Shown here: positions 1-64,000 of the stretch, piece after piece
How positions within the stretch are numbered: position 1 is the stretch's first letter
Layout: every line of letters begins with the position of its first letter
Origin: Oscillospiraceae bacterium Zagget12
Lineage (GTDB): Bacteria > Bacillota > Clostridia > UBA1381
Assembly (NCBI GenBank): GCA_001941225.1
Contig: MSHM01000005.1
Coordinates: forward strand, 1-64,000
Reading direction: 5' to 3'
Length of the DNA: 64,000 nucleotides
The notes under the pieces: generated by a model
What the model was told of the DNA's origin: nothing
The model's database searches: none
What the model saw: the letters and a program-made list of their open reading frames with translations, nothing else
Position numbers and translations under genes: made by a program

Positions 1-175
1 CGCACTTGCCGATTTAGTACCCGTTACCATACTGCCCTCATCTAAAAAAGCATATGTGCGGCAACAAAGGAAGTTATAATGATATATTTACCAAGTGGCT
101 GCCAAAAGAAAATTAAAATAAGCAGTTGCTATCATAAAATACGCTTTAACTAATTAAAAAAAGGAGAATGTTTAA

Positions 176-592
176 ATGAGAGAGACGCAACAACCTACAA
201 GAGTACATATTCAGAATGACAATGAGGGATTTGATATTCCCACATCTGATATTGTAAGTATGGATATAAGACAAAATGTACATATAAATAAGTATGGACT
301 TCGCACTTACATTAACAAAGTTTATATGAAAATTCGTCCATCGGAAAATATTTTATGCGAGGGAATAAAAATGCAGTCGGAGGACTTTTTATATAGATTT
401 TCTGATTTTAATGATATTCGTTCTATCACAATAAATGAATCAACATATACTATGCCGTGGAAAGACAGAGAGGAATATGGCAATAACGAATACCAATCTT
501 CAAAATGTCTTGAAGATGTAATAGAAATAACCATACAAAAGCCGTTTGAGAAAAGAGAAAGAGGGGGTAGGGATAATATACAAAAACAATGA
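176..592 (+). CDS. hypothetical protein (mobile region)
   Basis: ORF with SD aaaaggag upstream; no recognised family. Confidence 0.6.
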   Translation: MRETQQPTRVHIQNDNEGFDIPTSDIVSMDIRQNVHINKYGLRTYINKVYMKIRPSENILCEGIKMQSEDFLYRFSDFNDIRSITINESTYTMPWKDREEYGNNEYQSSKCLEDVIEITIQKPFEKRERGGRDNIQKQ

Positions 593-791
593 CCCATTAG
601 CAATCCACGCTATGGAGCTTGACAGGACAGGCAATTACGGAGAGCTTAATATTTACGAAAGTGACGGATTTTTAACTTGTCCGATATGCAAAAATGATGA
701 AGCGGAATATTTGTACAAAAATAATTACAATGATGAAATTGTCGGCTGCGATGAGTGCGTGCTGACAGTGACAGAAGATGAAGAAATCTAA
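546..791 (+). CDS. small zinc-ribbon-like protein
   Basis: CPIC...CDEC pattern suggests Zn binding; overlaps preceding ORF, so start uncertain. Confidence 0.5.
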   Translation: MRKEKEGVGIIYKNNDPLAIHAMELDRTGNYGELNIYESDGFLTCPICKNDEAEYLYKNNYNDEIVGCDECVLTVTEDEEI

Positions 792-815
792 AAAATAAAA
801 AACAAAGGAGAATAT

Positions 816-1553
816 ATGAAAGTAACAATGACAAAGAAAGCAATTATCGCCTGTATAATATCAGGAATATGGGCAGCGGGAATAACAGGATGTACAGATG
901 TAAGTAGTGAAATTCTATCAACGGAACAGCCGACAGCATATGTTTCGGAAGAGGTCGTTGATAACAACGTAGAGACGCAGACCGTGCAGGAAACACAAGC
1001 ACCGGCATTTGAAACTTGGTACGTAAGTGCCAACAGCGGTCTTAATTGCAGAGACAATCCAAGCACAAGCGGAAACATATTAACCACATATCCAAAGGGT
1101 ACGGAGCTTCAAATTATCGGCATTGACGATACAGGTAAATGGTGGCAAACATGGGACGGCACAACACAGGGTTGGTGCTACAGTACATACTTTGTAGACA
1201 GCTTGGATAAGCTCACGCAAGCGACACAGCAAGCGACTTCATCAACGTCGGGAACAGTCGGAGCGTACCTCGGTAATTTCCGTATCACGGGATATACAAC
1301 GGACATCTCGGAAAACGGCGGCTCAACATTAACGGCAATGGGCGATAATGTGTATACATCGGTCGGATGGGCGATAGCGGTTGACCCAAAGGTTATCCCT
1401 CTCGGCACAAAGGTTTATATTGAGGGAATAGGCTACAGAGTTGCCCGTGACACAGGCGGCGCAATCAAGGGCAATAAGATAGATGTTCTTGTGAACACAA
1501 AATCAGAGGCATACGCGCTTACCGGCTATTATGATGTGTACTTGGCAGAGTAA
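816..1553 (+). CDS. secreted/lipoprotein with bacterial SH3 and C-terminal 3D (Asp-Asp-Asp) domain
   Basis: N-terminal hydrophobic segment with ITGC lipobox; SH3-like GLNCRDNPSTSGNILTTYPKG; 3D-type VAVDP.VIPLGTKVYIEG.GY.VARDTGGAIKGNKIDV. Confidence 0.85.
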   Translation: MKVTMTKKAIIACIISGIWAAGITGCTDVSSEILSTEQPTAYVSEEVVDNNVETQTVQETQAPAFETWYVSANSGLNCRDNPSTSGNILTTYPKGTELQIIGIDDTGKWWQTWDGTTQGWCYSTYFVDSLDKLTQATQQATSSTSGTVGAYLGNFRITGYTTDISENGGSTLTAMGDNVYTSVGWAIAVDPKVIPLGTKVYIEGIGYRVARDTGGAIKGNKIDVLVNTKSEAYALTGYYDVYLAE

Positions 1554-1575
1554 CGGGAGGTGTAATAAATAGGCT

Positions 1576-1776
1576 TTGGCAACAAGAGAAAGGCTAAGAG
1601 AATTAGCTTATGCGGACTTAAAACGGGAATGTGCAATGTTTAAGGTATTAAGCGGGGAGGTTAAAACACGGCAAGCCTCCCCTGAAGAGTTAAAAATGTA
1701 TAGAGAAATGATAGAAAAATGTAAGAACAAGAGAAAGGATTTGATAAGATATGATAGAAACGCAGGTCTTACTTGA
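1576..1776 (+). CDS. hypothetical protein (TTG start)
   Basis: ORF track; weakly spaced SD. Confidence 0.4.
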   Translation: MATRERLRELAYADLKRECAMFKVLSGEVKTRQASPEELKMYREMIEKCKNKRKDLIRYDRNAGLT

Positions 1777-1978
1777 CACAATGAGCAAGGTTCAGGAATT
1801 TAACGCCGCTTGCCAAAAACACATAGGTGAGGTAACGGTGTATAGCGGAAAGTACATAGTCAACGGCAAATCAATCATGGGTTTGTACAGTCTTGATTTG
1901 GCAACTCCGATAAAGGTTGATTTTGAGGGAGAAATTGAAGAAGAAATTAAGCCGATAATAGGGCAGTATGTGATTTAA
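1751..1978 (+). CDS. hypothetical small protein
   Basis: ORF; overlaps previous ORF in operon style; resembles phage proteins with N-terminal SGKYIVNGKSIMGL segment (family not identified). Confidence 0.5.
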   Translation: MIETQVLLDTMSKVQEFNAACQKHIGEVTVYSGKYIVNGKSIMGLYSLDLATPIKVDFEGEIEEEIKPIIGQYVI

Positions 1979-1989
1979 GAGGACATTGT

Positions 1990-2715
1990 ATGAAAGTTAA
2001 TTTAATTACATATACACAAAATCCCGAGCTGACGGTAGCAATGGCACATAAGGCTTGCTATTCATCATCAGGCTTATCGGAAATTATATCAAAGGGCATG
2101 ACGGAAGATGAGATTGTACGTCATATAAGGGACGCAGTCACCAGTAATCACAAGTCCGTATTGGAACACGCTTCATTTACATTTGCTATAGAGGGAATAT
2201 CCCGAGCGTGCAGTCATCAACTGGTACGCCATAGGATAGCAAGCTATTCACAGAAATCTCAACGATACGTCAACATGGACGATTTCGAGTATATCACACC
2301 GCCCGAAATAAAGGATGATTCAAGTACCGCTATGGTCTTTGATAAAGCGATGAGCGTTATAGCAGAGCAGTATAACAAGATATACTCCGACTTGTTCACA
2401 AAATATCAGCAAGAGGGTATGTTGTGCCGAGAGGCAAGGACAAAGGCACAAGAAAACGCGAGAGCGGTACTGCCAAACGCTTGCGAAACGCAGCTTATTA
2501 TGACAATGAACGCAAGCAGCCTACTTCATTTCTTTGAACTCCGTTGCTGTAACAGAGCGCAGGACGAGATACGTAATTTAGCGGAAGAAATGTTAAGACA
2601 GTGTAAGAAAGTCGCTCCAAATATTTTTGCCACAGCGGGCGCACCGTGTATAAGAGGTAATTGCCCCGAGGGTAAAATGAGCTGTGGTAAACCAAAATCA
2701 AAGGAGGAAATTTAA
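1990..2715 (+). CDS. thyX: FAD-dependent thymidylate synthase ThyX
   Basis: ThyX signature RHRIASYSQKSQR (RHRxxSxxxxSxR), HxxxLEHASF. Confidence 0.93.
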   Translation: MKVNLITYTQNPELTVAMAHKACYSSSGLSEIISKGMTEDEIVRHIRDAVTSNHKSVLEHASFTFAIEGISRACSHQLVRHRIASYSQKSQRYVNMDDFEYITPPEIKDDSSTAMVFDKAMSVIAEQYNKIYSDLFTKYQQEGMLCREARTKAQENARAVLPNACETQLIMTMNASSLLHFFELRCCNRAQDEIRNLAEEMLRQCKKVAPNIFATAGAPCIRGNCPEGKMSCGKPKSKEEI

Positions 2716-3278
2716 TGTCAAAGTATTTATATTGTATTGTCGGGAAGTCGGGTTCCGGCAAAGACAGTATTGTAAACTATCTGTGCGACCGATACGGCTA
2801 TACAAAGGTTCAGTCATACACAACACGCAAGCCGAGAGCAGACCCGCAGGATAAATATAATCATACGTTCATGACGGAGCTTGATTTCCAAAGAGATAAA
2901 TATGATGATAAGGTTATAGCCTCTACATATTTTGACGGACATCATTATTGGACTACCCCCGATATGTTGGATAATGCCGATTTCTATGTAATAGATATTC
3001 AAGGTCTTAAAGAGCTTAAACGAAAGTATAAGCATAGAAAAATTATTTCAATATATATTGACGCAAGGGACGATATAAGAATCAGACGTATGCGAAAAAG
3101 GGGAGAGTTACCGTCCGAGATAGGAAAGCGATTTAAGAACGATAAGGAAAAATTTTCCGAAGCGGACAGCTACGATTTTGATTGGGCGGTTAAAAATAAC
3201 GGCAGATTCGGTATTAAGCGGATATGCAGAAAGATAAACAGGGCAATTAAAAATAACGAAAGGACGTATTGCATTTGA
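2715..3278 (+). CDS. guanylate kinase-like nucleoside monophosphate kinase
   Basis: P-loop GKSGSGKDSI, TTRKPR, GHHYWTT, DIQGL. Confidence 0.8.
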   Translation: MSKYLYCIVGKSGSGKDSIVNYLCDRYGYTKVQSYTTRKPRADPQDKYNHTFMTELDFQRDKYDDKVIASTYFDGHHYWTTPDMLDNADFYVIDIQGLKELKRKYKHRKIISIYIDARDDIRIRRMRKRGELPSEIGKRFKNDKEKFSEADSYDFDWAVKNNGRFGIKRICRKINRAIKNNERTYCI

Positions 3279-3406
3279 GGAATCTTCAAATTTACCTCGC
3301 CGGAGGTATGCAAAATCTATCATTGGAAGAGCAAACCGGTTGGAGAGACTATATCAAGGACACTTTGCCCAATTCATCAAATAAAAACCTTGTTATCATA
3401 GCTCAA
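3269..3406 (+). pseudogene. 5' fragment of nucleoside 2-deoxyribosyltransferase/DUF4406-like gene
   Basis: LQIYLAGGMQNLSLEEQTGWRDYIKDTLP matches the N-terminus of that family; remainder lost where structured element begins. Confidence 0.55.
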
Positions 3407-3678
3407 TTAGGTGTTCTCGAAATGGAGTATAGCGACCTAAAGAAGATTTCATCGGAACGAGGTACGGGCAGTTTGGGAAGTAGTGGAAAATAATATAAGG
3501 ATAAGTAAATAGTACAATCGGCGGTTGGACAAAGATAAAGTCGGTCAAGAAAATAATCCGTGCCGTTAGGTAACGTCAAGGAAAAATTGATATTCCGAGG
3601 TGGGTAATCGGTTCCGATATGTGGAGTATCTGAACCACGCAGCACACTTGCAGTAGGTGAAAAGCCTTGCACCGCCGT
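3407..3678 (+). ncRNA. candidate large structured RNA, HEARO/IsrB omega-RNA-like
   Basis: By-eye helices: TTAGGT/ACCTAA (3407-3412/3435-3440), GGTACGG/CCGTGCC (3461-3467/3558-3564), GTCAA/TTGAT (3575-3579/3587-3591), CCGA/TCGG (3595-3598/3608-3611), GGTTC.GATA/TATC.GAACC (3610-3636), and pseudoknot-forming CGGCGGT/ACCGCCG (3519-3525/3672-3678); no convincing ORF. Confidence 0.6.
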
Positions 3679-3720
3679 TTATATATAAACAATTTTAATT
3701 ACCGAGAAAGGAGATAAGAC

Positions 3721-3954
3721 TTGAAAGAAGAAACAATATACATTTGTGAAACTTGCGGCAAAAGAATGAAAAATCAGTATGATATGAAACTCCACGAAGC
3801 CGCCCATTTTGACAACACACCCGAGCAATATCATAAGCGGATGGAGCTGCAAAACGAGGTAGGTCAAGCAGCTATCGCATACAGCAGCGCGGTAAAGCGT
3901 TTGGCGGATTTTGAAAAAGACAATATAAACTTTACGGAGGATGACGATGAATAG
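3721..3954 (+). CDS. small C2H2-like zinc finger protein
   Basis: ICETCGKRMKNQYDMKLHEAAHF; good SD (gaaaggag). Confidence 0.6.
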   Translation: MKEETIYICETCGKRMKNQYDMKLHEAAHFDNTPEQYHKRMELQNEVGQAAIAYSSAVKRLADFEKDNINFTEDDDE

Positions 3955-4246
3955 AAATAAACTTGTAGTTGATACCGCGAAAAATTTTTGCCAATTCAAA
4001 TTTGAAAGATATATGCGTGCAACATCGGTTTATTGGGTAATGTTCTTTATCCATATGGCGGCTTGCGTTGTTACATGGGTCACAAATATACCCTCGTTCC
4101 CGCTTACGTTTATCACATTGCTTATAACGCTCATTTGCTTTGCCGCAATGCTCATTACAAGACGGATGTGGAGTTTGAGTTTAAGGAAACTATTTAAACC
4201 CGAGCATTTCAACGAAAACGGCGAACATGAAACGGCAGAGAAATAA
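3941..4246 (+). CDS. hypothetical membrane protein
   Basis: Two hydrophobic segments; start overlaps previous stop. Confidence 0.55.
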   Translation: MTMNRNKLVVDTAKNFCQFKFERYMRATSVYWVMFFIHMAACVVTWVTNIPSFPLTFITLLITLICFAAMLITRRMWSLSLRKLFKPEHFNENGEHETAEK

Positions 4247-4295
4247 TATTTGATAAAACTAACATTTCATAAACAAAAATAAGGAGGAATTACAG

Positions 4296-4436
4296 ATGTC
4301 AAAGAAAACAGAATATTCAAAATTAGAAAGTATTTTCCGCAAGCTCGATAACGAGATTGCAAGACGCAAGGAGGAACATTCCAAAAAGGAAAAAGACAAA
4401 AATAAGTCAACAGGAGAAACTACGACAAATGGATGA
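4296..4436 (+). CDS. hypothetical small Lys-rich protein (46 aa), not in ORF track
   Basis: aaggaggaattacagATG; MSKKTEYSKLESIFRKLDNEIARRKEEHSKKEKDKNKSTGETTTNG. Confidence 0.5.
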   Translation: MSKKTEYSKLESIFRKLDNEIARRKEEHSKKEKDKNKSTGETTTNG

Positions 4437-4818
4437 ATATCTAACAGATGAATATATAGCCAAAATATGTAAAACAAACAAAAGGTTATCGCCTGAAGAG
4501 AGGGACTACATATGCGAATCTTTATCCAATGCTATAAGCAAACCAATTCTCGAATGCGGAACAAATCAAGACTATACGGCACATTATCTATCTCATAACT
4601 ACACAGATACACAGTTAAAAAATGCGTTCAACAGAGCCAAAGAACAGATTACACAAGCGGAAGAAAATTATGCCATATGGAATCCGATAAATAAGTTTGT
4701 GAGCGGCGAAATAACATTTAATGAAATGTTAGAGCTTTCTTGCCAACGGGTAGAGGAGCTGATATTTGAAAAGGTGGAGGTTAAACAATCGAAAAACCAA
4801 CAGGAGGATTTACAGTAA
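4429..4818 (+). CDS. hypothetical protein (start revised from 4357)
   Basis: Internal ATG at 4429 overlaps the stop of the upstream small ORF (ATGGATGA). Confidence 0.5.
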   Translation: MDEYLTDEYIAKICKTNKRLSPEERDYICESLSNAISKPILECGTNQDYTAHYLSHNYTDTQLKNAFNRAKEQITQAEENYAIWNPINKFVSGEITFNEMLELSCQRVEELIFEKVEVKQSKNQQEDLQ

Positions 4819-5022
4819 ATGAAATATTTTCCGGACTCATATGTGGACAAGTTACGTATGCCGAAAACAAGGCTGTGTATATCCGAGGATTATGATGTCC
4901 TCAAAAAAAGGACATATCGCAACGTAGACAGAGACGGTAATTTTGACGAAACATTACCTATTCGTACCGAATATTACACAACAGAGGGAACTTTAATAGG
5001 GGAGATATTAGAGAGTGAATGA
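4819..5022 (+). CDS. hypothetical protein
   Basis: ORF with SD aggagg upstream. Confidence 0.5.
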   Translation: MKYFPDSYVDKLRMPKTRLCISEDYDVLKKRTYRNVDRDGNFDETLPIRTEYYTTEGTLIGEILESE

Positions 5023-5260
5023 TATAGATATGCAAGATGTAGACAGACAGCTCACTTTGGATTTCATTTCTAACGCCCTTGAAGTCACGGAAACGGGCGA
5101 TATATGTTGGAACGAATATTATAGAAGCTTGACAGACGAGCAAGTGCGAGAGCTGTCCAATAAGATTTTCGATACCTTTAGCAGTGCCGAAATAATCAAT
5201 ACCGCCGATGAACTGACTACGGAAGAAGTTATCAATGAAATGATAAAACGATTCAGATAG
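5015..5260 (+). CDS. hypothetical acidic small protein
   Basis: ORF with SD ggggag; overlaps previous stop. Confidence 0.5.
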   Translation: MNDIDMQDVDRQLTLDFISNALEVTETGDICWNEYYRSLTDEQVRELSNKIFDTFSSAEIINTADELTTEEVINEMIKRFR

Positions 5261-5468
5261 TCCGTCCGTTGTTTCAAGATTGGTTATCGATAAATTACGT
5301 GAGTATGAAAGGATAGATACCGAGCTTGATTCCTACTGGAAAAGCTTTTTCTTGGAGCTGTGCGAAGCAATAAGGGAGCAGATGTAATATTTTTACACTT
5401 TTTCCTGCTAAAATAGATGAGAGATTACAGTTTTTACAACGAAAAAATGAAAGGAGATAATAGGAAAA

Positions 5469-5744
5469 TTGAGTAGACAAGAGGAATTTAAAAAAATAAA
5501 AGAACTGATAACAGAAAATTTTGATGATGCGTCTGCGGGTATTTTTAGTACAAGAAATCTTTTTGGAGATCCAATGGATATGCTTTACAAAGGTGAATAT
5601 TTCCAATTAGATGTATGTTACCGTTGTATGTATTTTGAAGTATTCGGAACGACCTACAAGGAATTCAACGAGTTACATGAATATTATCGGGATTGCAAAG
5701 AAAGATGGCGAATCAATAATATGCAAAAAAAGTCAGAGTATTAA
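5469..5744 (+). CDS. hypothetical protein (TTG start)
   Basis: ORF; SD aaaggag upstream. Confidence 0.45.
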   Translation: MSRQEEFKKIKELITENFDDASAGIFSTRNLFGDPMDMLYKGEYFQLDVCYRCMYFEVFGTTYKEFNELHEYYRDCKERWRINNMQKKSEY

Positions 5745-5769
5745 TAGAAAAATGAAAGGAAGTAAAAGA

Positions 5770-6726
5770 ATGAATAAACCTACATATGGATTAGGCTGTC
5801 AAAAATCACCGTATGACAGCCGAGACTATCAATTTTCATCATTGGTTAAGGCAAATAAAACAGACACCTATCCGGCAGAATATACACCTAAGTTTGAGGT
5901 AGATGTATTCGACCAAGGACAAACCTCTATGTGCTGTGCTTGTGCCACAGCGATGAGCAGACATATCTTTGAGCTTACCGACAGCGGCTCCACAAAGAGG
6001 ATGTCACCCGCCTATATCTACGGCAATAGAGCGGAATCCGTTGTTGAGGACGGAGTGTATGAGGGAGAGGGAATGTATTTAAAGGACGCTCTAAAACAGC
6101 TTACAAACTGCGGCGATTGCTATTTTGACACATTACCCACATTCGGAACCTATGATGACTGCAAGGAAAGCTACACAAAGGTTAAGGAAACAGCGGATAT
6201 TGAAGCTCATCCGTTTAGGACAAGCTCATACTATGCCGTAAAAACAGACACCGAAATTATGAGGGCTATTATGGAAACGGGGAGCGTTATAGCCTCGTAT
6301 CTCGTAACATCAGGGTGGTATTCTACCGGCAAGGACGGTATTATTCCGATGTACGGCAATATAGAAGGCGGTCACGCAGTGCTTATTGTAGGTTGGAAGG
6401 TTATTAACGATAAACGCTACTGGATAATTCTAAACAGTTGGGGCAAAGAATGGGGAGATAACGGATTCGGTTATATTGAATCAAATGAATTGATGATGGA
6501 GGCGTATTGTGTTTTAGATGAAGTACACGAGCGTAAAATGATGGATATGGAAACCATAGCACAGCTCCAAAATCAATTAGAGGAGCTTAAAGGAAAGCTT
6601 AAAGAGTATCAAGGCTTATTTCATTCAGCGAATATAGAAACATATACAACACCGTTTGACGACCAACCGGCAGATATAGCTACCTGTCAAATTGGAATTA
6701 TGCCAACTAAAGGAGGAGTAATATGA
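5770..6726 (+). CDS. C1A (papain-like) cysteine peptidase (start revised from 5611)
   Basis: Catalytic Q/C in FDQGQTSMCCACATAMSRH, H in GGHAVLIVGW, N in ILNSWGKEWGDNGFGYI; SD aaaggaagt before ATG 5770. Confidence 0.88.
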   Translation: MNKPTYGLGCQKSPYDSRDYQFSSLVKANKTDTYPAEYTPKFEVDVFDQGQTSMCCACATAMSRHIFELTDSGSTKRMSPAYIYGNRAESVVEDGVYEGEGMYLKDALKQLTNCGDCYFDTLPTFGTYDDCKESYTKVKETADIEAHPFRTSSYYAVKTDTEIMRAIMETGSVIASYLVTSGWYSTGKDGIIPMYGNIEGGHAVLIVGWKVINDKRYWIILNSWGKEWGDNGFGYIESNELMMEAYCVLDEVHERKMMDMETIAQLQNQLEELKGKLKEYQGLFHSANIETYTTPFDDQPADIATCQIGIMPTKGGVI

Positions 6727-7085
6727 GCGGAAGTGTAACACTGGCGGCTGATTTTGCCGCCGCAACATGGATGTTTCTCTTTGTCGCGATAATATTGATT
6801 GTGGCAAATCAGATTATAACAATTATTAAAAATTTCAGAGCGGCAAAGGGTGATATTCCCGATGACGATTATATTATAACTCGCAAGGATTTAGAGGATA
6901 TAGAAAAGAGTATACTAAGGACAGACTTAGCCGTAGAGAGCGTGGAGGACAGTATCTTAGAGCTTACTATGGCAATTTGCCAAAATACCGAGGAGCTTAA
7001 TAATATCTTAAAAGAAATTGACGATTCTTACAATCTTGAAAATGAAGAATCTGACGAACAGACAGAAACAGAGGGTAAGATATGA
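6723..7085 (+). CDS. single-TM small protein with acidic/coiled tail
   Basis: TM segment WMFLFVAIILIVANQIITII; overlaps C1A gene stop. Confidence 0.55.
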   Translation: MSGSVTLAADFAAATWMFLFVAIILIVANQIITIIKNFRAAKGDIPDDDYIITRKDLEDIEKSILRTDLAVESVEDSILELTMAICQNTEELNNILKEIDDSYNLENEESDEQTETEGKI

Positions 7086-7264
7086 TAGATGAACCAAAAC
7101 TCTTGAATGTGAAAGAATTTTGTAAATATATAGGCGTAGGCGAGCGTACAGCAAGAAAGCTGCTCGCCGAGCCTAATTGCTCCTATGTGTTCAGATTAGG
7201 CGGCAAAATAATGGTAAATAAAACCATATTGGATAAATGGATTGATAACAACACGGGAAGATAA
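7082..7264 (+). CDS. excisionase-like helix-turn-helix protein
   Basis: LLNVKEFCKYIGVGERTARKLL...FRLGGKIMVNKTILDKWI, Xis/MerR-like wHTH; directly precedes integrase. Confidence 0.75.
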   Translation: MIDEPKLLNVKEFCKYIGVGERTARKLLAEPNCSYVFRLGGKIMVNKTILDKWIDNNTGR

Positions 7265-7275
7265 TTGAAAAAATA

Positions 7276-7322
7276 TTGAAAAACAAATCATGGTATGCTA
7301 TAATTACCATAGTGTCTATGGT
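7276..7322 (+). promoter_or_regulatory. integrase promoter with overlapping palindromic operator
   Basis: TTGAAA (7276-7281) - 17 bp - TATAAT (7299-7304); palindrome ACCATAG TGT CTATGGT (7306-7322). Confidence 0.65.
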
Positions 7323-7348
7323 TTGTTTCGAGAAAGGAGAGACAAATC

Positions 7349-8546
7349 GTGGGAAAGGATTTAAAAGGAAAAGAGTTGGGCGAAGGTTTAACTCAGCTAA
7401 AAGACGGACGCTACGTAGGTCGATACACTAACCGCTACGGTCAAAGAAAAGCCGTCTACGGAAAAACATTAAAGGAGGTTAAGGATAAGTTTAATAAAGC
7501 CAGATATGAGGAGCAGTTTTATCAGGGCGAGGCTAAAGTCGTACATAATAGCATGACGCTGAATGATGTGTTTGAGTTGTGGATAAAGTACAAGGAGGGC
7601 AGGGTTAAAGAATCAACGTTAATGCTTTATTATAGCTATTACACCACCTATATAAAGAATACATTGGGAAACTATAAAATTATCAATATAGATACGCCTC
7701 TTTTAGAAAAATTCTTCTATGATTTAAAAAGGACATTATCCTATAGTACAATAATGACGATAAAGGCGGGTACAATGAGCGGCATATTCAAATTTGCGAT
7801 AAAACATCAAATACGTTTAGATAATCCTATGTTGGGAGTTCAAATAGAAAAAACAGAAAAGGATGTCAAGCGTAAAATAAGTAAATCACAAAATAAATAC
7901 TTAACTAAAGAGCAGATACAGATTTTCTTTGATTTTGTTGAAAGAAAAAATCACAAAAAAGCGCCTTTGTATAAGTTGATGTTATTTACGGGAATGAGGG
8001 CAGGAGAAGCAATCGCCCTGCGCTGGTCGGATGTTGATTTTGACAATAGAGTTATCTCAATTAATAAAACATACGCTCGCTATTGCAAAAATCACCGATT
8101 TTATCAAGTATACAACCAAGCACCAAAAAACGCTAATGTCAATACGTCAAATCCCAATGAACTCGCAATCGATAGCCTTACTGCAAAAACAAAGAAACAG
8201 TAAATATACCGATAATGATTTTGTATTTGTCACTGAAAGAAAAACTCCATTATCAATATCGGATATAAACAATTCCTTAGATTATGTGGTAAAGCAGTTG
8301 AATAGAGAATTAAAAGAAAAATCCGAGCAAGAATCCGTTGCGTATGAACCGTTCGCACACATTGGCTCGCATTACTTTCGGCATACATTTGCCACAATGT
8401 GTTTGGAACAGGGCGTTCCCCCAAAGGTGGTTCAAAAATACTTAGGTCATTCAAATATACAAACTACAATGAATATCTATACACACGTATCGAATGATTT
8501 AAAGTTTGAAGAAATCGAAAAATTGGATAATATCATAGGAGCATAA
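7349..8546 (+). pseudogene. tyrosine recombinase/integrase split by frameshift at A-run 8125-8130
   Basis: Frame 1 carries catalytic R (FTGMRAGEAIALRW); second frame carries HYFRHTFAT, LGHSNIQTTMNIYTH; one extra A in CCAAAAAACGC accounts for the shift. Confidence 0.85.
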
Positions 8547-8830
8547 CACGTACCCGACACGTGCAAAAAAACTCGATAGCTATACCTAACCGAAGTTAGT
8601 GGTTTAAAATTGGTATCAACCTTAAAAACAACCCTCAAAAAATGGCTTACCTATGCGGGTTCCATAATATTTATTGTAAAAAAATAAAAAATATACAATA
8701 CGATTGAAATTTTAATAATTCTATCGTAATAAATTTCTTAAAATTAATAGATTTTTCTTGACTTTTTGTCGATATAGGGTATATATTGTATAGTTGGGTT
8801 AAAGATTTCAGAACAGGAGTACAATAAAAT

Positions 8831-10210
8831 ATGGAAAAGAAAACCAATACCAATTCGGGAGAAATTCGCCGTAACAAAATGGGCTATATGCCGATGAATA
8901 AGCTGCTGCTTACAATGTCGGTGCCGCTTATGGTGTCGCTTTTGGTGCAGTCGCTTTATAATATAGTGGACGGCATATTTGTCGCAAGACTGAGCGAGGA
9001 GGCGCTGACCGCCACATCGTTGGTATATCCGATGCAATTTTTAATGATAGCCGTTGGAATAGGAACCAACGTAGGCTTGAACGCGCTTTTGTCACGACGC
9101 GTCGGCGCAAAGAAAACGGACGAGGCGTGCAGAGCGGCGACCACGGGATTAATTCTGAATTTGATTTCAGCCGTCATTTTTTCCGTGATAGGTATTTTCT
9201 TTGCACGCTCTATTGCCGGACTGATGACCGATGACGCCGATTTGCGCGAGCTTTGCACGCAGTATATGAGCATATGCGTTGTATTCTGCTACGGCGTATT
9301 TTTGCAAACCTACGCCCAGCGCCTTTTGCAGGCGGTCGGAGATACCGTGATGAGTATGCTTTCGCTTGTTTCGGGCGCGGTTGTCAATATCATTCTCGAC
9401 CCGATTATGATTTTCGGACTTCTCGGCTGTCCGGCTATGGGAATACGCGGCGCGGCAATAGCGACCGTAATCGGTCAGTTTGTCGGCGCGGCTGTGGGAC
9501 TTGTCTGCAATAGACTCAAAAATCCGGTTATTCACGTTCGATTCTCGGGATACCGTTTTAACGCGTCGGACGTAAAGGATATTTACCGCGTAGGTATGCC
9601 GACTATAATAATGCAGGCGATAGGCAGCGCCATGACGTTCGCCGTAAACGCTGTTCTGATGACCGTTTCCACGACAGCGGTAGCATTCTTCGGCGCCTAC
9701 TACAAGCTGCAAAATTTCCTTATGATGCCGATGAACGGCCTCGGACAAGCGGCAATTCCGATTGTCGGTTACAACTACGGCGCGAAAAACCGCGAACGCA
9801 TAATGCAGGCGTGGAGGTGCGTCATTCCCGCCGGTATTGCTATCGCGCTGCTCGGCACGGCTGTATTTATGATTTTCCCGCGTCAGCTCTTGGGACTGTT
9901 TGCGGCAAGCAGTGAAATGCTTGAAATAGGCGTTCCGGCACTGCGCATAATTTCAGTGACATTCGTTTTTGCCACGTTCACAATCATCACCGGATATTTC
10001 GGCTCCGGACTCGGAAACGGCGTTATCAATATGATTGGCGGCGCGATACGTCAGCTTGTTGTGCTTGTGCCGCTGATATGGCTGTTTATCACATTCTTCG
10101 GTATCTCGCACGCGTGGTACGCGATGCGGATTTCGGAGCTTTTGGCGGCGGCATACAGCTTTATAAGCATCCGCATAGAAATGAAAAGAAAGCTTAAAGG
10201 ATTGAATTAA
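8831..10210 (+). CDS. MATE family efflux transporter
   Basis: ~12 TM; LLTMSVPLMVSLLVQSLYNIVDGIFVARL, NYGAKN. Confidence 0.9.
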   Translation: MEKKTNTNSGEIRRNKMGYMPMNKLLLTMSVPLMVSLLVQSLYNIVDGIFVARLSEEALTATSLVYPMQFLMIAVGIGTNVGLNALLSRRVGAKKTDEACRAATTGLILNLISAVIFSVIGIFFARSIAGLMTDDADLRELCTQYMSICVVFCYGVFLQTYAQRLLQAVGDTVMSMLSLVSGAVVNIILDPIMIFGLLGCPAMGIRGAAIATVIGQFVGAAVGLVCNRLKNPVIHVRFSGYRFNASDVKDIYRVGMPTIIMQAIGSAMTFAVNAVLMTVSTTAVAFFGAYYKLQNFLMMPMNGLGQAAIPIVGYNYGAKNRERIMQAWRCVIPAGIAIALLGTAVFMIFPRQLLGLFAASSEMLEIGVPALRIISVTFVFATFTIITGYFGSGLGNGVINMIGGAIRQLVVLVPLIWLFITFFGISHAWYAMRISELLAAAYSFISIRIEMKRKLKGLN

Positions 10211-10266
10211 ACGATACATAACACTTTTGAAATATAGAAAAATTTAAAAATCGCAGGTGTAATAAA

Positions 10267-11677
10267 ATGTTAAGAGGAAAATCAATTATAAGCGACTTTA
10301 CAAAGGGCAATATTCCGAAACAATTATTTGTCTTTATGATACCGTTTATGGCATCGAACGTGCTCCAGGTGCTGTATTCGGCTGTCGATATGATTATAGT
10401 CGGAAGATTTGTGGGAACCAACGGACTTTCGGCGGTGTCCGTCAGCAGTCAGGTACTGAATTTTTGCACTATGATTTGCACGGGACTTTGCACGGGCGGA
10501 CAGGTGCTGATTGCTCAAATGCTCGGAGCGCAAAAAAAAGGACGCTTTGAACAAGGTTATAGGCACATTATTTCTGTTTGTGATGTCGTTGGCGGCTCTT
10601 ATGGCTGTAGTGCTGTTCTTTGCGCGCAGCCGGTTTTGCACTCTCCTCAATATACCGCCGGAGGCGTTTGATATGGCGGTGGATTATTTGGGCATATGCG
10701 CCGTCGGTTTGATTTTCAGTTTTGGGTATAATATGGTGTCGGCTGTCCTCAGAGGTCTTGGCGACTCCAAACGCCCGTTTATGTTTATTACGATTGCGTC
10801 CGTTTTAAATCTGATTTTGGATATACTCTTTACCGGTTGTATGGGAATGGGAGTTTCCGGCGCCGCCGCCGCAACAATGCTCGGTCAAGCCGTTTCGTTC
10901 CTGTTCTCGCTATACTATTTATACGGTCACAAGAGATTGCTCGGATTTGAATTCAACGTGAAAAAATGGCGGATAGTTCCGGAATATTTAAAAATGATTG
11001 CGGCACAGGGATTGCCGCTTGCCGTTTCGTCGGGAATGATTTACTTTTCGATGTTCTTTGTAAACAGCCTTATAAACGGCGTCGGGGTTGTTGCGTCGGC
11101 TACTTTCGGAGTCGGACTTAAAATTGACGACCTGTGCAATAAGGTGTCAATAGGTATTCGTTTTGCCGCCGCGCCGATGATTGCGCAGAATTACGCGGCA
11201 AAGGATATAAAGCGGACAAAGCAGATTACATACTGGGCGTTTGTTTGCGGAATTGTTTTTCATCTATGCTTTATGGCGCTGTACTTGTCCGCCGGTAAGT
11301 ATTTGTTCAGACTGTTCACCGACGACGCGGAGGTTTTATCCTTAGCGCCCGTGTTCATCACAAATATTATTTGGACATTTCTGCCGCTGGCTTTTATGCG
11401 CGGAACAAACGCCTTTGTGCAGGGTATCGGAAACGCGCGGCTGAGCCTGATTTTCAGCTTGATTGACGGCGTTCTGTTCCGTATCGGACTCAGCTTTCTG
11501 TTCGGCAGTGTAATGGGTATGGGATTTAGCGGCTATGTTTTGGGATACGCACTCGCGCCCTGCGGAGCCGCCGTTCCGGGAATGATATACTTCTTTTCCG
11601 GCGTGTGGAAACGGCGCGAAAGCCTGGTTGACAAGCTGCAAAAAAATATGAAAAAAAGACATTCCGCCGTTCGGTAA
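10267..11677 (+). pseudogene. MATE family transporter with frameshift at A8 tract (10532-10539)
   Basis: First frame MIPFMASNVLQVLYSAVDMIIVGRFVG...AQMLGAQKK, continues as DALNKVIGTLFLFVMSLAA in +1 frame. Confidence 0.8.
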
Positions 11678-11696
11678 AAACGCGGAATGTCTTTTT
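11657..11696. terminator. intrinsic terminator
   Basis: AGACATTCCGC...GCGGAATGTCT followed by T-run. Confidence 0.8.
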
Positions 11697-11746
11697 AAAT
11701 TGTTATCCGAAATTTATTTCACAGGGAGAATTTGCGCAAAGCCGCA

Positions 11747-12919
11747 TTATTTGTATGCCTTTTCAAAAACGAGCGCGCAGTCCTCATCGGTCATTTCACA
11801 CGGGTTTGCGAGGAACAGACCGCCCTGCATACTTCTCGCGCCCTTTGCAAGCGTCATACACTCCGACTTATCAATGCCGAAATCGCTCATTTTAAGATCG
11901 GCAACGCCGCACGCCTTTTGTAGGTTTATAAGCGCGGTTATGAAATCCTCCGCTTTATCCGCGTCGGATATGCCCATTGCTTTTGCCATTTTGATGAATT
12001 GCTCATCGCAAGCGTGTTTTTCTATGAAAAATCTCGCGAACTCAACCGAAATCATTATCAGTCCCGCACCGTGCGGCAGATTGTGGTGATGCGCGCTCAT
12101 AGAATGTTCCATACTGTGCTGCGCCGTGGTTGAGGTAAGCTGCATCGTGATGCCCGCCATCGTGCTGCCGTATGCCACGCGCTCACGCGCCTCGATGTCG
12201 TTTCCGTCAGCTACAGCGCGCGGAAGATATTTCGCGATATTTTCAATCGCGGATAAGGCTATAGCCTCGCTCAAAACATTCACGCCGTTTGACATCATAA
12301 CCTCGGTATTGTGAAACAGCGCGTCAAAGCCCTGATATGCCGTATACTTCGGAGGCACTGTTTTCATAAGCTCCGGATCTACGATGGCAAGAACAGGAGT
12401 AAGACAAGGATCGCCAAAGCCTATTTTTTCTTTTGTTTCCAAGTTGGAAATAACGCCCCAGCAGTTTATCTCGGAACCCGTTCCCGATGTGGTTGTGATT
12501 GTGACAATGGGAAGTCCTTTGTTTGCAAGCGGTTTTGCGCCGCCCGTGCCGCCGAATACGTAGTCCCATAAATCGCCCTCGTTCGTTGCCATGGCGGATA
12601 TTGCGACCGCGCTGTCAAGCACTGCGCCGCCGCCCAATGCGACTATAAAATCGCAGCCGTTTTCCTTTGCGAACGCCGCGCCCTCCATAATCGCCTCTTT
12701 TAAAGGGTTTTCCATAATTCCCGACCACACGGCATAATCCGCGCCCGCAGCTTTAAGCTGCTCCTCTGTGCGGTCAAGATAGCCGTTTGCCTTTGTCGAT
12801 TTTCCGTTCGAGGTCAAAAGCATCGCTTTCTTTCCGGGCAGCGCCTGCTTTCCCAGCTCATTCAATGCACCGCTCCCGAATACAATGTTTGTTGGGTTGT
12901 CGAAGTTGAATTTAATCAT
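11747..12919 (-). CDS. iron-containing alcohol dehydrogenase
   Basis: NPTNIVFGSGALNELG, GGGAVLDSAVAI, GTGSEIN, SMEHSMSAHHHNLPHGAGL. Confidence 0.92.
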   Translation of the reverse strand: MIKFNFDNPTNIVFGSGALNELGKQALPGKKAMLLTSNGKSTKANGYLDRTEEQLKAAGADYAVWSGIMENPLKEAIMEGAAFAKENGCDFIVALGGGAVLDSAVAISAMATNEGDLWDYVFGGTGGAKPLANKGLPIVTITTTSGTGSEINCWGVISNLETKEKIGFGDPCLTPVLAIVDPELMKTVPPKYTAYQGFDALFHNTEVMMSNGVNVLSEAIALSAIENIAKYLPRAVADGNDIEARERVAYGSTMAGITMQLTSTTAQHSMEHSMSAHHHNLPHGAGLIMISVEFARFFIEKHACDEQFIKMAKAMGISDADKAEDFITALINLQKACGVADLKMSDFGIDKSECMTLAKGARSMQGGLFLANPCEMTDEDCALVFEKAYK

Positions 12920-13116
12920 TTTATCTCACCTTTCTTTATTTTTTTATTAAAGTCAATTACTGCTCATAAAGCACCGGTAAACCGTCCGTTAGATTGTTTT
13001 ACCGTAATATCGTATTGACGGCTTTTCGGCAACAGGTATTCTTTATATTATTAGTATAATTCAAAAATATGATAATGTCAAATGCCTATATACTATATAT
13101 AATTATGCAATTTGGT

Positions 13117-13192
13117 TATAATACGCAGATGTCCCCGCCTCTATAGGCGGCGGAGCTAACAAGTCCATTATTAAGGAAGTCTGCATTTTGTT
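13117..13192 (+). ncRNA. candidate small structured transcript upstream of site-2 protease gene
   Basis: TATAAT (13117-13122) then GCAGA...CCGCC-tctata-GGCGG...TCTGC. Confidence 0.25.
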
Positions 13193-13221
13193 GAGGCTTT
13201 AATAATTTTGCTAAAATTCGC

Positions 13222-13250
13222 TTTACTTTTTCATCAAAAAATTATATAAT
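13222..13250 (+). promoter_or_regulatory. sigma-A-type promoter for site-2 protease gene
   Basis: TTTACT-17-TATAAT. Confidence 0.6.
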
Positions 13251-13280
13251 ATAAATATCTATATACAAGGAGAAAAAATT

Positions 13281-13934
13281 ATGTTCAATAATTTAATCAG
13301 CATATTGATAAATGTGCCCATAACGCTTATCGCACTCACGGGACACGAATTTGCGCACGGCTGGGTATCGTCAAAGCTGGGCGACCCCACGCCGGAAAGA
13401 GAGGGCAGACTTACGCTTAACCCATTGGCACACCTTGATTTGGTGGGAACGCTGCTTATGATACTTACCGGATTCGGTTGGGCAAAGCCCGTAATGGTAG
13501 ACCCGAGGTATTATAAAAACACAAAGAAGGGTATGGCGCTCACTGCGGCGGCGGGACCATTGGCAAATCTCATTATGGCGTTTTTGGCGATGCTGATTTA
13601 TGCCGTAATACTTGTTGTTTGCGTGAAACTGAATATCGAATCAAAGGCGGTGGACGCCATAGGCTATTTCGCGCAGATGCTTGCTGTGCGTAACCTATGC
13701 TTTATGGTGTTTAATATTATTCCCATACCGCCGCTTGACGGCGCTAAGGTTTTGGGAATGTTTCTGCCTAACAGAGCGTATTACACAATGCTCAAATATG
13801 AGAGATATTCAATGCTGCTTATAATGGTGCTTTCGCTTACCGGCGTGTTCAGCGGAATAATCGGCACCGGCGTGAATGTGGTGATGTCGGGCATAATCAA
13901 GCTTTTAAACGCGGCGATAAAATTGATATTGTAG
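13281..13934 (+). CDS. site-2 protease family (M50) membrane metalloprotease
   Basis: GHEFAHGW (HExxH), FNIIPIPPLDGAKVL. Confidence 0.92.
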   Translation: MFNNLISILINVPITLIALTGHEFAHGWVSSKLGDPTPEREGRLTLNPLAHLDLVGTLLMILTGFGWAKPVMVDPRYYKNTKKGMALTAAAGPLANLIMAFLAMLIYAVILVVCVKLNIESKAVDAIGYFAQMLAVRNLCFMVFNIIPIPPLDGAKVLGMFLPNRAYYTMLKYERYSMLLIMVLSLTGVFSGIIGTGVNVVMSGIIKLLNAAIKLIL

Positions 13935-13943
13935 GGGGAAATA

Positions 13944-14672
13944 ATGGATAAAATATTATATAAGCTTGACACCTTTGAGGGACCGTTGGACTTGCTTTTG
14001 ACGCTTATACAGAAAAACAAGGTCAGCATTTACGATATACCTATTTTTGAAATAACCGAGCAGTATCTTGAGGCGATAGAAGGCATAGAGGAGGCTAACC
14101 TCGACAATACAAGCGAGTTTCTTGTGATGGCGTCGCAGCTACTCTATATCAAGTCCAAAATGCTCCTGCCCAAAGCCGAGGAGGAGGAAGAGGAGGACCC
14201 GAGAGAGGAGCTTGCCGCAAGGCTTATTGAATATCAGCGTTTCAAGGAGGCGTCAAAGGAGCTTAGAAAGAGCGAATTTACGACAAAATATATGGTGTTC
14301 AGAGAAACGGAAAAGATTAATTTTCCGGTACCCGAGTATAATATAAGCCATGAGCCGAAAGAGCTTGCAGATGCGTTTAACAGTATATTTCAGCGCCGCT
14401 TGAGAAACGCAAAACCCGAAAAAAGAGCCTTTTCGCAGATTGTCGGCAGGGAAAAGGTTTCGGTTGACGATATGGTTGAAAAAATATGCAAGGCGCTCAA
14501 AAAAAACAGACGTCTGCGCTTTGAAACACTGTTTAAGGCGGAGGACAGCAAGCCGGAAATGATAGCAACCTTTTTGGCGGTGCTGGAAATGATAAAGCTC
14601 AATAAGCTGTATGCCGATTACGATGAAAACACAAGGGATTTTATTCTGACAACGGAGAAAATAAATGGATAA
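13944..14672 (+). CDS. scpA: segregation and condensation protein A
   Basis: FEGPLDLLLTLIQKNKVSIYDIPI. Confidence 0.95.
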   Translation: MDKILYKLDTFEGPLDLLLTLIQKNKVSIYDIPIFEITEQYLEAIEGIEEANLDNTSEFLVMASQLLYIKSKMLLPKAEEEEEEDPREELAARLIEYQRFKEASKELRKSEFTTKYMVFRETEKINFPVPEYNISHEPKELADAFNSIFQRRLRNAKPEKRAFSQIVGREKVSVDDMVEKICKALKKNRRLRFETLFKAEDSKPEMIATFLAVLEMIKLNKLYADYDENTRDFILTTEKING

Positions 14673-15240
14673 TATAAAATATGCGATAGAGGGAATACTG
14701 TTCGCGGCGGGAGAGCCTGTTAAGGCGTCCAAGCTTGCGGTGGTACTTGATACTGATATAGAAAAAATAAACGCGGCTGTGGACGAGCTTAAAGCGGAAT
14801 ATAATGAACAGCATAGGGGATTTAACATAATAGATATAATGGAGGGTTATCAAATTTGCTCAAGACCCGAATATTATACATACATACAGGAAATATTAGG
14901 AGAGCAGAGAAAACAGCCGCTTTCAAACGCGGCAATGGAGGCGCTTGCGATAATCGCCTACAAGCAGCCGATTACGCGCGGACAGATTGAGCATATCAGG
15001 GGCGTAAACAGCGACGGCTGCGTGAACCGCCTGTATGAGCGCGGACTTATCGAGGAAAAGGGCAGATTGGACGCGCCCGGCAGACCGATACTGTATGTTA
15101 CGACGGAGAATTTTCTGCGTTGTTTCGGTCTTACAAATCCAAAGGACTTGCCGCCGCTTGACCTAAGCAGCCTTAACCTTGAAACGGCGCAGGGCGAGCA
15201 GCTTGAAATAAGTAATCCGGAGGATCGGGAGGAGGAGTAA
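14665..15240 (+). CDS. scpB: segregation and condensation protein B
   Basis: LSNAAMEALAIIAYKQPITRGQIEHIRGVNSDG. Confidence 0.95.
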   Translation: MDNIKYAIEGILFAAGEPVKASKLAVVLDTDIEKINAAVDELKAEYNEQHRGFNIIDIMEGYQICSRPEYYTYIQEILGEQRKQPLSNAAMEALAIIAYKQPITRGQIEHIRGVNSDGCVNRLYERGLIEEKGRLDAPGRPILYVTTENFLRCFGLTNPKDLPPLDLSSLNLETAQGEQLEISNPEDREEE

Positions 15241-15241
15241 T

Positions 15242-15874
15242 ATGACAGCTTTATATATCGCGCTAATCGTGATAGCCGTTATAATGATACTTCTGCTTAT
15301 TCCCGCGGACTGCGTGATAGATGTTTCCTATAGGGACGGAGAAAACCAAAACAGTGTGATTATAAAATACGCTTTTTTGAAATTCAGAGTTATTCCGGCA
15401 GTCAAGGACGAAGAAAAGATAGAGGAAAAAGAGGAAAAGAAAAAAGATAATAAGGACAAGCAGGATAAAAAGGGGAATAATATATTCGGACTTATAAAAA
15501 CAGTCCAAGCAATTTTTACCGAGATAAAACAGGATATATCAAAATTATTGAAATATATGATAAGCCGCGGAGTGAGAATAAAGGAGCTTAATATATCCTC
15601 GAAGTTCGGCACGGGCGACCCGATGTATACGGGAATGGCAACAGGCGCGGCGAACGCGTTTGTGTATAACGCCGTTTCGTGGGCGGATAACAATATGCGG
15701 CTTGATAAATGGAATGTGTCGCTTGAGCCTGATTTTGACAACGCCGGTTTGGCGGCGGGAGTGTACTGCAAAATAAGGACAAGGTGTATATATATTTTAA
15801 AAATAGGAGTAATGGCGGCTTTGCCGCTGCTTAAAATACTAAAAATAAACAGGAGGATAAAAAGAGATGTCTGA
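15242..15874 (+). CDS. DUF2953-type protein
   Basis: N-terminal TM, FGTGDPMYTGMATG, position before ytfJ. Confidence 0.75.
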   Translation: MTALYIALIVIAVIMILLLIPADCVIDVSYRDGENQNSVIIKYAFLKFRVIPAVKDEEKIEEKEEKKKDNKDKQDKKGNNIFGLIKTVQAIFTEIKQDISKLLKYMISRGVRIKELNISSKFGTGDPMYTGMATGAANAFVYNAVSWADNNMRLDKWNVSLEPDFDNAGLAAGVYCKIRTRCIYILKIGVMAALPLLKILKINRRIKRDV

Positions 15875-16298
15875 CAATAAAGTAGCTGAAATGCTTTCCG
15901 AGGTTTCGGGTAAGTTCAAGGGAATGATTGACGCAAATTCTGTTGTTGGCGAACCGATAACGGCGGGTGACGGAACAATAATTGTTCCCATATCCAAGGT
16001 TTCTTTCGGTTTCGGCGGCGGCGGAAGTGAGTTTGAGGGAAAGAACACCACCGATACGCGCTTTGGCGGCGGTATGGGCGGCGGCGCGTCCGTAAAGGCG
16101 GAGGCGTTTTTGGTAATCAATAACGGGAATGTGCGCCTTATATCAATGGGCGGCGAAACATCTCCGCTTGATAAAATCGTTGACCTTATGCCCGGAATAA
16201 TAGATAAGGTAAACGGATTTATCGCAAGCAGGAGCGAGAAAAAAGCAAATAAAGAGGAGCCGTCGGGCGAAAAGGAACCGGAAGATGATAACAACTAA
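15867..16298 (+). CDS. ytfJ: YtfJ/GerW family sporulation protein
   Basis: VVGEPITAGDGTIIVPISKVSFGFGGGGSEF. Confidence 0.93.
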   Translation: MSDNKVAEMLSEVSGKFKGMIDANSVVGEPITAGDGTIIVPISKVSFGFGGGGSEFEGKNTTDTRFGGGMGGGASVKAEAFLVINNGNVRLISMGGETSPLDKIVDLMPGIIDKVNGFIASRSEKKANKEEPSGEKEPEDDNN

Positions 16299-18126
16299 GG
16301 ATAAAATACTGTCGGCTGTCACAAAGCCGACGCGATACACCGGCGGAGAGCTTAACGCGGTTATGAAAAACCCCGCCGAGGTTGACGTGCGCTTTGCGTT
16401 TTGCTTTGCGGACACCTATGAAATAGCGATGTCGCATCTGGGACTTAAAATACTCTACCATACACTGAACGACCGTCCCGACACGTACTGCGAGCGCGTG
16501 TTTGCGCCGTGGACGGATATGGAGGAGGAAATGAAAAAGCACGGAATGAGGCTTTTCGCTCTTGAAACGGGCGACGAGGTTACTCATTTTGATATGATGG
16601 GCTTTACGCTCCAGTACGAGCTGTGCTATTCCAACGTGGTAAATATGCTTATGCTTGCCGATATTCCTGTGCTTGCCAAGGACAGGGACGAGAGCTATCC
16701 CATAATATGCGGAGGCGGTCCGTGCGCGTACAACGCCGAGCCTGTCGCGGATATATTCGACTTCTTTATGATGGGCGAGGGCGAGGATGTAATTCACGAG
16801 GTCGTGGACGAGTACGTAAAATGGAAAAAGAGCGGCAAGAAAAGCAAGCGCGATTATCTTGAGGCCATAGCCGAAATAGAGGGCGTGTATGTGCCGTCCT
16901 TTTACGATGTGGAATATAACGAGGACAACACAATAAAGAGCGTTACGCCGAACAATCCTCACGCAAAGCCGACGGTTAGAAAGCGCATAATGAAGGATTT
17001 CGACGCGACATACGCGCCCGAAACAATTATAGTGCCGTTCGGCGAGGTTGTGCACGACAGAGTAATGCTTGAAATAATGCGCGGCTGTCTTAGGGGCTGC
17101 CGCTTTTGTCAGGCGGGATATATATACAGACCGCTGCGGGAAAGAAAGCCCGATACCCTTTTGGGCATAGCGGATAATCTTCTGTCATGCAGCGGCTATG
17201 ATGAAATATCGCTGTCGTCGCTTTCCACCAGCGATTTCAGCGGCTTACCGGATTTAACCGACGGACTGCTTGAAATGACGGAGAAAAAGAAAATAGGACT
17301 GTCGCTGCCGTCGCTGAGAATAGATAATTTTTCGCTTGAGCTTATGGAAAAGGTGCAAAAGGTGCGAAAAACGGGTATCACCTTCGCGCCGGAGGCGGGC
17401 ACGCAAAGACTGCGCGATGTTATAAATAAAAACATCAATGAGGAGGATATAATAAAATCCACAAATCTGCTGTTCCGCGGCGGTTGGACGAGCGTCAAGC
17501 TGTACTTTATGATTGGACTGCCGACAGAAACAATGGAAGATGTGCGCGGCATTGCGGATTTGGCGCAAAAGGTGCTTGATGTTTATTTCGGTATTCCGAA
17601 AGAGGAAAGAGCCAAGAATATAAACATAACCGTCAGCACATCGAGCTTTGTTCCAAAGCCGTTTACGGCTTTCCAATGGGCAAAGCAGGATACGCGCGAT
17701 ATGCTCATAGAAAAACAAAACGAGTTAAAATCGGCGATAAAATCAAAAAGAATACGCTATAACTGGCACGACAATAAGACAAGCTATCTTGAGGGAGTGT
17801 TTGCGCGCGGCGACAGACGGCTTTGCGATGTTATAATAAAGGCTGTCCAAAAGGGCTGTAAGTTTGACGGCTGGGGTGAGCATTTCAATTTTGACGCGTG
17901 GATGAGCACGTTTGACGACTTAGGCATAGATCCCGATTTCTACACGGCGCGCGAGAGGAGCTACGATGAGGTTCTTCCGTGGGATCATATAGACATAGGG
18001 GTAACGAAGAATTTCCTTATGCGCGAAAATGAAAAGGCTAAGAAAGCGGCTACAACGCCGCATTGCCGCCTCCGGTGCGCCGGCTGCGGAGCTAAGTCTT
18101 TTGGTACGGGAGTGTGCTATGAGTAA
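16285..18126 (+). CDS. TIGR03960-type B12-binding/radical SAM protein
   Basis: CLRGCRFCQAGYIYRPLRER; AFCFADTYEIAMSHLGLKILY. Confidence 0.9.
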   Translation: MITTKDKILSAVTKPTRYTGGELNAVMKNPAEVDVRFAFCFADTYEIAMSHLGLKILYHTLNDRPDTYCERVFAPWTDMEEEMKKHGMRLFALETGDEVTHFDMMGFTLQYELCYSNVVNMLMLADIPVLAKDRDESYPIICGGGPCAYNAEPVADIFDFFMMGEGEDVIHEVVDEYVKWKKSGKKSKRDYLEAIAEIEGVYVPSFYDVEYNEDNTIKSVTPNNPHAKPTVRKRIMKDFDATYAPETIIVPFGEVVHDRVMLEIMRGCLRGCRFCQAGYIYRPLRERKPDTLLGIADNLLSCSGYDEISLSSLSTSDFSGLPDLTDGLLEMTEKKKIGLSLPSLRIDNFSLELMEKVQKVRKTGITFAPEAGTQRLRDVINKNINEEDIIKSTNLLFRGGWTSVKLYFMIGLPTETMEDVRGIADLAQKVLDVYFGIPKEERAKNINITVSTSSFVPKPFTAFQWAKQDTRDMLIEKQNELKSAIKSKRIRYNWHDNKTSYLEGVFARGDRRLCDVIIKAVQKGCKFDGWGEHFNFDAWMSTFDDLGIDPDFYTARERSYDEVLPWDHIDIGVTKNFLMRENEKAKKAATTPHCRLRCAGCGAKSFGTGVCYE

Positions 18127-18772
18127 TTATATATTGAAATATTCAAGGGACGACAGAGTAAAATACATTTCTCATCTGGATTTTGTTCGTCTGTTTCACC
18201 GCACAATCCGCAGAACAGGTATGAATTTTATGTTTTCGCAGGGATTTAATCCGCACCCGATTATGACTGTCGCTCAGCCGCTTTCCGTGGGAGTAACCTC
18301 GGAGAGCGAATATATGAAGGTCGGCTTTGACGGTGAATACGGCGAAGAGGAAATAGTAGAAACGATAAACGGCGCGTTTCCGCCGGGATATAAAATTATC
18401 GCCGCAAAGAGGGTTGGGGGTAAGGAAATCGACTTGACAAAGCTTGATAGGGCGGTTTACACCGTTGAGCTGGAATATGAGGGCAGCGCCGATATTGATG
18501 AGCTTTTAAAGAATAAAGAGCTTATCGTTATGAAAAAATCCAAAAGCGGCGTAAAGGAATCCGATATACGTCCTTATATCTATTGGATAGAAAAGCTGTC
18601 GGAGCAAGACGGAATACTTATTCTCAAAATGTGTATTTCCGTGGGAAACACGTATAATCTTAAACCTCAGAGCGTCATTGACGCGATGGAAAAATACTGC
18701 CCCGATTTTAAGGCGGGATTTATGAATGTACATCGAAATTCTATGATGTGCGGAAATACGGAAATTTTGTGA
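18119..18772 (+). CDS. TIGR03936/DUF2344 protein
   Basis: ATG 18119; LKYSRDDRVKYISHLDFVRLFHRTIRRTG...FSQGFNPHP. Confidence 0.88.
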   Translation: MSNYILKYSRDDRVKYISHLDFVRLFHRTIRRTGMNFMFSQGFNPHPIMTVAQPLSVGVTSESEYMKVGFDGEYGEEEIVETINGAFPPGYKIIAAKRVGGKEIDLTKLDRAVYTVELEYEGSADIDELLKNKELIVMKKSKSGVKESDIRPYIYWIEKLSEQDGILILKMCISVGNTYNLKPQSVIDAMEKYCPDFKAGFMNVHRNSMMCGNTEIL

Positions 18773-18791
18773 TATTTATTTAATAAACCGG

Positions 18792-18820
18792 TTGAAATTA
18801 TATGAAAAATATGCTATAAT
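18792..18820 (+). promoter_or_regulatory. sigma-A-type promoter
   Basis: TTGAAA-17-TATAAT before VOC gene. Confidence 0.6.
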
Positions 18821-18853
18821 AACGATAGATTTTAATTATAGGAAGTGATTGAA

Positions 18854-19243
18854 ATGGTACAGGGTATTGAACACATAGGCGTTGTGTCAAAGGACACGGC
18901 GGCGCTTAAGGACTGGTATATGGAAATGTACGGCGGCAGAGTTGTTTACGACAACGGCAAGGGTACATATTTTTTGCAGTTCGCAGACGGCAGTATGATT
19001 GAATTTGTTATGGCGACTGAGGACAAAGCCGCGGACGTTGAAAAGCAGGCGGGTATAAGACATCTCGCGTTTTCCGTTTCACCCAAGGCGTTTGACGAGA
19101 TAGTCGCAAAGCTTAAGGCTGACAGCAGAGTTGAGGAGGTACATGACGTATCCGAAAACGCAAAGGGTCTTAAGACATATTGGTATAAGGATATAGAGGG
19201 CAATTTCTCGCACCTCATCTATCGTCCCGACCCATTACAGTAG
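18854..19243 (+). CDS. VOC/glyoxalase family protein
   Basis: GIEHIGVVSKDTAALKDWYMEMYGG; SD aggaagtga. Confidence 0.88.
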   Translation: MVQGIEHIGVVSKDTAALKDWYMEMYGGRVVYDNGKGTYFLQFADGSMIEFVMATEDKAADVEKQAGIRHLAFSVSPKAFDEIVAKLKADSRVEEVHDVSENAKGLKTYWYKDIEGNFSHLIYRPDPLQ

Positions 19244-19290
19244 TTAATATTTAATATTAAAATAAAAAAACAATAGGAGGAGAATTTTAA

Positions 19291-20091
19291 ATGAGTGATT
19301 ACTTAAACTTCAGCCTTGAGGGCAAGGTTGCGCTTGTAACAGGTGCGTCATACGGTATCGGTTACGCTATCGCGTCCGCGTACGCTAAGTGCGGCGCAAA
19401 GATTGTATTCTGCGACATTAAGCAGGAATTTGTTGATAAGGGTCTTGCATCATATGAGGCTGACGGTATCGACGCTAAGGGTTACGTTTGCGACGTAACA
19501 AACGATGAAATGGTACAGGATATGGTTAAGAAGATTGAGGCCGAGGTAGGCGTTATCGATATTCTTGTAAACAATGCCGGTATCATCAAGAGAATCCCGA
19601 TGTGCGATATGACTGCTGACGAGTTCAGAGCCGTTATAGATGTTGACCTTAACGCTCCGTTTATCGTTTCAAAGGCTGTTATTCCGTCAATGATTAAAAA
19701 GGGTCATGGCAAGATTATAAACATCTGCTCAATGATGTCAGAGCTTGGACGTGAAACAGTTTCGGCATATGCTGCCGCAAAGGGCGGACTTAAGATGCTT
19801 ACAAGAAACATCTGTGCAGAGTACGGCGCGGATAATATCCAGTGCAACGGTATAGGCCCCGGCTACATAGCTACGCCGCAAACCGCTCCGCTTAGAGAAA
19901 AGCAGGCTGACGGTTCAAGACACCCGTTCGACCAGTTCATCTGCGGCAGAACACCGGCAGGCAGATGGCTGCAGGCTGAGGAATTGACAGGACCTGCCGT
20001 ATTCCTTGCATCAGACGCGTCAAACGCTGTAAACGGTCACGTTCTTTACGTTGACGGCGGTATTCTTGCTTATATCGGCAAACAGCCGTAA
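19291..20091 (+). CDS. SDR oxidoreductase, gluconate 5-dehydrogenase-like
   Basis: GASYGIGYAIA, NNAG, SAYAAAKGG, GPGYIATPQT. Confidence 0.9.
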   Translation: MSDYLNFSLEGKVALVTGASYGIGYAIASAYAKCGAKIVFCDIKQEFVDKGLASYEADGIDAKGYVCDVTNDEMVQDMVKKIEAEVGVIDILVNNAGIIKRIPMCDMTADEFRAVIDVDLNAPFIVSKAVIPSMIKKGHGKIINICSMMSELGRETVSAYAAAKGGLKMLTRNICAEYGADNIQCNGIGPGYIATPQTAPLREKQADGSRHPFDQFICGRTPAGRWLQAEELTGPAVFLASDASNAVNGHVLYVDGGILAYIGKQP

Positions 20092-20109
20092 TTAAATTTG
20101 AATATCTTA

Positions 20110-20144
20110 AAAGGCTATCAATTTCGTTGATAGCCTTTTTTGTA
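20110..20144 (+). terminator. intrinsic terminator
   Basis: AAAGGCTATCAA-tttcg-TTGATAGCCTTTTTT. Confidence 0.85.
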
Positions 20145-20248
20145 TTGCCGAAACACTGCTATTGTTACTATTTTCTACAATATACTTGACGATATGAGCA
20201 ATTTTTGTTAAAATTATATTAATAGTTAGAATTAGGAGGAAATACATA

Positions 20249-21988
20249 ATGAAAAAACTAATGCTCGGAAACGAAGCGGTTGCGCGCGGCGCCTATGAGG
20301 CGGGCGTGAGCGTAGTTTCCTCATATCCCGGTACTCCGAGTACCGAGATTACGGAAAATATTGTAAAATACGATGATATTTATGTCGAATGGGCACCTAA
20401 CGAAAAGGTTGCGGCTGAGGTCGCTATAGGCGCGTCAATCGCGGGCGCAAGAAGTATGTCCTGTATGAAACACGTCGGACTTAACGTAATGGCAGATCCG
20501 GTATTCACTGCGAGCTACACGGGCGTGAACGGCGGACTTGTGCTTTGCGTCGCGGACGACCAGGGTATGCACTCGTCGCAGAATGAGCAGGATTCCCGCC
20601 ACTATGCAAAGGCGTCGAAGATACTTATGCTTGAGCCGTCGGACAGCGGGGAGTGCAAGGACTTCACAAAAAAGGCGTATGACCTTTCGGAGAAGTACGA
20701 CACGCCCGTATTTTTAAGACTTTCGACGAGGGTATCACATTCGCAGAGCCTTGTTGAGGAGGAAGAAAGGGCAAATGTGCCGTTAAAGGATTATGAAAAA
20801 AATCCTCAGAAATACGTTATGATGCCGGGTAACGCGATAAAGCGCCATGTCGTGGTTGAGGACAGGATAGCGGCGCTCAAAGAAATGTCCGACAGCTCCT
20901 CTCTTAACAGAGTTGAGGAGAACGGTTCAAAAATCGGCGTTATCGCGGGCGGCATCGCGTATATGTACGCGAAAGAGGCATTGGGCGATAAGGCGGATTT
21001 CCTCAAAATAGGCATCGTTTATCCGCTGCCGGAGCAAAAAATTAAGGATTTCGCTGCAAAGCACGATAAGGTATATGTAATAGAGGAGCTTGACCCCGTG
21101 ATAGAGGAATATTGCAGGAGCATTGGCATTGACGCAATCGGCAAGGAGGTATTCACCTTGCAGGGCGAATACACGCCGTCAATGATAAAGAAAGCTGTTT
21201 TAGGTGAGGACGCGCCCGAATTTGACGCGGTTGACGAGCCTATACCCGTGCGTCCGCCGGTTATGTGCGCCGGCTGCCCGCACAGAGGCACGTACTATGT
21301 GCTTAAAAAGCTGGGATTGGTTGTTTCCGGCGACATCGGCTGCTACACTCTCGGCGCGACCGCGCCGCTGCAAAGCGTTGACACTACAATATGTATGGGG
21401 GCGTCGATAAGCGCGGCTCACGGTATGGCAAAGGCAAGGGGTAAGGAGTTTAACAAAAAGCTCGTATCCGTAATCGGAGATTCCACATTTATGCATTCGG
21501 GAATTACCGGACTTGTTGACATAGTTTACAATAAGGGCAATAACACGGTCATTATCCTTGACAACTCAATCACCGGTATGACGGGACACCAGGACAACCC
21601 AACCACCGGTTACACGATACGCAAGGAGGAAACCAAGCAGGTAAACCTGATAACGCTTTGTAAATCAATAGGCATCGATAACGTGGTGGTAGCCGACCCG
21701 TTTGATGTAAAGAACTTTGAAAAGGTCGTAAAAGAGGAAGTCAAGAGGGAAGAACCGTCCGTTATCATAGCGCAAAGACCGTGCGCACTTCTTCCGAATA
21801 TGCGCAAAAAATATTCGGGACACTGCAAAATCACGGATAAGTGCAAGAAGTGTAAAATGTGTATGAAACTCGGCTGTCCGGCAATTTCGCTTGACGGAGA
21901 TACGGTAAGAATCGATACAACTCAATGCAACGGCTGCGGACTATGCACCAACGTATGTCCGTTCGGCGCGATAGAAAAGGAGGACTAA
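20249..21988 (+). CDS. iorA: indolepyruvate ferredoxin oxidoreductase alpha subunit
   Basis: SSYPGTPSTEITE, TPP motif GDSTFMHSGITGLVDIVYNKGN, C-terminal 4Fe-4S cysteines. Confidence 0.95.
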   Translation: MKKLMLGNEAVARGAYEAGVSVVSSYPGTPSTEITENIVKYDDIYVEWAPNEKVAAEVAIGASIAGARSMSCMKHVGLNVMADPVFTASYTGVNGGLVLCVADDQGMHSSQNEQDSRHYAKASKILMLEPSDSGECKDFTKKAYDLSEKYDTPVFLRLSTRVSHSQSLVEEEERANVPLKDYEKNPQKYVMMPGNAIKRHVVVEDRIAALKEMSDSSSLNRVEENGSKIGVIAGGIAYMYAKEALGDKADFLKIGIVYPLPEQKIKDFAAKHDKVYVIEELDPVIEEYCRSIGIDAIGKEVFTLQGEYTPSMIKKAVLGEDAPEFDAVDEPIPVRPPVMCAGCPHRGTYYVLKKLGLVVSGDIGCYTLGATAPLQSVDTTICMGASISAAHGMAKARGKEFNKKLVSVIGDSTFMHSGITGLVDIVYNKGNNTVIILDNSITGMTGHQDNPTTGYTIRKEETKQVNLITLCKSIGIDNVVVADPFDVKNFEKVVKEEVKREEPSVIIAQRPCALLPNMRKKYSGHCKITDKCKKCKMCMKLGCPAISLDGDTVRIDTTQCNGCGLCTNVCPFGAIEKED

Positions 21989-21992
21989 GACG

Positions 21993-22556
21993 ATGAACAT
22001 AATGATAGTCGGAGTAGGTGGTCAGGGTACGCTCCTTGCGAGCCGAATTTTAGGCAAGGTGGCAATTAAAGAGGGCTATGACGTTAAGGTGAGCGAGGTT
22101 CACGGAATGAGCCAGCGCGGCGGCAGCGTTGTTACATATGTAAAGTACGGCGAAAAGGTTTATTCGCCTATCATAGACCGCGGCGAGGCGGACTTGATTT
22201 TGGCGTTTGAAATGCTTGAGGCAATGCGCGCGCTGCCGTACCTAAAAAAGGGCGGCAAAATGATAGCCAACACGCAGCAGATGAACCCTATGCCCGTAAT
22301 AACGGGCGCGATGGAATATCCCGAAAACATAAAGGAAAAGCTTGAATCTAAAATTAATTTGCAGGCGGTGGACGCTCTTTCCATAGCGGAAAAGGCGGGC
22401 ACAATAAAGGCGGTAAACGTGGTTCTTATAGGACTTTTGGCAAAGAGTATGGACGTGGATAAGCGGATTTGGATAGACACCATAAAGGAAACGGTTCCCG
22501 AAAAATTCACGGAGCTTAATTTGAAAGCGCTTGAGATGGGATATGAATTAAAATGA
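21993..22556 (+). CDS. iorB: indolepyruvate oxidoreductase beta subunit
   Basis: GVGGQGTLLASRILG...GMSQRGGSV. Confidence 0.95.
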   Translation: MNIMIVGVGGQGTLLASRILGKVAIKEGYDVKVSEVHGMSQRGGSVVTYVKYGEKVYSPIIDRGEADLILAFEMLEAMRALPYLKKGGKMIANTQQMNPMPVITGAMEYPENIKEKLESKINLQAVDALSIAEKAGTIKAVNVVLIGLLAKSMDVDKRIWIDTIKETVPEKFTELNLKALEMGYELK

Positions 22557-22645
22557 CCGGTAAAGAAATAATCTTATGGGGCGCGGTTTTGGTAATCGCT
22601 TGGGCGTTTATCATAACGGTGTTCATCAAAAACAGAAAAAAATAG
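22553..22645 (+). CDS. 30-aa single-TM protein
   Basis: ATGA overlap with iorB stop; MTGKEIILWGAVLVIAWAFIITVFIKNRKK; not in ORF track. Confidence 0.4.
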   Translation: MTGKEIILWGAVLVIAWAFIITVFIKNRKK

Positions 22646-22653
22646 AAAGGGAG

Positions 22654-23961
22654 ATGTCGAAAATGGAGAGGTATTTTCAGCCGGAAATCGAAACGATGGA
22701 GCGTTCCGCTATCGAAACGCACCAGCTTGAAAAACTCAAATGGCAGGTAAAGCGCGTTTATGAAAATGTACAGATGTACAGGGAACGTATGGACGACGCG
22801 GGAGTAAAGCCGGAGGACATAAAAAGCCTTGAAGACTTGTCAAAGCTGCCGTTTACGACAAAGCAGGATTTGCGGGATTATTATCCGTTCCAACTGCTTG
22901 CGGTGCCTAAGAGGGACATTGTAAGAATACAAGCGTCGTCGGGAACCACGGGAAAGCAGATTGTTTCGGGTTACACCCGCGCGGACCTTGACCAGTGGGC
23001 AACCGGATTCGCGCGTCAGCTTGTCGCGGCGGACGGCGATAATACCTCTATTGTGCAGGTTTCCTACGGCTACGGCTTGTTTACCGGCGGCTTGGGCGCG
23101 CATCAGGGCGCGGAAAAGGTCGGCGCAATGGTAATTCCCACATCGTCCGGCAACACCGAAAGACAGATTCGGTTTATGTGCGACCTCGGCAGCACGCATC
23201 TCTGCTGTACGCCGTCATACGCGATGTATCTCGGCGAAACGGTAAAGGAAATGGGCGTAAAAAATCGCCTTAAGCTGAAAGCGGGCATATTCGGCGCGGA
23301 GCCGTGGACGGAGGAAATGCGCAAACAGATTGAGGAGGCACTCGGAATAAAGGCGCACGACGTTTACGGACTTACGGAAATTATGGGACCGGGCGTTTCG
23401 TATGAGTGCCGCGTTCAGCAGGGAATGCACATATGCGAGGATATGTTTATTCCCGAGATTATCAATCCCGACACGGGCGAGGTACTGCCGCCGGGTTCGT
23501 TCGGCGAGCTTGTCCTAAGCACGATAACCAAGGAGGGACAGCCGCTTTTGCGTTACAGAACGCGCGACCTATGCACGCTTGATTACAGTCCGTGCGAGTG
23601 CGGAAGAACGCACGTCAGAATGAAAAAGCCGGCGGGAAGAACGGACGATATGCTTATTATAAGAGGCGTAAATGTGTTCCCGTCGCAGATAGAGGAGGTG
23701 CTTTTGAAGAACAGTATCGAGGTGTCGCCGAACTATCAGATTATAATTGACAGAGTTAATAACACGGATACCTTTGATATTAATGTGGAGCTTAGCCCGA
23801 AATTTAACGGCGACGTTGAATCGGAAAAGAAAAAGCTTGAAACGCAGCTCCGCTCAATGCTCGGTATCGGCGCGAAGGTGCATCTGCTCCGCCCGAAATC
23901 AATCGTAAGAAGTGAGGGCAAAGCAAAACGCGTGATAGATAATCGTAAATTGCATGATTGA
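22654..23961 (+). CDS. paaK: phenylacetate-CoA ligase family
   Basis: RIQASSGTTGKQIVSGYT, YGLTEIMGPGVSYEC; start 22654 or 22663 after SD gggag. Confidence 0.93.
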   Translation: MSKMERYFQPEIETMERSAIETHQLEKLKWQVKRVYENVQMYRERMDDAGVKPEDIKSLEDLSKLPFTTKQDLRDYYPFQLLAVPKRDIVRIQASSGTTGKQIVSGYTRADLDQWATGFARQLVAADGDNTSIVQVSYGYGLFTGGLGAHQGAEKVGAMVIPTSSGNTERQIRFMCDLGSTHLCCTPSYAMYLGETVKEMGVKNRLKLKAGIFGAEPWTEEMRKQIEEALGIKAHDVYGLTEIMGPGVSYECRVQQGMHICEDMFIPEIINPDTGEVLPPGSFGELVLSTITKEGQPLLRYRTRDLCTLDYSPCECGRTHVRMKKPAGRTDDMLIIRGVNVFPSQIEEVLLKNSIEVSPNYQIIIDRVNNTDTFDINVELSPKFNGDVESEKKKLETQLRSMLGIGAKVHLLRPKSIVRSEGKAKRVIDNRKLHD

Positions 23962-23980
23962 AATTGAATATAAAAAAACA

Positions 23981-24014
23981 CAATGCGCGGAGAAAATCAA
24001 TTCTCCGCGCATTG
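23981..24014. terminator. intrinsic terminator-like hairpin
   Basis: CAATGCGCGGAGAA/TTCTCCGCGCATTG perfect stem. Confidence 0.7.
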
Positions 24015-24103
24015 CTTATATAAGGACCAATTATGAGAAAATAGCTTGTTTATGTTTCTTATATGTTATGTAATAACATTCAAGATACAAAGTTTATTGG
24101 GCG

Positions 24104-27058
24104 TTATTTGCCCCAAGCGACAAGTACTAACGCTATATCCCTCGAGTCAATCTTACCGTCACGGTTAAGGTCTTTGCCGAGATATGTGTTTGTCGGTTTT
24201 GATGTCAAATCTTTCGCCTCGTAGCCGAAGAATGACGTAACCGCCGACAGGTCGTAAAGGTTGATTGACTTGTCATTTTCAATATCACCCGCAAGGAATG
24301 TTATATCCGTTTTTGAGCTTGTATCTGCTGTGCCGTCGTAATATACAACCGGAATGGAGTTATCCATAGGGTTGTTCCATACGTTCACGGTTGCCGCTGC
24401 CACGCCGGACTCTGGAAGTACGGTTGCCGAGCAGGTTCTGTAGCCGCTGCCGGTGAATGTCAGAGTCGCGCTGTAACCCGCCGCTACTTCCGTTTCAATA
24501 ACATAGCCGTAGTAATCATAGTCGGGAGTGTTCGGAGTAACATATGTTACAGTGGTGCCGGTTTTTGTTGATGAACCGTTGCTGCCGAGAGCGATTGTTT
24601 CATCGGCAAGGTATCTTTCATCAATATTGTTGTTCACCTCCACTGCCATATCGGTGTACGCCGCCGTCTGCGAATAAACCCTGTTCGGGAATTTTACGTT
24701 TATTGTGAGCGGAACAAGCTCCGGCTTGATTTCGTTCTCAACCGGCATAACGGTGGAAAGAGTAAGGTTGCCTTCCGTTTCGGAAAATTCAACTCTTACG
24801 CCGCTGCCTGAATCGCAGTTTATAACATTATCATAGCTCGTATCAAGTCCGAGTGAATAGTAACCCAAGCCGTTTATGGTAACGGTGCCGAGAGTTATTT
24901 CACTGCCGGTCAAGCTGCTCGCGTTCGTGCCGTCCATATTGAATTCATATACGCCGCTGCCGTAATTGATTAATCCTATGTAGTCGTCTGTGTTAGCCGT
25001 TACGGTAAGAGCGTCTATTTTTGTTATATCGCACGCCGTGCTGTCCGTTTGATTAGAGTTAAGCACAAACTTAAGCTGCGCCGACAGGAATTTGTCAATT
25101 TGAGTGCCGCTCGGCGCTGTGAGAACAATGTCGTATACGCCGGTAGTTGTTGTTTCCTCGAGCGAAATAGTGATTGAGTCCGCTGTCGGAACAAGCTGAA
25201 CCACGTTGCCGCTGTCCGCGAGTGATACGCTGTACGCGCTGAGGTCGCTTGTGAAATATTGCGTGTAATCCGCGGTGTTTTCACCGGTTACGGCAACAGG
25301 GGCTGTATCCGTTGGTTCGGTTTCTGTCGTAACACCGATTTTTGCACCGGTGGTAAGTGATGTATCTACTGTAATTGTTTTATTACTCGGTAAATATACA
25401 TTATTTGATGTTGTTTCGTCAAGCAATGTGTTGCCTGTTATAACAGGATTGTCGGAAACTTTAAATATTGTATCAGTATATTTTGTAGGATCATAATATC
25501 TTACATAAATACCGCCACCACTGGTTGCTTTGTTACCTGTTATATTTCCGCCGGTTAATGTAAAGATGCCATCTCTGATACCTTCATCACTATCAAGATA
25601 AACACCACCGCCTAAACTATCTGCACTGTTACCGCTTATATTTCCGCCTGTCATTTTAAATTCACCATAACGGACGTAAACTCCGCCGCCATCTGTTGCG
25701 CTATTACCTGTTATATTACCGTCTGTAATTTCAGCATAGCCATCACTGTCGCTTATATCCAAACCACCGCCATATCGCGCACTGTTGCCGCTTATATTTC
25801 CGCCTGTCATTTTTAAATAGCCGGTTTCAACGTGTATTCCGCCGCCTGAAGCTGAACTATTCTTGGTAATGGTACCGTTATTCATTTCAAAGTAACCGTA
25901 TACATTATTTACATAAACACCGCCACCCTGTCTACTTGCGGCATTTCCAATGATAGTACCGTCATTCATTTTAAATGTACCACTATCTGAATACACACCG
26001 CCGCCGTATGTTGCGGTATTTGCATATGAATCATCATCACCACCTATAGTGCCGCCGGTCATTATAAATTCAGAGTGGGTAGTTACATACACACCGCCGC
26101 CCCATGTCGCAGTATTGCCGCTGATTTCGCCGTTTTCCATGGTGAATGTAGCATAATCATTATCATCTTCGCCGAAAAGGCATACATCGCCACCGTCATT
26201 GGTTGCCGTATTGTCGCTAATTTTAGAGGTGCCATTCATTATAAAATTAGTGTCTCCTTCCATATACACACCGCCGCCGCTTTGGTTGGCGCTGTTGCCG
26301 GTGATTGTGGCATCGCCGGACATTGTAAGTGTACCATGATTGTCATCATCGTCACCGTAAAGGTATACACCGCCGCCGGAGGTTGTTGCGGTATTACCGC
26401 TGATTGTGCCGCCTTCAATTTCAACAAAGCCTCTTTCAAATACAGCTATGCCTCCACCATTGTCACTTGCAGTATTGCCGCTGATTGAACCGCCGGTCAT
26501 TGTGAAGTATGATTCACGATAATCAGTATCACCACTGACAGTTACGCCGCCGCCATTATCGGCTGACTTATTGCCGGTTATATTACCGCCCTCCATTGTA
26601 AAGTGACCCCATTCACATACATTAATACCACCGCCTGAGTATAAGTTATTACCACCGGTAATAGCACCCTGTTCTGAAATGACATTACTGCTTGTATCTG
26701 TAAGTGTAAAATAACCCTCTTCGTTTGTAGTTGTATCTCCCATTACGTATATTACACTGCCGCCATTCACAGCGCTGCTACTTGACAAGCCTCTATCTAT
26801 AGTATGTCCGTTCAAGTCAAGAGTTATATTGTCGCCTGCCAAAACTTGAAGTTGGCTGCTTATGGTCGCATCCTCATACATAGTAATTGTCGCCTCGTCC
26901 GCTGCCGTTGCCTTGTCCCATGCATTGGTTAGAGTAGAATAATTTTCTGTACCGCCGGATGTTTCTACATAAAATCCCGTTTCCGCGAACGCGATTGTCG
27001 GCAGTAGGGAACATACCATCGACAGAGCCACCAAAGCCCCTAAAATTTTTTTCTTCAT
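24104..27058 (-). CDS. secreted right-handed beta-helix repeat protein with C-terminal dockerin type I
   Basis: Signal peptide; many GGGVYV...GxISGNTA repeats; C-terminal DLNRDGKIDSRDIALVLVAWG and GDIENDKSINLYDLSAVTSFFG (two dockerin Ca-binding repeats). Confidence 0.88.
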   Translation of the reverse strand: MKKKILGALVALSMVCSLLPTIAFAETGFYVETSGGTENYSTLTNAWDKATAADEATITMYEDATISSQLQVLAGDNITLDLNGHTIDRGLSSSSAVNGGSVIYVMGDTTTNEEGYFTLTDTSSNVISEQGAITGGNNLYSGGGINVCEWGHFTMEGGNITGNKSADNGGGVTVSGDTDYRESYFTMTGGSISGNTASDNGGGIAVFERGFVEIEGGTISGNTATTSGGGVYLYGDDDDNHGTLTMSGDATITGNSANQSGGGVYMEGDTNFIMNGTSKISDNTATNDGGDVCLFGEDDNDYATFTMENGEISGNTATWGGGVYVTTHSEFIMTGGTIGGDDDSYANTATYGGGVYSDSGTFKMNDGTIIGNAASRQGGGVYVNNVYGYFEMNNGTITKNSSASGGGIHVETGYLKMTGGNISGNSARYGGGLDISDSDGYAEITDGNITGNSATDGGGVYVRYGEFKMTGGNISGNSADSLGGGVYLDSDEGIRDGIFTLTGGNITGNKATSGGGIYVRYYDPTKYTDTIFKVSDNPVITGNTLLDETTSNNVYLPSNKTITVDTSLTTGAKIGVTTETEPTDTAPVAVTGENTADYTQYFTSDLSAYSVSLADSGNVVQLVPTADSITISLEETTTTGVYDIVLTAPSGTQIDKFLSAQLKFVLNSNQTDSTACDITKIDALTVTANTDDYIGLINYGSGVYEFNMDGTNASSLTGSEITLGTVTINGLGYYSLGLDTSYDNVINCDSGSGVRVEFSETEGNLTLSTVMPVENEIKPELVPLTINVKFPNRVYSQTAAYTDMAVEVNNNIDERYLADETIALGSNGSSTKTGTTVTYVTPNTPDYDYYGYVIETEVAAGYSATLTFTGSGYRTCSATVLPESGVAAATVNVWNNPMDNSIPVVYYDGTADTSSKTDITFLAGDIENDKSINLYDLSAVTSFFGYEAKDLTSKPTNTYLGKDLNRDGKIDSRDIALVLVAWGK
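25490..26660 (-). repeat. region encoding degenerate tandem beta-helix repeats
   Basis: Repeated (M)TGGxISGNxAxxGGGVYV units. Confidence 0.8.
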
Positions 27059-27358
27059 AAGCTGTTCCTCCTAAAAGATATATAATTTTGATATTTTGAT
27101 ACGCGCGCATTTTTTTAGAAATAAAAAAGTGCGTTTCCAACCGAAAACGCACTTAAAAATGCGATGCTCGGATTGTTACCACACAATTCTCAACATATCA
27201 AAATTATACATTTTCAAGATGGCGCAATTCGCGCCGCGTACAGCATAATGTATTTTTTTATATTAAGAGCATGCACTTTTAACGTATGTTAAAAATACAT
27301 TACGCTGCGATTCGCGCAAAAAAACTGCACAAAAATAATATTAAGAATTATGTGGTAA
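27059..27358 (-). promoter_or_regulatory. candidate cis-regulatory structured leader with intrinsic terminator
   Basis: Helices 27176-27190/27344-27358, 27243-27257/27291-27305, terminator stem 27127-27136/27145-27154 with T-tract, and 27078-27094/27195-27211. Confidence 0.55.
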
Positions 27359-27470
27359 AAATATAATATCACAATTCTTAATAAAACGCAAGAGCTTTTT
27401 GTAAAAAATACCGATTTTTTTTGTATCAAAAGCAATAGATTTTTGTACTAATGTACTTTATGTAAACCAA

Positions 27471-27493
27471 AAAGGAGCCTTTCGGCTCCCTTT
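27471..27493 (-). terminator. intrinsic terminator after PL11 gene
   Basis: AAGGGAGCC-gaaa-GGCTCCTTTTT on minus strand. Confidence 0.85.
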
Positions 27494-27516
27494 TGACCTT
27501 TAATCAATACCGTATC

Positions 27517-30500
27517 TTATTTTATCAATATATTGTCAATGTATACCACAGCGGTTTGTGAGCTGCTTACATAGTCCTGCTTAAACGCTATCGTCGAAAG
27601 CACTGTCGAGCCTGCGCTGACGCTGAGCGCCGTACTGCTTACGCTCGTACCGTCGGCGTAGTAGATGTTTCTCGTATAGCCTGTGCCGTCATATACAAGC
27701 TCGTAGGTGTACCAAGTGTCGTTTGAAAGGCTTAGAGCGGACGTCGAAAGCGTGTCTATGACCGTTTTCGCATCGTTTTGCAGCTCGACATACGGTGTGT
27801 TCGCGCTTGTCGGGAAACATATCTCAAACGAAATCGTTTGCTTTTCCTCCGTTGATACCGGATTGTTAAGCGTCATATAGATTTGGTTATAGGTATTTCT
27901 GTCGTCATAAATTCCCGCGTTTACATATAGGTAATTATTCTCTTCATCGGTGTTTATTGCAAAGCCGAAGGTATTGTCACTGTACCAAGGACCGTTATCC
28001 GCTTGAATAGTGTTATAGGTCACAAACTCGTCCGCGAGAGTGCCTGCCGCCGATGTGCTTTGCATAAGCAGATTGCCGCCGGCATATTCCGCGTAGAAAT
28101 CCTCCTCAAAGGTTACCTCGTCGCCCGTTTCTATAATTTCATACGTGATATTGTGCAGCTCGGCGTATTCCTGAGCGGTCGAGCCTTCATAGCATACGAT
28201 TGTAATACCGTCGGGGAATATAGCATCACTGTCCGCAAACTCGATGGTTTTGCTGTAAATGTATATCTTGCTCGTGGACGGAGCGTCTTTAAATGCGCCG
28301 TCCGCGATTGACGCTACCTCCGTGTCGCCGTCATAGAGCGGAATTATAATTTCCTCATCAGTGCCGCTGTAGCCGGTAACAACTCCGTTTTCGATTGTGA
28401 TACCCGACTTAACGGTTACCGTTGCTGTTTTGGTATATGTGCCCTGCGCTCCGGTGTACGTAACGGTAACGGTTTGCGCGCCCGTTTTCATACTGTCATA
28501 GTCGGAAACGGTGAAACCGGTAACAGACTTTGTCGTTTCGTCCGCATAGACAAGGCTGACCTCAAAATCCGATTTGTCGATTTCCTCGCCTACGGAATAC
28601 TCGTCTTGAAGGAGATTTACATCAATACCGCTTTCGCCGATTACGTTTACGGTGTAGGTCGCCGATTGTCCGAGATATTTTACGGTTATTGTCTGCTCGC
28701 CCGATGTTAGCGGGTCATAGCCGGAAATGCTGTAATTTGTAACGGCTCTGTCGTCTGCGTCACTGTAATTCGCTGTTACCGTAAGACCGTCCGTGCTGAA
28801 CTCATCGCCGACATAGTATTCGGTTTTTGACGGAGCTACTGTTATTCCGGTAAGAGTGCCGTAGAACACGTCCTCGGATAGGTAGAATCCTACGTGCGGC
28901 GGCTGATTGTACGCCGTCTGCTCCGCCGCTACGCCGCTGCGGTATACGGGGTCGTGCATAAGGGTTTTAATCTTGTAGTCCGTCTCGGTTGTGGTTGTGA
29001 ATACTCTAAGTGCCGTGCCGTCCGATGTCGGATATACAAGCTCCTCGCGCCAGTCGCCGAACAGGTCAGCCTGCAACGCGGGATTGGCTTTTGTGCCGTT
29101 GATTTGAACGCAGTTGTAATTGCCGGCGTTGAATATGGTATTAAACGAGCTGCCGCCCCAAGAGGTCACCGTGGTGCCGTCCAAAAGCTCATCATATAAA
29201 TCACCGTCCCAGAATACGCGGAAATTGGTACCGCCGGTGGTGCTTGCTTTTGTAAACACATCGCCGCCCTCGGCAATATATGTGCCGATTCCCGACGCGG
29301 CGGTTATCTGATAATATCCGCCCTGACCGGTATTTACCATTGTTCCTCTGCCGGTGTCGCTGGTCGCGGAAATGTGGTGAATAATCTCACCGGTTGCCGC
29401 GTCGATTACGGAGCATCCGTAATCCAAGGTAACCTCGGTATCGCCCAAAGTATTCGTTCCGTCGCCGTCCTCATGAACGGTGAAGAACTCAAAGCCCTCG
29501 TGTGTCGGGTCGTAATCTCCTATATGCAAAGCGTCGCCGTGTTCGAGATATGTACACCATTTTGCCTTAAATTCGTTGTCGTCGGTTACCTCCATACAGA
29601 GCGCGCCTGTGATAAACTCGTCCTTGCCGTCGTTGTCAACGTCCGCAACGGTACAGTTGTGGTTGCCCTGACCCACATATTGATACGCGCCGCTGTAATA
29701 GCCGGGCTGACCGCTTTGCGTATCAAAACGGTAATCGGGGGAAAGCGTTTCGCCGTCAAAGCTTATGCCGGCAATGCTTGTGCGCTGTTTGCCGTTTCTG
29801 CCGAAGTAGTAGCCGCGCAGATATACCGCATAAGGTCTTTCTCCGTCAAGATACGCAACGTCCGCTATAAAGCGGTTCGAGCGGTTGCCGAAGTCGTCGC
29901 CGTAGTCCACACCGCTTGCGCTGCCGCGAGAGGTCGGGAGGTCGATAGTGTCCACCGCAACGCCCGTTTCACCGTTAAATACCGTTAAAAATTCCTCACC
30001 GGTTATGATGCGTCCGTCGCCTCTGTAATCAGCCTCAGCGTTTTCCTGGTCGGTAAACGCGGCGATGTCGCTGTCGGACGAGCAGCCTGTAACATAGCTG
30101 CCCTCGCCGTCGGTTGAGCCGAGAGAGGTCTGAACCATTACTTCGGCTTTGCCGTCAAGGTCAAAGTCGTATACAAGGAATTGCGCGGTGTGCGCACTGG
30201 AGTATACATTTTTGCCGAGATTTATGTCGTTTGTCCACAGCTTTGTGCCGTCCAATTTGTAAGCCGCAAGGCGAACCGTTCCCGAATATGCTATATCCCC
30301 GGGTGAGCCTACGTCCTTTTCGGATGATGTCCATTTTACGACTATTTCATATTCGCCGTCGCCGTCAAGGTCGCCGGTTGAACAGTCGGCAGGGAAGAAA
30401 GAAGCGGTGTAAAGCTCCTCTCCGCTCGGACTGTAGATTGTTTCGTCCTCGGGAACATCGAGCGCGATGTCAAAATAGCTGTTTGACAGCACAGAAACTT

Positions 30501-31095
30501 CGCCCGCCGTCGTATTTTCCGCCGGAGCCATATCGTCCCAAATAAACGCTTTATCAACCTCAAAGTCGGCGGTGAACGTGCTTGATCCCGTTTCGGTTAT
30601 GTCGAATTTATTCACCTTTTCAAGCGCACCGCTGTCATCGTATTTCGCGGCGTAAACGTCAAGAAAGGTATTTTGAGTGTATACATTTATTTTGGTTTTG
30701 TCGTTTTCGTCTATGCTGATTGTTGTTTCTGTGCTTTCGCCGGACGGAACAACCGAGTATGTGCTTGCCGTTGTACCGTTTGTGTCAACGTAATTTGTGG
30801 TGTTCGATTCGGTCGCTATTTTTTCGCCGTCGCGGTAAATGTCAAACGACACGTTTGAATCCGCGCTGCCGAAAATCGCGTCCTCACTGTCTAAAAGGCG
30901 CCAGCTTAAATATACGCCGTTGCTTGTTTTGACCGCCACAAGTCCGCGGTCAAGCTTTTCCATTTCGCGAGTGTAGGTATCCGCATTGCCATAGGAGTAG
31001 GAATAGCTTACGGATTCTGTTTTGTCTGCGGCAAACGCGGGAATGGCGCCGAGCGCCAATGTAGCGGATAGTGCCGCACTGATAACTTTTTTCAT
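27517..31095 (-). CDS. secreted multi-domain rhamnogalacturonan lyase (PL11-type) with Ig-like domains
   Basis: SYGNADTYTREMEKLDRGLVAVKTSNGVYLSWRLL; GDLDGDGEYEIVVKW; AQFLVYDFDLDGKAEVMVQTS; YQYVGQGNHNCTVADVDNDGKDEF; two Ig-like repeats (YYVGDEFSTDGLTVTANY). Confidence 0.92.
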   Translation of the reverse strand: MKKVISAALSATLALGAIPAFAADKTESVSYSYSYGNADTYTREMEKLDRGLVAVKTSNGVYLSWRLLDSEDAIFGSADSNVSFDIYRDGEKIATESNTTNYVDTNGTTASTYSVVPSGESTETTISIDENDKTKINVYTQNTFLDVYAAKYDDSGALEKVNKFDITETGSSTFTADFEVDKAFIWDDMAPAENTTAGEVSVLSNSYFDIALDVPEDETIYSPSGEELYTASFFPADCSTGDLDGDGEYEIVVKWTSSEKDVGSPGDIAYSGTVRLAAYKLDGTKLWTNDINLGKNVYSSAHTAQFLVYDFDLDGKAEVMVQTSLGSTDGEGSYVTGCSSDSDIAAFTDQENAEADYRGDGRIITGEEFLTVFNGETGVAVDTIDLPTSRGSASGVDYGDDFGNRSNRFIADVAYLDGERPYAVYLRGYYFGRNGKQRTSIAGISFDGETLSPDYRFDTQSGQPGYYSGAYQYVGQGNHNCTVADVDNDGKDEFITGALCMEVTDDNEFKAKWCTYLEHGDALHIGDYDPTHEGFEFFTVHEDGDGTNTLGDTEVTLDYGCSVIDAATGEIIHHISATSDTGRGTMVNTGQGGYYQITAASGIGTYIAEGGDVFTKASTTGGTNFRVFWDGDLYDELLDGTTVTSWGGSSFNTIFNAGNYNCVQINGTKANPALQADLFGDWREELVYPTSDGTALRVFTTTTETDYKIKTLMHDPVYRSGVAAEQTAYNQPPHVGFYLSEDVFYGTLTGITVAPSKTEYYVGDEFSTDGLTVTANYSDADDRAVTNYSISGYDPLTSGEQTITVKYLGQSATYTVNVIGESGIDVNLLQDEYSVGEEIDKSDFEVSLVYADETTKSVTGFTVSDYDSMKTGAQTVTVTYTGAQGTYTKTATVTVKSGITIENGVVTGYSGTDEEIIIPLYDGDTEVASIADGAFKDAPSTSKIYIYSKTIEFADSDAIFPDGITIVCYEGSTAQEYAELHNITYEIIETGDEVTFEEDFYAEYAGGNLLMQSTSAAGTLADEFVTYNTIQADNGPWYSDNTFGFAINTDEENNYLYVNAGIYDDRNTYNQIYMTLNNPVSTEEKQTISFEICFPTSANTPYVELQNDAKTVIDTLSTSALSLSNDTWYTYELVYDGTGYTRNIYYADGTSVSSTALSVSAGSTVLSTIAFKQDYVSSSQTAVVYIDNILIK

Positions 31096-31245
31096 ATGAA
31101 ACCTCTTTTCTCTTTTTACTTTTAGATCTACTTTTTCTCTCTACTTATTTAATATAATATCATAATAACGCGGTAAAATACAGTAAAATAACAGATATTT
31201 TAGTTTAAATTGACGGCTAATAACAGGTTAAAGAGGCAAAAAGAA

Positions 31246-31276
31246 AACACTGATAACCAAAATGATTATCAGTGTT
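31246..31276 (-). terminator. terminator downstream of tRNA
   Basis: AACACTGATAA/TTATCAGTGTT stem, T-rich on minus. Confidence 0.75.
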
Positions 31277-31281
31277 TGTTT

Positions 31282-31356
31282 TGGTGACCCGTGCGGGAAT
31301 CGAACCCGCGTTGCCGGCGTGAGAGGCCGGAGTCTTAACCGCTTGACCAACGGGCC
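31282..31356 (-). tRNA. tRNA-Glu (anticodon CTC), CCA encoded
   Basis: GGCCCGTTGGTCAAGCGGTTAAGACTCCGGCCTCTCACGCCGGCAACGCGGGTTCGATTCCCGCACGGGTCACCA. Confidence 0.95.
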
Positions 31357-31432
31357 GTCAGCTTTTATATATTACCACAAAAAAATATGTTTGTCAATAC
31401 CAAAAAGCAAAAAAATTTGTATTTCGGAGAAA

Positions 31433-32617
31433 TTAATCTCTGAAATACAAATCTCTTGTATAAACCTTGCTTATCACATCATCAAGCTCACGGCTGTACC
31501 TGTTCGCTATAATAACGTCTGAAACCTGCTTAAAACGCTGTAAATCGTTTATGACCTCAGAATTAAAAAATTCCGTTTCGTTTAGCGACGGCTCGTAGAT
31601 TACGAGCTTAATTCCGTTTTCGGCAATTTTGCTCATAACGCCCTGAATGGAGGATTGACGGAAATTATCGCTGCCGGATTTCATCATAAGGCGGTACACG
31701 CCGACAACATCGGGTTTTTTCTCTATTATCCTCTCGGCTATAAAATCCTTTCTTGTTTTGTTGGATTCAACTATGGCGGCGATAAGATTTTCGGGAACTT
31801 TGTCAAAATTTGCCAGCAGCTGTTTTGTATCCTTCGGCAGGCAGTATCCGCCGTAGCCGAATGACGGATTGTTATAGTGCATACCTATCCTCGGGTCAAG
31901 ACCGACACCCTCGATAATCTGTTTAGTGTCCAGACCTCTTATTTCCGCGTATGTATCAAGCTCGTTGAAATATGCTACGCGCAGGGCGAGATATGTGTTC
32001 GCGAAAAGCTTTATTGCCTCCGCCTCTGTCAGGTCTGTAAGCAGCATAGGAATGTCCTGCTTTATTGCGCCGCCGGCAAGCGTTTCGGCAAATTCGCGCG
32101 CCTTTTGCTTAGCCGCCGCCGATGAGCCGACAACTATCCTTGACGGATACAGATTGTCATAAAGAGCTTTGCCCTCGCGCAGAAATTCGGGGGAGAAAAG
32201 TATATTATCCGTATTGTATTTTTCGCATATAAGCCTTGTATATCCCACGGGTACTGTTGATTTGATGATTATAACAGCGTCCTTGTTGTACTTAAAAGCC
32301 AGCTCTATTACATTTTCCACCGACGATGTGTCGAAATAATTTTTCTTTTCGTCATAATCGGTCGGCGTGGCGATGATGATGAAATCAGCGTTTGAATAGG
32401 CATACTCCGCGTCGGTGGTCGCGATAAGGTCAAGAGCCTTATTGCTCAGATAATTTTCTATTTCGGCATCGATAATCGGAGATTGCTTATTATTAATCAT
32501 ATCAACCCTTTCGGGAATAATATCTACCGCGATGACCCTGTTATTCTGAGCAAGCAGGATTGCGTTTGAAAGTCCGACGTAACCCGTTCCCGCCACCGCT
32601 ATGGTTTTCTTTTTCAT
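31433..32617 (-). CDS. nucleotide sugar (UDP-glucose) dehydrogenase
   Basis: [51 protein letters not shown]. Confidence 0.95.
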
Positions 32618-32673
32618 TTAAATCCTCCCTTTGCCGCTGAATACGGCACAATATGTATCGCGTGAATTTCGCT

Positions 32674-34236
32674 TTATGATTCTTTTCGTAATCTGCTTGA
32701 TATAATACCTTTTACAAATCCGACGGCGCCGTTCATCTCATCACTGCGGAAAAAGAAAATCAAAGCCGCGGCTATGCTTATCACCGAGGAAATAAGTCCG
32801 TTTGCGATAAATCTCACAATATCGCCGTTTGGCGTGATATTATTGCAGATAATATACGAAACTGTCATTGACACGACGGCGGATAAAAGCATTTTTACCC
32901 ATGTAAAATAATATCTGCGCGCCGAGGTGGACAGCCTGTCCCTGTGGAGCAGGCGTATTTTCAGAAACACCTGCACGAGCTGGGATATTGCCGTGCCGCC
33001 GAATATGCCGTACATACCCAAATCATGCGAGCCGAGCGCGTAACCCGCCGCCAGGGATATGACAAGATTTACGCCGCTGCCTATGATTGATATGTTTTTA
33101 TCCTTTGAAAACAAACCCGATGCCTCAAGTGACTGCCAAAGCGGGTCCTTTGCTATGTACAGGAATATATTAAAGGAGCATATCGCTATAACGCCCACCG
33201 GCATTGTGTACCGTTCGCCAATCCACATTTTCACAAAGGTGGACGCGCACATAAACAGGCAGGTTGAAACCCAAATTGCAAAGACATAGAATAAAAATGT
33301 CAAATTATTCAAGGTTTTTCGGATATGCGCCGACTTCTCTGTCGCGAACAAATTTCCTATGCTTGCGGCAATGCCGCCGCATATTTGACTTTCCAGCTGC
33401 TTTATCGCGCTGAAAATCAATGAGTAATTTGAATAAAATCCTACCTGCAAGGTGCTTATCAATACGGAAATCAGAATATTGTCCGTGGAATTTGTAATCT
33501 GTCCCGACAGCTTTTTTATAAATAAATCCCGCACGTTGGCGAAAATTTTCTTTCTTTCTCGTTTGCTTAAAGACTCTGTTTTTTTATGTATAAACGGATA
33601 CATATGGTCGGCTATGCACGAGCTTATTATATTTGTAGCGAGAGTTATCGCGATTGACGCGGTAAGGTATATAACGTAATTTTGCGTGACGCGCATAATC
33701 ACAATCAAAAGCACCGCGCCCGCCAGCTTTGACGCGATATTCGCGTAATGCAGCACGTATTTTTTTTGGTCGGCGTTGAGCAGCGAGGTCTTGTATGAAA
33801 ACAGGTACGACGATGCCGTTTGAATTACGAACAGGAAGAATATCAGCTGAATATACCTTGTCGGAAAATCTATGTCGCTCACAATGTGCTGAATGAAGAA
33901 TGTGAGCCCTCCGCCGATAAGCAGCGTCACAGACGCGATTATGAGGTACGCCTTTTTATAAAGATTCATAAGCTGGGTGATTTTTTTCTCATCGCGCATA
34001 GCGAGAGGCAGGTAAAGATTATAAATAATCGCGTTACCCACGCCCAGCTCCGCCATTGAAATCATCGCGATAACCTCGTTGAATAAGCCGTTCAGACTTA
34101 TACATTCCCAACCGAGAAAGCGTATCATATATGTTCGCGTAACAAAAGAAACGCTCAAATTGATGAGCTGAAACATAATTCCAAGCGCGATATTCTTTAT
34201 ACTCTTTGAGGTTCTGCCCATAATACTCCGACCCAT
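32674..34236 (-). CDS. polysaccharide/oligosaccharide flippase-like membrane protein
   Basis: Wzx-like TM pattern, RTYMIRFLGWECISLNGLFNEVIAMISMAELGVGNAI. Confidence 0.85.
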   Translation of the reverse strand: MGRSIMGRTSKSIKNIALGIMFQLINLSVSFVTRTYMIRFLGWECISLNGLFNEVIAMISMAELGVGNAIIYNLYLPLAMRDEKKITQLMNLYKKAYLIIASVTLLIGGGLTFFIQHIVSDIDFPTRYIQLIFFLFVIQTASSYLFSYKTSLLNADQKKYVLHYANIASKLAGAVLLIVIMRVTQNYVIYLTASIAITLATNIISSCIADHMYPFIHKKTESLSKRERKKIFANVRDLFIKKLSGQITNSTDNILISVLISTLQVGFYSNYSLIFSAIKQLESQICGGIAASIGNLFATEKSAHIRKTLNNLTFLFYVFAIWVSTCLFMCASTFVKMWIGERYTMPVGVIAICSFNIFLYIAKDPLWQSLEASGLFSKDKNISIIGSGVNLVISLAAGYALGSHDLGMYGIFGGTAISQLVQVFLKIRLLHRDRLSTSARRYYFTWVKMLLSAVVSMTVSYIICNNITPNGDIVRFIANGLISSVISIAAALIFFFRSDEMNGAVGFVKGIISSRLRKES

Positions 34237-34247
34237 TCCTATGAATT

Positions 34248-35246
34248 TTAAAAATGATGTATCTTGACTTTTAATTCGCGGTATACCGTATACATACGGC
34301 TTAAATAAATGAATTTATACTTGTTTTTTTGCCGTATGTCCTCGACGCATTTCCTCGCCGGAGCGGAAAGCTTGCCGCCGTTCTCTGTGGCGATTTCATT
34401 TATCAGATTTGAAAGAGTGTCGAATATAGTCCGCCTTATTTTTTTGTCGCGCGCGAACGCGGCTTTGGAAAACTGTAGGTAATAGTTGGTTATACGCACA
34501 TTTGCAAGCTCGTCAAAATAAATTTTGTCCGCGCCCGCGCTTTTGGCAAAGTCATACGCGCCGTCAAGGCTTTTGATTACGTCCATAACTTTTAAAGTGG
34601 AGGTGTGACTTATACTGCCGTTTACAATCCTGTAGCGGTACAAAATATCCTCCGTAACTCGCACGCGTGAGCACACTGCTATGTATTTCAGGTAAAAATT
34701 AAGGTCCTGAGCCATTTTAAGCTCCGAAAAACACACATTGTATTTTTTCATCACTGCGGCGGAGAAAAGCTTGTTGCCCGGCACGGCGTTTATCCGCATT
34801 GCGGCAGTCAAATCCGACGGGCTTGACATATCGTATACTCCGGCGGGAGCGTATATACGCGCGTTGGTGCTGCGGCGCCCGTCCTCGCTTATAATGCTAT
34901 GCGCGCCTATAACCAGGTCGCAGTCGTTTTCGGACATATGCGCCGACAGTATTTCAAGCGCACGCGGCTCCATTATATCGTCCGCGTCGAAAAACATTAT
35001 ATATTCACCCTTGGAATTATCGAATCCGAGATTTCTCGCGTGCGGCGCGCCGTGATTTTCATCTGTTATAACCTTGACACGAGAGTCTTTTTTTTCATAT
35101 TCGCGCAGAATTTCAAGGCTGTTATCCGTCGAGCCGTCATTGACAAGAATCAGCTCAAAATCCTTGTATGTCTGATTAAGTACGGAATCCAATGTTTCCG
35201 CAAGATAACGCTGTGCATTATATACGGGTATTATTACGCTTATCAT
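34248..35246 (-). CDS. glycosyltransferase family 2
   Basis: MISVIIPVYNAQRYLAETLDSVLNQTYKDFELILVNDGSTDNS. Confidence 0.93.
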   Translation of the reverse strand: MISVIIPVYNAQRYLAETLDSVLNQTYKDFELILVNDGSTDNSLEILREYEKKDSRVKVITDENHGAPHARNLGFDNSKGEYIMFFDADDIMEPRALEILSAHMSENDCDLVIGAHSIISEDGRRSTNARIYAPAGVYDMSSPSDLTAAMRINAVPGNKLFSAAVMKKYNVCFSELKMAQDLNFYLKYIAVCSRVRVTEDILYRYRIVNGSISHTSTLKVMDVIKSLDGAYDFAKSAGADKIYFDELANVRITNYYLQFSKAAFARDKKIRRTIFDTLSNLINEIATENGGKLSAPARKCVEDIRQKNKYKFIYLSRMYTVYRELKVKIHHF

Positions 35247-35336
35247 ACAGTCACTTCCCAAGTATATATATTTAGTATTATTATATTATACTATATTTTT
35301 GTCGGATTGTAAAGTAAATTTGGGCAAATAATACAA

Positions 35337-35370
35337 AAAACGGGCTTTGAAATTAATCAAAGCCCATTAA
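35337..35370. terminator. intrinsic terminator
   Basis: AACGGGCTTTGA-aattaa-TCAAAGCCCATT. Confidence 0.7.
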
Positions 35371-35394
35371 ATTGTTGATATATACGTTAAAATC

Positions 35395-36636
35395 CTATTT
35401 GTAAAGAGGATATTTGTCGCAAAGAGCCTTAACTCTTGCCTTAACATCTTCCTTGCTGCCCTCGAAATCCTTGATTGTAAGAGCAATCAGCTTACCCACT
35501 TCAACCATATCTTCTTCTTTAAAGCCTCTTGACGTGGACGCGGGAGTGCCTATTCTTATACCGCTTGTGATGAACGGACTCTTTGTGTCGAACGGTATAG
35601 CGTTCTTGTTTACGGTTATGCCGACCTCATCGAGCATTTTTTCAGCCTCTTTGCCGGTTACGCCGGAATCGGTAAGGTTGACAAGCATAAGATGATTGTC
35701 GGTACCGCCCGAAACAAGCTTAAAGCCCTCACTCATAAGAGTATCGGCAAGGGTTGCGGCATTTTTAACGACCTGCTCGGCGTATGCCTTAAAGCTCGGG
35801 TCAAGAGCCTCCTTAAAGCAAACCGCTTTCGCTGCGATTGTGTGCATCAGCGGACCGCCCTGAATACCGGGGAATATCGCCTTGTTAATCTTCTTTGCAA
35901 GCTCCTCGTCGTTTGTGAGGATAAGACCGCCTCTGGGACCTCTCAAGGTCTTGTGAGTGGTTGTGGTAACAACGTCCGCATAGGGCATCGGCGACGGGTG
36001 ACAGCCTGCCGCTACAAGTCCGGCGATATGCGCCATATCAACCATAAAATACGCGCCGACCTCTTTTGCTATTTCCGCGAATTTTTCAAAATCGATAATT
36101 CTCGGATAAGCGCTTGCGCCCGCAAGAATAAGCTTAGGCTTACATTCGAGAGCAATTCGTCTTACCTCGTCGTAATCAATCGTGTTGGTGTCCTCGGTAA
36201 CGCCGTAGGGCACGATGTTAAAGTATTTGCCCGACATATTTACGGGTGAGCCATGGCTTAAGTGTCCGCCGTGAGCGAGGCTCATCGAAAGAACGGTGTC
36301 GCCGGGTGTGAGCAGGGCAAAGAATACAGCCATATTAGCCTGCGCGCCCGAGTGCGCCTGCACATTGGCATAACCCGCGCCGAAAAGCTCCTTGGCTCTT
36401 TCTATAGCGAGGGTTTCAACAACGTCCACGTACTCACAGCCGCCGTAGTAGCGCTTTCCCGGATAACCCTCCGCATACTTGTTTGTAAGCGGCGAGCCGT
36501 TGGCCTCCATAATTCTTTCCGAAACAAAATTTTCCGACGCAATAAGCTCAATCTTATTTTGCTGACGGCTTGTTTCCTGCTGTATAGCCTCGTAGACCTC
36601 CGGGTCAAAAGATTTCATCTTCTCGTATTTTTCCAT
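35395..36636 (-). CDS. glyA: serine hydroxymethyltransferase
   Basis: [57 protein letters not shown]. Confidence 0.97.
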
Positions 36637-36782
36637 AATTCCGTTTCCTTTCATAGTAAAGCTTATTGATAATATTATATCTGTTATTTTCAAAAAGTGC
36701 AAGCCTTTTATTGCAAATTTTCAGCGAAAAGTGTATAATACAGATAATTAATTAAAAATTTGCCGTAAAAGGGGGGATTTCA

Positions 36783-37415
36783 TTGACAAAAAAGGAACGC
36801 GCGGAGAGAATGCGCACTTTGCTGGACGAGGCATATCCGAACGTAAAATGCACGCTCGATTATTCAAATCCGCTTGAAATGCTTATCGCCACGCAGCTTT
36901 CGGCGCAATGCACGGACGCGCGCGTGAATATAATCACGGAAACTCTGTTTAAGAAATACAGGAGCGCGGAGGATTTCGCCAACGCCGATTATGAGGAGTT
37001 ATGCAATGATATAAAATCGGCGGGATTTTACAGGAACAAGGCTAAGAATATAATTTTGTGCTGTCGGCGCATTATAGACGTTTACGGCGGAGAGGTTCCC
37101 GACACTATGGAGGATTTGACAAGCCTTGCCGGCACGGGCAGAAAGACGGCGAACCTTGTGCTGGGCGATATATTCGGCAAGCCGGCGGTCGTTGTGGACA
37201 CCCACTGCAAGAGAGTCGCGAAAAGAATAGGCTTGACCGTAAACGATGACCCTGCAAAGGTTGAATCGGATTTGAAAAAAATAATTCCGCCCGATTATCA
37301 GCTCCGTATGTGCCACCAATTTGTGGCGCACGGACGGGCAATATGTGCGGCGCGTAAGCCGAAATGCGAAATTTGCCCGATAGCCGAGATATGCAAAAGC
37401 GCGGGAAAATGCTGA
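36783..37415 (+). CDS. nth: endonuclease III
   Basis: LIATQLSAQCTDARVN, LAGTGRKTANLVL, CKRVAKRIG, C-terminal FeS cysteines. Confidence 0.95.
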   Translation: MTKKERAERMRTLLDEAYPNVKCTLDYSNPLEMLIATQLSAQCTDARVNIITETLFKKYRSAEDFANADYEELCNDIKSAGFYRNKAKNIILCCRRIIDVYGGEVPDTMEDLTSLAGTGRKTANLVLGDIFGKPAVVVDTHCKRVAKRIGLTVNDDPAKVESDLKKIIPPDYQLRMCHQFVAHGRAICAARKPKCEICPIAEICKSAGKC

Positions 37416-37420
37416 AAAAA

Positions 37421-37440
37421 AACACCTTTCGGTGTTTTTT
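37421..37440. terminator. intrinsic terminator
   Basis: AACACCtttcGGTGTTTTTT. Confidence 0.8.
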
Positions 37441-37483
37441 CGGAAAGCAGACAAAACCGGTTGGGTTTTGCCTGCTTTTTGCT

Positions 37484-38734
37484 TTAGAGGTAGCCTATGA
37501 AATAATTAACGGTACCGATAAGGTTTAGCGCAAACCCGATAAACATAAGCGGATAATTGATATTTTTCCATTTGCCGTCCTTTGAGAAGGTAAGCATCAA
37601 TCCCAAAAATACAATCGGAAGAATGTCGTTGGTATATCGGTTGCCGAAATGTGAGCCGCCCATTGTTTTGTGAGCTGTAAGGGCGATTATATACAGGATT
37701 GAAACAAGCACAATCATAATTGTGAGCGGTATATCGTTATTTGTTTTCTTTAAGAACGAACGGACGGTGTATACAATGTACGATATGAAAATGGGGCTGA
37801 CAAGAAATATGCACATACCGTTAAAAGCGGGATACTGCCATACTCCGTCCTCTACTTCGGGAAGGCGGAAAATTGCCGGCATATTTTCTTTAATATATGT
37901 CAAGCTGAATTGTCCGTACTCGGACTCGGTAAATTCCGGCAAATAATTATGCCCGAATTCAACAATGCTCCCGAATCTCGCGTAATTCAAAATCATATAC
38001 GACAGCGCGATAATAACCATAGGAATAACAGCCGTAAAGCGTTTTTTGATTATATCGGTAATTTTGTCGTCGGGGTATTCGGTCATATGCGCTTTATAGA
38101 TAAGATACAGCAGAACGGGTATAAATATAACCGTAAGCGGACGGCAGCCTACCGCGCACGCCCAAAACGCCAGCGATAAGCCGGCTTTATTTTTCAGCGC
38201 ATAGTATATTGCCATAAGGCAGAGCGTAAACGACATATTCTGCGCGATAAACCATACCCACGCGTTCTGAGCCGTCATAAGCCAGTTTGAGCCGACCGTT
38301 AAGAACAGGGCAAAAAATACGGCGCTTTTGCCTTTAACACCGAAATGCTCCGCAATTTTAAACGCGTATACCGCGCCCAAAAGGGACGCCGCAAAGGCTA
38401 TCATACCGTCGCAGGTGTCCCAACCCAAAGCCACAAACGGTAGCATAACATAGGACGGAAACGGCGGAAAGCTTACGTAATACTTATTGTTAAAAATTGC
38501 CAATTCAAGCCAGGAGTAATTCTGACCCAGGTCAAGCCGACCCTCGAGCCAAGACTGCGCTTGAAGTATATAGCTGTTATAGTAGTGTCCGCTCCAAGGC
38601 CATTGACCGGTAAACGTCCATAAAATGAACAATACCGCCGTGACGCAAAAACAGAGCGTGATTATATCCGTATTGATATTTTCAAATAAGGAATAGCTAT
38701 CCTTTTTTGTTGATTTTTTTGTCGCTTTTTTCAT
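37484..38734 (-). CDS. multi-TM glycosyltransferase-like membrane protein
   Basis: Multiple TM; start revised to MKKATKKSTKKDSY after SD. Confidence 0.7.
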   Translation of the reverse strand: MKKATKKSTKKDSYSLFENINTDIITLCFCVTAVLFILWTFTGQWPWSGHYYNSYILQAQSWLEGRLDLGQNYSWLELAIFNNKYYVSFPPFPSYVMLPFVALGWDTCDGMIAFAASLLGAVYAFKIAEHFGVKGKSAVFFALFLTVGSNWLMTAQNAWVWFIAQNMSFTLCLMAIYYALKNKAGLSLAFWACAVGCRPLTVIFIPVLLYLIYKAHMTEYPDDKITDIIKKRFTAVIPMVIIALSYMILNYARFGSIVEFGHNYLPEFTESEYGQFSLTYIKENMPAIFRLPEVEDGVWQYPAFNGMCIFLVSPIFISYIVYTVRSFLKKTNNDIPLTIMIVLVSILYIIALTAHKTMGGSHFGNRYTNDILPIVFLGLMLTFSKDGKWKNINYPLMFIGFALNLIGTVNYFIGYL

Positions 38735-38745
38735 TTCAAAACCTC

Positions 38746-40047
38746 CTATAAAATTTGTTTCCAACATAAATATCCCGCGAGATAAACGCCAAGTCCGACA
38801 GCCATCGACGCCGTTATCAGAGGTTCCGTCCATTTATGCCGCTCGGAAAAATCCGAGAGGAATAAAAACGCCGGTATCGCGCAGGTCATATAACGCGGCG
38901 CGCTTATTATGTAATCAACACTCATATTGAGTATAAAATACACGATAAGATACGCGCTGTACATATTTCTGCTTTTTCGCAGACCGTATACGTTGCAGGC
39001 AAGCACCAAAATTATCGACACTATTGACGGAATCCATATTTCAACAGCTCTTTCCGCACTGCCCGACATCAAATTATCAAATAAAGAGGAAATGCCCGTA
39101 CCGAAATACGCCGAGCCGTGATTCCAGTATTTGCGCTGATACTCGAGGAATTTAAACGGATCGCCGGTGACCTTCCAATTACAGAAGAGATATATGCCCG
39201 TTCCCAAAAGCATCAGGAATATCCAAAGTCCTTTGGAATAGAACAGTCTCCATACCTCTTTTATATTCTTGTTTTTGAGCTTTTCAAGTATTTTGTAATG
39301 CTCCAGCCATTCGACAGCGGCGGGAATTGCAAGCATAATGCCCACCATTCGCGACAGAGCCGCCGCGGCTCCGAATATACCCACAAGATGCCATTTATGC
39401 TTTCTTATATAGTAAAGCGTTGCCGCCGATGTGAAGAGCAGCATACTTTCATTCATTATCGTTCCGAAGAAAAGCGCGTGCGGGAAAACCGACATATAAA
39501 TTATCGCGCGCAATGCGGTGCTTTTATTGTAATCTATTGAAAACAGCTTGAACAGATAGCAGCAAGCCGCCGAATAGAGCGTGAAGGAGGTTATAAGTCC
39601 GCTCAACCGCATATCGCGGAACACAATGTTAAATATCTTCATAATCCACGGATAGAGCGGGAAAAATGCCAATGTAGTATAGTCCGCGCCGTTGCTTTCG
39701 GTGTGATATGTGTAGCCGCCCATAGCGATGCGGTAGTAATTATTGGCGTCCCATTTCATATACTGCTCCATAATTCCGTCAAAGCCGTTTACGTTGTCGT
39801 TAAACATATATATGACGCATAGCGAGAATATGAACACAATAATTCTGAAAAGAAACGCTGCACCGAATACAAAAGCGATTTCCTTTACCGTCGGTTCCTG
39901 CGAATCATAAAGTATTCGCTTGTCTGCAAGAACAGCATCTGTGAATTTGTTTTTCGGCAGCGCAAGCCCCGAGCTTGATAAAACTCTCATCAGTATCACG
40001 ATGACAGCGCACCATACAATAACGCTTGATAAAATTGAAACAATCAT
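38746..40047 (-). CDS. PIG-V-like mannosyltransferase family membrane protein
   Basis: YMKWDANNYYRIAMGGY, LAFFPLYPWIMK, multi-TM. Confidence 0.7.
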   Translation of the reverse strand: MIVSILSSVIVWCAVIVILMRVLSSSGLALPKNKFTDAVLADKRILYDSQEPTVKEIAFVFGAAFLFRIIVFIFSLCVIYMFNDNVNGFDGIMEQYMKWDANNYYRIAMGGYTYHTESNGADYTTLAFFPLYPWIMKIFNIVFRDMRLSGLITSFTLYSAACCYLFKLFSIDYNKSTALRAIIYMSVFPHALFFGTIMNESMLLFTSAATLYYIRKHKWHLVGIFGAAAALSRMVGIMLAIPAAVEWLEHYKILEKLKNKNIKEVWRLFYSKGLWIFLMLLGTGIYLFCNWKVTGDPFKFLEYQRKYWNHGSAYFGTGISSLFDNLMSGSAERAVEIWIPSIVSIILVLACNVYGLRKSRNMYSAYLIVYFILNMSVDYIISAPRYMTCAIPAFLFLSDFSERHKWTEPLITASMAVGLGVYLAGYLCWKQIL

Positions 40048-40114
40048 AATTTTTGCTCCTTAAAATATATTGTATTATGTTTACCGACAGGTAAACTTCA
40101 ATGCAAAGGTTCTG

Positions 40115-41209
40115 TCACACATTAAAGCGGAACAGAACAATATCGCCGTCCTTCATCACATATTCCTTGCCCTCACTGCGCACAAGACCCTTTTCCTTTG
40201 CCGCCGCCATACTTCCGCACGCCATTAGGTCGTCGTAGTGGACAACCTCGGCGCGGATAAAGCCGCGCTCGAAGTCGGTGTGTATTTTACCCGCCGCCTG
40301 AGGTGCCTTTGTGCCGTTTGTAATAGTCCACGCCCTTACCTCGGGTTCGCCCGCCGTCAGATAGCTGATAAGTCCCAAGAGGGTGTAGCTTGCCTTTATA
40401 AGTCGGTCAAGACCGGATTCGCTCATACCCAATTCTTCAAGGAACATAGCCTTTTCCTCACCGTCAAGCTGCGCGATTTCCTCTTCTATACGCGCGCTTA
40501 CGGGCATTACCTGAGAGCCCTCCTTTTCGGCAAGCTCCTTGACGCGGTTTACGTATTCGTTATTTTCTATTCCCTTTGAAAAATCGTCTTCCGCCACATT
40601 TGCCGCGTAGATTACCGGTTTCATAGATATAAGCGCGATTTCTTTCATTACAGCCGCCTCGTCCTCGGTGTATTCAAGACTTCTCGCGGGCAAGCCGTCC
40701 TCAAGAGCCGCCTTGACGCGCTCTAAGAGCGCAAGCTCCGCGGCGAGGGATTTATCGCCCTTCATAGCCTTTTTTGTGCGGTCGATGCGCCTTTCAATCA
40801 TTTCTATGTCCGAGAAAATCAGCTCAAGGCTTATCGTTTCAATATCGCGTATAGGGTCTATGGAGCCGTCCACATGAGTGATATTCTCGTCCTCAAAGCA
40901 GCGCACAACGTGAACTATAGCGTCCACCTCGCGTATATGAGAAAGGAATTTGTTTCCCAATCCCTCTCCCTTTGACGCGCCCTTTACAAGTCCGGCAATG
41001 TCCACAAATTCGATATACGCGTGAGTGACCTTTTTTGGGTGATACATTTCTGCGAGCTTGTCAAGGCGCTCGTCCGGAACGTCCACAATGCCCACGTTCG
41101 GCTCGATTGTGCAGAACGGATAGTTTGCCGATTCCGCTCCCGCCTGCGTTATAGCGTTAAATAAAGTTGACTTGCCGACATTCGGCAGACCTACGATTCC
41201 TAATTTCAT
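40115..41209 (-). CDS. ychF: redox-regulated ATPase YchF
   Basis: GLPNVGKSTLFNAITQAGAESANYPFCTIEPNVG. Confidence 0.97.
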   Translation of the reverse strand: MKLGIVGLPNVGKSTLFNAITQAGAESANYPFCTIEPNVGIVDVPDERLDKLAEMYHPKKVTHAYIEFVDIAGLVKGASKGEGLGNKFLSHIREVDAIVHVVRCFEDENITHVDGSIDPIRDIETISLELIFSDIEMIERRIDRTKKAMKGDKSLAAELALLERVKAALEDGLPARSLEYTEDEAAVMKEIALISMKPVIYAANVAEDDFSKGIENNEYVNRVKELAEKEGSQVMPVSARIEEEIAQLDGEEKAMFLEELGMSESGLDRLIKASYTLLGLISYLTAGEPEVRAWTITNGTKAPQAAGKIHTDFERGFIRAEVVHYDDLMACGSMAAAKEKGLVRSEGKEYVMKDGDIVLFRFNV

Positions 41210-41383
41210 TATATTTTTCGTCCTTTCGATTGCTCAAAAATAAAATTTTGGCGTAATTTTGTAAAAATTCTATGAATTTATTATACAACATTTAAAAGAT
41301 TTACGCAATACTCTTTATTATTTTTTCGGAATGTGATATAATGCGGTTAATATGAAAATAAAGATATTAAGGAGGATACGGTA

Positions 41384-42070
41384 ATGGCAAACAATAAGGT
41401 GCTTATAGCGGACGATGACGCTCATATTGCGGAACTTATAAAGGTTTATTTTGAAAAGGACGGTTTTACGACGGTTACCGCGAACAACGGCAAAAAGGCG
41501 GTGGAGCTTTTTAAGTCCGAGGCGCCGGCAATAGTGATACTTGACGTTATGATGCCGGAAATGGACGGCTGGCAGGTATGCCGCGAAATAAGGCGCGTAA
41601 GCAATATTCCTATAATAATGCTGACGGCTAAGGGCGAAACCTTTGATAAGGTTTTGGGATTTGAGCTTGGCGCGGACGATTATATGGTAAAGCCGTTTGA
41701 GCCTAAGGAGCTTATCGCAAGAGTGAAGGCGGTTTTGAGAAGGAGCGACGCAAAGGAAACCAGCGCGGAAAAGGAAATAGTATTCCCCAATCTTACAATC
41801 AATCTTTCAAATTACGAGCTGAAAATCAACGGAAATATAGTTGACGTGCCGCCGAAAGAGCTTGAACTTCTGTATTATCTCGCGTCCAATCCGAATAGGG
41901 TGTTTACGCGCGAACAGCTGCTGGAGGAGGTATGGGGCTTTGACTATTTCGGCGATTCGCGCACGGTGGACGTGCATATAAAGCGCCTTCGCGAAAAACT
42001 GGAGGGCGTAGAGGCGAATTGGCAGCTTAAGACCGTCTGGGGCGTCGGATATAAATTTGAGGTAAGATAA
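41384..42070 (+). CDS. OmpR-family response regulator
   Basis: ADDDAHIAELIKVYF, VILDVMMPEMDGWQVC, C-terminal wHTH. Confidence 0.95.
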   Translation: MANNKVLIADDDAHIAELIKVYFEKDGFTTVTANNGKKAVELFKSEAPAIVILDVMMPEMDGWQVCREIRRVSNIPIIMLTAKGETFDKVLGFELGADDYMVKPFEPKELIARVKAVLRRSDAKETSAEKEIVFPNLTINLSNYELKINGNIVDVPPKELELLYYLASNPNRVFTREQLLEEVWGFDYFGDSRTVDVHIKRLREKLEGVEANWQLKTVWGVGYKFEVR

Positions 42071-43488
42071 TGTTTAAGAGTATTTTAGCGCGCCTGTTTT
42101 GGACGTATGCCACTATACTTGTGCTTGTATTCACATCGGTGTCCGTATCGGTGGGAATATTTGTAAACCAATTTGCCGTAAGTCAGCATACAAACGACGT
42201 AATCAGAGTCGCGGATACTATAGAATACTGGACAGCCGCGCTGCAAATAGAAAATGAGGATTCGCGGGCGAGAGTGGCATACAGACAAATTCTCGATTCG
42301 TGGGCGGATTTTCTTCACTCGGATATAGTAATAACCAATACAAGCGGCGAGGTGCTTGAAAGCACTTGCAGTATAACAACCGTGCCGGACGACCTTGTGA
42401 ATGAAGTCACGAACGGGAGCACAATCAATATTCGCAGCACCTTTAATGGCGCCTATGACAGAAATATAATGGTTGTGGGCGTCCCAATGGAGTATCAGGG
42501 CACCGTTGTCGGAGCTATGTTTTTCAATACGGGACTTATGAGCATAAAAAAGACAATGCTCAAGCTCTTTTCAATCTTCCTGATTTCCTCGGCATTTTCG
42601 ATACTTATAGCCGCGGCACTGGTGTATATGCAGTCGAAGAGAATATCAAAGCCGATAGGGGAGATTAATAAGGCGGCGAGAAATATAGCGTCGGGTAATT
42701 TTGACAATCGCGTTGCCGTAACAAGCTCCGATGAAATCGGTCAGCTTGCGTCAAGTTTTAATTTTATGGCGGATTCGGTGAAAGAGCTTGAAACGGCGCG
42801 GTCGGAATTTATAAGCGATGTGTCGCATGAGCTGCGCACGCCTATGACGAGTATTTCCGGATTTGTAGAGGGCATACTTGACGGCACAATTCCCGAGGAA
42901 AAACGGGACGAGTATCTTAAAATAGTTCTCGACGAGTCAAAACGGCTTACCAAGATGGTAAACGATATGCTTGAAATGTCGAAAATGTCCTCAAGCGAGT
43001 ATAAACTCGATATAACGAAATTCGACCTGAACGAGCTTACGAGAGTGTGCATAATAAGCCTCGGCAACAGGATTGACGAGAAAAATCTTGAGCTTAATGT
43101 GGATTTTGAAAAGGATTCGATGATGGTGCTCGCGGATAAGGACGCTATACAGCGCGTCATAATAAATCTGCTTGACAATGCCATAAAGTTCAGCTATCCC
43201 AATACGACCGTGGGCATACGCACATGGACGGAGGACGGCAGAGCGAGATTTTGCGTCGGCAACTTCGGCGACGGAATAAGCGGCGCGGATTTGAGAAATA
43301 TTTTTAACCGTTTCTATAAGACGGATAAATCAAGAGTAAATCAAAAGAGCGGCGCGGGGCTGGGATTGTCGTTTGTGAAAAATATACTCACTCTCCACAG
43401 GCAAAATGTGTGGGTTGAGAGCGTCGATACAAAGGAAGGCTCCTCCGTAAAGTATACAAAATTTACATTTACACTGGAACTTGAGTGA
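42070..43488 (+). CDS. HAMP sensor histidine kinase
   Basis: H-box SDVSHELRTPMTSISGFVEGIL; N/G boxes. Confidence 0.95.
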   Translation: MFKSILARLFWTYATILVLVFTSVSVSVGIFVNQFAVSQHTNDVIRVADTIEYWTAALQIENEDSRARVAYRQILDSWADFLHSDIVITNTSGEVLESTCSITTVPDDLVNEVTNGSTINIRSTFNGAYDRNIMVVGVPMEYQGTVVGAMFFNTGLMSIKKTMLKLFSIFLISSAFSILIAAALVYMQSKRISKPIGEINKAARNIASGNFDNRVAVTSSDEIGQLASSFNFMADSVKELETARSEFISDVSHELRTPMTSISGFVEGILDGTIPEEKRDEYLKIVLDESKRLTKMVNDMLEMSKMSSSEYKLDITKFDLNELTRVCIISLGNRIDEKNLELNVDFEKDSMMVLADKDAIQRVIINLLDNAIKFSYPNTTVGIRTWTEDGRARFCVGNFGDGISGADLRNIFNRFYKTDKSRVNQKSGAGLGLSFVKNILTLHRQNVWVESVDTKEGSSVKYTKFTFTLELE

Positions 43489-43496
43489 TTTTGCTA

Positions 43497-43525
43497 TTGA
43501 CTGAAAATGAAAAAAGGTGTAAAAT
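43497..43525 (+). promoter_or_regulatory. promoter of galT leader
   Basis: TTGACT-17-TAAAAT. Confidence 0.65.
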
Positions 43526-43554
43526 AAACTTATAGGAAAATTTAAGGAGGTAAC

Positions 43555-43596
43555 GTGAAAAATAAACTGCGCATCTCACCATTATTCGGAGCTTGA
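43555..43596 (+). CDS. 13-aa putative leader peptide upstream of galT
   Basis: aaggaggtaacGTG; VKNKLRISPLFGA stop; overlapped at 3' end by hairpin 43588-43620. Confidence 0.4.
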   Translation: MKNKLRISPLFGA

Positions 43597-43698
43597 CGTA
43601 TAAGCATACGACGGCGCTCCTCATAACGGCAATCTGCTTGTTTCTTTTCCACGTTATGATTTGTGCCGCCGCAGGGCGGCGGAATGGAGGAAATATAA

Positions 43699-44676
43699 AT
43701 GGCTGAATTACGTTGGAACCCGCTTATAAAAGACTGGGTAATGATTGCATCGCACCGTCAGAACAGACCGCAGATGCCGAAGGATTGGTGTCCGTTTTGT
43801 CCGGGCTCGGGAAAGGTGCCCGATCATTTCACGGTATACAAGTATGATAACGATTTCCCTGCGCTTTCACAAAATCCGCCTCAGCCCGATGATGTGGAAA
43901 CAAGAATTTACAAAACAAAGCCGTCATACGGCAAGTGCGAGGTTATACTGTACTCTCCGGAGCATACCGTTACCTTGCCTGAGCTCCCCGTTGACCATAT
44001 AAGAGAGCTTGTGGATTTGTGGACCGACAGATTTGTTGAAATAAGTAAGGACGAAAAAATCAAGTATGTATTTATATTTGAAAACAGGGGCGAGGTAGTA
44101 GGCGTTACAATGCCTCACCCGCACGGACAGATATACGGCTATTCGGTAGTCCCCAAAAAGCTTGAGCTTGAAATGGCGTCTTGCAAGGAGCATTTTGAGG
44201 AAACCAATAATTGCCTTATCTGCGATATGCTTGAGGACGAGGTTAAAGCCGAAAAGAGAATTATAACGGAAAACGACGACTTTATCGCATTTTTGCCGTT
44301 CTTCAGCGAATACCCTTACGGTATGTACATAGCCGCCAAACGTCACATTCAGAACCTTTCACAAATGACGGACGGCGAAAAAACAAATCTTGCCAAGATA
44401 TTAAAGGAAACTGCGGGCACTCTTGACAGCCTGTTTGATTACACATTCCCGTATATGATGTGTATGTATCAAAATCCCGTAAACGGTGAGGACGTATCGG
44501 ACTATTATCATTTCCATATCGCTTTTTATCCTCCGATGAGAAGTGCGGATAAGGTCAAGTTCAACGCGTCTTCGGAAACGGGAGCATGGGCGCATTGCAA
44601 CCCGACGGCACCCGAGGAAAAGGCGGAGGAGCTTAGAGCGGCTCACGAGAAATTTCTTAAGAAAATGAACGGTTAA
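43699..44676 (+). CDS. galT: galactose-1-phosphate uridylyltransferase
   Basis: ELRWNPLIKDWVMIASHRQNRPQ, GVTMPHPHGQIYG (HPHGQ). Confidence 0.96.
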   Translation: MAELRWNPLIKDWVMIASHRQNRPQMPKDWCPFCPGSGKVPDHFTVYKYDNDFPALSQNPPQPDDVETRIYKTKPSYGKCEVILYSPEHTVTLPELPVDHIRELVDLWTDRFVEISKDEKIKYVFIFENRGEVVGVTMPHPHGQIYGYSVVPKKLELEMASCKEHFEETNNCLICDMLEDEVKAEKRIITENDDFIAFLPFFSEYPYGMYIAAKRHIQNLSQMTDGEKTNLAKILKETAGTLDSLFDYTFPYMMCMYQNPVNGEDVSDYYHFHIAFYPPMRSADKVKFNASSETGAWAHCNPTAPEEKAEELRAAHEKFLKKMNG

Positions 44677-44691
44677 AACCGATAATAAAAA

Positions 44692-44720
44692 ACGCGGCAA
44701 AAATTATGCCGCGTTTTTTT
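44692..44720. terminator. intrinsic terminator
   Basis: AACGCGGCAaaaattaTGCCGCGTTTTTTT. Confidence 0.85.
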
Positions 44721-44725
44721 GCATA

Positions 44726-45796
44726 TTAAGCCGGCTCGGATATGCAGAAGGTCGGCTGATAGCCGATGGTGTTTTCAAAATCATTGCGCATCATACCGAG
44801 TACATAATCAATCTTATCGTTTTCGACGATTGCGATAATTCCGTTTTTCCAAGAGCGCACCGCCTTGACGCCGTCAAGAGAGCGGCTCTCCCGCGCCAGA
44901 AACAAATGCTCCCTGCCCAAATCCCAAAAGCGTTCCATAGACTTCTGCGATGTGTTCATTTCGGTAAACAGGGTTTTAATATCACACCGCTTAAGCGCCG
45001 CGCACGCCGTTTTTATGCGCGCGTTCTCGTTCACAAGGTGATACATATATCTCAGAGCCGTTTTATCCTTGAAGGACGATTTAACGCCGGAGAACATTTC
45101 GGGAGTAACCTCGGATATTGTCCCGATATGCGGATAGACGCGGCGAATTTGGTCAAAAGCGTATTTAATTTGCTTTGAGCGGTCTTTGTCCTTTTCGGTG
45201 CAGTGAGCCGAAAGAATTTTATATCCCGAAAGCGGGAGAGGAAAATTTTTAGGCTCTCCCGACGAGATGAGAGTGCAGTAACCCGTTCTCGATGAAACAG
45301 TCGCGAGATACGGGTCTGTAAGAGAGCCGCGAGCCGCCAAAGCGGCGGTTTCGAGCGCGTCCGTTTCAATACCGCTTACGCGCATAAGCGACTGTACAAG
45401 AGTGACGGCAAAAGCCTCTTTTCGCGGCAAAAATTCGGGAATTGAGCAATCGTAAAGTATTTGAGCGCCTTTCGCGCCGCGCCGCGCAAGACAGTGCATC
45501 AGGCTTACCGCGTCAAAGTCAAAGCCGCGGAAAAGCTCCGCTCTGTCGCCGAAATTATATACAAGGCACTTGTTTGTATCGGTGCTTTGCAGCTTGATTA
45601 TGTTGCCGCCCATAGCGCGGGCGAACATTTGCACGCGCATAGAAAGCGCACAGGTGAGCGACGGCGCGTATTCAATGCCGCAATGCCCGAGCAGCGCGCA
45701 CAAAAGCCCGTTTGAAACAAAATGCAGAAAATTGTCAGAGGCGCTGTAACGCTTGTAAAAATCCTCTTTTAATTCGGGTAAATTCAAAAATATCAC
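44726..45796 (-). CDS. degenerate galactokinase-like (GHMP) protein
   Basis: C-terminal YHLVNENARIKTACAALKRCDIKTLFTEMNTSQKSMERFWDLGREHLFLARESRSLDGVKAVR aligns with galactokinase; N-terminal GEHTDY replaced by GHCGIEY; no GLSSSAA motif. Confidence 0.65.
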   Translation of the reverse strand: MIFLNLPELKEDFYKRYSASDNFLHFVSNGLLCALLGHCGIEYAPSLTCALSMRVQMFARAMGGNIIKLQSTDTNKCLVYNFGDRAELFRGFDFDAVSLMHCLARRGAKGAQILYDCSIPEFLPRKEAFAVTLVQSLMRVSGIETDALETAALAARGSLTDPYLATVSSRTGYCTLISSGEPKNFPLPLSGYKILSAHCTEKDKDRSKQIKYAFDQIRRVYPHIGTISEVTPEMFSGVKSSFKDKTALRYMYHLVNENARIKTACAALKRCDIKTLFTEMNTSQKSMERFWDLGREHLFLARESRSLDGVKAVRSWKNGIIAIVENDKIDYVLGMMRNDFENTIGYQPTFCISEPA

Positions 45797-45884
45797 TCCT
45801 TTTTAATCATTTTACCCAAAAACTGAAAATAAATCCGCGAAAGCGTAAAGATAAAATAATTCAAGGCAGTGATATTTTAAAAAA

Positions 45885-46604
45885 TCAAAGCGCGTTGTAT
45901 GCCGCGTCGTCTACGGGTTCAAGCCATTCATTGCTTGCGCCCTCAGCCGGAATTTCCACGGCGATATGAGTAAAATAGCCGTCCTTGCCGGCTCCGTGCC
46001 AGTGCTTAATCTCCGGCGCGATATAAACGACATCACCGGGCATAAGCTTTCTTGCCGGCTTGAGCCATTCCTGATACCAACCCTCGCCGTCCGTGCATAA
46101 CAGCAGCTGTCCGCCCTTGTGGTGTATATGCCAGTTATTGCGGCAGCGCGGCTCAAAGGTCACGTTAAAAACTCCGACGCCGTCGGTATTCAACGGCTTT
46201 AGATAGCTTTTGCCTACAAAATACTTAGCGAACGCGTCATTCGGCGCGCCCAATCCAAAGAGCGAATCGCTCTCGCCCAAGCTGTCCTCCGCGTAAACCT
46301 CGCGAACCATAGGGAATACCGCCCAAGCGTTCGGCCAGCCGACATAGAACGCGATGTGAGTGATAATCTCCGCCATTTCGGATTTTGTTATGCCGTGATT
46401 TTTCGCGTTTTGAATGTGATATTTTAAGGAACTGTCGGTAATTCCCTTTGAAATAAGCGCCGTTACCGTAATCATACAACGGTCGCGCAGCGACAGCTTA
46501 TCCTCTCTCGACCAAACCTCTCCGAATAAAATATCATCATTCAGCTCAGCAAATTTCGGAGCTAAATCTCCCAATGAATTTCTTCCCGCTGTTTGCTTTT
46601 CCAT
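45885..46604 (-). CDS. carboxymuconolactone decarboxylase domain + cupin fusion
   Basis: CMD-like LRDRCMITVTALISKGITDSSLKYHIQNAKNHGITKSEMAEIITHIAFYVGWPNAW then cupin NNWHIHHKGGQLLLCTDGEGWYQEW. Confidence 0.85.
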   Translation of the reverse strand: MEKQTAGRNSLGDLAPKFAELNDDILFGEVWSREDKLSLRDRCMITVTALISKGITDSSLKYHIQNAKNHGITKSEMAEIITHIAFYVGWPNAWAVFPMVREVYAEDSLGESDSLFGLGAPNDAFAKYFVGKSYLKPLNTDGVGVFNVTFEPRCRNNWHIHHKGGQLLLCTDGEGWYQEWLKPARKLMPGDVVYIAPEIKHWHGAGKDGYFTHIAVEIPAEGASNEWLEPVDDAAYNAL

Positions 46605-46775
46605 AGTGTGAATCTCCTTTCCTTTAATCGGTAAATTTTGATAGTTTAATTATACAGCATTGTAAATCAAATGTCCAATACTTATAAAGAATAATTATCA
46701 ATGCTTGACGGCTATATTTAAAGAATGTATAATACCATATGTAAATAAACCCACGCATAGCATAGGTGAGAATGT

Positions 46776-48875
46776 ATGATAAATAGAATAATAAGCGAAA
46801 TTATAAATCCGAGCAAGGAATTTTCTCCGATACCGTTTTGGTTTTTGAACGATGAGCTTGACGAGGCGGAATTAAAGCGCCGGCTTGAGGACTTTAACGA
46901 AAAGGGCGTAAACGGAGTTGTACTGCACCCGAGAATAGGGATTCCCGAAAGTACGGAATATTTGTCCGAGGAATACTTTGATATTATACGATTTATTGTT
47001 AAAACCGCAAAGGAGCTTGATATGCTCATTGTGCTGTATGACGAGGCAATGTATCCGTCCGGCTCGGCGCACGGACTTGTCGTAAATAGCAACCCCGATT
47101 TCGCGTCGGTCGGAATCAAGCTGACGGACAATCCCGACGAAGGCAAGGTAATTGCGGCGTTTGACGACGGTTACTGTATCGTAAGCCGCAAATGCGGCGG
47201 TACGATACGCGGTATTCATTTCGGCGAGGATGACGGCGAGGAAAACGCGCCGCTTTCGGCGGATATATTAAATCCGGACGCGGTCGATAAATTTATCAAT
47301 CTTACGCATAACGCGTATTACAGTCGGCTCAGCGAATATTTCGGCAATACAATTATCGGCTTTTTTACCGATGAGCCGTGTATTCTCGGCAGAAACTCGG
47401 CGGGATATTTCGAGTGGACGGACGGTTTTGAAAATGACATTATACGCGCGGGCGGCAAGCCGGAAGAGCTGCGCGGATTGTTTGACGGCGAGGAAAACGA
47501 AACGGTAAAAATATACGGACGGCTTATTCGTGAAAGGCTAAATAATGTGTATTACAAGCGGCTGTATGATTGGTGCGGCGCGCACGGCGTCGCGCTTATG
47601 GGACACCCCAAAGACAGCGGCGACATAGACGAGGAAAGTTTTTTCCATATTCCCGGGCAGGATCTCGTTTTCAGATGGGTATCGCCCGAGAACGGAGGAA
47701 CGGTCGGAGTACATTCGGTGCAGGCAAAATGCTCGTCCGACGCGGCAAGGCACAGCGGCAAACGAAGAAATATGAATGAGTGTTTCGGAGTATGCTCAAG
47801 GGAAAATATACCGTGGTATTTCACAGCCGATGATATGAAATGGTACATTGACTGGCTCGGCGTGAGAGGTGTGAATATGTTTGTGCCGCACGCGTTTTAC
47901 TACAGCTTGACGGGAAAGCGTAAGGACGAGCGTCCGCCCGATGTCGGACCGAACAATATATGGTGGCGGCACTATAAGCTGTTCTCCGATTATATCAAGA
48001 GAGTGTCGTATATAATGACGGATTCCGAAAACTGCGCCAAAACGGCGGTTTTGTGCGAGAGCGGAGCTGTTCCGTATGAGAGCGTCAGGGAGCTTTATGA
48101 AAGGCAGATTGAATTTAATTATCTTCCGTACAGCCTTCTAAATTCCGCGTGCGCTGAAAACGGCAGACTGAAAATCGCGGGCTATGAATACAAATATATC
48201 ATCGGCGAAACAACGCTCCCGATAAAGTCAATTAAAAGCGCAGACGAGATAGACGAGCGCGATTTCCACACGAGCATACCGGAAAAGGATTTACGCGTCA
48301 GCCATCTTATAAAGCACGGAGTGCATATGTATTTTATCGTAAACGAGGGCGAGAATGATGTCGGCGTAAAGGCTGATATGCCGCTGTCGGGAACACCCGT
48401 GGCGATGGATTTATGGAGCGGCAAATATTATAAAATGCCGAGCGTATTTAAAGACGGCAGGACGTATATTGACCTGTCCCTGAAATGGCGCGAAAGTCTG
48501 CTGATATTGTTTGACACTGACGGAGATAACGAATATCCCATGATGCCGGAGCAAACCCTGATAGACGGATTGGATTTTAAACTAATCGAGGAAAACAGTG
48601 CGGATATTACCAAAACATATGCCGCCCGTTATCAAAAGCAGGCGGGTGCGCGAAATGAATATTTGCGCGTTAAATTCGACGAAATGGCGGAATGTTATGT
48701 AAACGGCACATTTTGCGGAGCAAGCTTTTTCAACCGAGGATTTCGCATCGGAGAGTATTTAACCGACGGAATCAATGAGATAAGGCTTGTAATAACGGGG
48801 AATATAGCCAACAAATATTCAAATAAAAAAATCTCTTACGGATTGAATTTGCCCGATGATTTTGTCGGAGCATAG
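46776..48875 (+). CDS. putative glycoside hydrolase (GH106/alpha-L-rhamnosidase-like, uncharacterised)
   Basis: PFWFLNDELDEAELKRRLEDFNEKGVNGVVLHPR...YDEAMYPSG...FFTDEP; C-terminal sugar-binding-like region. Confidence 0.6.
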   Translation: MINRIISEIINPSKEFSPIPFWFLNDELDEAELKRRLEDFNEKGVNGVVLHPRIGIPESTEYLSEEYFDIIRFIVKTAKELDMLIVLYDEAMYPSGSAHGLVVNSNPDFASVGIKLTDNPDEGKVIAAFDDGYCIVSRKCGGTIRGIHFGEDDGEENAPLSADILNPDAVDKFINLTHNAYYSRLSEYFGNTIIGFFTDEPCILGRNSAGYFEWTDGFENDIIRAGGKPEELRGLFDGEENETVKIYGRLIRERLNNVYYKRLYDWCGAHGVALMGHPKDSGDIDEESFFHIPGQDLVFRWVSPENGGTVGVHSVQAKCSSDAARHSGKRRNMNECFGVCSRENIPWYFTADDMKWYIDWLGVRGVNMFVPHAFYYSLTGKRKDERPPDVGPNNIWWRHYKLFSDYIKRVSYIMTDSENCAKTAVLCESGAVPYESVRELYERQIEFNYLPYSLLNSACAENGRLKIAGYEYKYIIGETTLPIKSIKSADEIDERDFHTSIPEKDLRVSHLIKHGVHMYFIVNEGENDVGVKADMPLSGTPVAMDLWSGKYYKMPSVFKDGRTYIDLSLKWRESLLILFDTDGDNEYPMMPEQTLIDGLDFKLIEENSADITKTYAARYQKQAGARNEYLRVKFDEMAECYVNGTFCGASFFNRGFRIGEYLTDGINEIRLVITGNIANKYSNKKISYGLNLPDDFVGA

Positions 48876-48898
48876 CAGAGGGTATACAAATTCTCAAT

Positions 48899-48924
48899 AA
48901 AAAAGAGCCTTTCGGCTCTTTTTT
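48899..48924. terminator. bidirectional terminator
   Basis: AAAAAAGAGCCtttcGGCTCTTTTTT. Confidence 0.85.
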
Positions 48925-48932
48925 ATATGAAA

Positions 48933-50951
48933 TCACTGATTTTCGTAATAGAAATCAAAGGTCCAATAAATCCTGCCGTCCTCGTCCTCGTCGGACGCGC
49001 CTATGCCTATGTGGGTGAAGGTGGTTGACATCATAGTGGTGTACACGGTTCTGTAGCCGGCATTTTTTGTAATATCTTCCATAAGCGCCTCCGCGTCGCC
49101 TATGTACGATACAACCGCCTCGGAATATGTTGCTGACGGGATTACTCCGCTTTGCGTTGCTGCACTGAAACGGTCGTTAATTTCTATTATTTTGCCGTTC
49201 TCGTCCTCATCATCAAAGGTTGTTGTTCCCACTTTGAGCATATACTGCGAGTGTGAGAGAGCGAACTTCGCCACGTCATCATCATAGATTAACGCGTCTA
49301 ATTCCTGATCGGCGCGTGCGGCGTTTATCGCCTCAAACATTGTCTGCTCCGGTGAAGAGGTTTCCGTAGGCTCCGCCGTTTCCGCAGGCACTGTTGTTTC
49401 CGCAGGCTCCGTTGTTTCTGTAGGCTCCGTTGTTTCTTCGGGTGCGGCTGTTTCTTCGGGTATTGGTGTTTCGGTGGGCAGCGCGGCATATTCGTCCGAA
49501 ACCCAAGCGCTTATGCATGCCATCATACCGTGCCATAGGAATAATTTATCCGGAATCATTTCATTACCCATATTATAGGTGTACACGCCGTTATCGCTCT
49601 CAAGCTCGCTCAGATTTATTATCTTGAGCGAAACAAGCCTGCGCGACTCGTCATAGTCCGCCGCGAAGATAACCGCGTCGGTGTCGTTTGTTTCAACAGT
49701 GATTTCGGCGGTTTCCGCGTTGTATGAAAGATTGCTGTAGTTATTCGGGTCAAATGTAAATTCGGGTGTCGGCGTCGGCTCCTCTGTCGGCTCCGTTGTG
49801 GAATTTATTCCGGCAAGCTCCTCAACGCGCTCGATAACCTTTTCCGCGTCGATAAGTCCGTAGCCGTAGTTGGTATCATAACCCTCATCGCCCAAATCCT
49901 CGGAGGTTTCCTTTAAAATTTCCATAAACTGCGCGGTTGTAAGCTCAGGATATATGCTTTTGGCAACGGCAGCGACAGCCGAAACGTGCGGAGCTGCCTG
50001 GGACGTACCGGAGCAGCCCTCAATCGCGTAGCCGCCGTCGGCAGATTCGACAGGGGAAAGACAGAAGATCGAGTCGTAAGTAGAGTCCGTTTGAAGATGC
50101 TTTCCGCCGGGCGCGACTACAAATACGCTATCGTTCCTCTGCGAGAAATAGCAAAGCTCCTTATCCCTCGAAACCGCTCCGACACCGATTACGTTGTCAA
50201 ACGCAGCGGGATAGGTTAAATCCGCATAATGCACTTCATCGGCTCCACTGTTTCCTACGGACGCGATGATTATTACACCCTTTTCCGTAAGTGTGTCAAT
50301 AGGCTCCTTCAGCAGCGCAATTTGATCCTCGTCAAGGTCTGTTGCACCCAAGCTCATATTTATAACGTCCAGACCGTCATACTCGCAAGCCATGTGGAGC
50401 GCGGCTATTATGTGCTCGAGGTCGGACGAGGTGTGGTCGTCGAACACTTTTATAATAATAAGCTCCGCCTCGTCGGCAATTCCGGCAAGGTATTCTCCGT
50501 TATTTGTCTGCGCGGCGATAATTCCCGCTACGGTAGTGCCGTGTCCGCTTGTGTCGGTAACGTCGGTAACATCGGTTACGTCCGATGTGTCCTCTTCCGT
50601 TTCACTGCCGCTGCCGGAGGTATCATCTTCCGTTTCACTGCCGGAGCCGGACGTATCATCTTCCGTTTCACTGCCGGTGCCGGACGCGTCCTCGTCCGAT
50701 TCGGCGGTAACATCTGATGTGTCCTCATCTGTTCCATCGGCGTTGTCTGATGTGTCCTCGCTCGATTGGGCGGCATACATATTATATGTATAGATTACCT
50801 TATCCGAGTTAATGTCCGGGTGCTCCGTAAAAAGTCCGGTGTCGATAATGCAGACCGTCGCTCCGTCGCCGCGGTATTCCTTTTCCCAAAGGTAAGGAAT
50901 GTTTATCAGCGGCAGCGACCATTGATAGCCGTAATACGGGTCGTTGGGCAC
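48933..50951 (-). CDS. S8 subtilisin-like protease with C-terminal CAP/SCP domain, N-terminus damaged
   Basis: Asp CIIDTGLF, His SGHGTTVAGIIAA, Ser GCSGTSQAAPHVSAVAA; CAP-like MFEAINAARADQELDALIYDDDVAKFALSHSQYM; no signal peptide in frame. Confidence 0.88.
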   Translation of the reverse strand: MPNDPYYGYQWSLPLINIPYLWEKEYRGDGATVCIIDTGLFTEHPDINSDKVIYTYNMYAAQSSEDTSDNADGTDEDTSDVTAESDEDASGTGSETEDDTSGSGSETEDDTSGSGSETEEDTSDVTDVTDVTDTSGHGTTVAGIIAAQTNNGEYLAGIADEAELIIIKVFDDHTSSDLEHIIAALHMACEYDGLDVINMSLGATDLDEDQIALLKEPIDTLTEKGVIIIASVGNSGADEVHYADLTYPAAFDNVIGVGAVSRDKELCYFSQRNDSVFVVAPGGKHLQTDSTYDSIFCLSPVESADGGYAIEGCSGTSQAAPHVSAVAAVAKSIYPELTTAQFMEILKETSEDLGDEGYDTNYGYGLIDAEKVIERVEELAGINSTTEPTEEPTPTPEFTFDPNNYSNLSYNAETAEITVETNDTDAVIFAADYDESRRLVSLKIINLSELESDNGVYTYNMGNEMIPDKLFLWHGMMACISAWVSDEYAALPTETPIPEETAAPEETTEPTETTEPAETTVPAETAEPTETSSPEQTMFEAINAARADQELDALIYDDDVAKFALSHSQYMLKVGTTTFDDEDENGKIIEINDRFSAATQSGVIPSATYSEAVVSYIGDAEALMEDITKNAGYRTVYTTMMSTTFTHIGIGASDEDEDGRIYWTFDFYYENQ

Positions 50952-51186
50952 GTATTGCGTTTCGGATTCGGAGGTATGCAGGTATACCGGCGCGTTTTCG
51001 GCGATAATCGCAATATCGTCCTTGTTTACTCAGTGCCGTTAATTTTATTTTTTTCATTTTATCAACTTCCATTCTGAATTTATTTTTACGAGAAATAAAG
51101 GTCCTTATTATAATTTTATCATATAAATGTATATTTGTCAAATAGAAAAACAGATAAAAAAAGAGCCTTTCGGCAATTTTTTTATA

Positions 51187-52410
51187 TTATATATTCACAG
51201 TGCCGCCGCTTTTGGCGAGGAGTAATGTTTTCTCGTGAAAATTCTCTCGGTAACGGTTATACACCTCAACGCACCAACGCTTGTTTTCCTTAATTTTTTT
51301 TATCTGCAAGGCAATATTTTCCTCCGCGGCTGTTCCTTTGTAGAACAGGCGTATATCCTCCAAAAGTCCCAAAGCCGCGTCCTTTGCGTTGTAGCCGTTT
51401 ATTGTTTCAGGCTCGTACAGCGCCGCCTCACGGTGATTTTTTATCGCGAGCGTCTGCAAATCGGGAGTAAATTCAAACTCGGGCAGACTGAGCAGATAAA
51501 TTATAAAATAATGCGCGAACTCCAAATCCTCGCGCATAATTCCCACGGGAGAGAGCGGATTTAAATCAAACATACGCAGCTCTATGTGGTCTATGCCGCC
51601 GGACAAAAGAGAATCGAGAGTGTTCGCACCGCGCGGCTTAATGCGTACCGGCAGATACAGCTCCGCCGCGGAAAAAAGCGCGCCGTCCTTTATATATTGC
51701 TTTATGCTTTCAATATACGTATGCATATCGGTATAATCAAGCACCGGCAAAAATTTGTTCCAATACCCTTTTTCGCCGTTTCTGCGCGAGGCAAAGCCGT
51801 CAAAGCCGTCGCCGGTGAGGTAATCGCCGTCGAGCGACAGGTCGTATACGGGACTTGCCGCGCTAAGCATCACAATAAGCCAGCTGTATCGGCATAGGTA
51901 TTTGTGCAGCCTGAAGTATAACGATGTTTTAAAATCGATAAAGGCGGTTTTGCCGTCGTATACGGAATTCAGAAATTCATCGGTAAAGGAAAAATTAAAA
52001 TGTATTCCCGAATAGAGCATAAGCCGCTTTCCGTATCTGCGCTCAAGGTTTAAGCGGTAGTCGCGCTTAAATGATTTTTCACCGAAAAACCGCGCAACGG
52101 TAATATCCGATTCGGTTTCTATATGCGGCGGATTGCTGTTAAGCCAGAGGTACTCGCCGTTTTTTTCGAGGGTTTTCTTTACGGATTTGTCAATATCCGA
52201 TAATATTTGAAACATACCGTCAATACTGCCGCTGACGGGCGTAATCAGCTCAAGCTGATTTTCGCAAAAATCCCTGTCGAGATTTTTGCTGCTCGGAAAA
52301 GGGTGCGGCGTTTTAGCTAAGCGTCCGTCGCTTGTGACGCGGAGCGTTTCGCGTTCAAGACCGAAATGTCCGTCCCAAATATATTTATTGTCCAAAATCA
52401 ATGCTTTCAC
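51187..52410 (-). CDS. glutamate-cysteine ligase-like (GshA/GshF N-terminal type)
   Basis: FGLERETLRVTSDGRLAKTPHPF, DFCENQLELITP, GIHFNFSF. Confidence 0.88.
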   Translation of the reverse strand: MKALILDNKYIWDGHFGLERETLRVTSDGRLAKTPHPFPSSKNLDRDFCENQLELITPVSGSIDGMFQILSDIDKSVKKTLEKNGEYLWLNSNPPHIETESDITVARFFGEKSFKRDYRLNLERRYGKRLMLYSGIHFNFSFTDEFLNSVYDGKTAFIDFKTSLYFRLHKYLCRYSWLIVMLSAASPVYDLSLDGDYLTGDGFDGFASRRNGEKGYWNKFLPVLDYTDMHTYIESIKQYIKDGALFSAAELYLPVRIKPRGANTLDSLLSGGIDHIELRMFDLNPLSPVGIMREDLEFAHYFIIYLLSLPEFEFTPDLQTLAIKNHREAALYEPETINGYNAKDAALGLLEDIRLFYKGTAAEENIALQIKKIKENKRWCVEVYNRYRENFHEKTLLLAKSGGTVNI

Positions 52411-52652
52411 CCGGTTTCATAGATTTACGCGTTTATGCGGGAAATTCTTATTTCCTATCGACATAGTGGTATTTACATTATAATATAGTATTTTCCAAAA
52501 GTCAAGATGTTAGCCGATATATTCGCGTTAAAACCAATATCAAGAATTTTTAAATTTAATATAGACTATTTTCAATTTTTATAGTACAATAATAGCAAGT
52601 ATAAGGTTTAAATCAGAAAGGAATAAATTTATCGATAGAGGACGACGGAGTT

Positions 52653-52805
52653 GTGATTGAACTTCATCTTATAGTCGAATACGGCATAAATATAAACACG
52701 GTTTGCAAAAGCATAGTAAACCGCGTAAGATACACAATAGAAAACGCTGTGGGAATAAAGGTAAACAGAGTGAATGTAAGAGTGGAAGGCATAAGAGTTG
52801 ATTGA
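52653..52805 (+). pseudogene. C-terminal fragment of Asp23/Gls24 family (YloU-like) protein
   Basis: VIELHLIVEYGININTVCKSIVNRVRYTIENAVGIKVNRVNVRVEGIRVD; N-terminal half missing; directly upstream of yloV. Confidence 0.65.
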
Positions 52806-52815
52806 AAAATAAGGA

Positions 52816-54507
52816 GTGATTGAAATAGATACGCTTAACGGAAACATATTCGCGCAAATGATTGTAAGCGGAGCCAATAATCTTTATAATCATAAGAAAG
52901 AGGTTGACGAGCTTAACGTGTTCCCTGTGCCGGACGGCGATACGGGCACAAATATGTCGCTTACAGCTATTGCCGTGGCGGCGGAAATTGCGAATAAGGA
53001 AAATATATCCGTAACAAAGGCGGCGGACCTAATGTCGTTCGCGGCGCTTAGGGGCGCGAGAGGAAACTCGGGCGTTATTTTGTCGCAGCTTTTCAGAGGT
53101 ATGGCAAAAAGCCTCAGCGGCAAAAAGGAATGCAGTGCGCGGGATATGGCTCTCGCTTTAAAGCACGGCTCGGACGCCGCGTATAAGGCTGTAATGAAAC
53201 CGACCGAGGGCACAATTCTGACTGTGGCGAGAGAGGCGGCAATCGGCGCGCAGATAGCCGCTAATACCGAAAAGGATATTGCGGCTGTTATGGAAAGCGC
53301 GGCGGAACGCGGAAATAAGGCGCTTTTGAAAACGCCTCAGATGCTGCCTTTTCTCAGGCAAGCCGGCGTGGTTGACGCGGGCGGCAAAGGCTTAATGCTT
53401 GTGCTTGAGGGTGCGCTGTATTATCTCAAAAACGGTGTTGTAACCGAAAAAGCGGACGGAGAAATACCGCCGCCGGCAATCGAAAAAACTCGTAAAACGG
53501 TAAAACAGGAAAATATAAAATTCAAATACTGCACCGAGTTTATAGTAGAGAAAAAATCAAAGGGACTGAGCGTTGACGCGTTCAGAGAGGCTATAGCCCC
53601 GAAGGGCGACTGTATGCTGGTGATAGACGACGAGGAAATCGTAAAGGTGCATATCCACACAAATCACCCGGGCTTTGTTCTTGAAGAGGCGATAAAGCTG
53701 GGCGAGATGATAAATCTGAAAATCGACAATATGAAACATCAGCATAAGTCAATCATAGACAACGCCAAAAAGGCGGCGCCCGTAAAGGAAAAAAGTGAAA
53801 AGAGCAAAAAAGCGCCCGCGCGCACAGAACCCGAGGTAATCAAGGATTTCGGCTTTGCGGCGGTGTGTATGGGCAAGGGAATGGCAAATATATTAAAGGA
53901 TTTGGGCGTCGATAAGATTATAGAGGGCGGTCAGACAATGAATCCGAGCGCGGAGGATATTTTAAAAGCCGTAAAGCGTGTCAGGGCGAAAACGGTATAT
54001 TTGTTCCCGAACAACAAGAATATCATAATGGCGGCAAACCAAGCCGCATCTCTTGCGGACGATAAAAGGGTTATAGTGATTGAAACCCAAAGCGTGCCGC
54101 AGTGCGTAAGCGCTATGATGAGCTTTAACAATAAAAAGGACAGCGCCGCTAACACAAAGGCTATGCAAAGAGCCGCGCAAAACGTCAAATCCGGTCAGCT
54201 TACCTATGCCGTCCGCGACACCGAGTCCGACGGCTTGAAAATAAAAAAGGGCGATATTATCGGAATGACGGAGGGTAAAATAACCTCCGTAGGCACCGAT
54301 ACGGACGATGTTTTAAACAGCGTTGTTTCGCAAATGACGGACGAGGATACGGAGTTTATAACGGTGTACTGGGGCAAGGATATAAAAAAGCAGCAGGCAA
54401 ACCGTATGCTTAAGGCATTGGAGAAAAAATACGAAAAGGACGAGATAGAGGTATCCTTCAAAAAAGGCGGACAGCCGCTTTACTATTATATCATAGCAGT
54501 GGAATAA
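52816..54507 (+). CDS. DAK2-domain fatty acid kinase-like protein YloV/FakA
   Basis: DTLNGNIFAQMIVSGANNLYNHKKEVDELNVFPVPDGDTGTNMSLT; probable real start ATA 52825. Confidence 0.93.
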   Translation: MIEIDTLNGNIFAQMIVSGANNLYNHKKEVDELNVFPVPDGDTGTNMSLTAIAVAAEIANKENISVTKAADLMSFAALRGARGNSGVILSQLFRGMAKSLSGKKECSARDMALALKHGSDAAYKAVMKPTEGTILTVAREAAIGAQIAANTEKDIAAVMESAAERGNKALLKTPQMLPFLRQAGVVDAGGKGLMLVLEGALYYLKNGVVTEKADGEIPPPAIEKTRKTVKQENIKFKYCTEFIVEKKSKGLSVDAFREAIAPKGDCMLVIDDEEIVKVHIHTNHPGFVLEEAIKLGEMINLKIDNMKHQHKSIIDNAKKAAPVKEKSEKSKKAPARTEPEVIKDFGFAAVCMGKGMANILKDLGVDKIIEGGQTMNPSAEDILKAVKRVRAKTVYLFPNNKNIIMAANQAASLADDKRVIVIETQSVPQCVSAMMSFNNKKDSAANTKAMQRAAQNVKSGQLTYAVRDTESDGLKIKKGDIIGMTEGKITSVGTDTDDVLNSVVSQMTDEDTEFITVYWGKDIKKQQANRMLKALEKKYEKDEIEVSFKKGGQPLYYYIIAVE

Positions 54508-54519
54508 ACGGAGGAAGGA

Positions 54520-56553
54520 ATGTCTGAGGATATTCGATATTTAAAGGGCGTCGGCGAAAAAAGAGCCGCGCTGTTCAATAAAAAGGGAATAAAGACAGTC
54601 GAGGATTTGCTGTATTATTTTCCGCGCTCATATGAGGACAGGTCGGAAACAAAGGAAATCGCGGACTGCAATGAGGGCGAAACGGTGTGTATCAATATCA
54701 CCGTTTTTTCGCCTGTAAAGGACACGCGCGTAAGGCGCAATATGCTCATATCCACAATGATTGTGTGCGACCAAAGCGGCGCACTGAATGTGGTTTGGTA
54801 CAATAATAAATACGTCAAAGGGCAGTTTATGACCGGCGACGAGTATATTATGTACGGCAAAATCACGAAAAACCGCGGCAAAAAGGAAATGATAAATCCC
54901 GTGTTTGAGAAAAAGGGCAGCGAACGCTTTACGGGAAAGATAGTGCCGCTGTATCCGCTCACGGACGGACTTACGCAGAAAATTTTGCAATCCTCTATGG
55001 AAACGGCAATCAAGGCGGCGGGACGGCTTGAGGAGTACATTCCCGCCGATATACGCGAGAAATATCACATAGCCGAGCTTAATTACGCGATGAAAAATAT
55101 CCATTTTCCCGATGATTTTGAAAGCTATAATATAGCGCGCGAAAGATTTGTATTTGAGGAGCTGCTTATATTGCAGCTTGCGCTGCTCTCCAGAAAGGAC
55201 GATAATACCGCGTGCGACGCCGTTGTGTTTGACGATATATTCTGCGCGCGCGATTTTGTAAAGACGCTGCCGTTTCCGCTCACGGGCGCACAGAAACGCG
55301 CGCTTAATGAAATTTTAAGCGACTGTAAAAGCGGGGAAATGATGAACCGCCTTGTGCAGGGCGATGTGGGCAGCGGAAAGACGGCTGTCGCCGCGGCGGC
55401 GATATACACGGCGGTGAAAAACGGACATCAGGCGGCTATGATGGCTCCGACGGAAATACTTGCCGCGCAGCACGCCCAAACGCTTGATGAGTTTTTTAAG
55501 GACACGGGCATAAACGTGGTGACGCTGACCGGCAGTATGAAGGCAAAGGAAAAGCGTCTTGCTTACGATATGATTTCTACCGGCGCGGCGGACGTGGTTG
55601 TGGGAACTCACGCTATAATTCAGGACGCGGTTGAGTTTTACGACCTCGCGCTTGTAGTGGCGGACGAGCAGCACCGTTTCGGAGTTGAGCAGAGGGCAAA
55701 GCTTGCGGCAAAGGGTAATAATCCTCATATGCTGATTATGTCCGCCACGCCCATACCCAGAACGCTGGCACTCATTCTTTACGGCGACCTTGACATATCG
55801 GTTATAGACGAGCTGCCGCCGGGCAGGAAGTCCGTGAAAACCTACGCCGTCGGCGAGAATATGCGAAAGCGCATTTTCGCGTTTCTTGAAAAGAACGTAA
55901 AAATGGGAATGCAGGCATACGTTGTATGCCCGCTTGTCGAGGAAACGGAGAAGAGCGATTTGCAGAATGCCGAAATGCTTGCGGAAAAGCTGCGGACTGT
56001 TTTTCCGAATTTCAATATAGGACTTATTCACGGCAAAATGAGAGCAAAGCTCAAGGACGCGGTTATGAGCGAGTTTGTGAGCGGCGCGATAAATATACTC
56101 GTTTCAACTACGGTAATAGAGGTTGGCGTGAACGTGCCGAACGCTAATATTATGGTGATTGAAAACGCCGAGCGTTTCGGACTTTCTCAGCTCCATCAGC
56201 TGCGCGGACGCGTCGGACGCGGCAGCGAGCAGGCATATTGCATACTGTTCGCTCACGGGAACAACGAGGTTACAAGAAAACGAATGGAAACTATGTGTAT
56301 TTCAAACGACGGCTTTTATATAAGCGAACAGGATTTGAAACTCCGCGGTCCGGGCGACTTTTTCGGAACGCGCCAGCACGGCTTGCCGGAAATAAAAATA
56401 GCCAATCTTTTTGAGGACGGAGATATACTTGCCGTTTCGCAGGCGGCAGCAAAGAGCATTATGGAGGAGGACCCTCGTTTGGAATCCGAAAAGTACAGAG
56501 GACTTAAGAAACGTGCCGAAAGGATAATCAGCGACGGACGAATAATGAATTAG
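54520..56553 (+). CDS. recG: ATP-dependent DNA helicase RecG
   Basis: GDVGSGKTAVA, DEQHRFGVEQR, SATPIPRTLAL, QLRGRVGRG. Confidence 0.97.
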   Translation: MSEDIRYLKGVGEKRAALFNKKGIKTVEDLLYYFPRSYEDRSETKEIADCNEGETVCINITVFSPVKDTRVRRNMLISTMIVCDQSGALNVVWYNNKYVKGQFMTGDEYIMYGKITKNRGKKEMINPVFEKKGSERFTGKIVPLYPLTDGLTQKILQSSMETAIKAAGRLEEYIPADIREKYHIAELNYAMKNIHFPDDFESYNIARERFVFEELLILQLALLSRKDDNTACDAVVFDDIFCARDFVKTLPFPLTGAQKRALNEILSDCKSGEMMNRLVQGDVGSGKTAVAAAAIYTAVKNGHQAAMMAPTEILAAQHAQTLDEFFKDTGINVVTLTGSMKAKEKRLAYDMISTGAADVVVGTHAIIQDAVEFYDLALVVADEQHRFGVEQRAKLAAKGNNPHMLIMSATPIPRTLALILYGDLDISVIDELPPGRKSVKTYAVGENMRKRIFAFLEKNVKMGMQAYVVCPLVEETEKSDLQNAEMLAEKLRTVFPNFNIGLIHGKMRAKLKDAVMSEFVSGAINILVSTTVIEVGVNVPNANIMVIENAERFGLSQLHQLRGRVGRGSEQAYCILFAHGNNEVTRKRMETMCISNDGFYISEQDLKLRGPGDFFGTRQHGLPEIKIANLFEDGDILAVSQAAAKSIMEEDPRLESEKYRGLKKRAERIISDGRIMN

Positions 56554-56640
56554 TAAAAATTGTATGTTTATATTTTTGTATTTTACATAAATTATATGCG
56601 GGCGAACACTCATAAACTTTATGTAAAGGAGAAAAATATT

Positions 56641-56814
56641 ATATCAAAAAGCAAAAAATCCGCATTGGAGCAGTTTAAAACAGAGGCGGCAAAGGAAGTC
56701 GGCGTAAATCTTGAGCAGGGCTATAACGGCTCTCTCACGGCAAAACAGGCAGGCTCAATCGGCGGTCAAATGGTAAAGAAAATGATAGAAAGCTACGAAA
56801 ATCAAAATAAGTAA
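56641..56814 (+). CDS. alpha/beta-type small acid-soluble spore protein (apparent ATA/ATT start)
   Basis: SALEQFKTEAAKEVGVNLEQGYNGSLTAKQAGSIGGQMVKKMIE. Confidence 0.85.
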   Translation: MSKSKKSALEQFKTEAAKEVGVNLEQGYNGSLTAKQAGSIGGQMVKKMIESYENQNK

Positions 56815-56851
56815 CAATTAAACCAGTCGGCTACGCTGCCGACGCTCGGAA

Positions 56852-56876
56852 AACGGCATAGATGTGCCGTTTTTTG
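56852..56876 (+). terminator. intrinsic terminator
   Basis: ACGGCAtagatgTGCCGTTTTTT. Confidence 0.7.
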
Positions 56877-57000
56877 ATTTTCTGCAAATTTTTGGTATTT
56901 ACAACAATCATAAAGATGTGTTATAATAAATTAACTTAATCGAAATGTTGCGCCTTGATTTGGGCAAGCACCGTCATCTTGACGGGACGGAGGTAGAGCA

Positions 57001-57969
57001 ATGAAAAAATATGATGTAACCGCATTGGGCGAGCTGCTTATAGATTTTACCGAAAACGGGATAAGCGCGCAGGGAAATCCGCTTTTTGAGGCTAATCCCG
57101 GCGGCGCGCCCTGCAATGTTCTCGCGATGCTTGCGGGACTTAATAAGCGCACCGCGTTTATAGGAAAAATAGGCAAGGATATGTTCGGCGATATGCTGCG
57201 CTCCGCGCTCGACGGCATAGGAATAGATACCGAAAATCTTATTTCCGACGGCGGCTATAATACAACCCTCGCATTTGTGCATACGCTTGCTGACGGCGAC
57301 AGAGAATTTTCTTTTTACAGAGATTTCGGCGCGGATATGATGCTGTCCGCCGAGGAGGTAAACGCGGATATTATAAAAAACAGCCGTATTTTTCATTTCG
57401 GAACTCTTTCCTCAACGCACCCTGTCTGCCGTGAGGCGACAAGGTATGCCGTTAATACAGCCGCCGAAAACGGAGTGATGATTTCGTTTGACCCGAATTT
57501 AAGAGAAAACTTGTGGAAATCGCTTGACAATGCGAGAGCGGAAATTATATACGGCTTGTCCAAGTGCAATATTCTTAAAATTTCCGATAATGAGCTTGAA
57601 TTTCTGTGCGGGAAAACCGCCGATTACGATATTGCGATGAATGACCTGATGAAGACGTACAAAAATATCAAAATAGCGTTTTTGACCTGCGGCGCGGACG
57701 GCTCGAGAGCGTATTATAAGGGAATAACAGAAAAAGCGGACGCCGTTTCGAGCGTTAAGGTGATTGACACCACCGGCGCGGGCGATACGTTTACCGGCTG
57801 CGCCCTGAGCCGAATTCTCGATTACGGTATTGAAAACTTTAACGAAAAAATCCTGAAAGAAACCTTGATTTTCGCCAATGCCGGCGCGGCGTTTGTGACC
57901 GAGAAGAAGGGCGCGTTAAAGGTAATGCCGACAAAGGACGAAATTTACGCTTTGGCGGCGGAGCTTTAA
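57001..57969 (+). CDS. PfkB family carbohydrate kinase (fructokinase-like)
   Basis: GELLIDFTENG, NPGGAPCNVLAMLAGLNKRTAFIGKIGKDMFG, DTTGAGDTFTGC. Confidence 0.93.
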   Translation: MKKYDVTALGELLIDFTENGISAQGNPLFEANPGGAPCNVLAMLAGLNKRTAFIGKIGKDMFGDMLRSALDGIGIDTENLISDGGYNTTLAFVHTLADGDREFSFYRDFGADMMLSAEEVNADIIKNSRIFHFGTLSSTHPVCREATRYAVNTAAENGVMISFDPNLRENLWKSLDNARAEIIYGLSKCNILKISDNELEFLCGKTADYDIAMNDLMKTYKNIKIAFLTCGADGSRAYYKGITEKADAVSSVKVIDTTGAGDTFTGCALSRILDYGIENFNEKILKETLIFANAGAAFVTEKKGALKVMPTKDEIYALAAEL

Positions 57970-57995
57970 TGCACGGGGACTTCGGGCATAACAAA

Positions 57996-58020
57996 AAGAG
58001 TGTCGGCATTTGACACTCTT
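57996..58020 (-). terminator. intrinsic terminator (birA side)
   Basis: AAGAGTGTC...GACACTCTTTTT on minus strand. Confidence 0.7.
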
Positions 58021-58064
58021 AAGATGATTTTCCGAAAGCGACTCACATCACAGCCGCTTTTTTG

Positions 58065-59021
58065 TCATATATACCCGTAAATTCCTCTGACGGACACCTC
58101 TCCGGAATTAACGGTAATTTTTTCGCCGCCGCGCTCAATCACAAGCGAGCCGGTATTATCAATATCCGCAGCCTTCGCGGTGAATACCTCTCCTTGATAC
58201 GTAACCTTGACTTCGCGGTTAAGCGTGACGCATAGCGATTTGTATTCGGGCAGGATATTTTTAAGACCGTTTTCAAGAAAATCGGTGTAAAGCGATTCAA
58301 ATTCATTAAGTACCGCGGAAACTGTTTCGGCGCGGTTGAGCGTTTCACCTGTTTCAATCAGGAGAGAGGTTGCTTTTTCGGAAAGCTCGTCATCAAAACC
58401 CGCGGTATTTACATTGATACCGATACCGCAGACTACATAATTTACCATATTGATTTCAGCCGACATCTCGGTCAGTATGCCGCAGACCTTTTTTGTGCCG
58501 ATAACAATATCGTTTGGCCATTTAATCACAGCGCCGTTTCCTATCGCGCGGCAAACCGCAAGACCGGCAACCAAAGTAATTTGAGATATGTCGGCGAGTG
58601 AAATACGCGGTTTTAAAAGCAGACTCATCCATATTCCGGTGCCGGACGGCGACGCCCAGCTCCTGCCGAGCCTGCCCTTGCCTCCGGTCTGCACATCGGC
58701 GATAAACAAGCTGCCGTCGGGCGCGGAGCTGCATTCCTTGGCGCGGTTGTTTGTCGAATCGGTCACATCGTAAACATAGACGCTGTGCCCGATAAAGTCG
58801 GTTTTAAGACCGCTTTTAATGCCGTCCTCGGTCAGAATATCGGGCGAGGAAACAAGACGGTAGCCCTTGTTTGTAACAGATTCTATTTCATATCCGTTCT
58901 CTTTCAGCTTTTTGATGTGTTTCCACACCGCCGCGCGCGAAATGCTGAGCGTTTCACTTATCCTTTCACCGGAGATATACCCGTCCGCGCTTTTTAAAAT
59001 ATCTAAAATTTTCTCTTTCAA
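58065..59021 (-). CDS. birA: biotin--[acetyl-CoA-carboxylase] ligase / biotin operon repressor
   Basis: wHTH ISGERISETLSISRAAVWKHIKKL; TGGKGRLGRSWASPSGTGIWMS; KWPNDI; non-ATG start near 59021-59030. Confidence 0.93.
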   Translation of the reverse strand: MKEKILDILKSADGYISGERISETLSISRAAVWKHIKKLKENGYEIESVTNKGYRLVSSPDILTEDGIKSGLKTDFIGHSVYVYDVTDSTNNRAKECSSAPDGSLFIADVQTGGKGRLGRSWASPSGTGIWMSLLLKPRISLADISQITLVAGLAVCRAIGNGAVIKWPNDIVIGTKKVCGILTEMSAEINMVNYVVCGIGINVNTAGFDDELSEKATSLLIETGETLNRAETVSAVLNEFESLYTDFLENGLKNILPEYKSLCVTLNREVKVTYQGEVFTAKAADIDNTGSLVIERGGEKITVNSGEVSVRGIYGYI

Positions 59022-59109
59022 ATTTATCAACCCTTTCGGCTTTTGAAAATCGATTGCCGCAGAACGGCGGCGGTTTCGTAACGTTTTATGTCCCTTATCG
59101 GACAGAAAG

Positions 59110-59222
59110 AAAAAAATGAGCCGTCTGCCGCAATCAGATAGGCTCACTATTTTTAGGAATTATCCCTAAATAAAGTATCCGTATCAATGTGGCAACCGTC
59201 TTTAGATTTCCACATTTTTTAC
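59110..59222 (-). ncRNA. candidate structured leader/attenuator or short RNA upstream of birA
   Basis: Promoter TTGACT-17-TATAAT (59252-59257 / 59229-59234 on minus); hairpins AATGTGG/CCACATT, TTTAGG/CCTAAA, then TGAGCC/GGCTCA with T7. Confidence 0.55.
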
Positions 59223-59402
59223 AATGTGATTATACCACATTATTTCCCGAAAGTCAACGCCCTTTTTGCCTAATATATCTCGAAATAATTCATACTAAAC
59301 CCATATTATTTAGGGTGAGAATTTAATCAAAAAAAACAATCCATTTTAACATTCCTGAAACAATAGGTCGAATTTTGTATTCATTTTGTAAAATAAAACT
59401 TA

Positions 59403-59482
59403 TTGCAATTATAAACCAAGTATGTTATAATATGCTACAAGATATAGAGATTAGCGGAGCTGTAATACACAAAATATAGTGG
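59403..59482 (+). promoter_or_regulatory. nrdDG promoter with tandem NrdR-box-like sites
   Basis: TTGCAA-17-TATAAT (59403-59431) then ACAAGATATAGAG (59437-59449) and ACACAAAATATAGTGG (59467-59482), ATATAG cores 32 bp apart. Confidence 0.6.
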
Positions 59483-59599
59483 TCGGACATCGTTGTGAAT
59501 TTGTACGGAATACGCCGGAAATGCAGGAAAAGAGCGGCGTGGAACATACAGATTTTTTTGACCTGAGGGATTTGTATATTGCGGCATTAAAGAAAGGAA

Positions 59600-61735
59600 A
59601 TGGGGAAAATGAGAGTACAAAAACGCGATGGCAGAATAGTTGGTTATGACGCGTATAAAATTGCCGCCGCAATCCAAAAAGCGAATGTGGAGGTTACGCC
59701 GTCACAAAAAGCTAATGAGGAGCTTATAAACGAGGCGATAGAAAATGTCGAAAAAACAACGGGCGATGTTATTCCCGTTGAAACAATACAGGATATAATC
59801 GAAAAGACTCTTGTAGGTCACAATAAGTATGTGCTTGCCAAGAAGTATATGATATACAGATACCAGAGAAGTCTTTTAAGAAAGTCCAACACTACCGACG
59901 AGTCTATTTTAAAGCTCATCAGAAATGAAAATAAGGAGCTTGCGGAGGAAAATTCCAATAAGAATACGGTTCACGCTTCCACGCAGAGAGATTATATAGC
60001 CGGCGAGGTTTCGCGCGACGTTACAAAGCGTCTGCTTTTGCCGGAGCATATAACGCTCGCGCACGAGAACGGCATACTGCATTTTCACGATGCGGATTAT
60101 TTTATTCAGCCTATATTCAACTGCTGCCTTATAAACATCAAGGATATGCTTGAAAACGGCACCGTTATGAACGGCAAAATGATTGAAACGCCGAAGAGCT
60201 TTCAGGTTGCCTGCACTGTTACGACGCAGATTATCGCCGCCGTGGCAAGCAATCAGTACGGCGGACAGTCTGTCAACGTCGCTCATCTCGGCAAATATCT
60301 GAGAGTGAGCCGCGACAAATTCATAAAAGAGGCAAAGGCTAAATTCGGCGATACCCTTGACGATGAGGCGATAGAAAAAATAGTTGAAATGCGCGTGGAC
60401 GATGAGCTTAAATCGGGCGTGCAGACCATACAGTATCAGATTAACACTCTAATGACCACCAACGGTCAGTCGCCGTTTGTAACGCTGTTTTTGTATATCG
60501 ACGAGAACGACGAGTATGTCGAGGAAAATGTAAGAATAATAGAAGAAATACTTCGTCAAAGACTTGAGGGCATAAAGAATGAGCAGGGCGTGTACGTAAC
60601 GCCGGCATTCCCCAAGCTTGTGTACGTTTTGGACGAAAACAACTGCCTAAAGGGCGGAAAATACGATTACGTTACAAAATTAGCCGTTAAATGCAGCGCG
60701 AAGAGAATGTATCCCGACTATATTTCGGCTAAGAAGATGCGCGAGAATTACGAGGGAAATGTGTTCGGTCCGATGGGCTGCCGCTCGTTCCTCGCACCGT
60801 GGAAGGACGAAAACGGCGAGTATAAATGGGAGGGACGCTTTAATCAAGGCGTTGTCAGCATAAACCTGCCGCAGATGGGAATTATCGCCAAGGGCGATAT
60901 GGATAAATTCTGGAAAATGTTTGACGAAAGACTTCAGCTTTGCTATGAGGCGCTTATGTGCCGCCATAAGGCTCTTGAAGGCACTCTTTCGGACGTAAGC
61001 CCGATACACTGGCAGTACGGAGCAATAGCAAGACTGGGCAAGGGTGAAAAGATTGATAAGTACCTTCACAATGGATATTCCTCAATTTCTCTGGGATATA
61101 TAGGACTTTACGAGCTTACCTATCTTATGACGGGCGAGAGCCAAACCCACGGAAAGGGTAAGGAGTTTGCGCTTAAGGTTATGAACCATCTGCGCGACAA
61201 GGTAAACGAGTGGAAAAAGGAAACCGGAATAGGTTTCGCGCTTTACGGAACACCGGCTGAAACCCTGTGCTACCGTTTCGCGAAAATCGACCGTGAAAAA
61301 TACGGTGTTATCGAGAACGTGACCGACAAGGGATATTACACAAATTCGTATCACGTTGACGTTAGGGAAAAGATAAACGCGTTCGATAAATTTGACATTG
61401 AGAACGAATTCCAGAGTATTTCACTTGGCGGAGCCATTTCGTATGTGGAGATACCGAATATGCAGAATAATCTTCCCGCGCTTGAAACGCTTGTGAAGTA
61501 TATATACGACAATATACAGTACGGCGAATTCAATACCAAATCCGATTACTGCCAGCAGTGCGGCTTTGACGGCGAGATAATAATAAACGACGATTTGGAA
61601 TGGGAATGTCCGCAGTGTCACAATAAAGACCATAACAAGCTCAGCGTTACGCGCCGCACATGCGGATATTTGGGCGAGAACTTCTGGAATACGGGCAAGA
61701 CAATGGAAATAAAGAGCCGTGTTCTGCATCTGTAA
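59600..61735 (+). CDS. nrdD: anaerobic ribonucleoside-triphosphate reductase
   Basis: ATP-cone KRDGRIVGYDAYKIAAAIQKA; C-terminal CPQCHNKDHNKLSVTRRTCGYLGENFWNTGK. Confidence 0.96.
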   Translation: MGKMRVQKRDGRIVGYDAYKIAAAIQKANVEVTPSQKANEELINEAIENVEKTTGDVIPVETIQDIIEKTLVGHNKYVLAKKYMIYRYQRSLLRKSNTTDESILKLIRNENKELAEENSNKNTVHASTQRDYIAGEVSRDVTKRLLLPEHITLAHENGILHFHDADYFIQPIFNCCLINIKDMLENGTVMNGKMIETPKSFQVACTVTTQIIAAVASNQYGGQSVNVAHLGKYLRVSRDKFIKEAKAKFGDTLDDEAIEKIVEMRVDDELKSGVQTIQYQINTLMTTNGQSPFVTLFLYIDENDEYVEENVRIIEEILRQRLEGIKNEQGVYVTPAFPKLVYVLDENNCLKGGKYDYVTKLAVKCSAKRMYPDYISAKKMRENYEGNVFGPMGCRSFLAPWKDENGEYKWEGRFNQGVVSINLPQMGIIAKGDMDKFWKMFDERLQLCYEALMCRHKALEGTLSDVSPIHWQYGAIARLGKGEKIDKYLHNGYSSISLGYIGLYELTYLMTGESQTHGKGKEFALKVMNHLRDKVNEWKKETGIGFALYGTPAETLCYRFAKIDREKYGVIENVTDKGYYTNSYHVDVREKINAFDKFDIENEFQSISLGGAISYVEIPNMQNNLPALETLVKYIYDNIQYGEFNTKSDYCQQCGFDGEIIINDDLEWECPQCHNKDHNKLSVTRRTCGYLGENFWNTGKTMEIKSRVLHL

Positions 61736-61744
61736 GGAGAAAAT

Positions 61745-62242
61745 ATGAATTACGCAGCTATAAAAATGACGGACATAGCGAACGGTCCGGGCGTCAGAGT
61801 GTCGCTTTTCGTAAGCGGGTGCCGCCGCCACTGCAAAAATTGCTTTAACAGTGAAACGTGGGACTTTAATTACGGCGATAAATTTGACATTGACACGGAA
61901 AATAAAATTTTCGAGGGCCTTGATAAGAGCTATATAGAGGGTTTCAGCCTTTTGGGCGGAGAACCGTTTGAGAAAGAGAACAGGGAAACCGTCCGCAATC
62001 TTCTCCGCAAGGTGAGGGCACGTTATCCGAATAAAACAATATGGTGCTACAGCGGATTTAAGTTTGAAGAGCTGATTAAGGATGCGGCGGATATACTTGA
62101 AAATATAGACGTTTTGGTGGACGGCGAGTTTATAGACGAGAAGAAAAATTTAAAGCTGAAATTCCGAGGCTCGGAAAATCAACGTATTGTAGACGTAAAG
62201 AAATCTATGGAAAGCGGCAAGGTCGTTGAAATAGATATGTAA
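61745..62242 (+). CDS. nrdG: anaerobic ribonucleotide reductase activating protein
   Basis: GPGVRVSLFVSGCRRHCKNCFN, LLGGEPF. Confidence 0.96.
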   Translation: MNYAAIKMTDIANGPGVRVSLFVSGCRRHCKNCFNSETWDFNYGDKFDIDTENKIFEGLDKSYIEGFSLLGGEPFEKENRETVRNLLRKVRARYPNKTIWCYSGFKFEELIKDAADILENIDVLVDGEFIDEKKNLKLKFRGSENQRIVDVKKSMESGKVVEIDM

Positions 62243-62261
62243 ATTAAATACAGACAAACAA

Positions 62262-62291
62262 AAAAAGGAGTTGGTCGCCAACTCCTTTTTA
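62262..62291. terminator. intrinsic terminator
   Basis: AAAAGGAGTTGgtcgCCAACTCCTTTTT. Confidence 0.85.
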
Positions 62292-62296
62292 TTATG

Positions 62297-63493
62297 TTAT
62301 TGAATTACAATCGCTCCCGTTGACGCTGGCACCGCAGTAGGTCTGGGCGTAGCCTCCTCCGGCTCCGGCTCGGAGGTTTCGGTTAAATCGCCGTCCTCCT
62401 CATCAGAGGATTCATTGTCGTTTTCATCATCTGACGATGAATCGCTATCCGAAGATGAGCTGTTACCCGACGATGAAACGCTCGTATTATCCGACGATGT
62501 TTCGTTTTCACTGCCTGCGGCTGAGGACGTTTCGCTCTCGCCGCTCGATGTGCTGCCGGTCTGAACCGATGATTTACTGCCCTGGTAGTCAATATCGTCA
62601 AGACGGTGGAAGGTATATCCCTCGCCGCTCAGATACTCTATAATCGAGCCGAGCGCGTCAACCGTTGACTGCTTTGACGATGCGTCGTGCATAAGAACTA
62701 TAAGGTTATTGTAACCCGCCGAGCTTTCCTTAAGAAATTCGAGCAAGTCCTCGGCGTCCTTGGTTTTGCCCTGAGCGTCGCCGTTGGCGCAGTTCCAGTT
62801 TATATAATAGTAATTGTTATCCTTCAGAGTTTGTATGCAGTCCTGCTTGATTGACGCGTATTCGCCCTCCTCGTAGCTGCCGCCCAGGAAACGTATAAGG
62901 TTAAACGGCACTTCACCGTTCGTAACGCTTTTTATTGCGTTTTCACATTCCAGTATATCGGTAATAAAACTTTCGGTTGACGCATATAATTTCTCATAGT
63001 TATGTCCGTATGAGTGGTTGGCTATAAGATGACCCTCCTCGTATACGCGTCTTGCCACATCGGGATTGGATTCTATAAGAGTACCCACCTCAAAGAATGT
63101 GGCTTTGACATTATATCGGCGCAGAACATCGAGAATTTGAGGCGTTATCTCCTCCGTTGGACCGTCGTCAAATGTAAGATAGCAGTGCTTTGTCTGACCC
63201 GCGTCGGCGATGATTTGCAGTAAATTATTTTCCTCCGCCGCTGACGGAATAGCGAGAGTGCTTGTCGGTATGGCTGTCGGAATCAATTCCTCCGGTGAGA
63301 GCGTAGCCTCCGCCGCGTCGCCGCCCAAAGACTGATTGCCGTTATTTTTGCAGTTTGACACCGCTACGCATACTATGATGATAACCGCGATAAAAGCAAT
63401 CAAAATAATCGCCGCGCGTATGCGTTTTTTTCTAAGACGTGCGCGGCGTCTGCGCGCGCGCCTGTTACGTTCAAAATCACTTGCTGTAGACAT
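62297..63493 (-). CDS. membrane-anchored polysaccharide deacetylase with Ser/Glu/Asp-rich tail
   Basis: HCYLTFDDGPTEEITPQILDVLRRYNVKATFF; N-terminal TM; low-complexity C-terminal tail. Confidence 0.92.
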   Translation of the reverse strand: MSTASDFERNRRARRRRARLRKKRIRAAIILIAFIAVIIIVCVAVSNCKNNGNQSLGGDAAEATLSPEELIPTAIPTSTLAIPSAAEENNLLQIIADAGQTKHCYLTFDDGPTEEITPQILDVLRRYNVKATFFEVGTLIESNPDVARRVYEEGHLIANHSYGHNYEKLYASTESFITDILECENAIKSVTNGEVPFNLIRFLGGSYEEGEYASIKQDCIQTLKDNNYYYINWNCANGDAQGKTKDAEDLLEFLKESSAGYNNLIVLMHDASSKQSTVDALGSIIEYLSGEGYTFHRLDDIDYQGSKSSVQTGSTSSGESETSSAAGSENETSSDNTSVSSSGNSSSSDSDSSSDDENDNESSDEEDGDLTETSEPEPEEATPRPTAVPASTGAIVIQ

Positions 63494-63668
63494 ATTAATC
63501 CCCCTAAAAACAATATATACTTATTATATACCAAAGTTCATTAAAATTCAACATTATTTTAACATTTAATATGTAATATTATGCAAAAAAATTAACGTAT
63601 TCCGGACTTATCGCGCCCGCGGATAAGCCTTTGGGACAATTTTGCGGGCAGAAAGGCAGTGCAACAAT

Positions 63669-64000
63669 ATGAAAAAAGCAATAATACCGATTTTATGCGC
63701 GGTTATGCTGCTGGGCGGCTGTTCAAACTCCGCCGAAACAATGAACGGCACCGCGGAACAAGAGAACGTGCCCTATGAGCAGCTCAGCGGAGAGGGAACC
63801 GGCTGGGGTTTTGTGCGAAAAAAGGGCGCCGCGCCGGAAATACCGAACGCGCAAAAAGAGGTTCTGAGCCGATACGATTGCTACTACATAGACGAAAATT
63901 CACCCAAAACGCTGTATCTCACCTTTGATGAGGGCTATGAAAACGGATATACCTCAAAAATACTTGATGTGCTCGAGCAGACCGGCACACCGGCGGCATT
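63669..64000 (+). CDS. polysaccharide deacetylase-like lipoprotein (PdaA-like), truncated by window end
   Basis: MKKAIIPILCAVMLLGGC lipobox; TLYLTFDEGYENGYTSKILDVLEQTGTPAA. Confidence 0.85.
   Translation, partial: MKKAIIPILCAVMLLGGCSNSAETMNGTAEQENVPYEQLSGEGTGWGFVRKKGAAPEIPNAQKEVLSRYDCYYIDENSPKTLYLTFDEGYENGYTSKILDVLEQTGTPAA

What the first reader, a model, noticed from the sequence alone, without database searches (positions are those of the whole stretch)
3380..3680. ORF-free ~270-nt pseudoknotted RNA-like element interrupting a deoxyribosyltransferase gene (HEARO/IsrB omega-RNA candidate)
Seen directly: from ~3407 to 3678 there is no credible gene, but a dense set of complementary segments. 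They are TTAGGT/ACCTAA, GGTACGG/CCGTGCC (extendable by AAC/GTT), GTCAA/TTGAT, CCGA/TCGG, a 9-bp GGTTCcGATA/TATCtGAACC hairpin, and a long-range CGGCGGT/ACCGCCG. The last crosses the GGTACGG/CCGTGCC helix, so a pseudoknot is predicted. The element starts exactly where the upstream ORF (IYLAGGMQNLSLEEQTGWRDYIKD, deoxyribosyltransferase-like) loses family resemblance. Established: HEARO RNAs are ~300-nt, pseudoknotted, often occur without an ORF, sit inside IS200/IS605-like mobile elements, and act as IsrB guide RNAs. Inference: this could be a non-autonomous HEARO/omega-RNA, with the flanking sequence just 5' of ~3407 acting as guide. It could also be a new large ncRNA class.
Basis: partly seen in the sequence, partly recalled or inferred. 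Interest (0 to 1): 0.78.

Follow-up and report, generated by a model that had tools for sequence, protein, structure and literature searches.

The report
New phage-borne structured RNA family
A 159-base stretch at one end of a prophage encodes a folded, non-coding RNA that recurs in at least six other phages and matches no catalogued RNA family; what it does is unknown, and it is not the CRISPR-like guide RNA first suspected.

Summary
Positions 3389-3493 are not RNA: they encode the C-terminal tail (motif V) of a dUTPase, fused in frame to a 5' fragment resembling a deoxyribosyltransferase gene. The RNA proper is 3519-3677 (+).

Six homologues turned up in other phages or prophages (Monoglobus MAG, Eubacterium ruminantium ATCC 17233, rumen, gut, marine and one further viral contig; 115-290 nt). 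On seven sequences, 21 pairs are 99.3% paired and 13 show changes on both sides (slid controls 34-46%).

No Rfam family matches (E<=10 for the window, E<=1 for five homologues). In at least five of seven loci the RNA fills the gap between two co-directional phage genes, often near nucleotide-metabolism genes. No protein partner is shared.

Best guess: a cis-acting or processed intercistronic RNA of phage transcripts, mechanism undetermined. Two copies 98% identical inside have different yet still paired P1 stems, which hints at transfer of the RNA as a unit.

The parts
3519..3677 (+). structured RNA, whole element (159 nt, closing helix to closing helix)
   Evidence: covariance models R1 86.5 bits and R2 78.1 bits with default filters; an unfiltered scan recovered only 3557-3679 plus P2 as separate hits; homologues
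3519..3525 (+). P1 5' strand CGGCGGT
   Evidence: 7 of 7 pairs have changes on both sides across 7 sequences
3671..3677 (+). P1 3' strand ACCGCCG
3528..3542 (+). P2 hairpin GAC-AAAGATAAA-GTC
   Evidence: 3 of 3 pairs with changes on both sides; loop conserved
3547..3555 (+). conserved A-rich motif AAGA(A/C)AATA
   Evidence: alignment A4; divergent only in the Monoglobus copy
3600..3603 (+). P4 5' strand GTGG
3635..3638 (+). P4 3' strand CCAC
   Evidence: 2 of 4 pairs with changes on both sides
3650..3670 (+). P5 hairpin GCAgtAGGTGAAAAGCCTTGC, near-invariant 3' hairpin
   Evidence: 17-18 nt identical in all seven members; most members were found by searching for this sequence, but L009 was found by blastn without it
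3269..3493 (+). upstream chimeric ORF: deoxyribosyltransferase-like N-terminus joined at about 3389-3407 to a dUTPase C-terminal tail; not part of the RNA
3721..3954 (+). downstream 77-aa zinc-finger-like ORF; its ribosome-binding site AAAGGAG starts about 30 nt after P1

Best explanation
A new family of phage-borne structured RNAs. Shown: about 115-290 nt, one strong copy per locus, closed by helix P1, with P2, P4 and P5 inside, carried between genes of co-directional phage or prophage operons. Inferred: it is transcribed as part of the phage polycistronic mRNA and acts there, in cis or after being processed out, as an intercistronic RNA module. It may act on the passing RNA polymerase (as the EAR and put elements do) or on mRNA processing or translation, rather than as an independent small-RNA gene or a nuclease guide.
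For: Seven members, 21 pairs, 99.3% paired, 13 pairs changed on both sides, slid controls 34-46%. Homologues were found through the P5 sequence or blastn, so P1 and P2 pairing are independent checks. Lengths 159, 154, 134, 134, 115, 179, 290 and stops in different frames exclude a conserved ORF. The RNA starts a few to 25 nt after the upstream stop codon in at least five of seven loci, and a gene with its own ribosome-binding site follows within about 20-45 nt in five of seven. No promoter- or terminator-like site above chance around it in the window. Downstream genes are unrelated to each other and no protein is shared by all loci, which argues against a gene-specific riboswitch and against a linked protein partner.
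Against: No expression data. Filling an intergenic gap between co-directional genes is common in compact phage genomes. A promoter inside the upstream gene cannot be excluded. EAR-like action rests on analogy only, and the RNA has no Rfam EAR match. The alignment used for pair counts was anchored by hand, with variable inserts removed, although P1, P2 and P5 are gap-free except for one loop base.
Confidence: 0.42

Rival explanations
1. A stand-alone, trans-acting phage small RNA (for example an RNP scaffold or RNA sponge), expressed from its own promoter or cut out of the mRNA.
For: Self-contained closing stem, conserved loops, no fixed downstream gene or partner.
Against: No terminator or promoter above chance around it in the window; in several loci it begins within a few nt of a stop codon.
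Confidence: 0.25
2. A ribozyme, probably self-cleaving, that processes the phage polycistronic transcript; the near-invariant loops would be the catalytic core and the helices the variable scaffold.
For: Pattern of invariant loops with freely covarying stems; [quoted passage not shown]
Against: No direct evidence; larger than most known self-cleaving ribozymes; no known ribozyme model matches.
Confidence: 0.13
3. A metabolite- or nucleotide-sensing leader (riboswitch-like) for the next gene.
For: A ribosome-binding site follows the RNA closely in five of seven loci; several loci sit among nucleotide-metabolism genes: ThyX, guanylate kinase, dUTPase, NrdD/NrdG.
Against: The downstream genes are unrelated; P1 does not overlap the ribosome-binding site; such genes are typical of early phage regions anyway.
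Confidence: 0.1
4. A guide RNA (omega-RNA-like) of a TnpB, IscB or HNH nuclease acting in cis or trans.
For: One locus has an IS605 TnpB about 1 kb away and one has an HNH endonuclease directly upstream; RAGATH-18, an established TnpB guide RNA (PMC11061315), lies 4 kb from the E. ruminantium copy.
Against: No HEARO or RAGATH match; nucleases present at only some loci and of different types; the TnpB has its own right-end sequence directly after its gene; P1 closes both ends, leaving no obvious guide.
Confidence: 0.06
5. Chance complementarity or a decayed gene, no RNA.
For: Folding energy is not better than shuffles; 3389-3493 is indeed a gene remnant.
Against: Covariation in seven sequences and a near-invariant hairpin; stops and lengths exclude coding.
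Confidence: 0.02

Closest known systems
HEARO / IscB-IsrB omega-RNA (RF02033)
   Same: Structured ncRNA of similar size that can occur without an ORF.
   Different: No sequence or structure match at E<=10; no IscB/IsrB seen near; found in phage operons, not IS200/IS605 elements; no established pseudoknot.
RAGATH RNAs (RAGATH-16, RAGATH-18)
   Same: Structured RNAs found in two of the same phage regions.
   Different: Separate loci and separate structures; RAGATH-18 is an IS607 TnpB guide RNA of ~73 nt (PMC11061315); our RNA matches neither model.
EAR element (RF01735) and HK022 put RNA (from general knowledge)
   Same: Compact structured RNA inside an operon, EAR lying between genes, acting in cis on the passing RNA polymerase; no specific downstream gene needed.
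   Different: No EAR match; antitermination is not shown here; put was not compared.
Riboswitch aptamers
   Same: Multi-branched RNA closed by P1 with conserved loops, often just before a ribosome-binding site.
   Different: No shared regulated gene, no known aptamer match, no expression platform visible.
GOLLD and ROOL large ornate RNAs
   Same: Large structured ncRNAs, some phage-linked, of unresolved function (PMC12286853; general knowledge).
   Different: Those are several times longer; no model match here.

Membership tests
HEARO / omega-RNA (RF02033) | matches the family covariance model | tested here: not met
   no match at gathering threshold nor at E<=10 on 3250-3800; homologues none at E<=1. 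A genome-wide search also found none, but its controls did not ring
HEARO / omega-RNA (RF02033) | IscB/IsrB ORF downstream or IS200/IS605 element around it | tested here: not met
   window neighbours are thyX, guanylate kinase, zinc finger, protease, integrase; Pfam scan of 61 proteins within about 8 kb of all seven loci showed no IscB among the 25 families listed of 39, and one IS605 TnpB at one locus
HEARO / omega-RNA (RF02033) | guide at the 5' end matching a target site | not testable with these tools
   no empty site was available
HEARO / omega-RNA (RF02033) | pseudoknot | tested here: not met
   the proposed crossing helix uses 3461-3467 inside the dUTPase tail and is not part of the conserved element
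RAGATH-18 / IS607 TnpB reRNA | matches RF03064 and lies next to an IS607 TnpB | tested here: not met
   no model match; no TnpB at six of seven loci among the families listed
Group I or group II intron | matches intron models and is flanked by two exons | tested here: not met
   no Rfam match; upstream ORF ends in its own stop 25 nt before the RNA and no second exon follows
EAR antitermination element (RF01735) | matches the family model | tested here: not met
EAR/put-like antitermination (mechanism only) | promotes readthrough of downstream terminators | not testable with these tools
   needs a transcription assay
New structured RNA family | conserved helices supported by compensatory changes in independent homologues | tested here: met
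   homologues

The most novel reading that the evidence does not exclude
A phage RNA that spreads between phages as a unit, its terminal stem P1 belonging to, or being re-formed at, each new site, and whose near-invariant loops form a catalytic or RNA-polymerase-binding core. The E. ruminantium and rumen-phage copies are 120/123 identical inside, but P1 differs at 5 of 12 outer positions while still pairing. Homologous genes of the two phages are only 67-74% identical and the immediate flanks are unrelated. Gene conversion of the interior by ordinary phage recombination is the duller reading of the same fact, and it rests on one pair of sequences.
Probability: 0.12. Interest if true: 0.85.

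Novelty: categorically new. Interest (0 to 1): 0.6.

Why it matters
It adds a covariation-supported RNA family with no entry in Rfam 15, carried by phages of several environments, with one member in a culturable strain (Eubacterium ruminantium ATCC 17233). Phage genomes keep little DNA that does nothing, so an RNA with near-invariant loops, 95% identical between two phages whose shared genes have drifted to about 70%, is likely to be doing something specific or moving. 'Categorically new' is meant at the level of the RNA family; its mode of action may still turn out to be a known one. Candidate RNAs from earlier metagenome surveys that are not in Rfam (for example PMC8040213) could not be compared.

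Tried and rejected
Rejected: HEARO, introns and any Rfam family. Short blastn matches in class-level genomes that I inspected (L010, L012, L014, L015, L017, L018, L022, L024) looked like coding or AT-rich chance. Pattern scans AAGATA...TAGGTGAAAAGCC and GTNGACAAAGATAAAGTC returned chance matches, mostly coding (the latter mainly a VDKDKV peptide), except for known members. Weak model hits at 22-27 bits (L102-L108, L165-L167) lack one or more of P1, P4 and P5 or their conserved loops. T5-like phage hits after thyA (H70-H79) are a gene overlap without P1/P2. The Steffania hit looks like 23S rRNA, a chance match. The antisense 89-aa ORF 3403-3672 is not conserved. A protein partner common to all loci was sought and not found. 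VIPR vrRNAs (PMC13142463) were considered: they are GGY repeats, not this. The family is rare: model searches of 392 class genomes, 250 and 61 relatives of E. ruminantium, 150 relatives of the window genome and 148 of the Monoglobus MAG gave only known members as strong hits. Protein structure prediction was not used: no protein is at issue.

Full report
Observation. The window starts inside an integrated phage: the first 8.5 kb carries thyX, guanylate kinase, an excisionase-like gene and a tyrosine integrase. The finding's upstream ORF (3269-3493, 74 aa) is a chimera. Its C-terminal 32 residues match the end of phage dUTPases, including motif V and the stop codon (47% identity to Bacillus phage FADO; a weaker match to a gut-phage dUTPase; PHROG dUTPase E 0.078). 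The N-terminus resembles a deoxyribosyltransferase only weakly (one tblastn hit, 28.8%, E 0.1). Three of the listed complementary segments (TTAGGT, ACCTAA, GGTACGG) sit in it.

The RNA. Rfam gave nothing at E<=10 and single-sequence folding energy was ordinary. A class-wide genome search then returned one hit in a Monoglobus MAG, which on closer alignment was 64% identical over 210 bases. The two shared an 18-mer, GTAGGTGAAAAGCCTTGC. Scanning for it, and later for a 17-base version, gave five more members: a rumen phage contig (L027), Eubacterium ruminantium ATCC 17233 (L033), a marine contig (L028), a gut contig (L029, completed as L144) and a contig with a 290-nt form (L110). The remaining genome matches to the 18-mer looked like chance, about as many as arithmetic predicts.

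Structure. P1, P2, P4 and P5 were aligned at fixed positions relative to the conserved sequences, with variable inserts removed by hand. On five sequences all 105 cells pair and 11 of 21 pairs change on both sides; on seven, 99.3% of 147 cells pair and 13 pairs change on both sides, against 34-46% paired when slid. Every P1 pair and every P2 pair has compensatory changes. P5 hardly varies; because most members were found with it, its invariance is partly a selection effect, except for the Monoglobus copy found by blastn. The P5 stem has one compensatory change (A-U in L110). A 7-bp match at fixed spacing occurs at 0.0013 of positions in the window, so P1 pairing in six further loci is not chance.

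Not a protein. Lengths of the seven copies differ by amounts not all divisible by three and no frame is open in all.

Context. The RNA is co-directional with the genes on both sides. It begins a few to 25 nt after the upstream stop in at least five loci, and a ribosome-binding site follows closely in five. Downstream genes are a zinc finger, an SSB-like protein, phrog_6721, phrog_7371 and small unknowns: no common target. Nucleotide-metabolism genes are frequent neighbours (thyX, guanylate kinase, dUTPase, NrdD, NrdG). No protein family is shared by all seven neighbourhoods. In the window no promoter or terminator stands out near the RNA, which favours transcription as part of an operon.

An odd fact. 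The rumen-phage and E. ruminantium copies are 94.9% identical over 138 nt, with 120 of 123 identical inside P1. Homologous genes of these phages are 67-74% identical and the immediate flanks are unrelated. P1 is the exception: 5 of 12 outer positions differ (Fisher p = 0.0001) yet the helix is kept. Either the interior was replaced by recombination between conserved ends, or the RNA moved and its stem belongs to the site. One pair of sequences cannot decide.

Known families. HEARO fails on the model, the associated nuclease and the pseudoknot. RAGATH-18 and RAGATH-16 occur elsewhere in two of these phage regions, but the RNA matches neither. RAGATH-18 was shown to be a TnpB guide RNA (PMC11061315), so a guide role is kept as a low-probability rival: one locus has an IS605 TnpB 1 kb away and another an HNH endonuclease directly upstream. 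EAR and put are analogies for a cis mechanism, taken from general knowledge, not memberships.

Limits. Seven sequences; hand-anchored alignment; rough E-values; an unfiltered model scan recovers only the 3' part plus P2, probably because of the long insert; no expression data; metagenomes could not be searched.

Noticed in passing
window 3269-3493: In-frame fusion of a deoxyribosyltransferase-like gene start with a dUTPase end, joint near 3389-3407: probably a recombination or deletion scar in the prophage.
   Followed up: partly
L163:4184-4258 (-), E. ruminantium ATCC 17233 prophage region: RAGATH-18 RNA (74.7 bits), a known IS607 TnpB guide RNA, about 4 kb from the new RNA.
   Followed up: no
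L154:11818-11889 (+), marine contig: RAGATH-16 RNA (72.2 bits) in the same phage contig as the shortest family member.
   Followed up: no
L154:2148-4829 (-): 894-aa protein with an RNA-dependent-RNA-polymerase-like domain (PF05183, as in phage YonO-type RNA polymerases), with a relative in the gut contig G471.
   Followed up: no
L157:1352-2506 (gut contig): IS605-type TnpB about 1 kb upstream of the RNA; an IS200-type Y1 transposase is also among the proteins scanned.
   Followed up: partly
L163:518-1555 (-): HNH endonuclease of free-standing homing type directly upstream of the RNA in E. ruminantium, next to an anaerobic ribonucleotide reductase gene.
   Followed up: partly
L110:3040-3339: The longest copy carries an extra ~150 nt of possible hairpins between P2 and P4, and its P1 is 15 bp; what the insert is was not resolved.
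   Followed up: no
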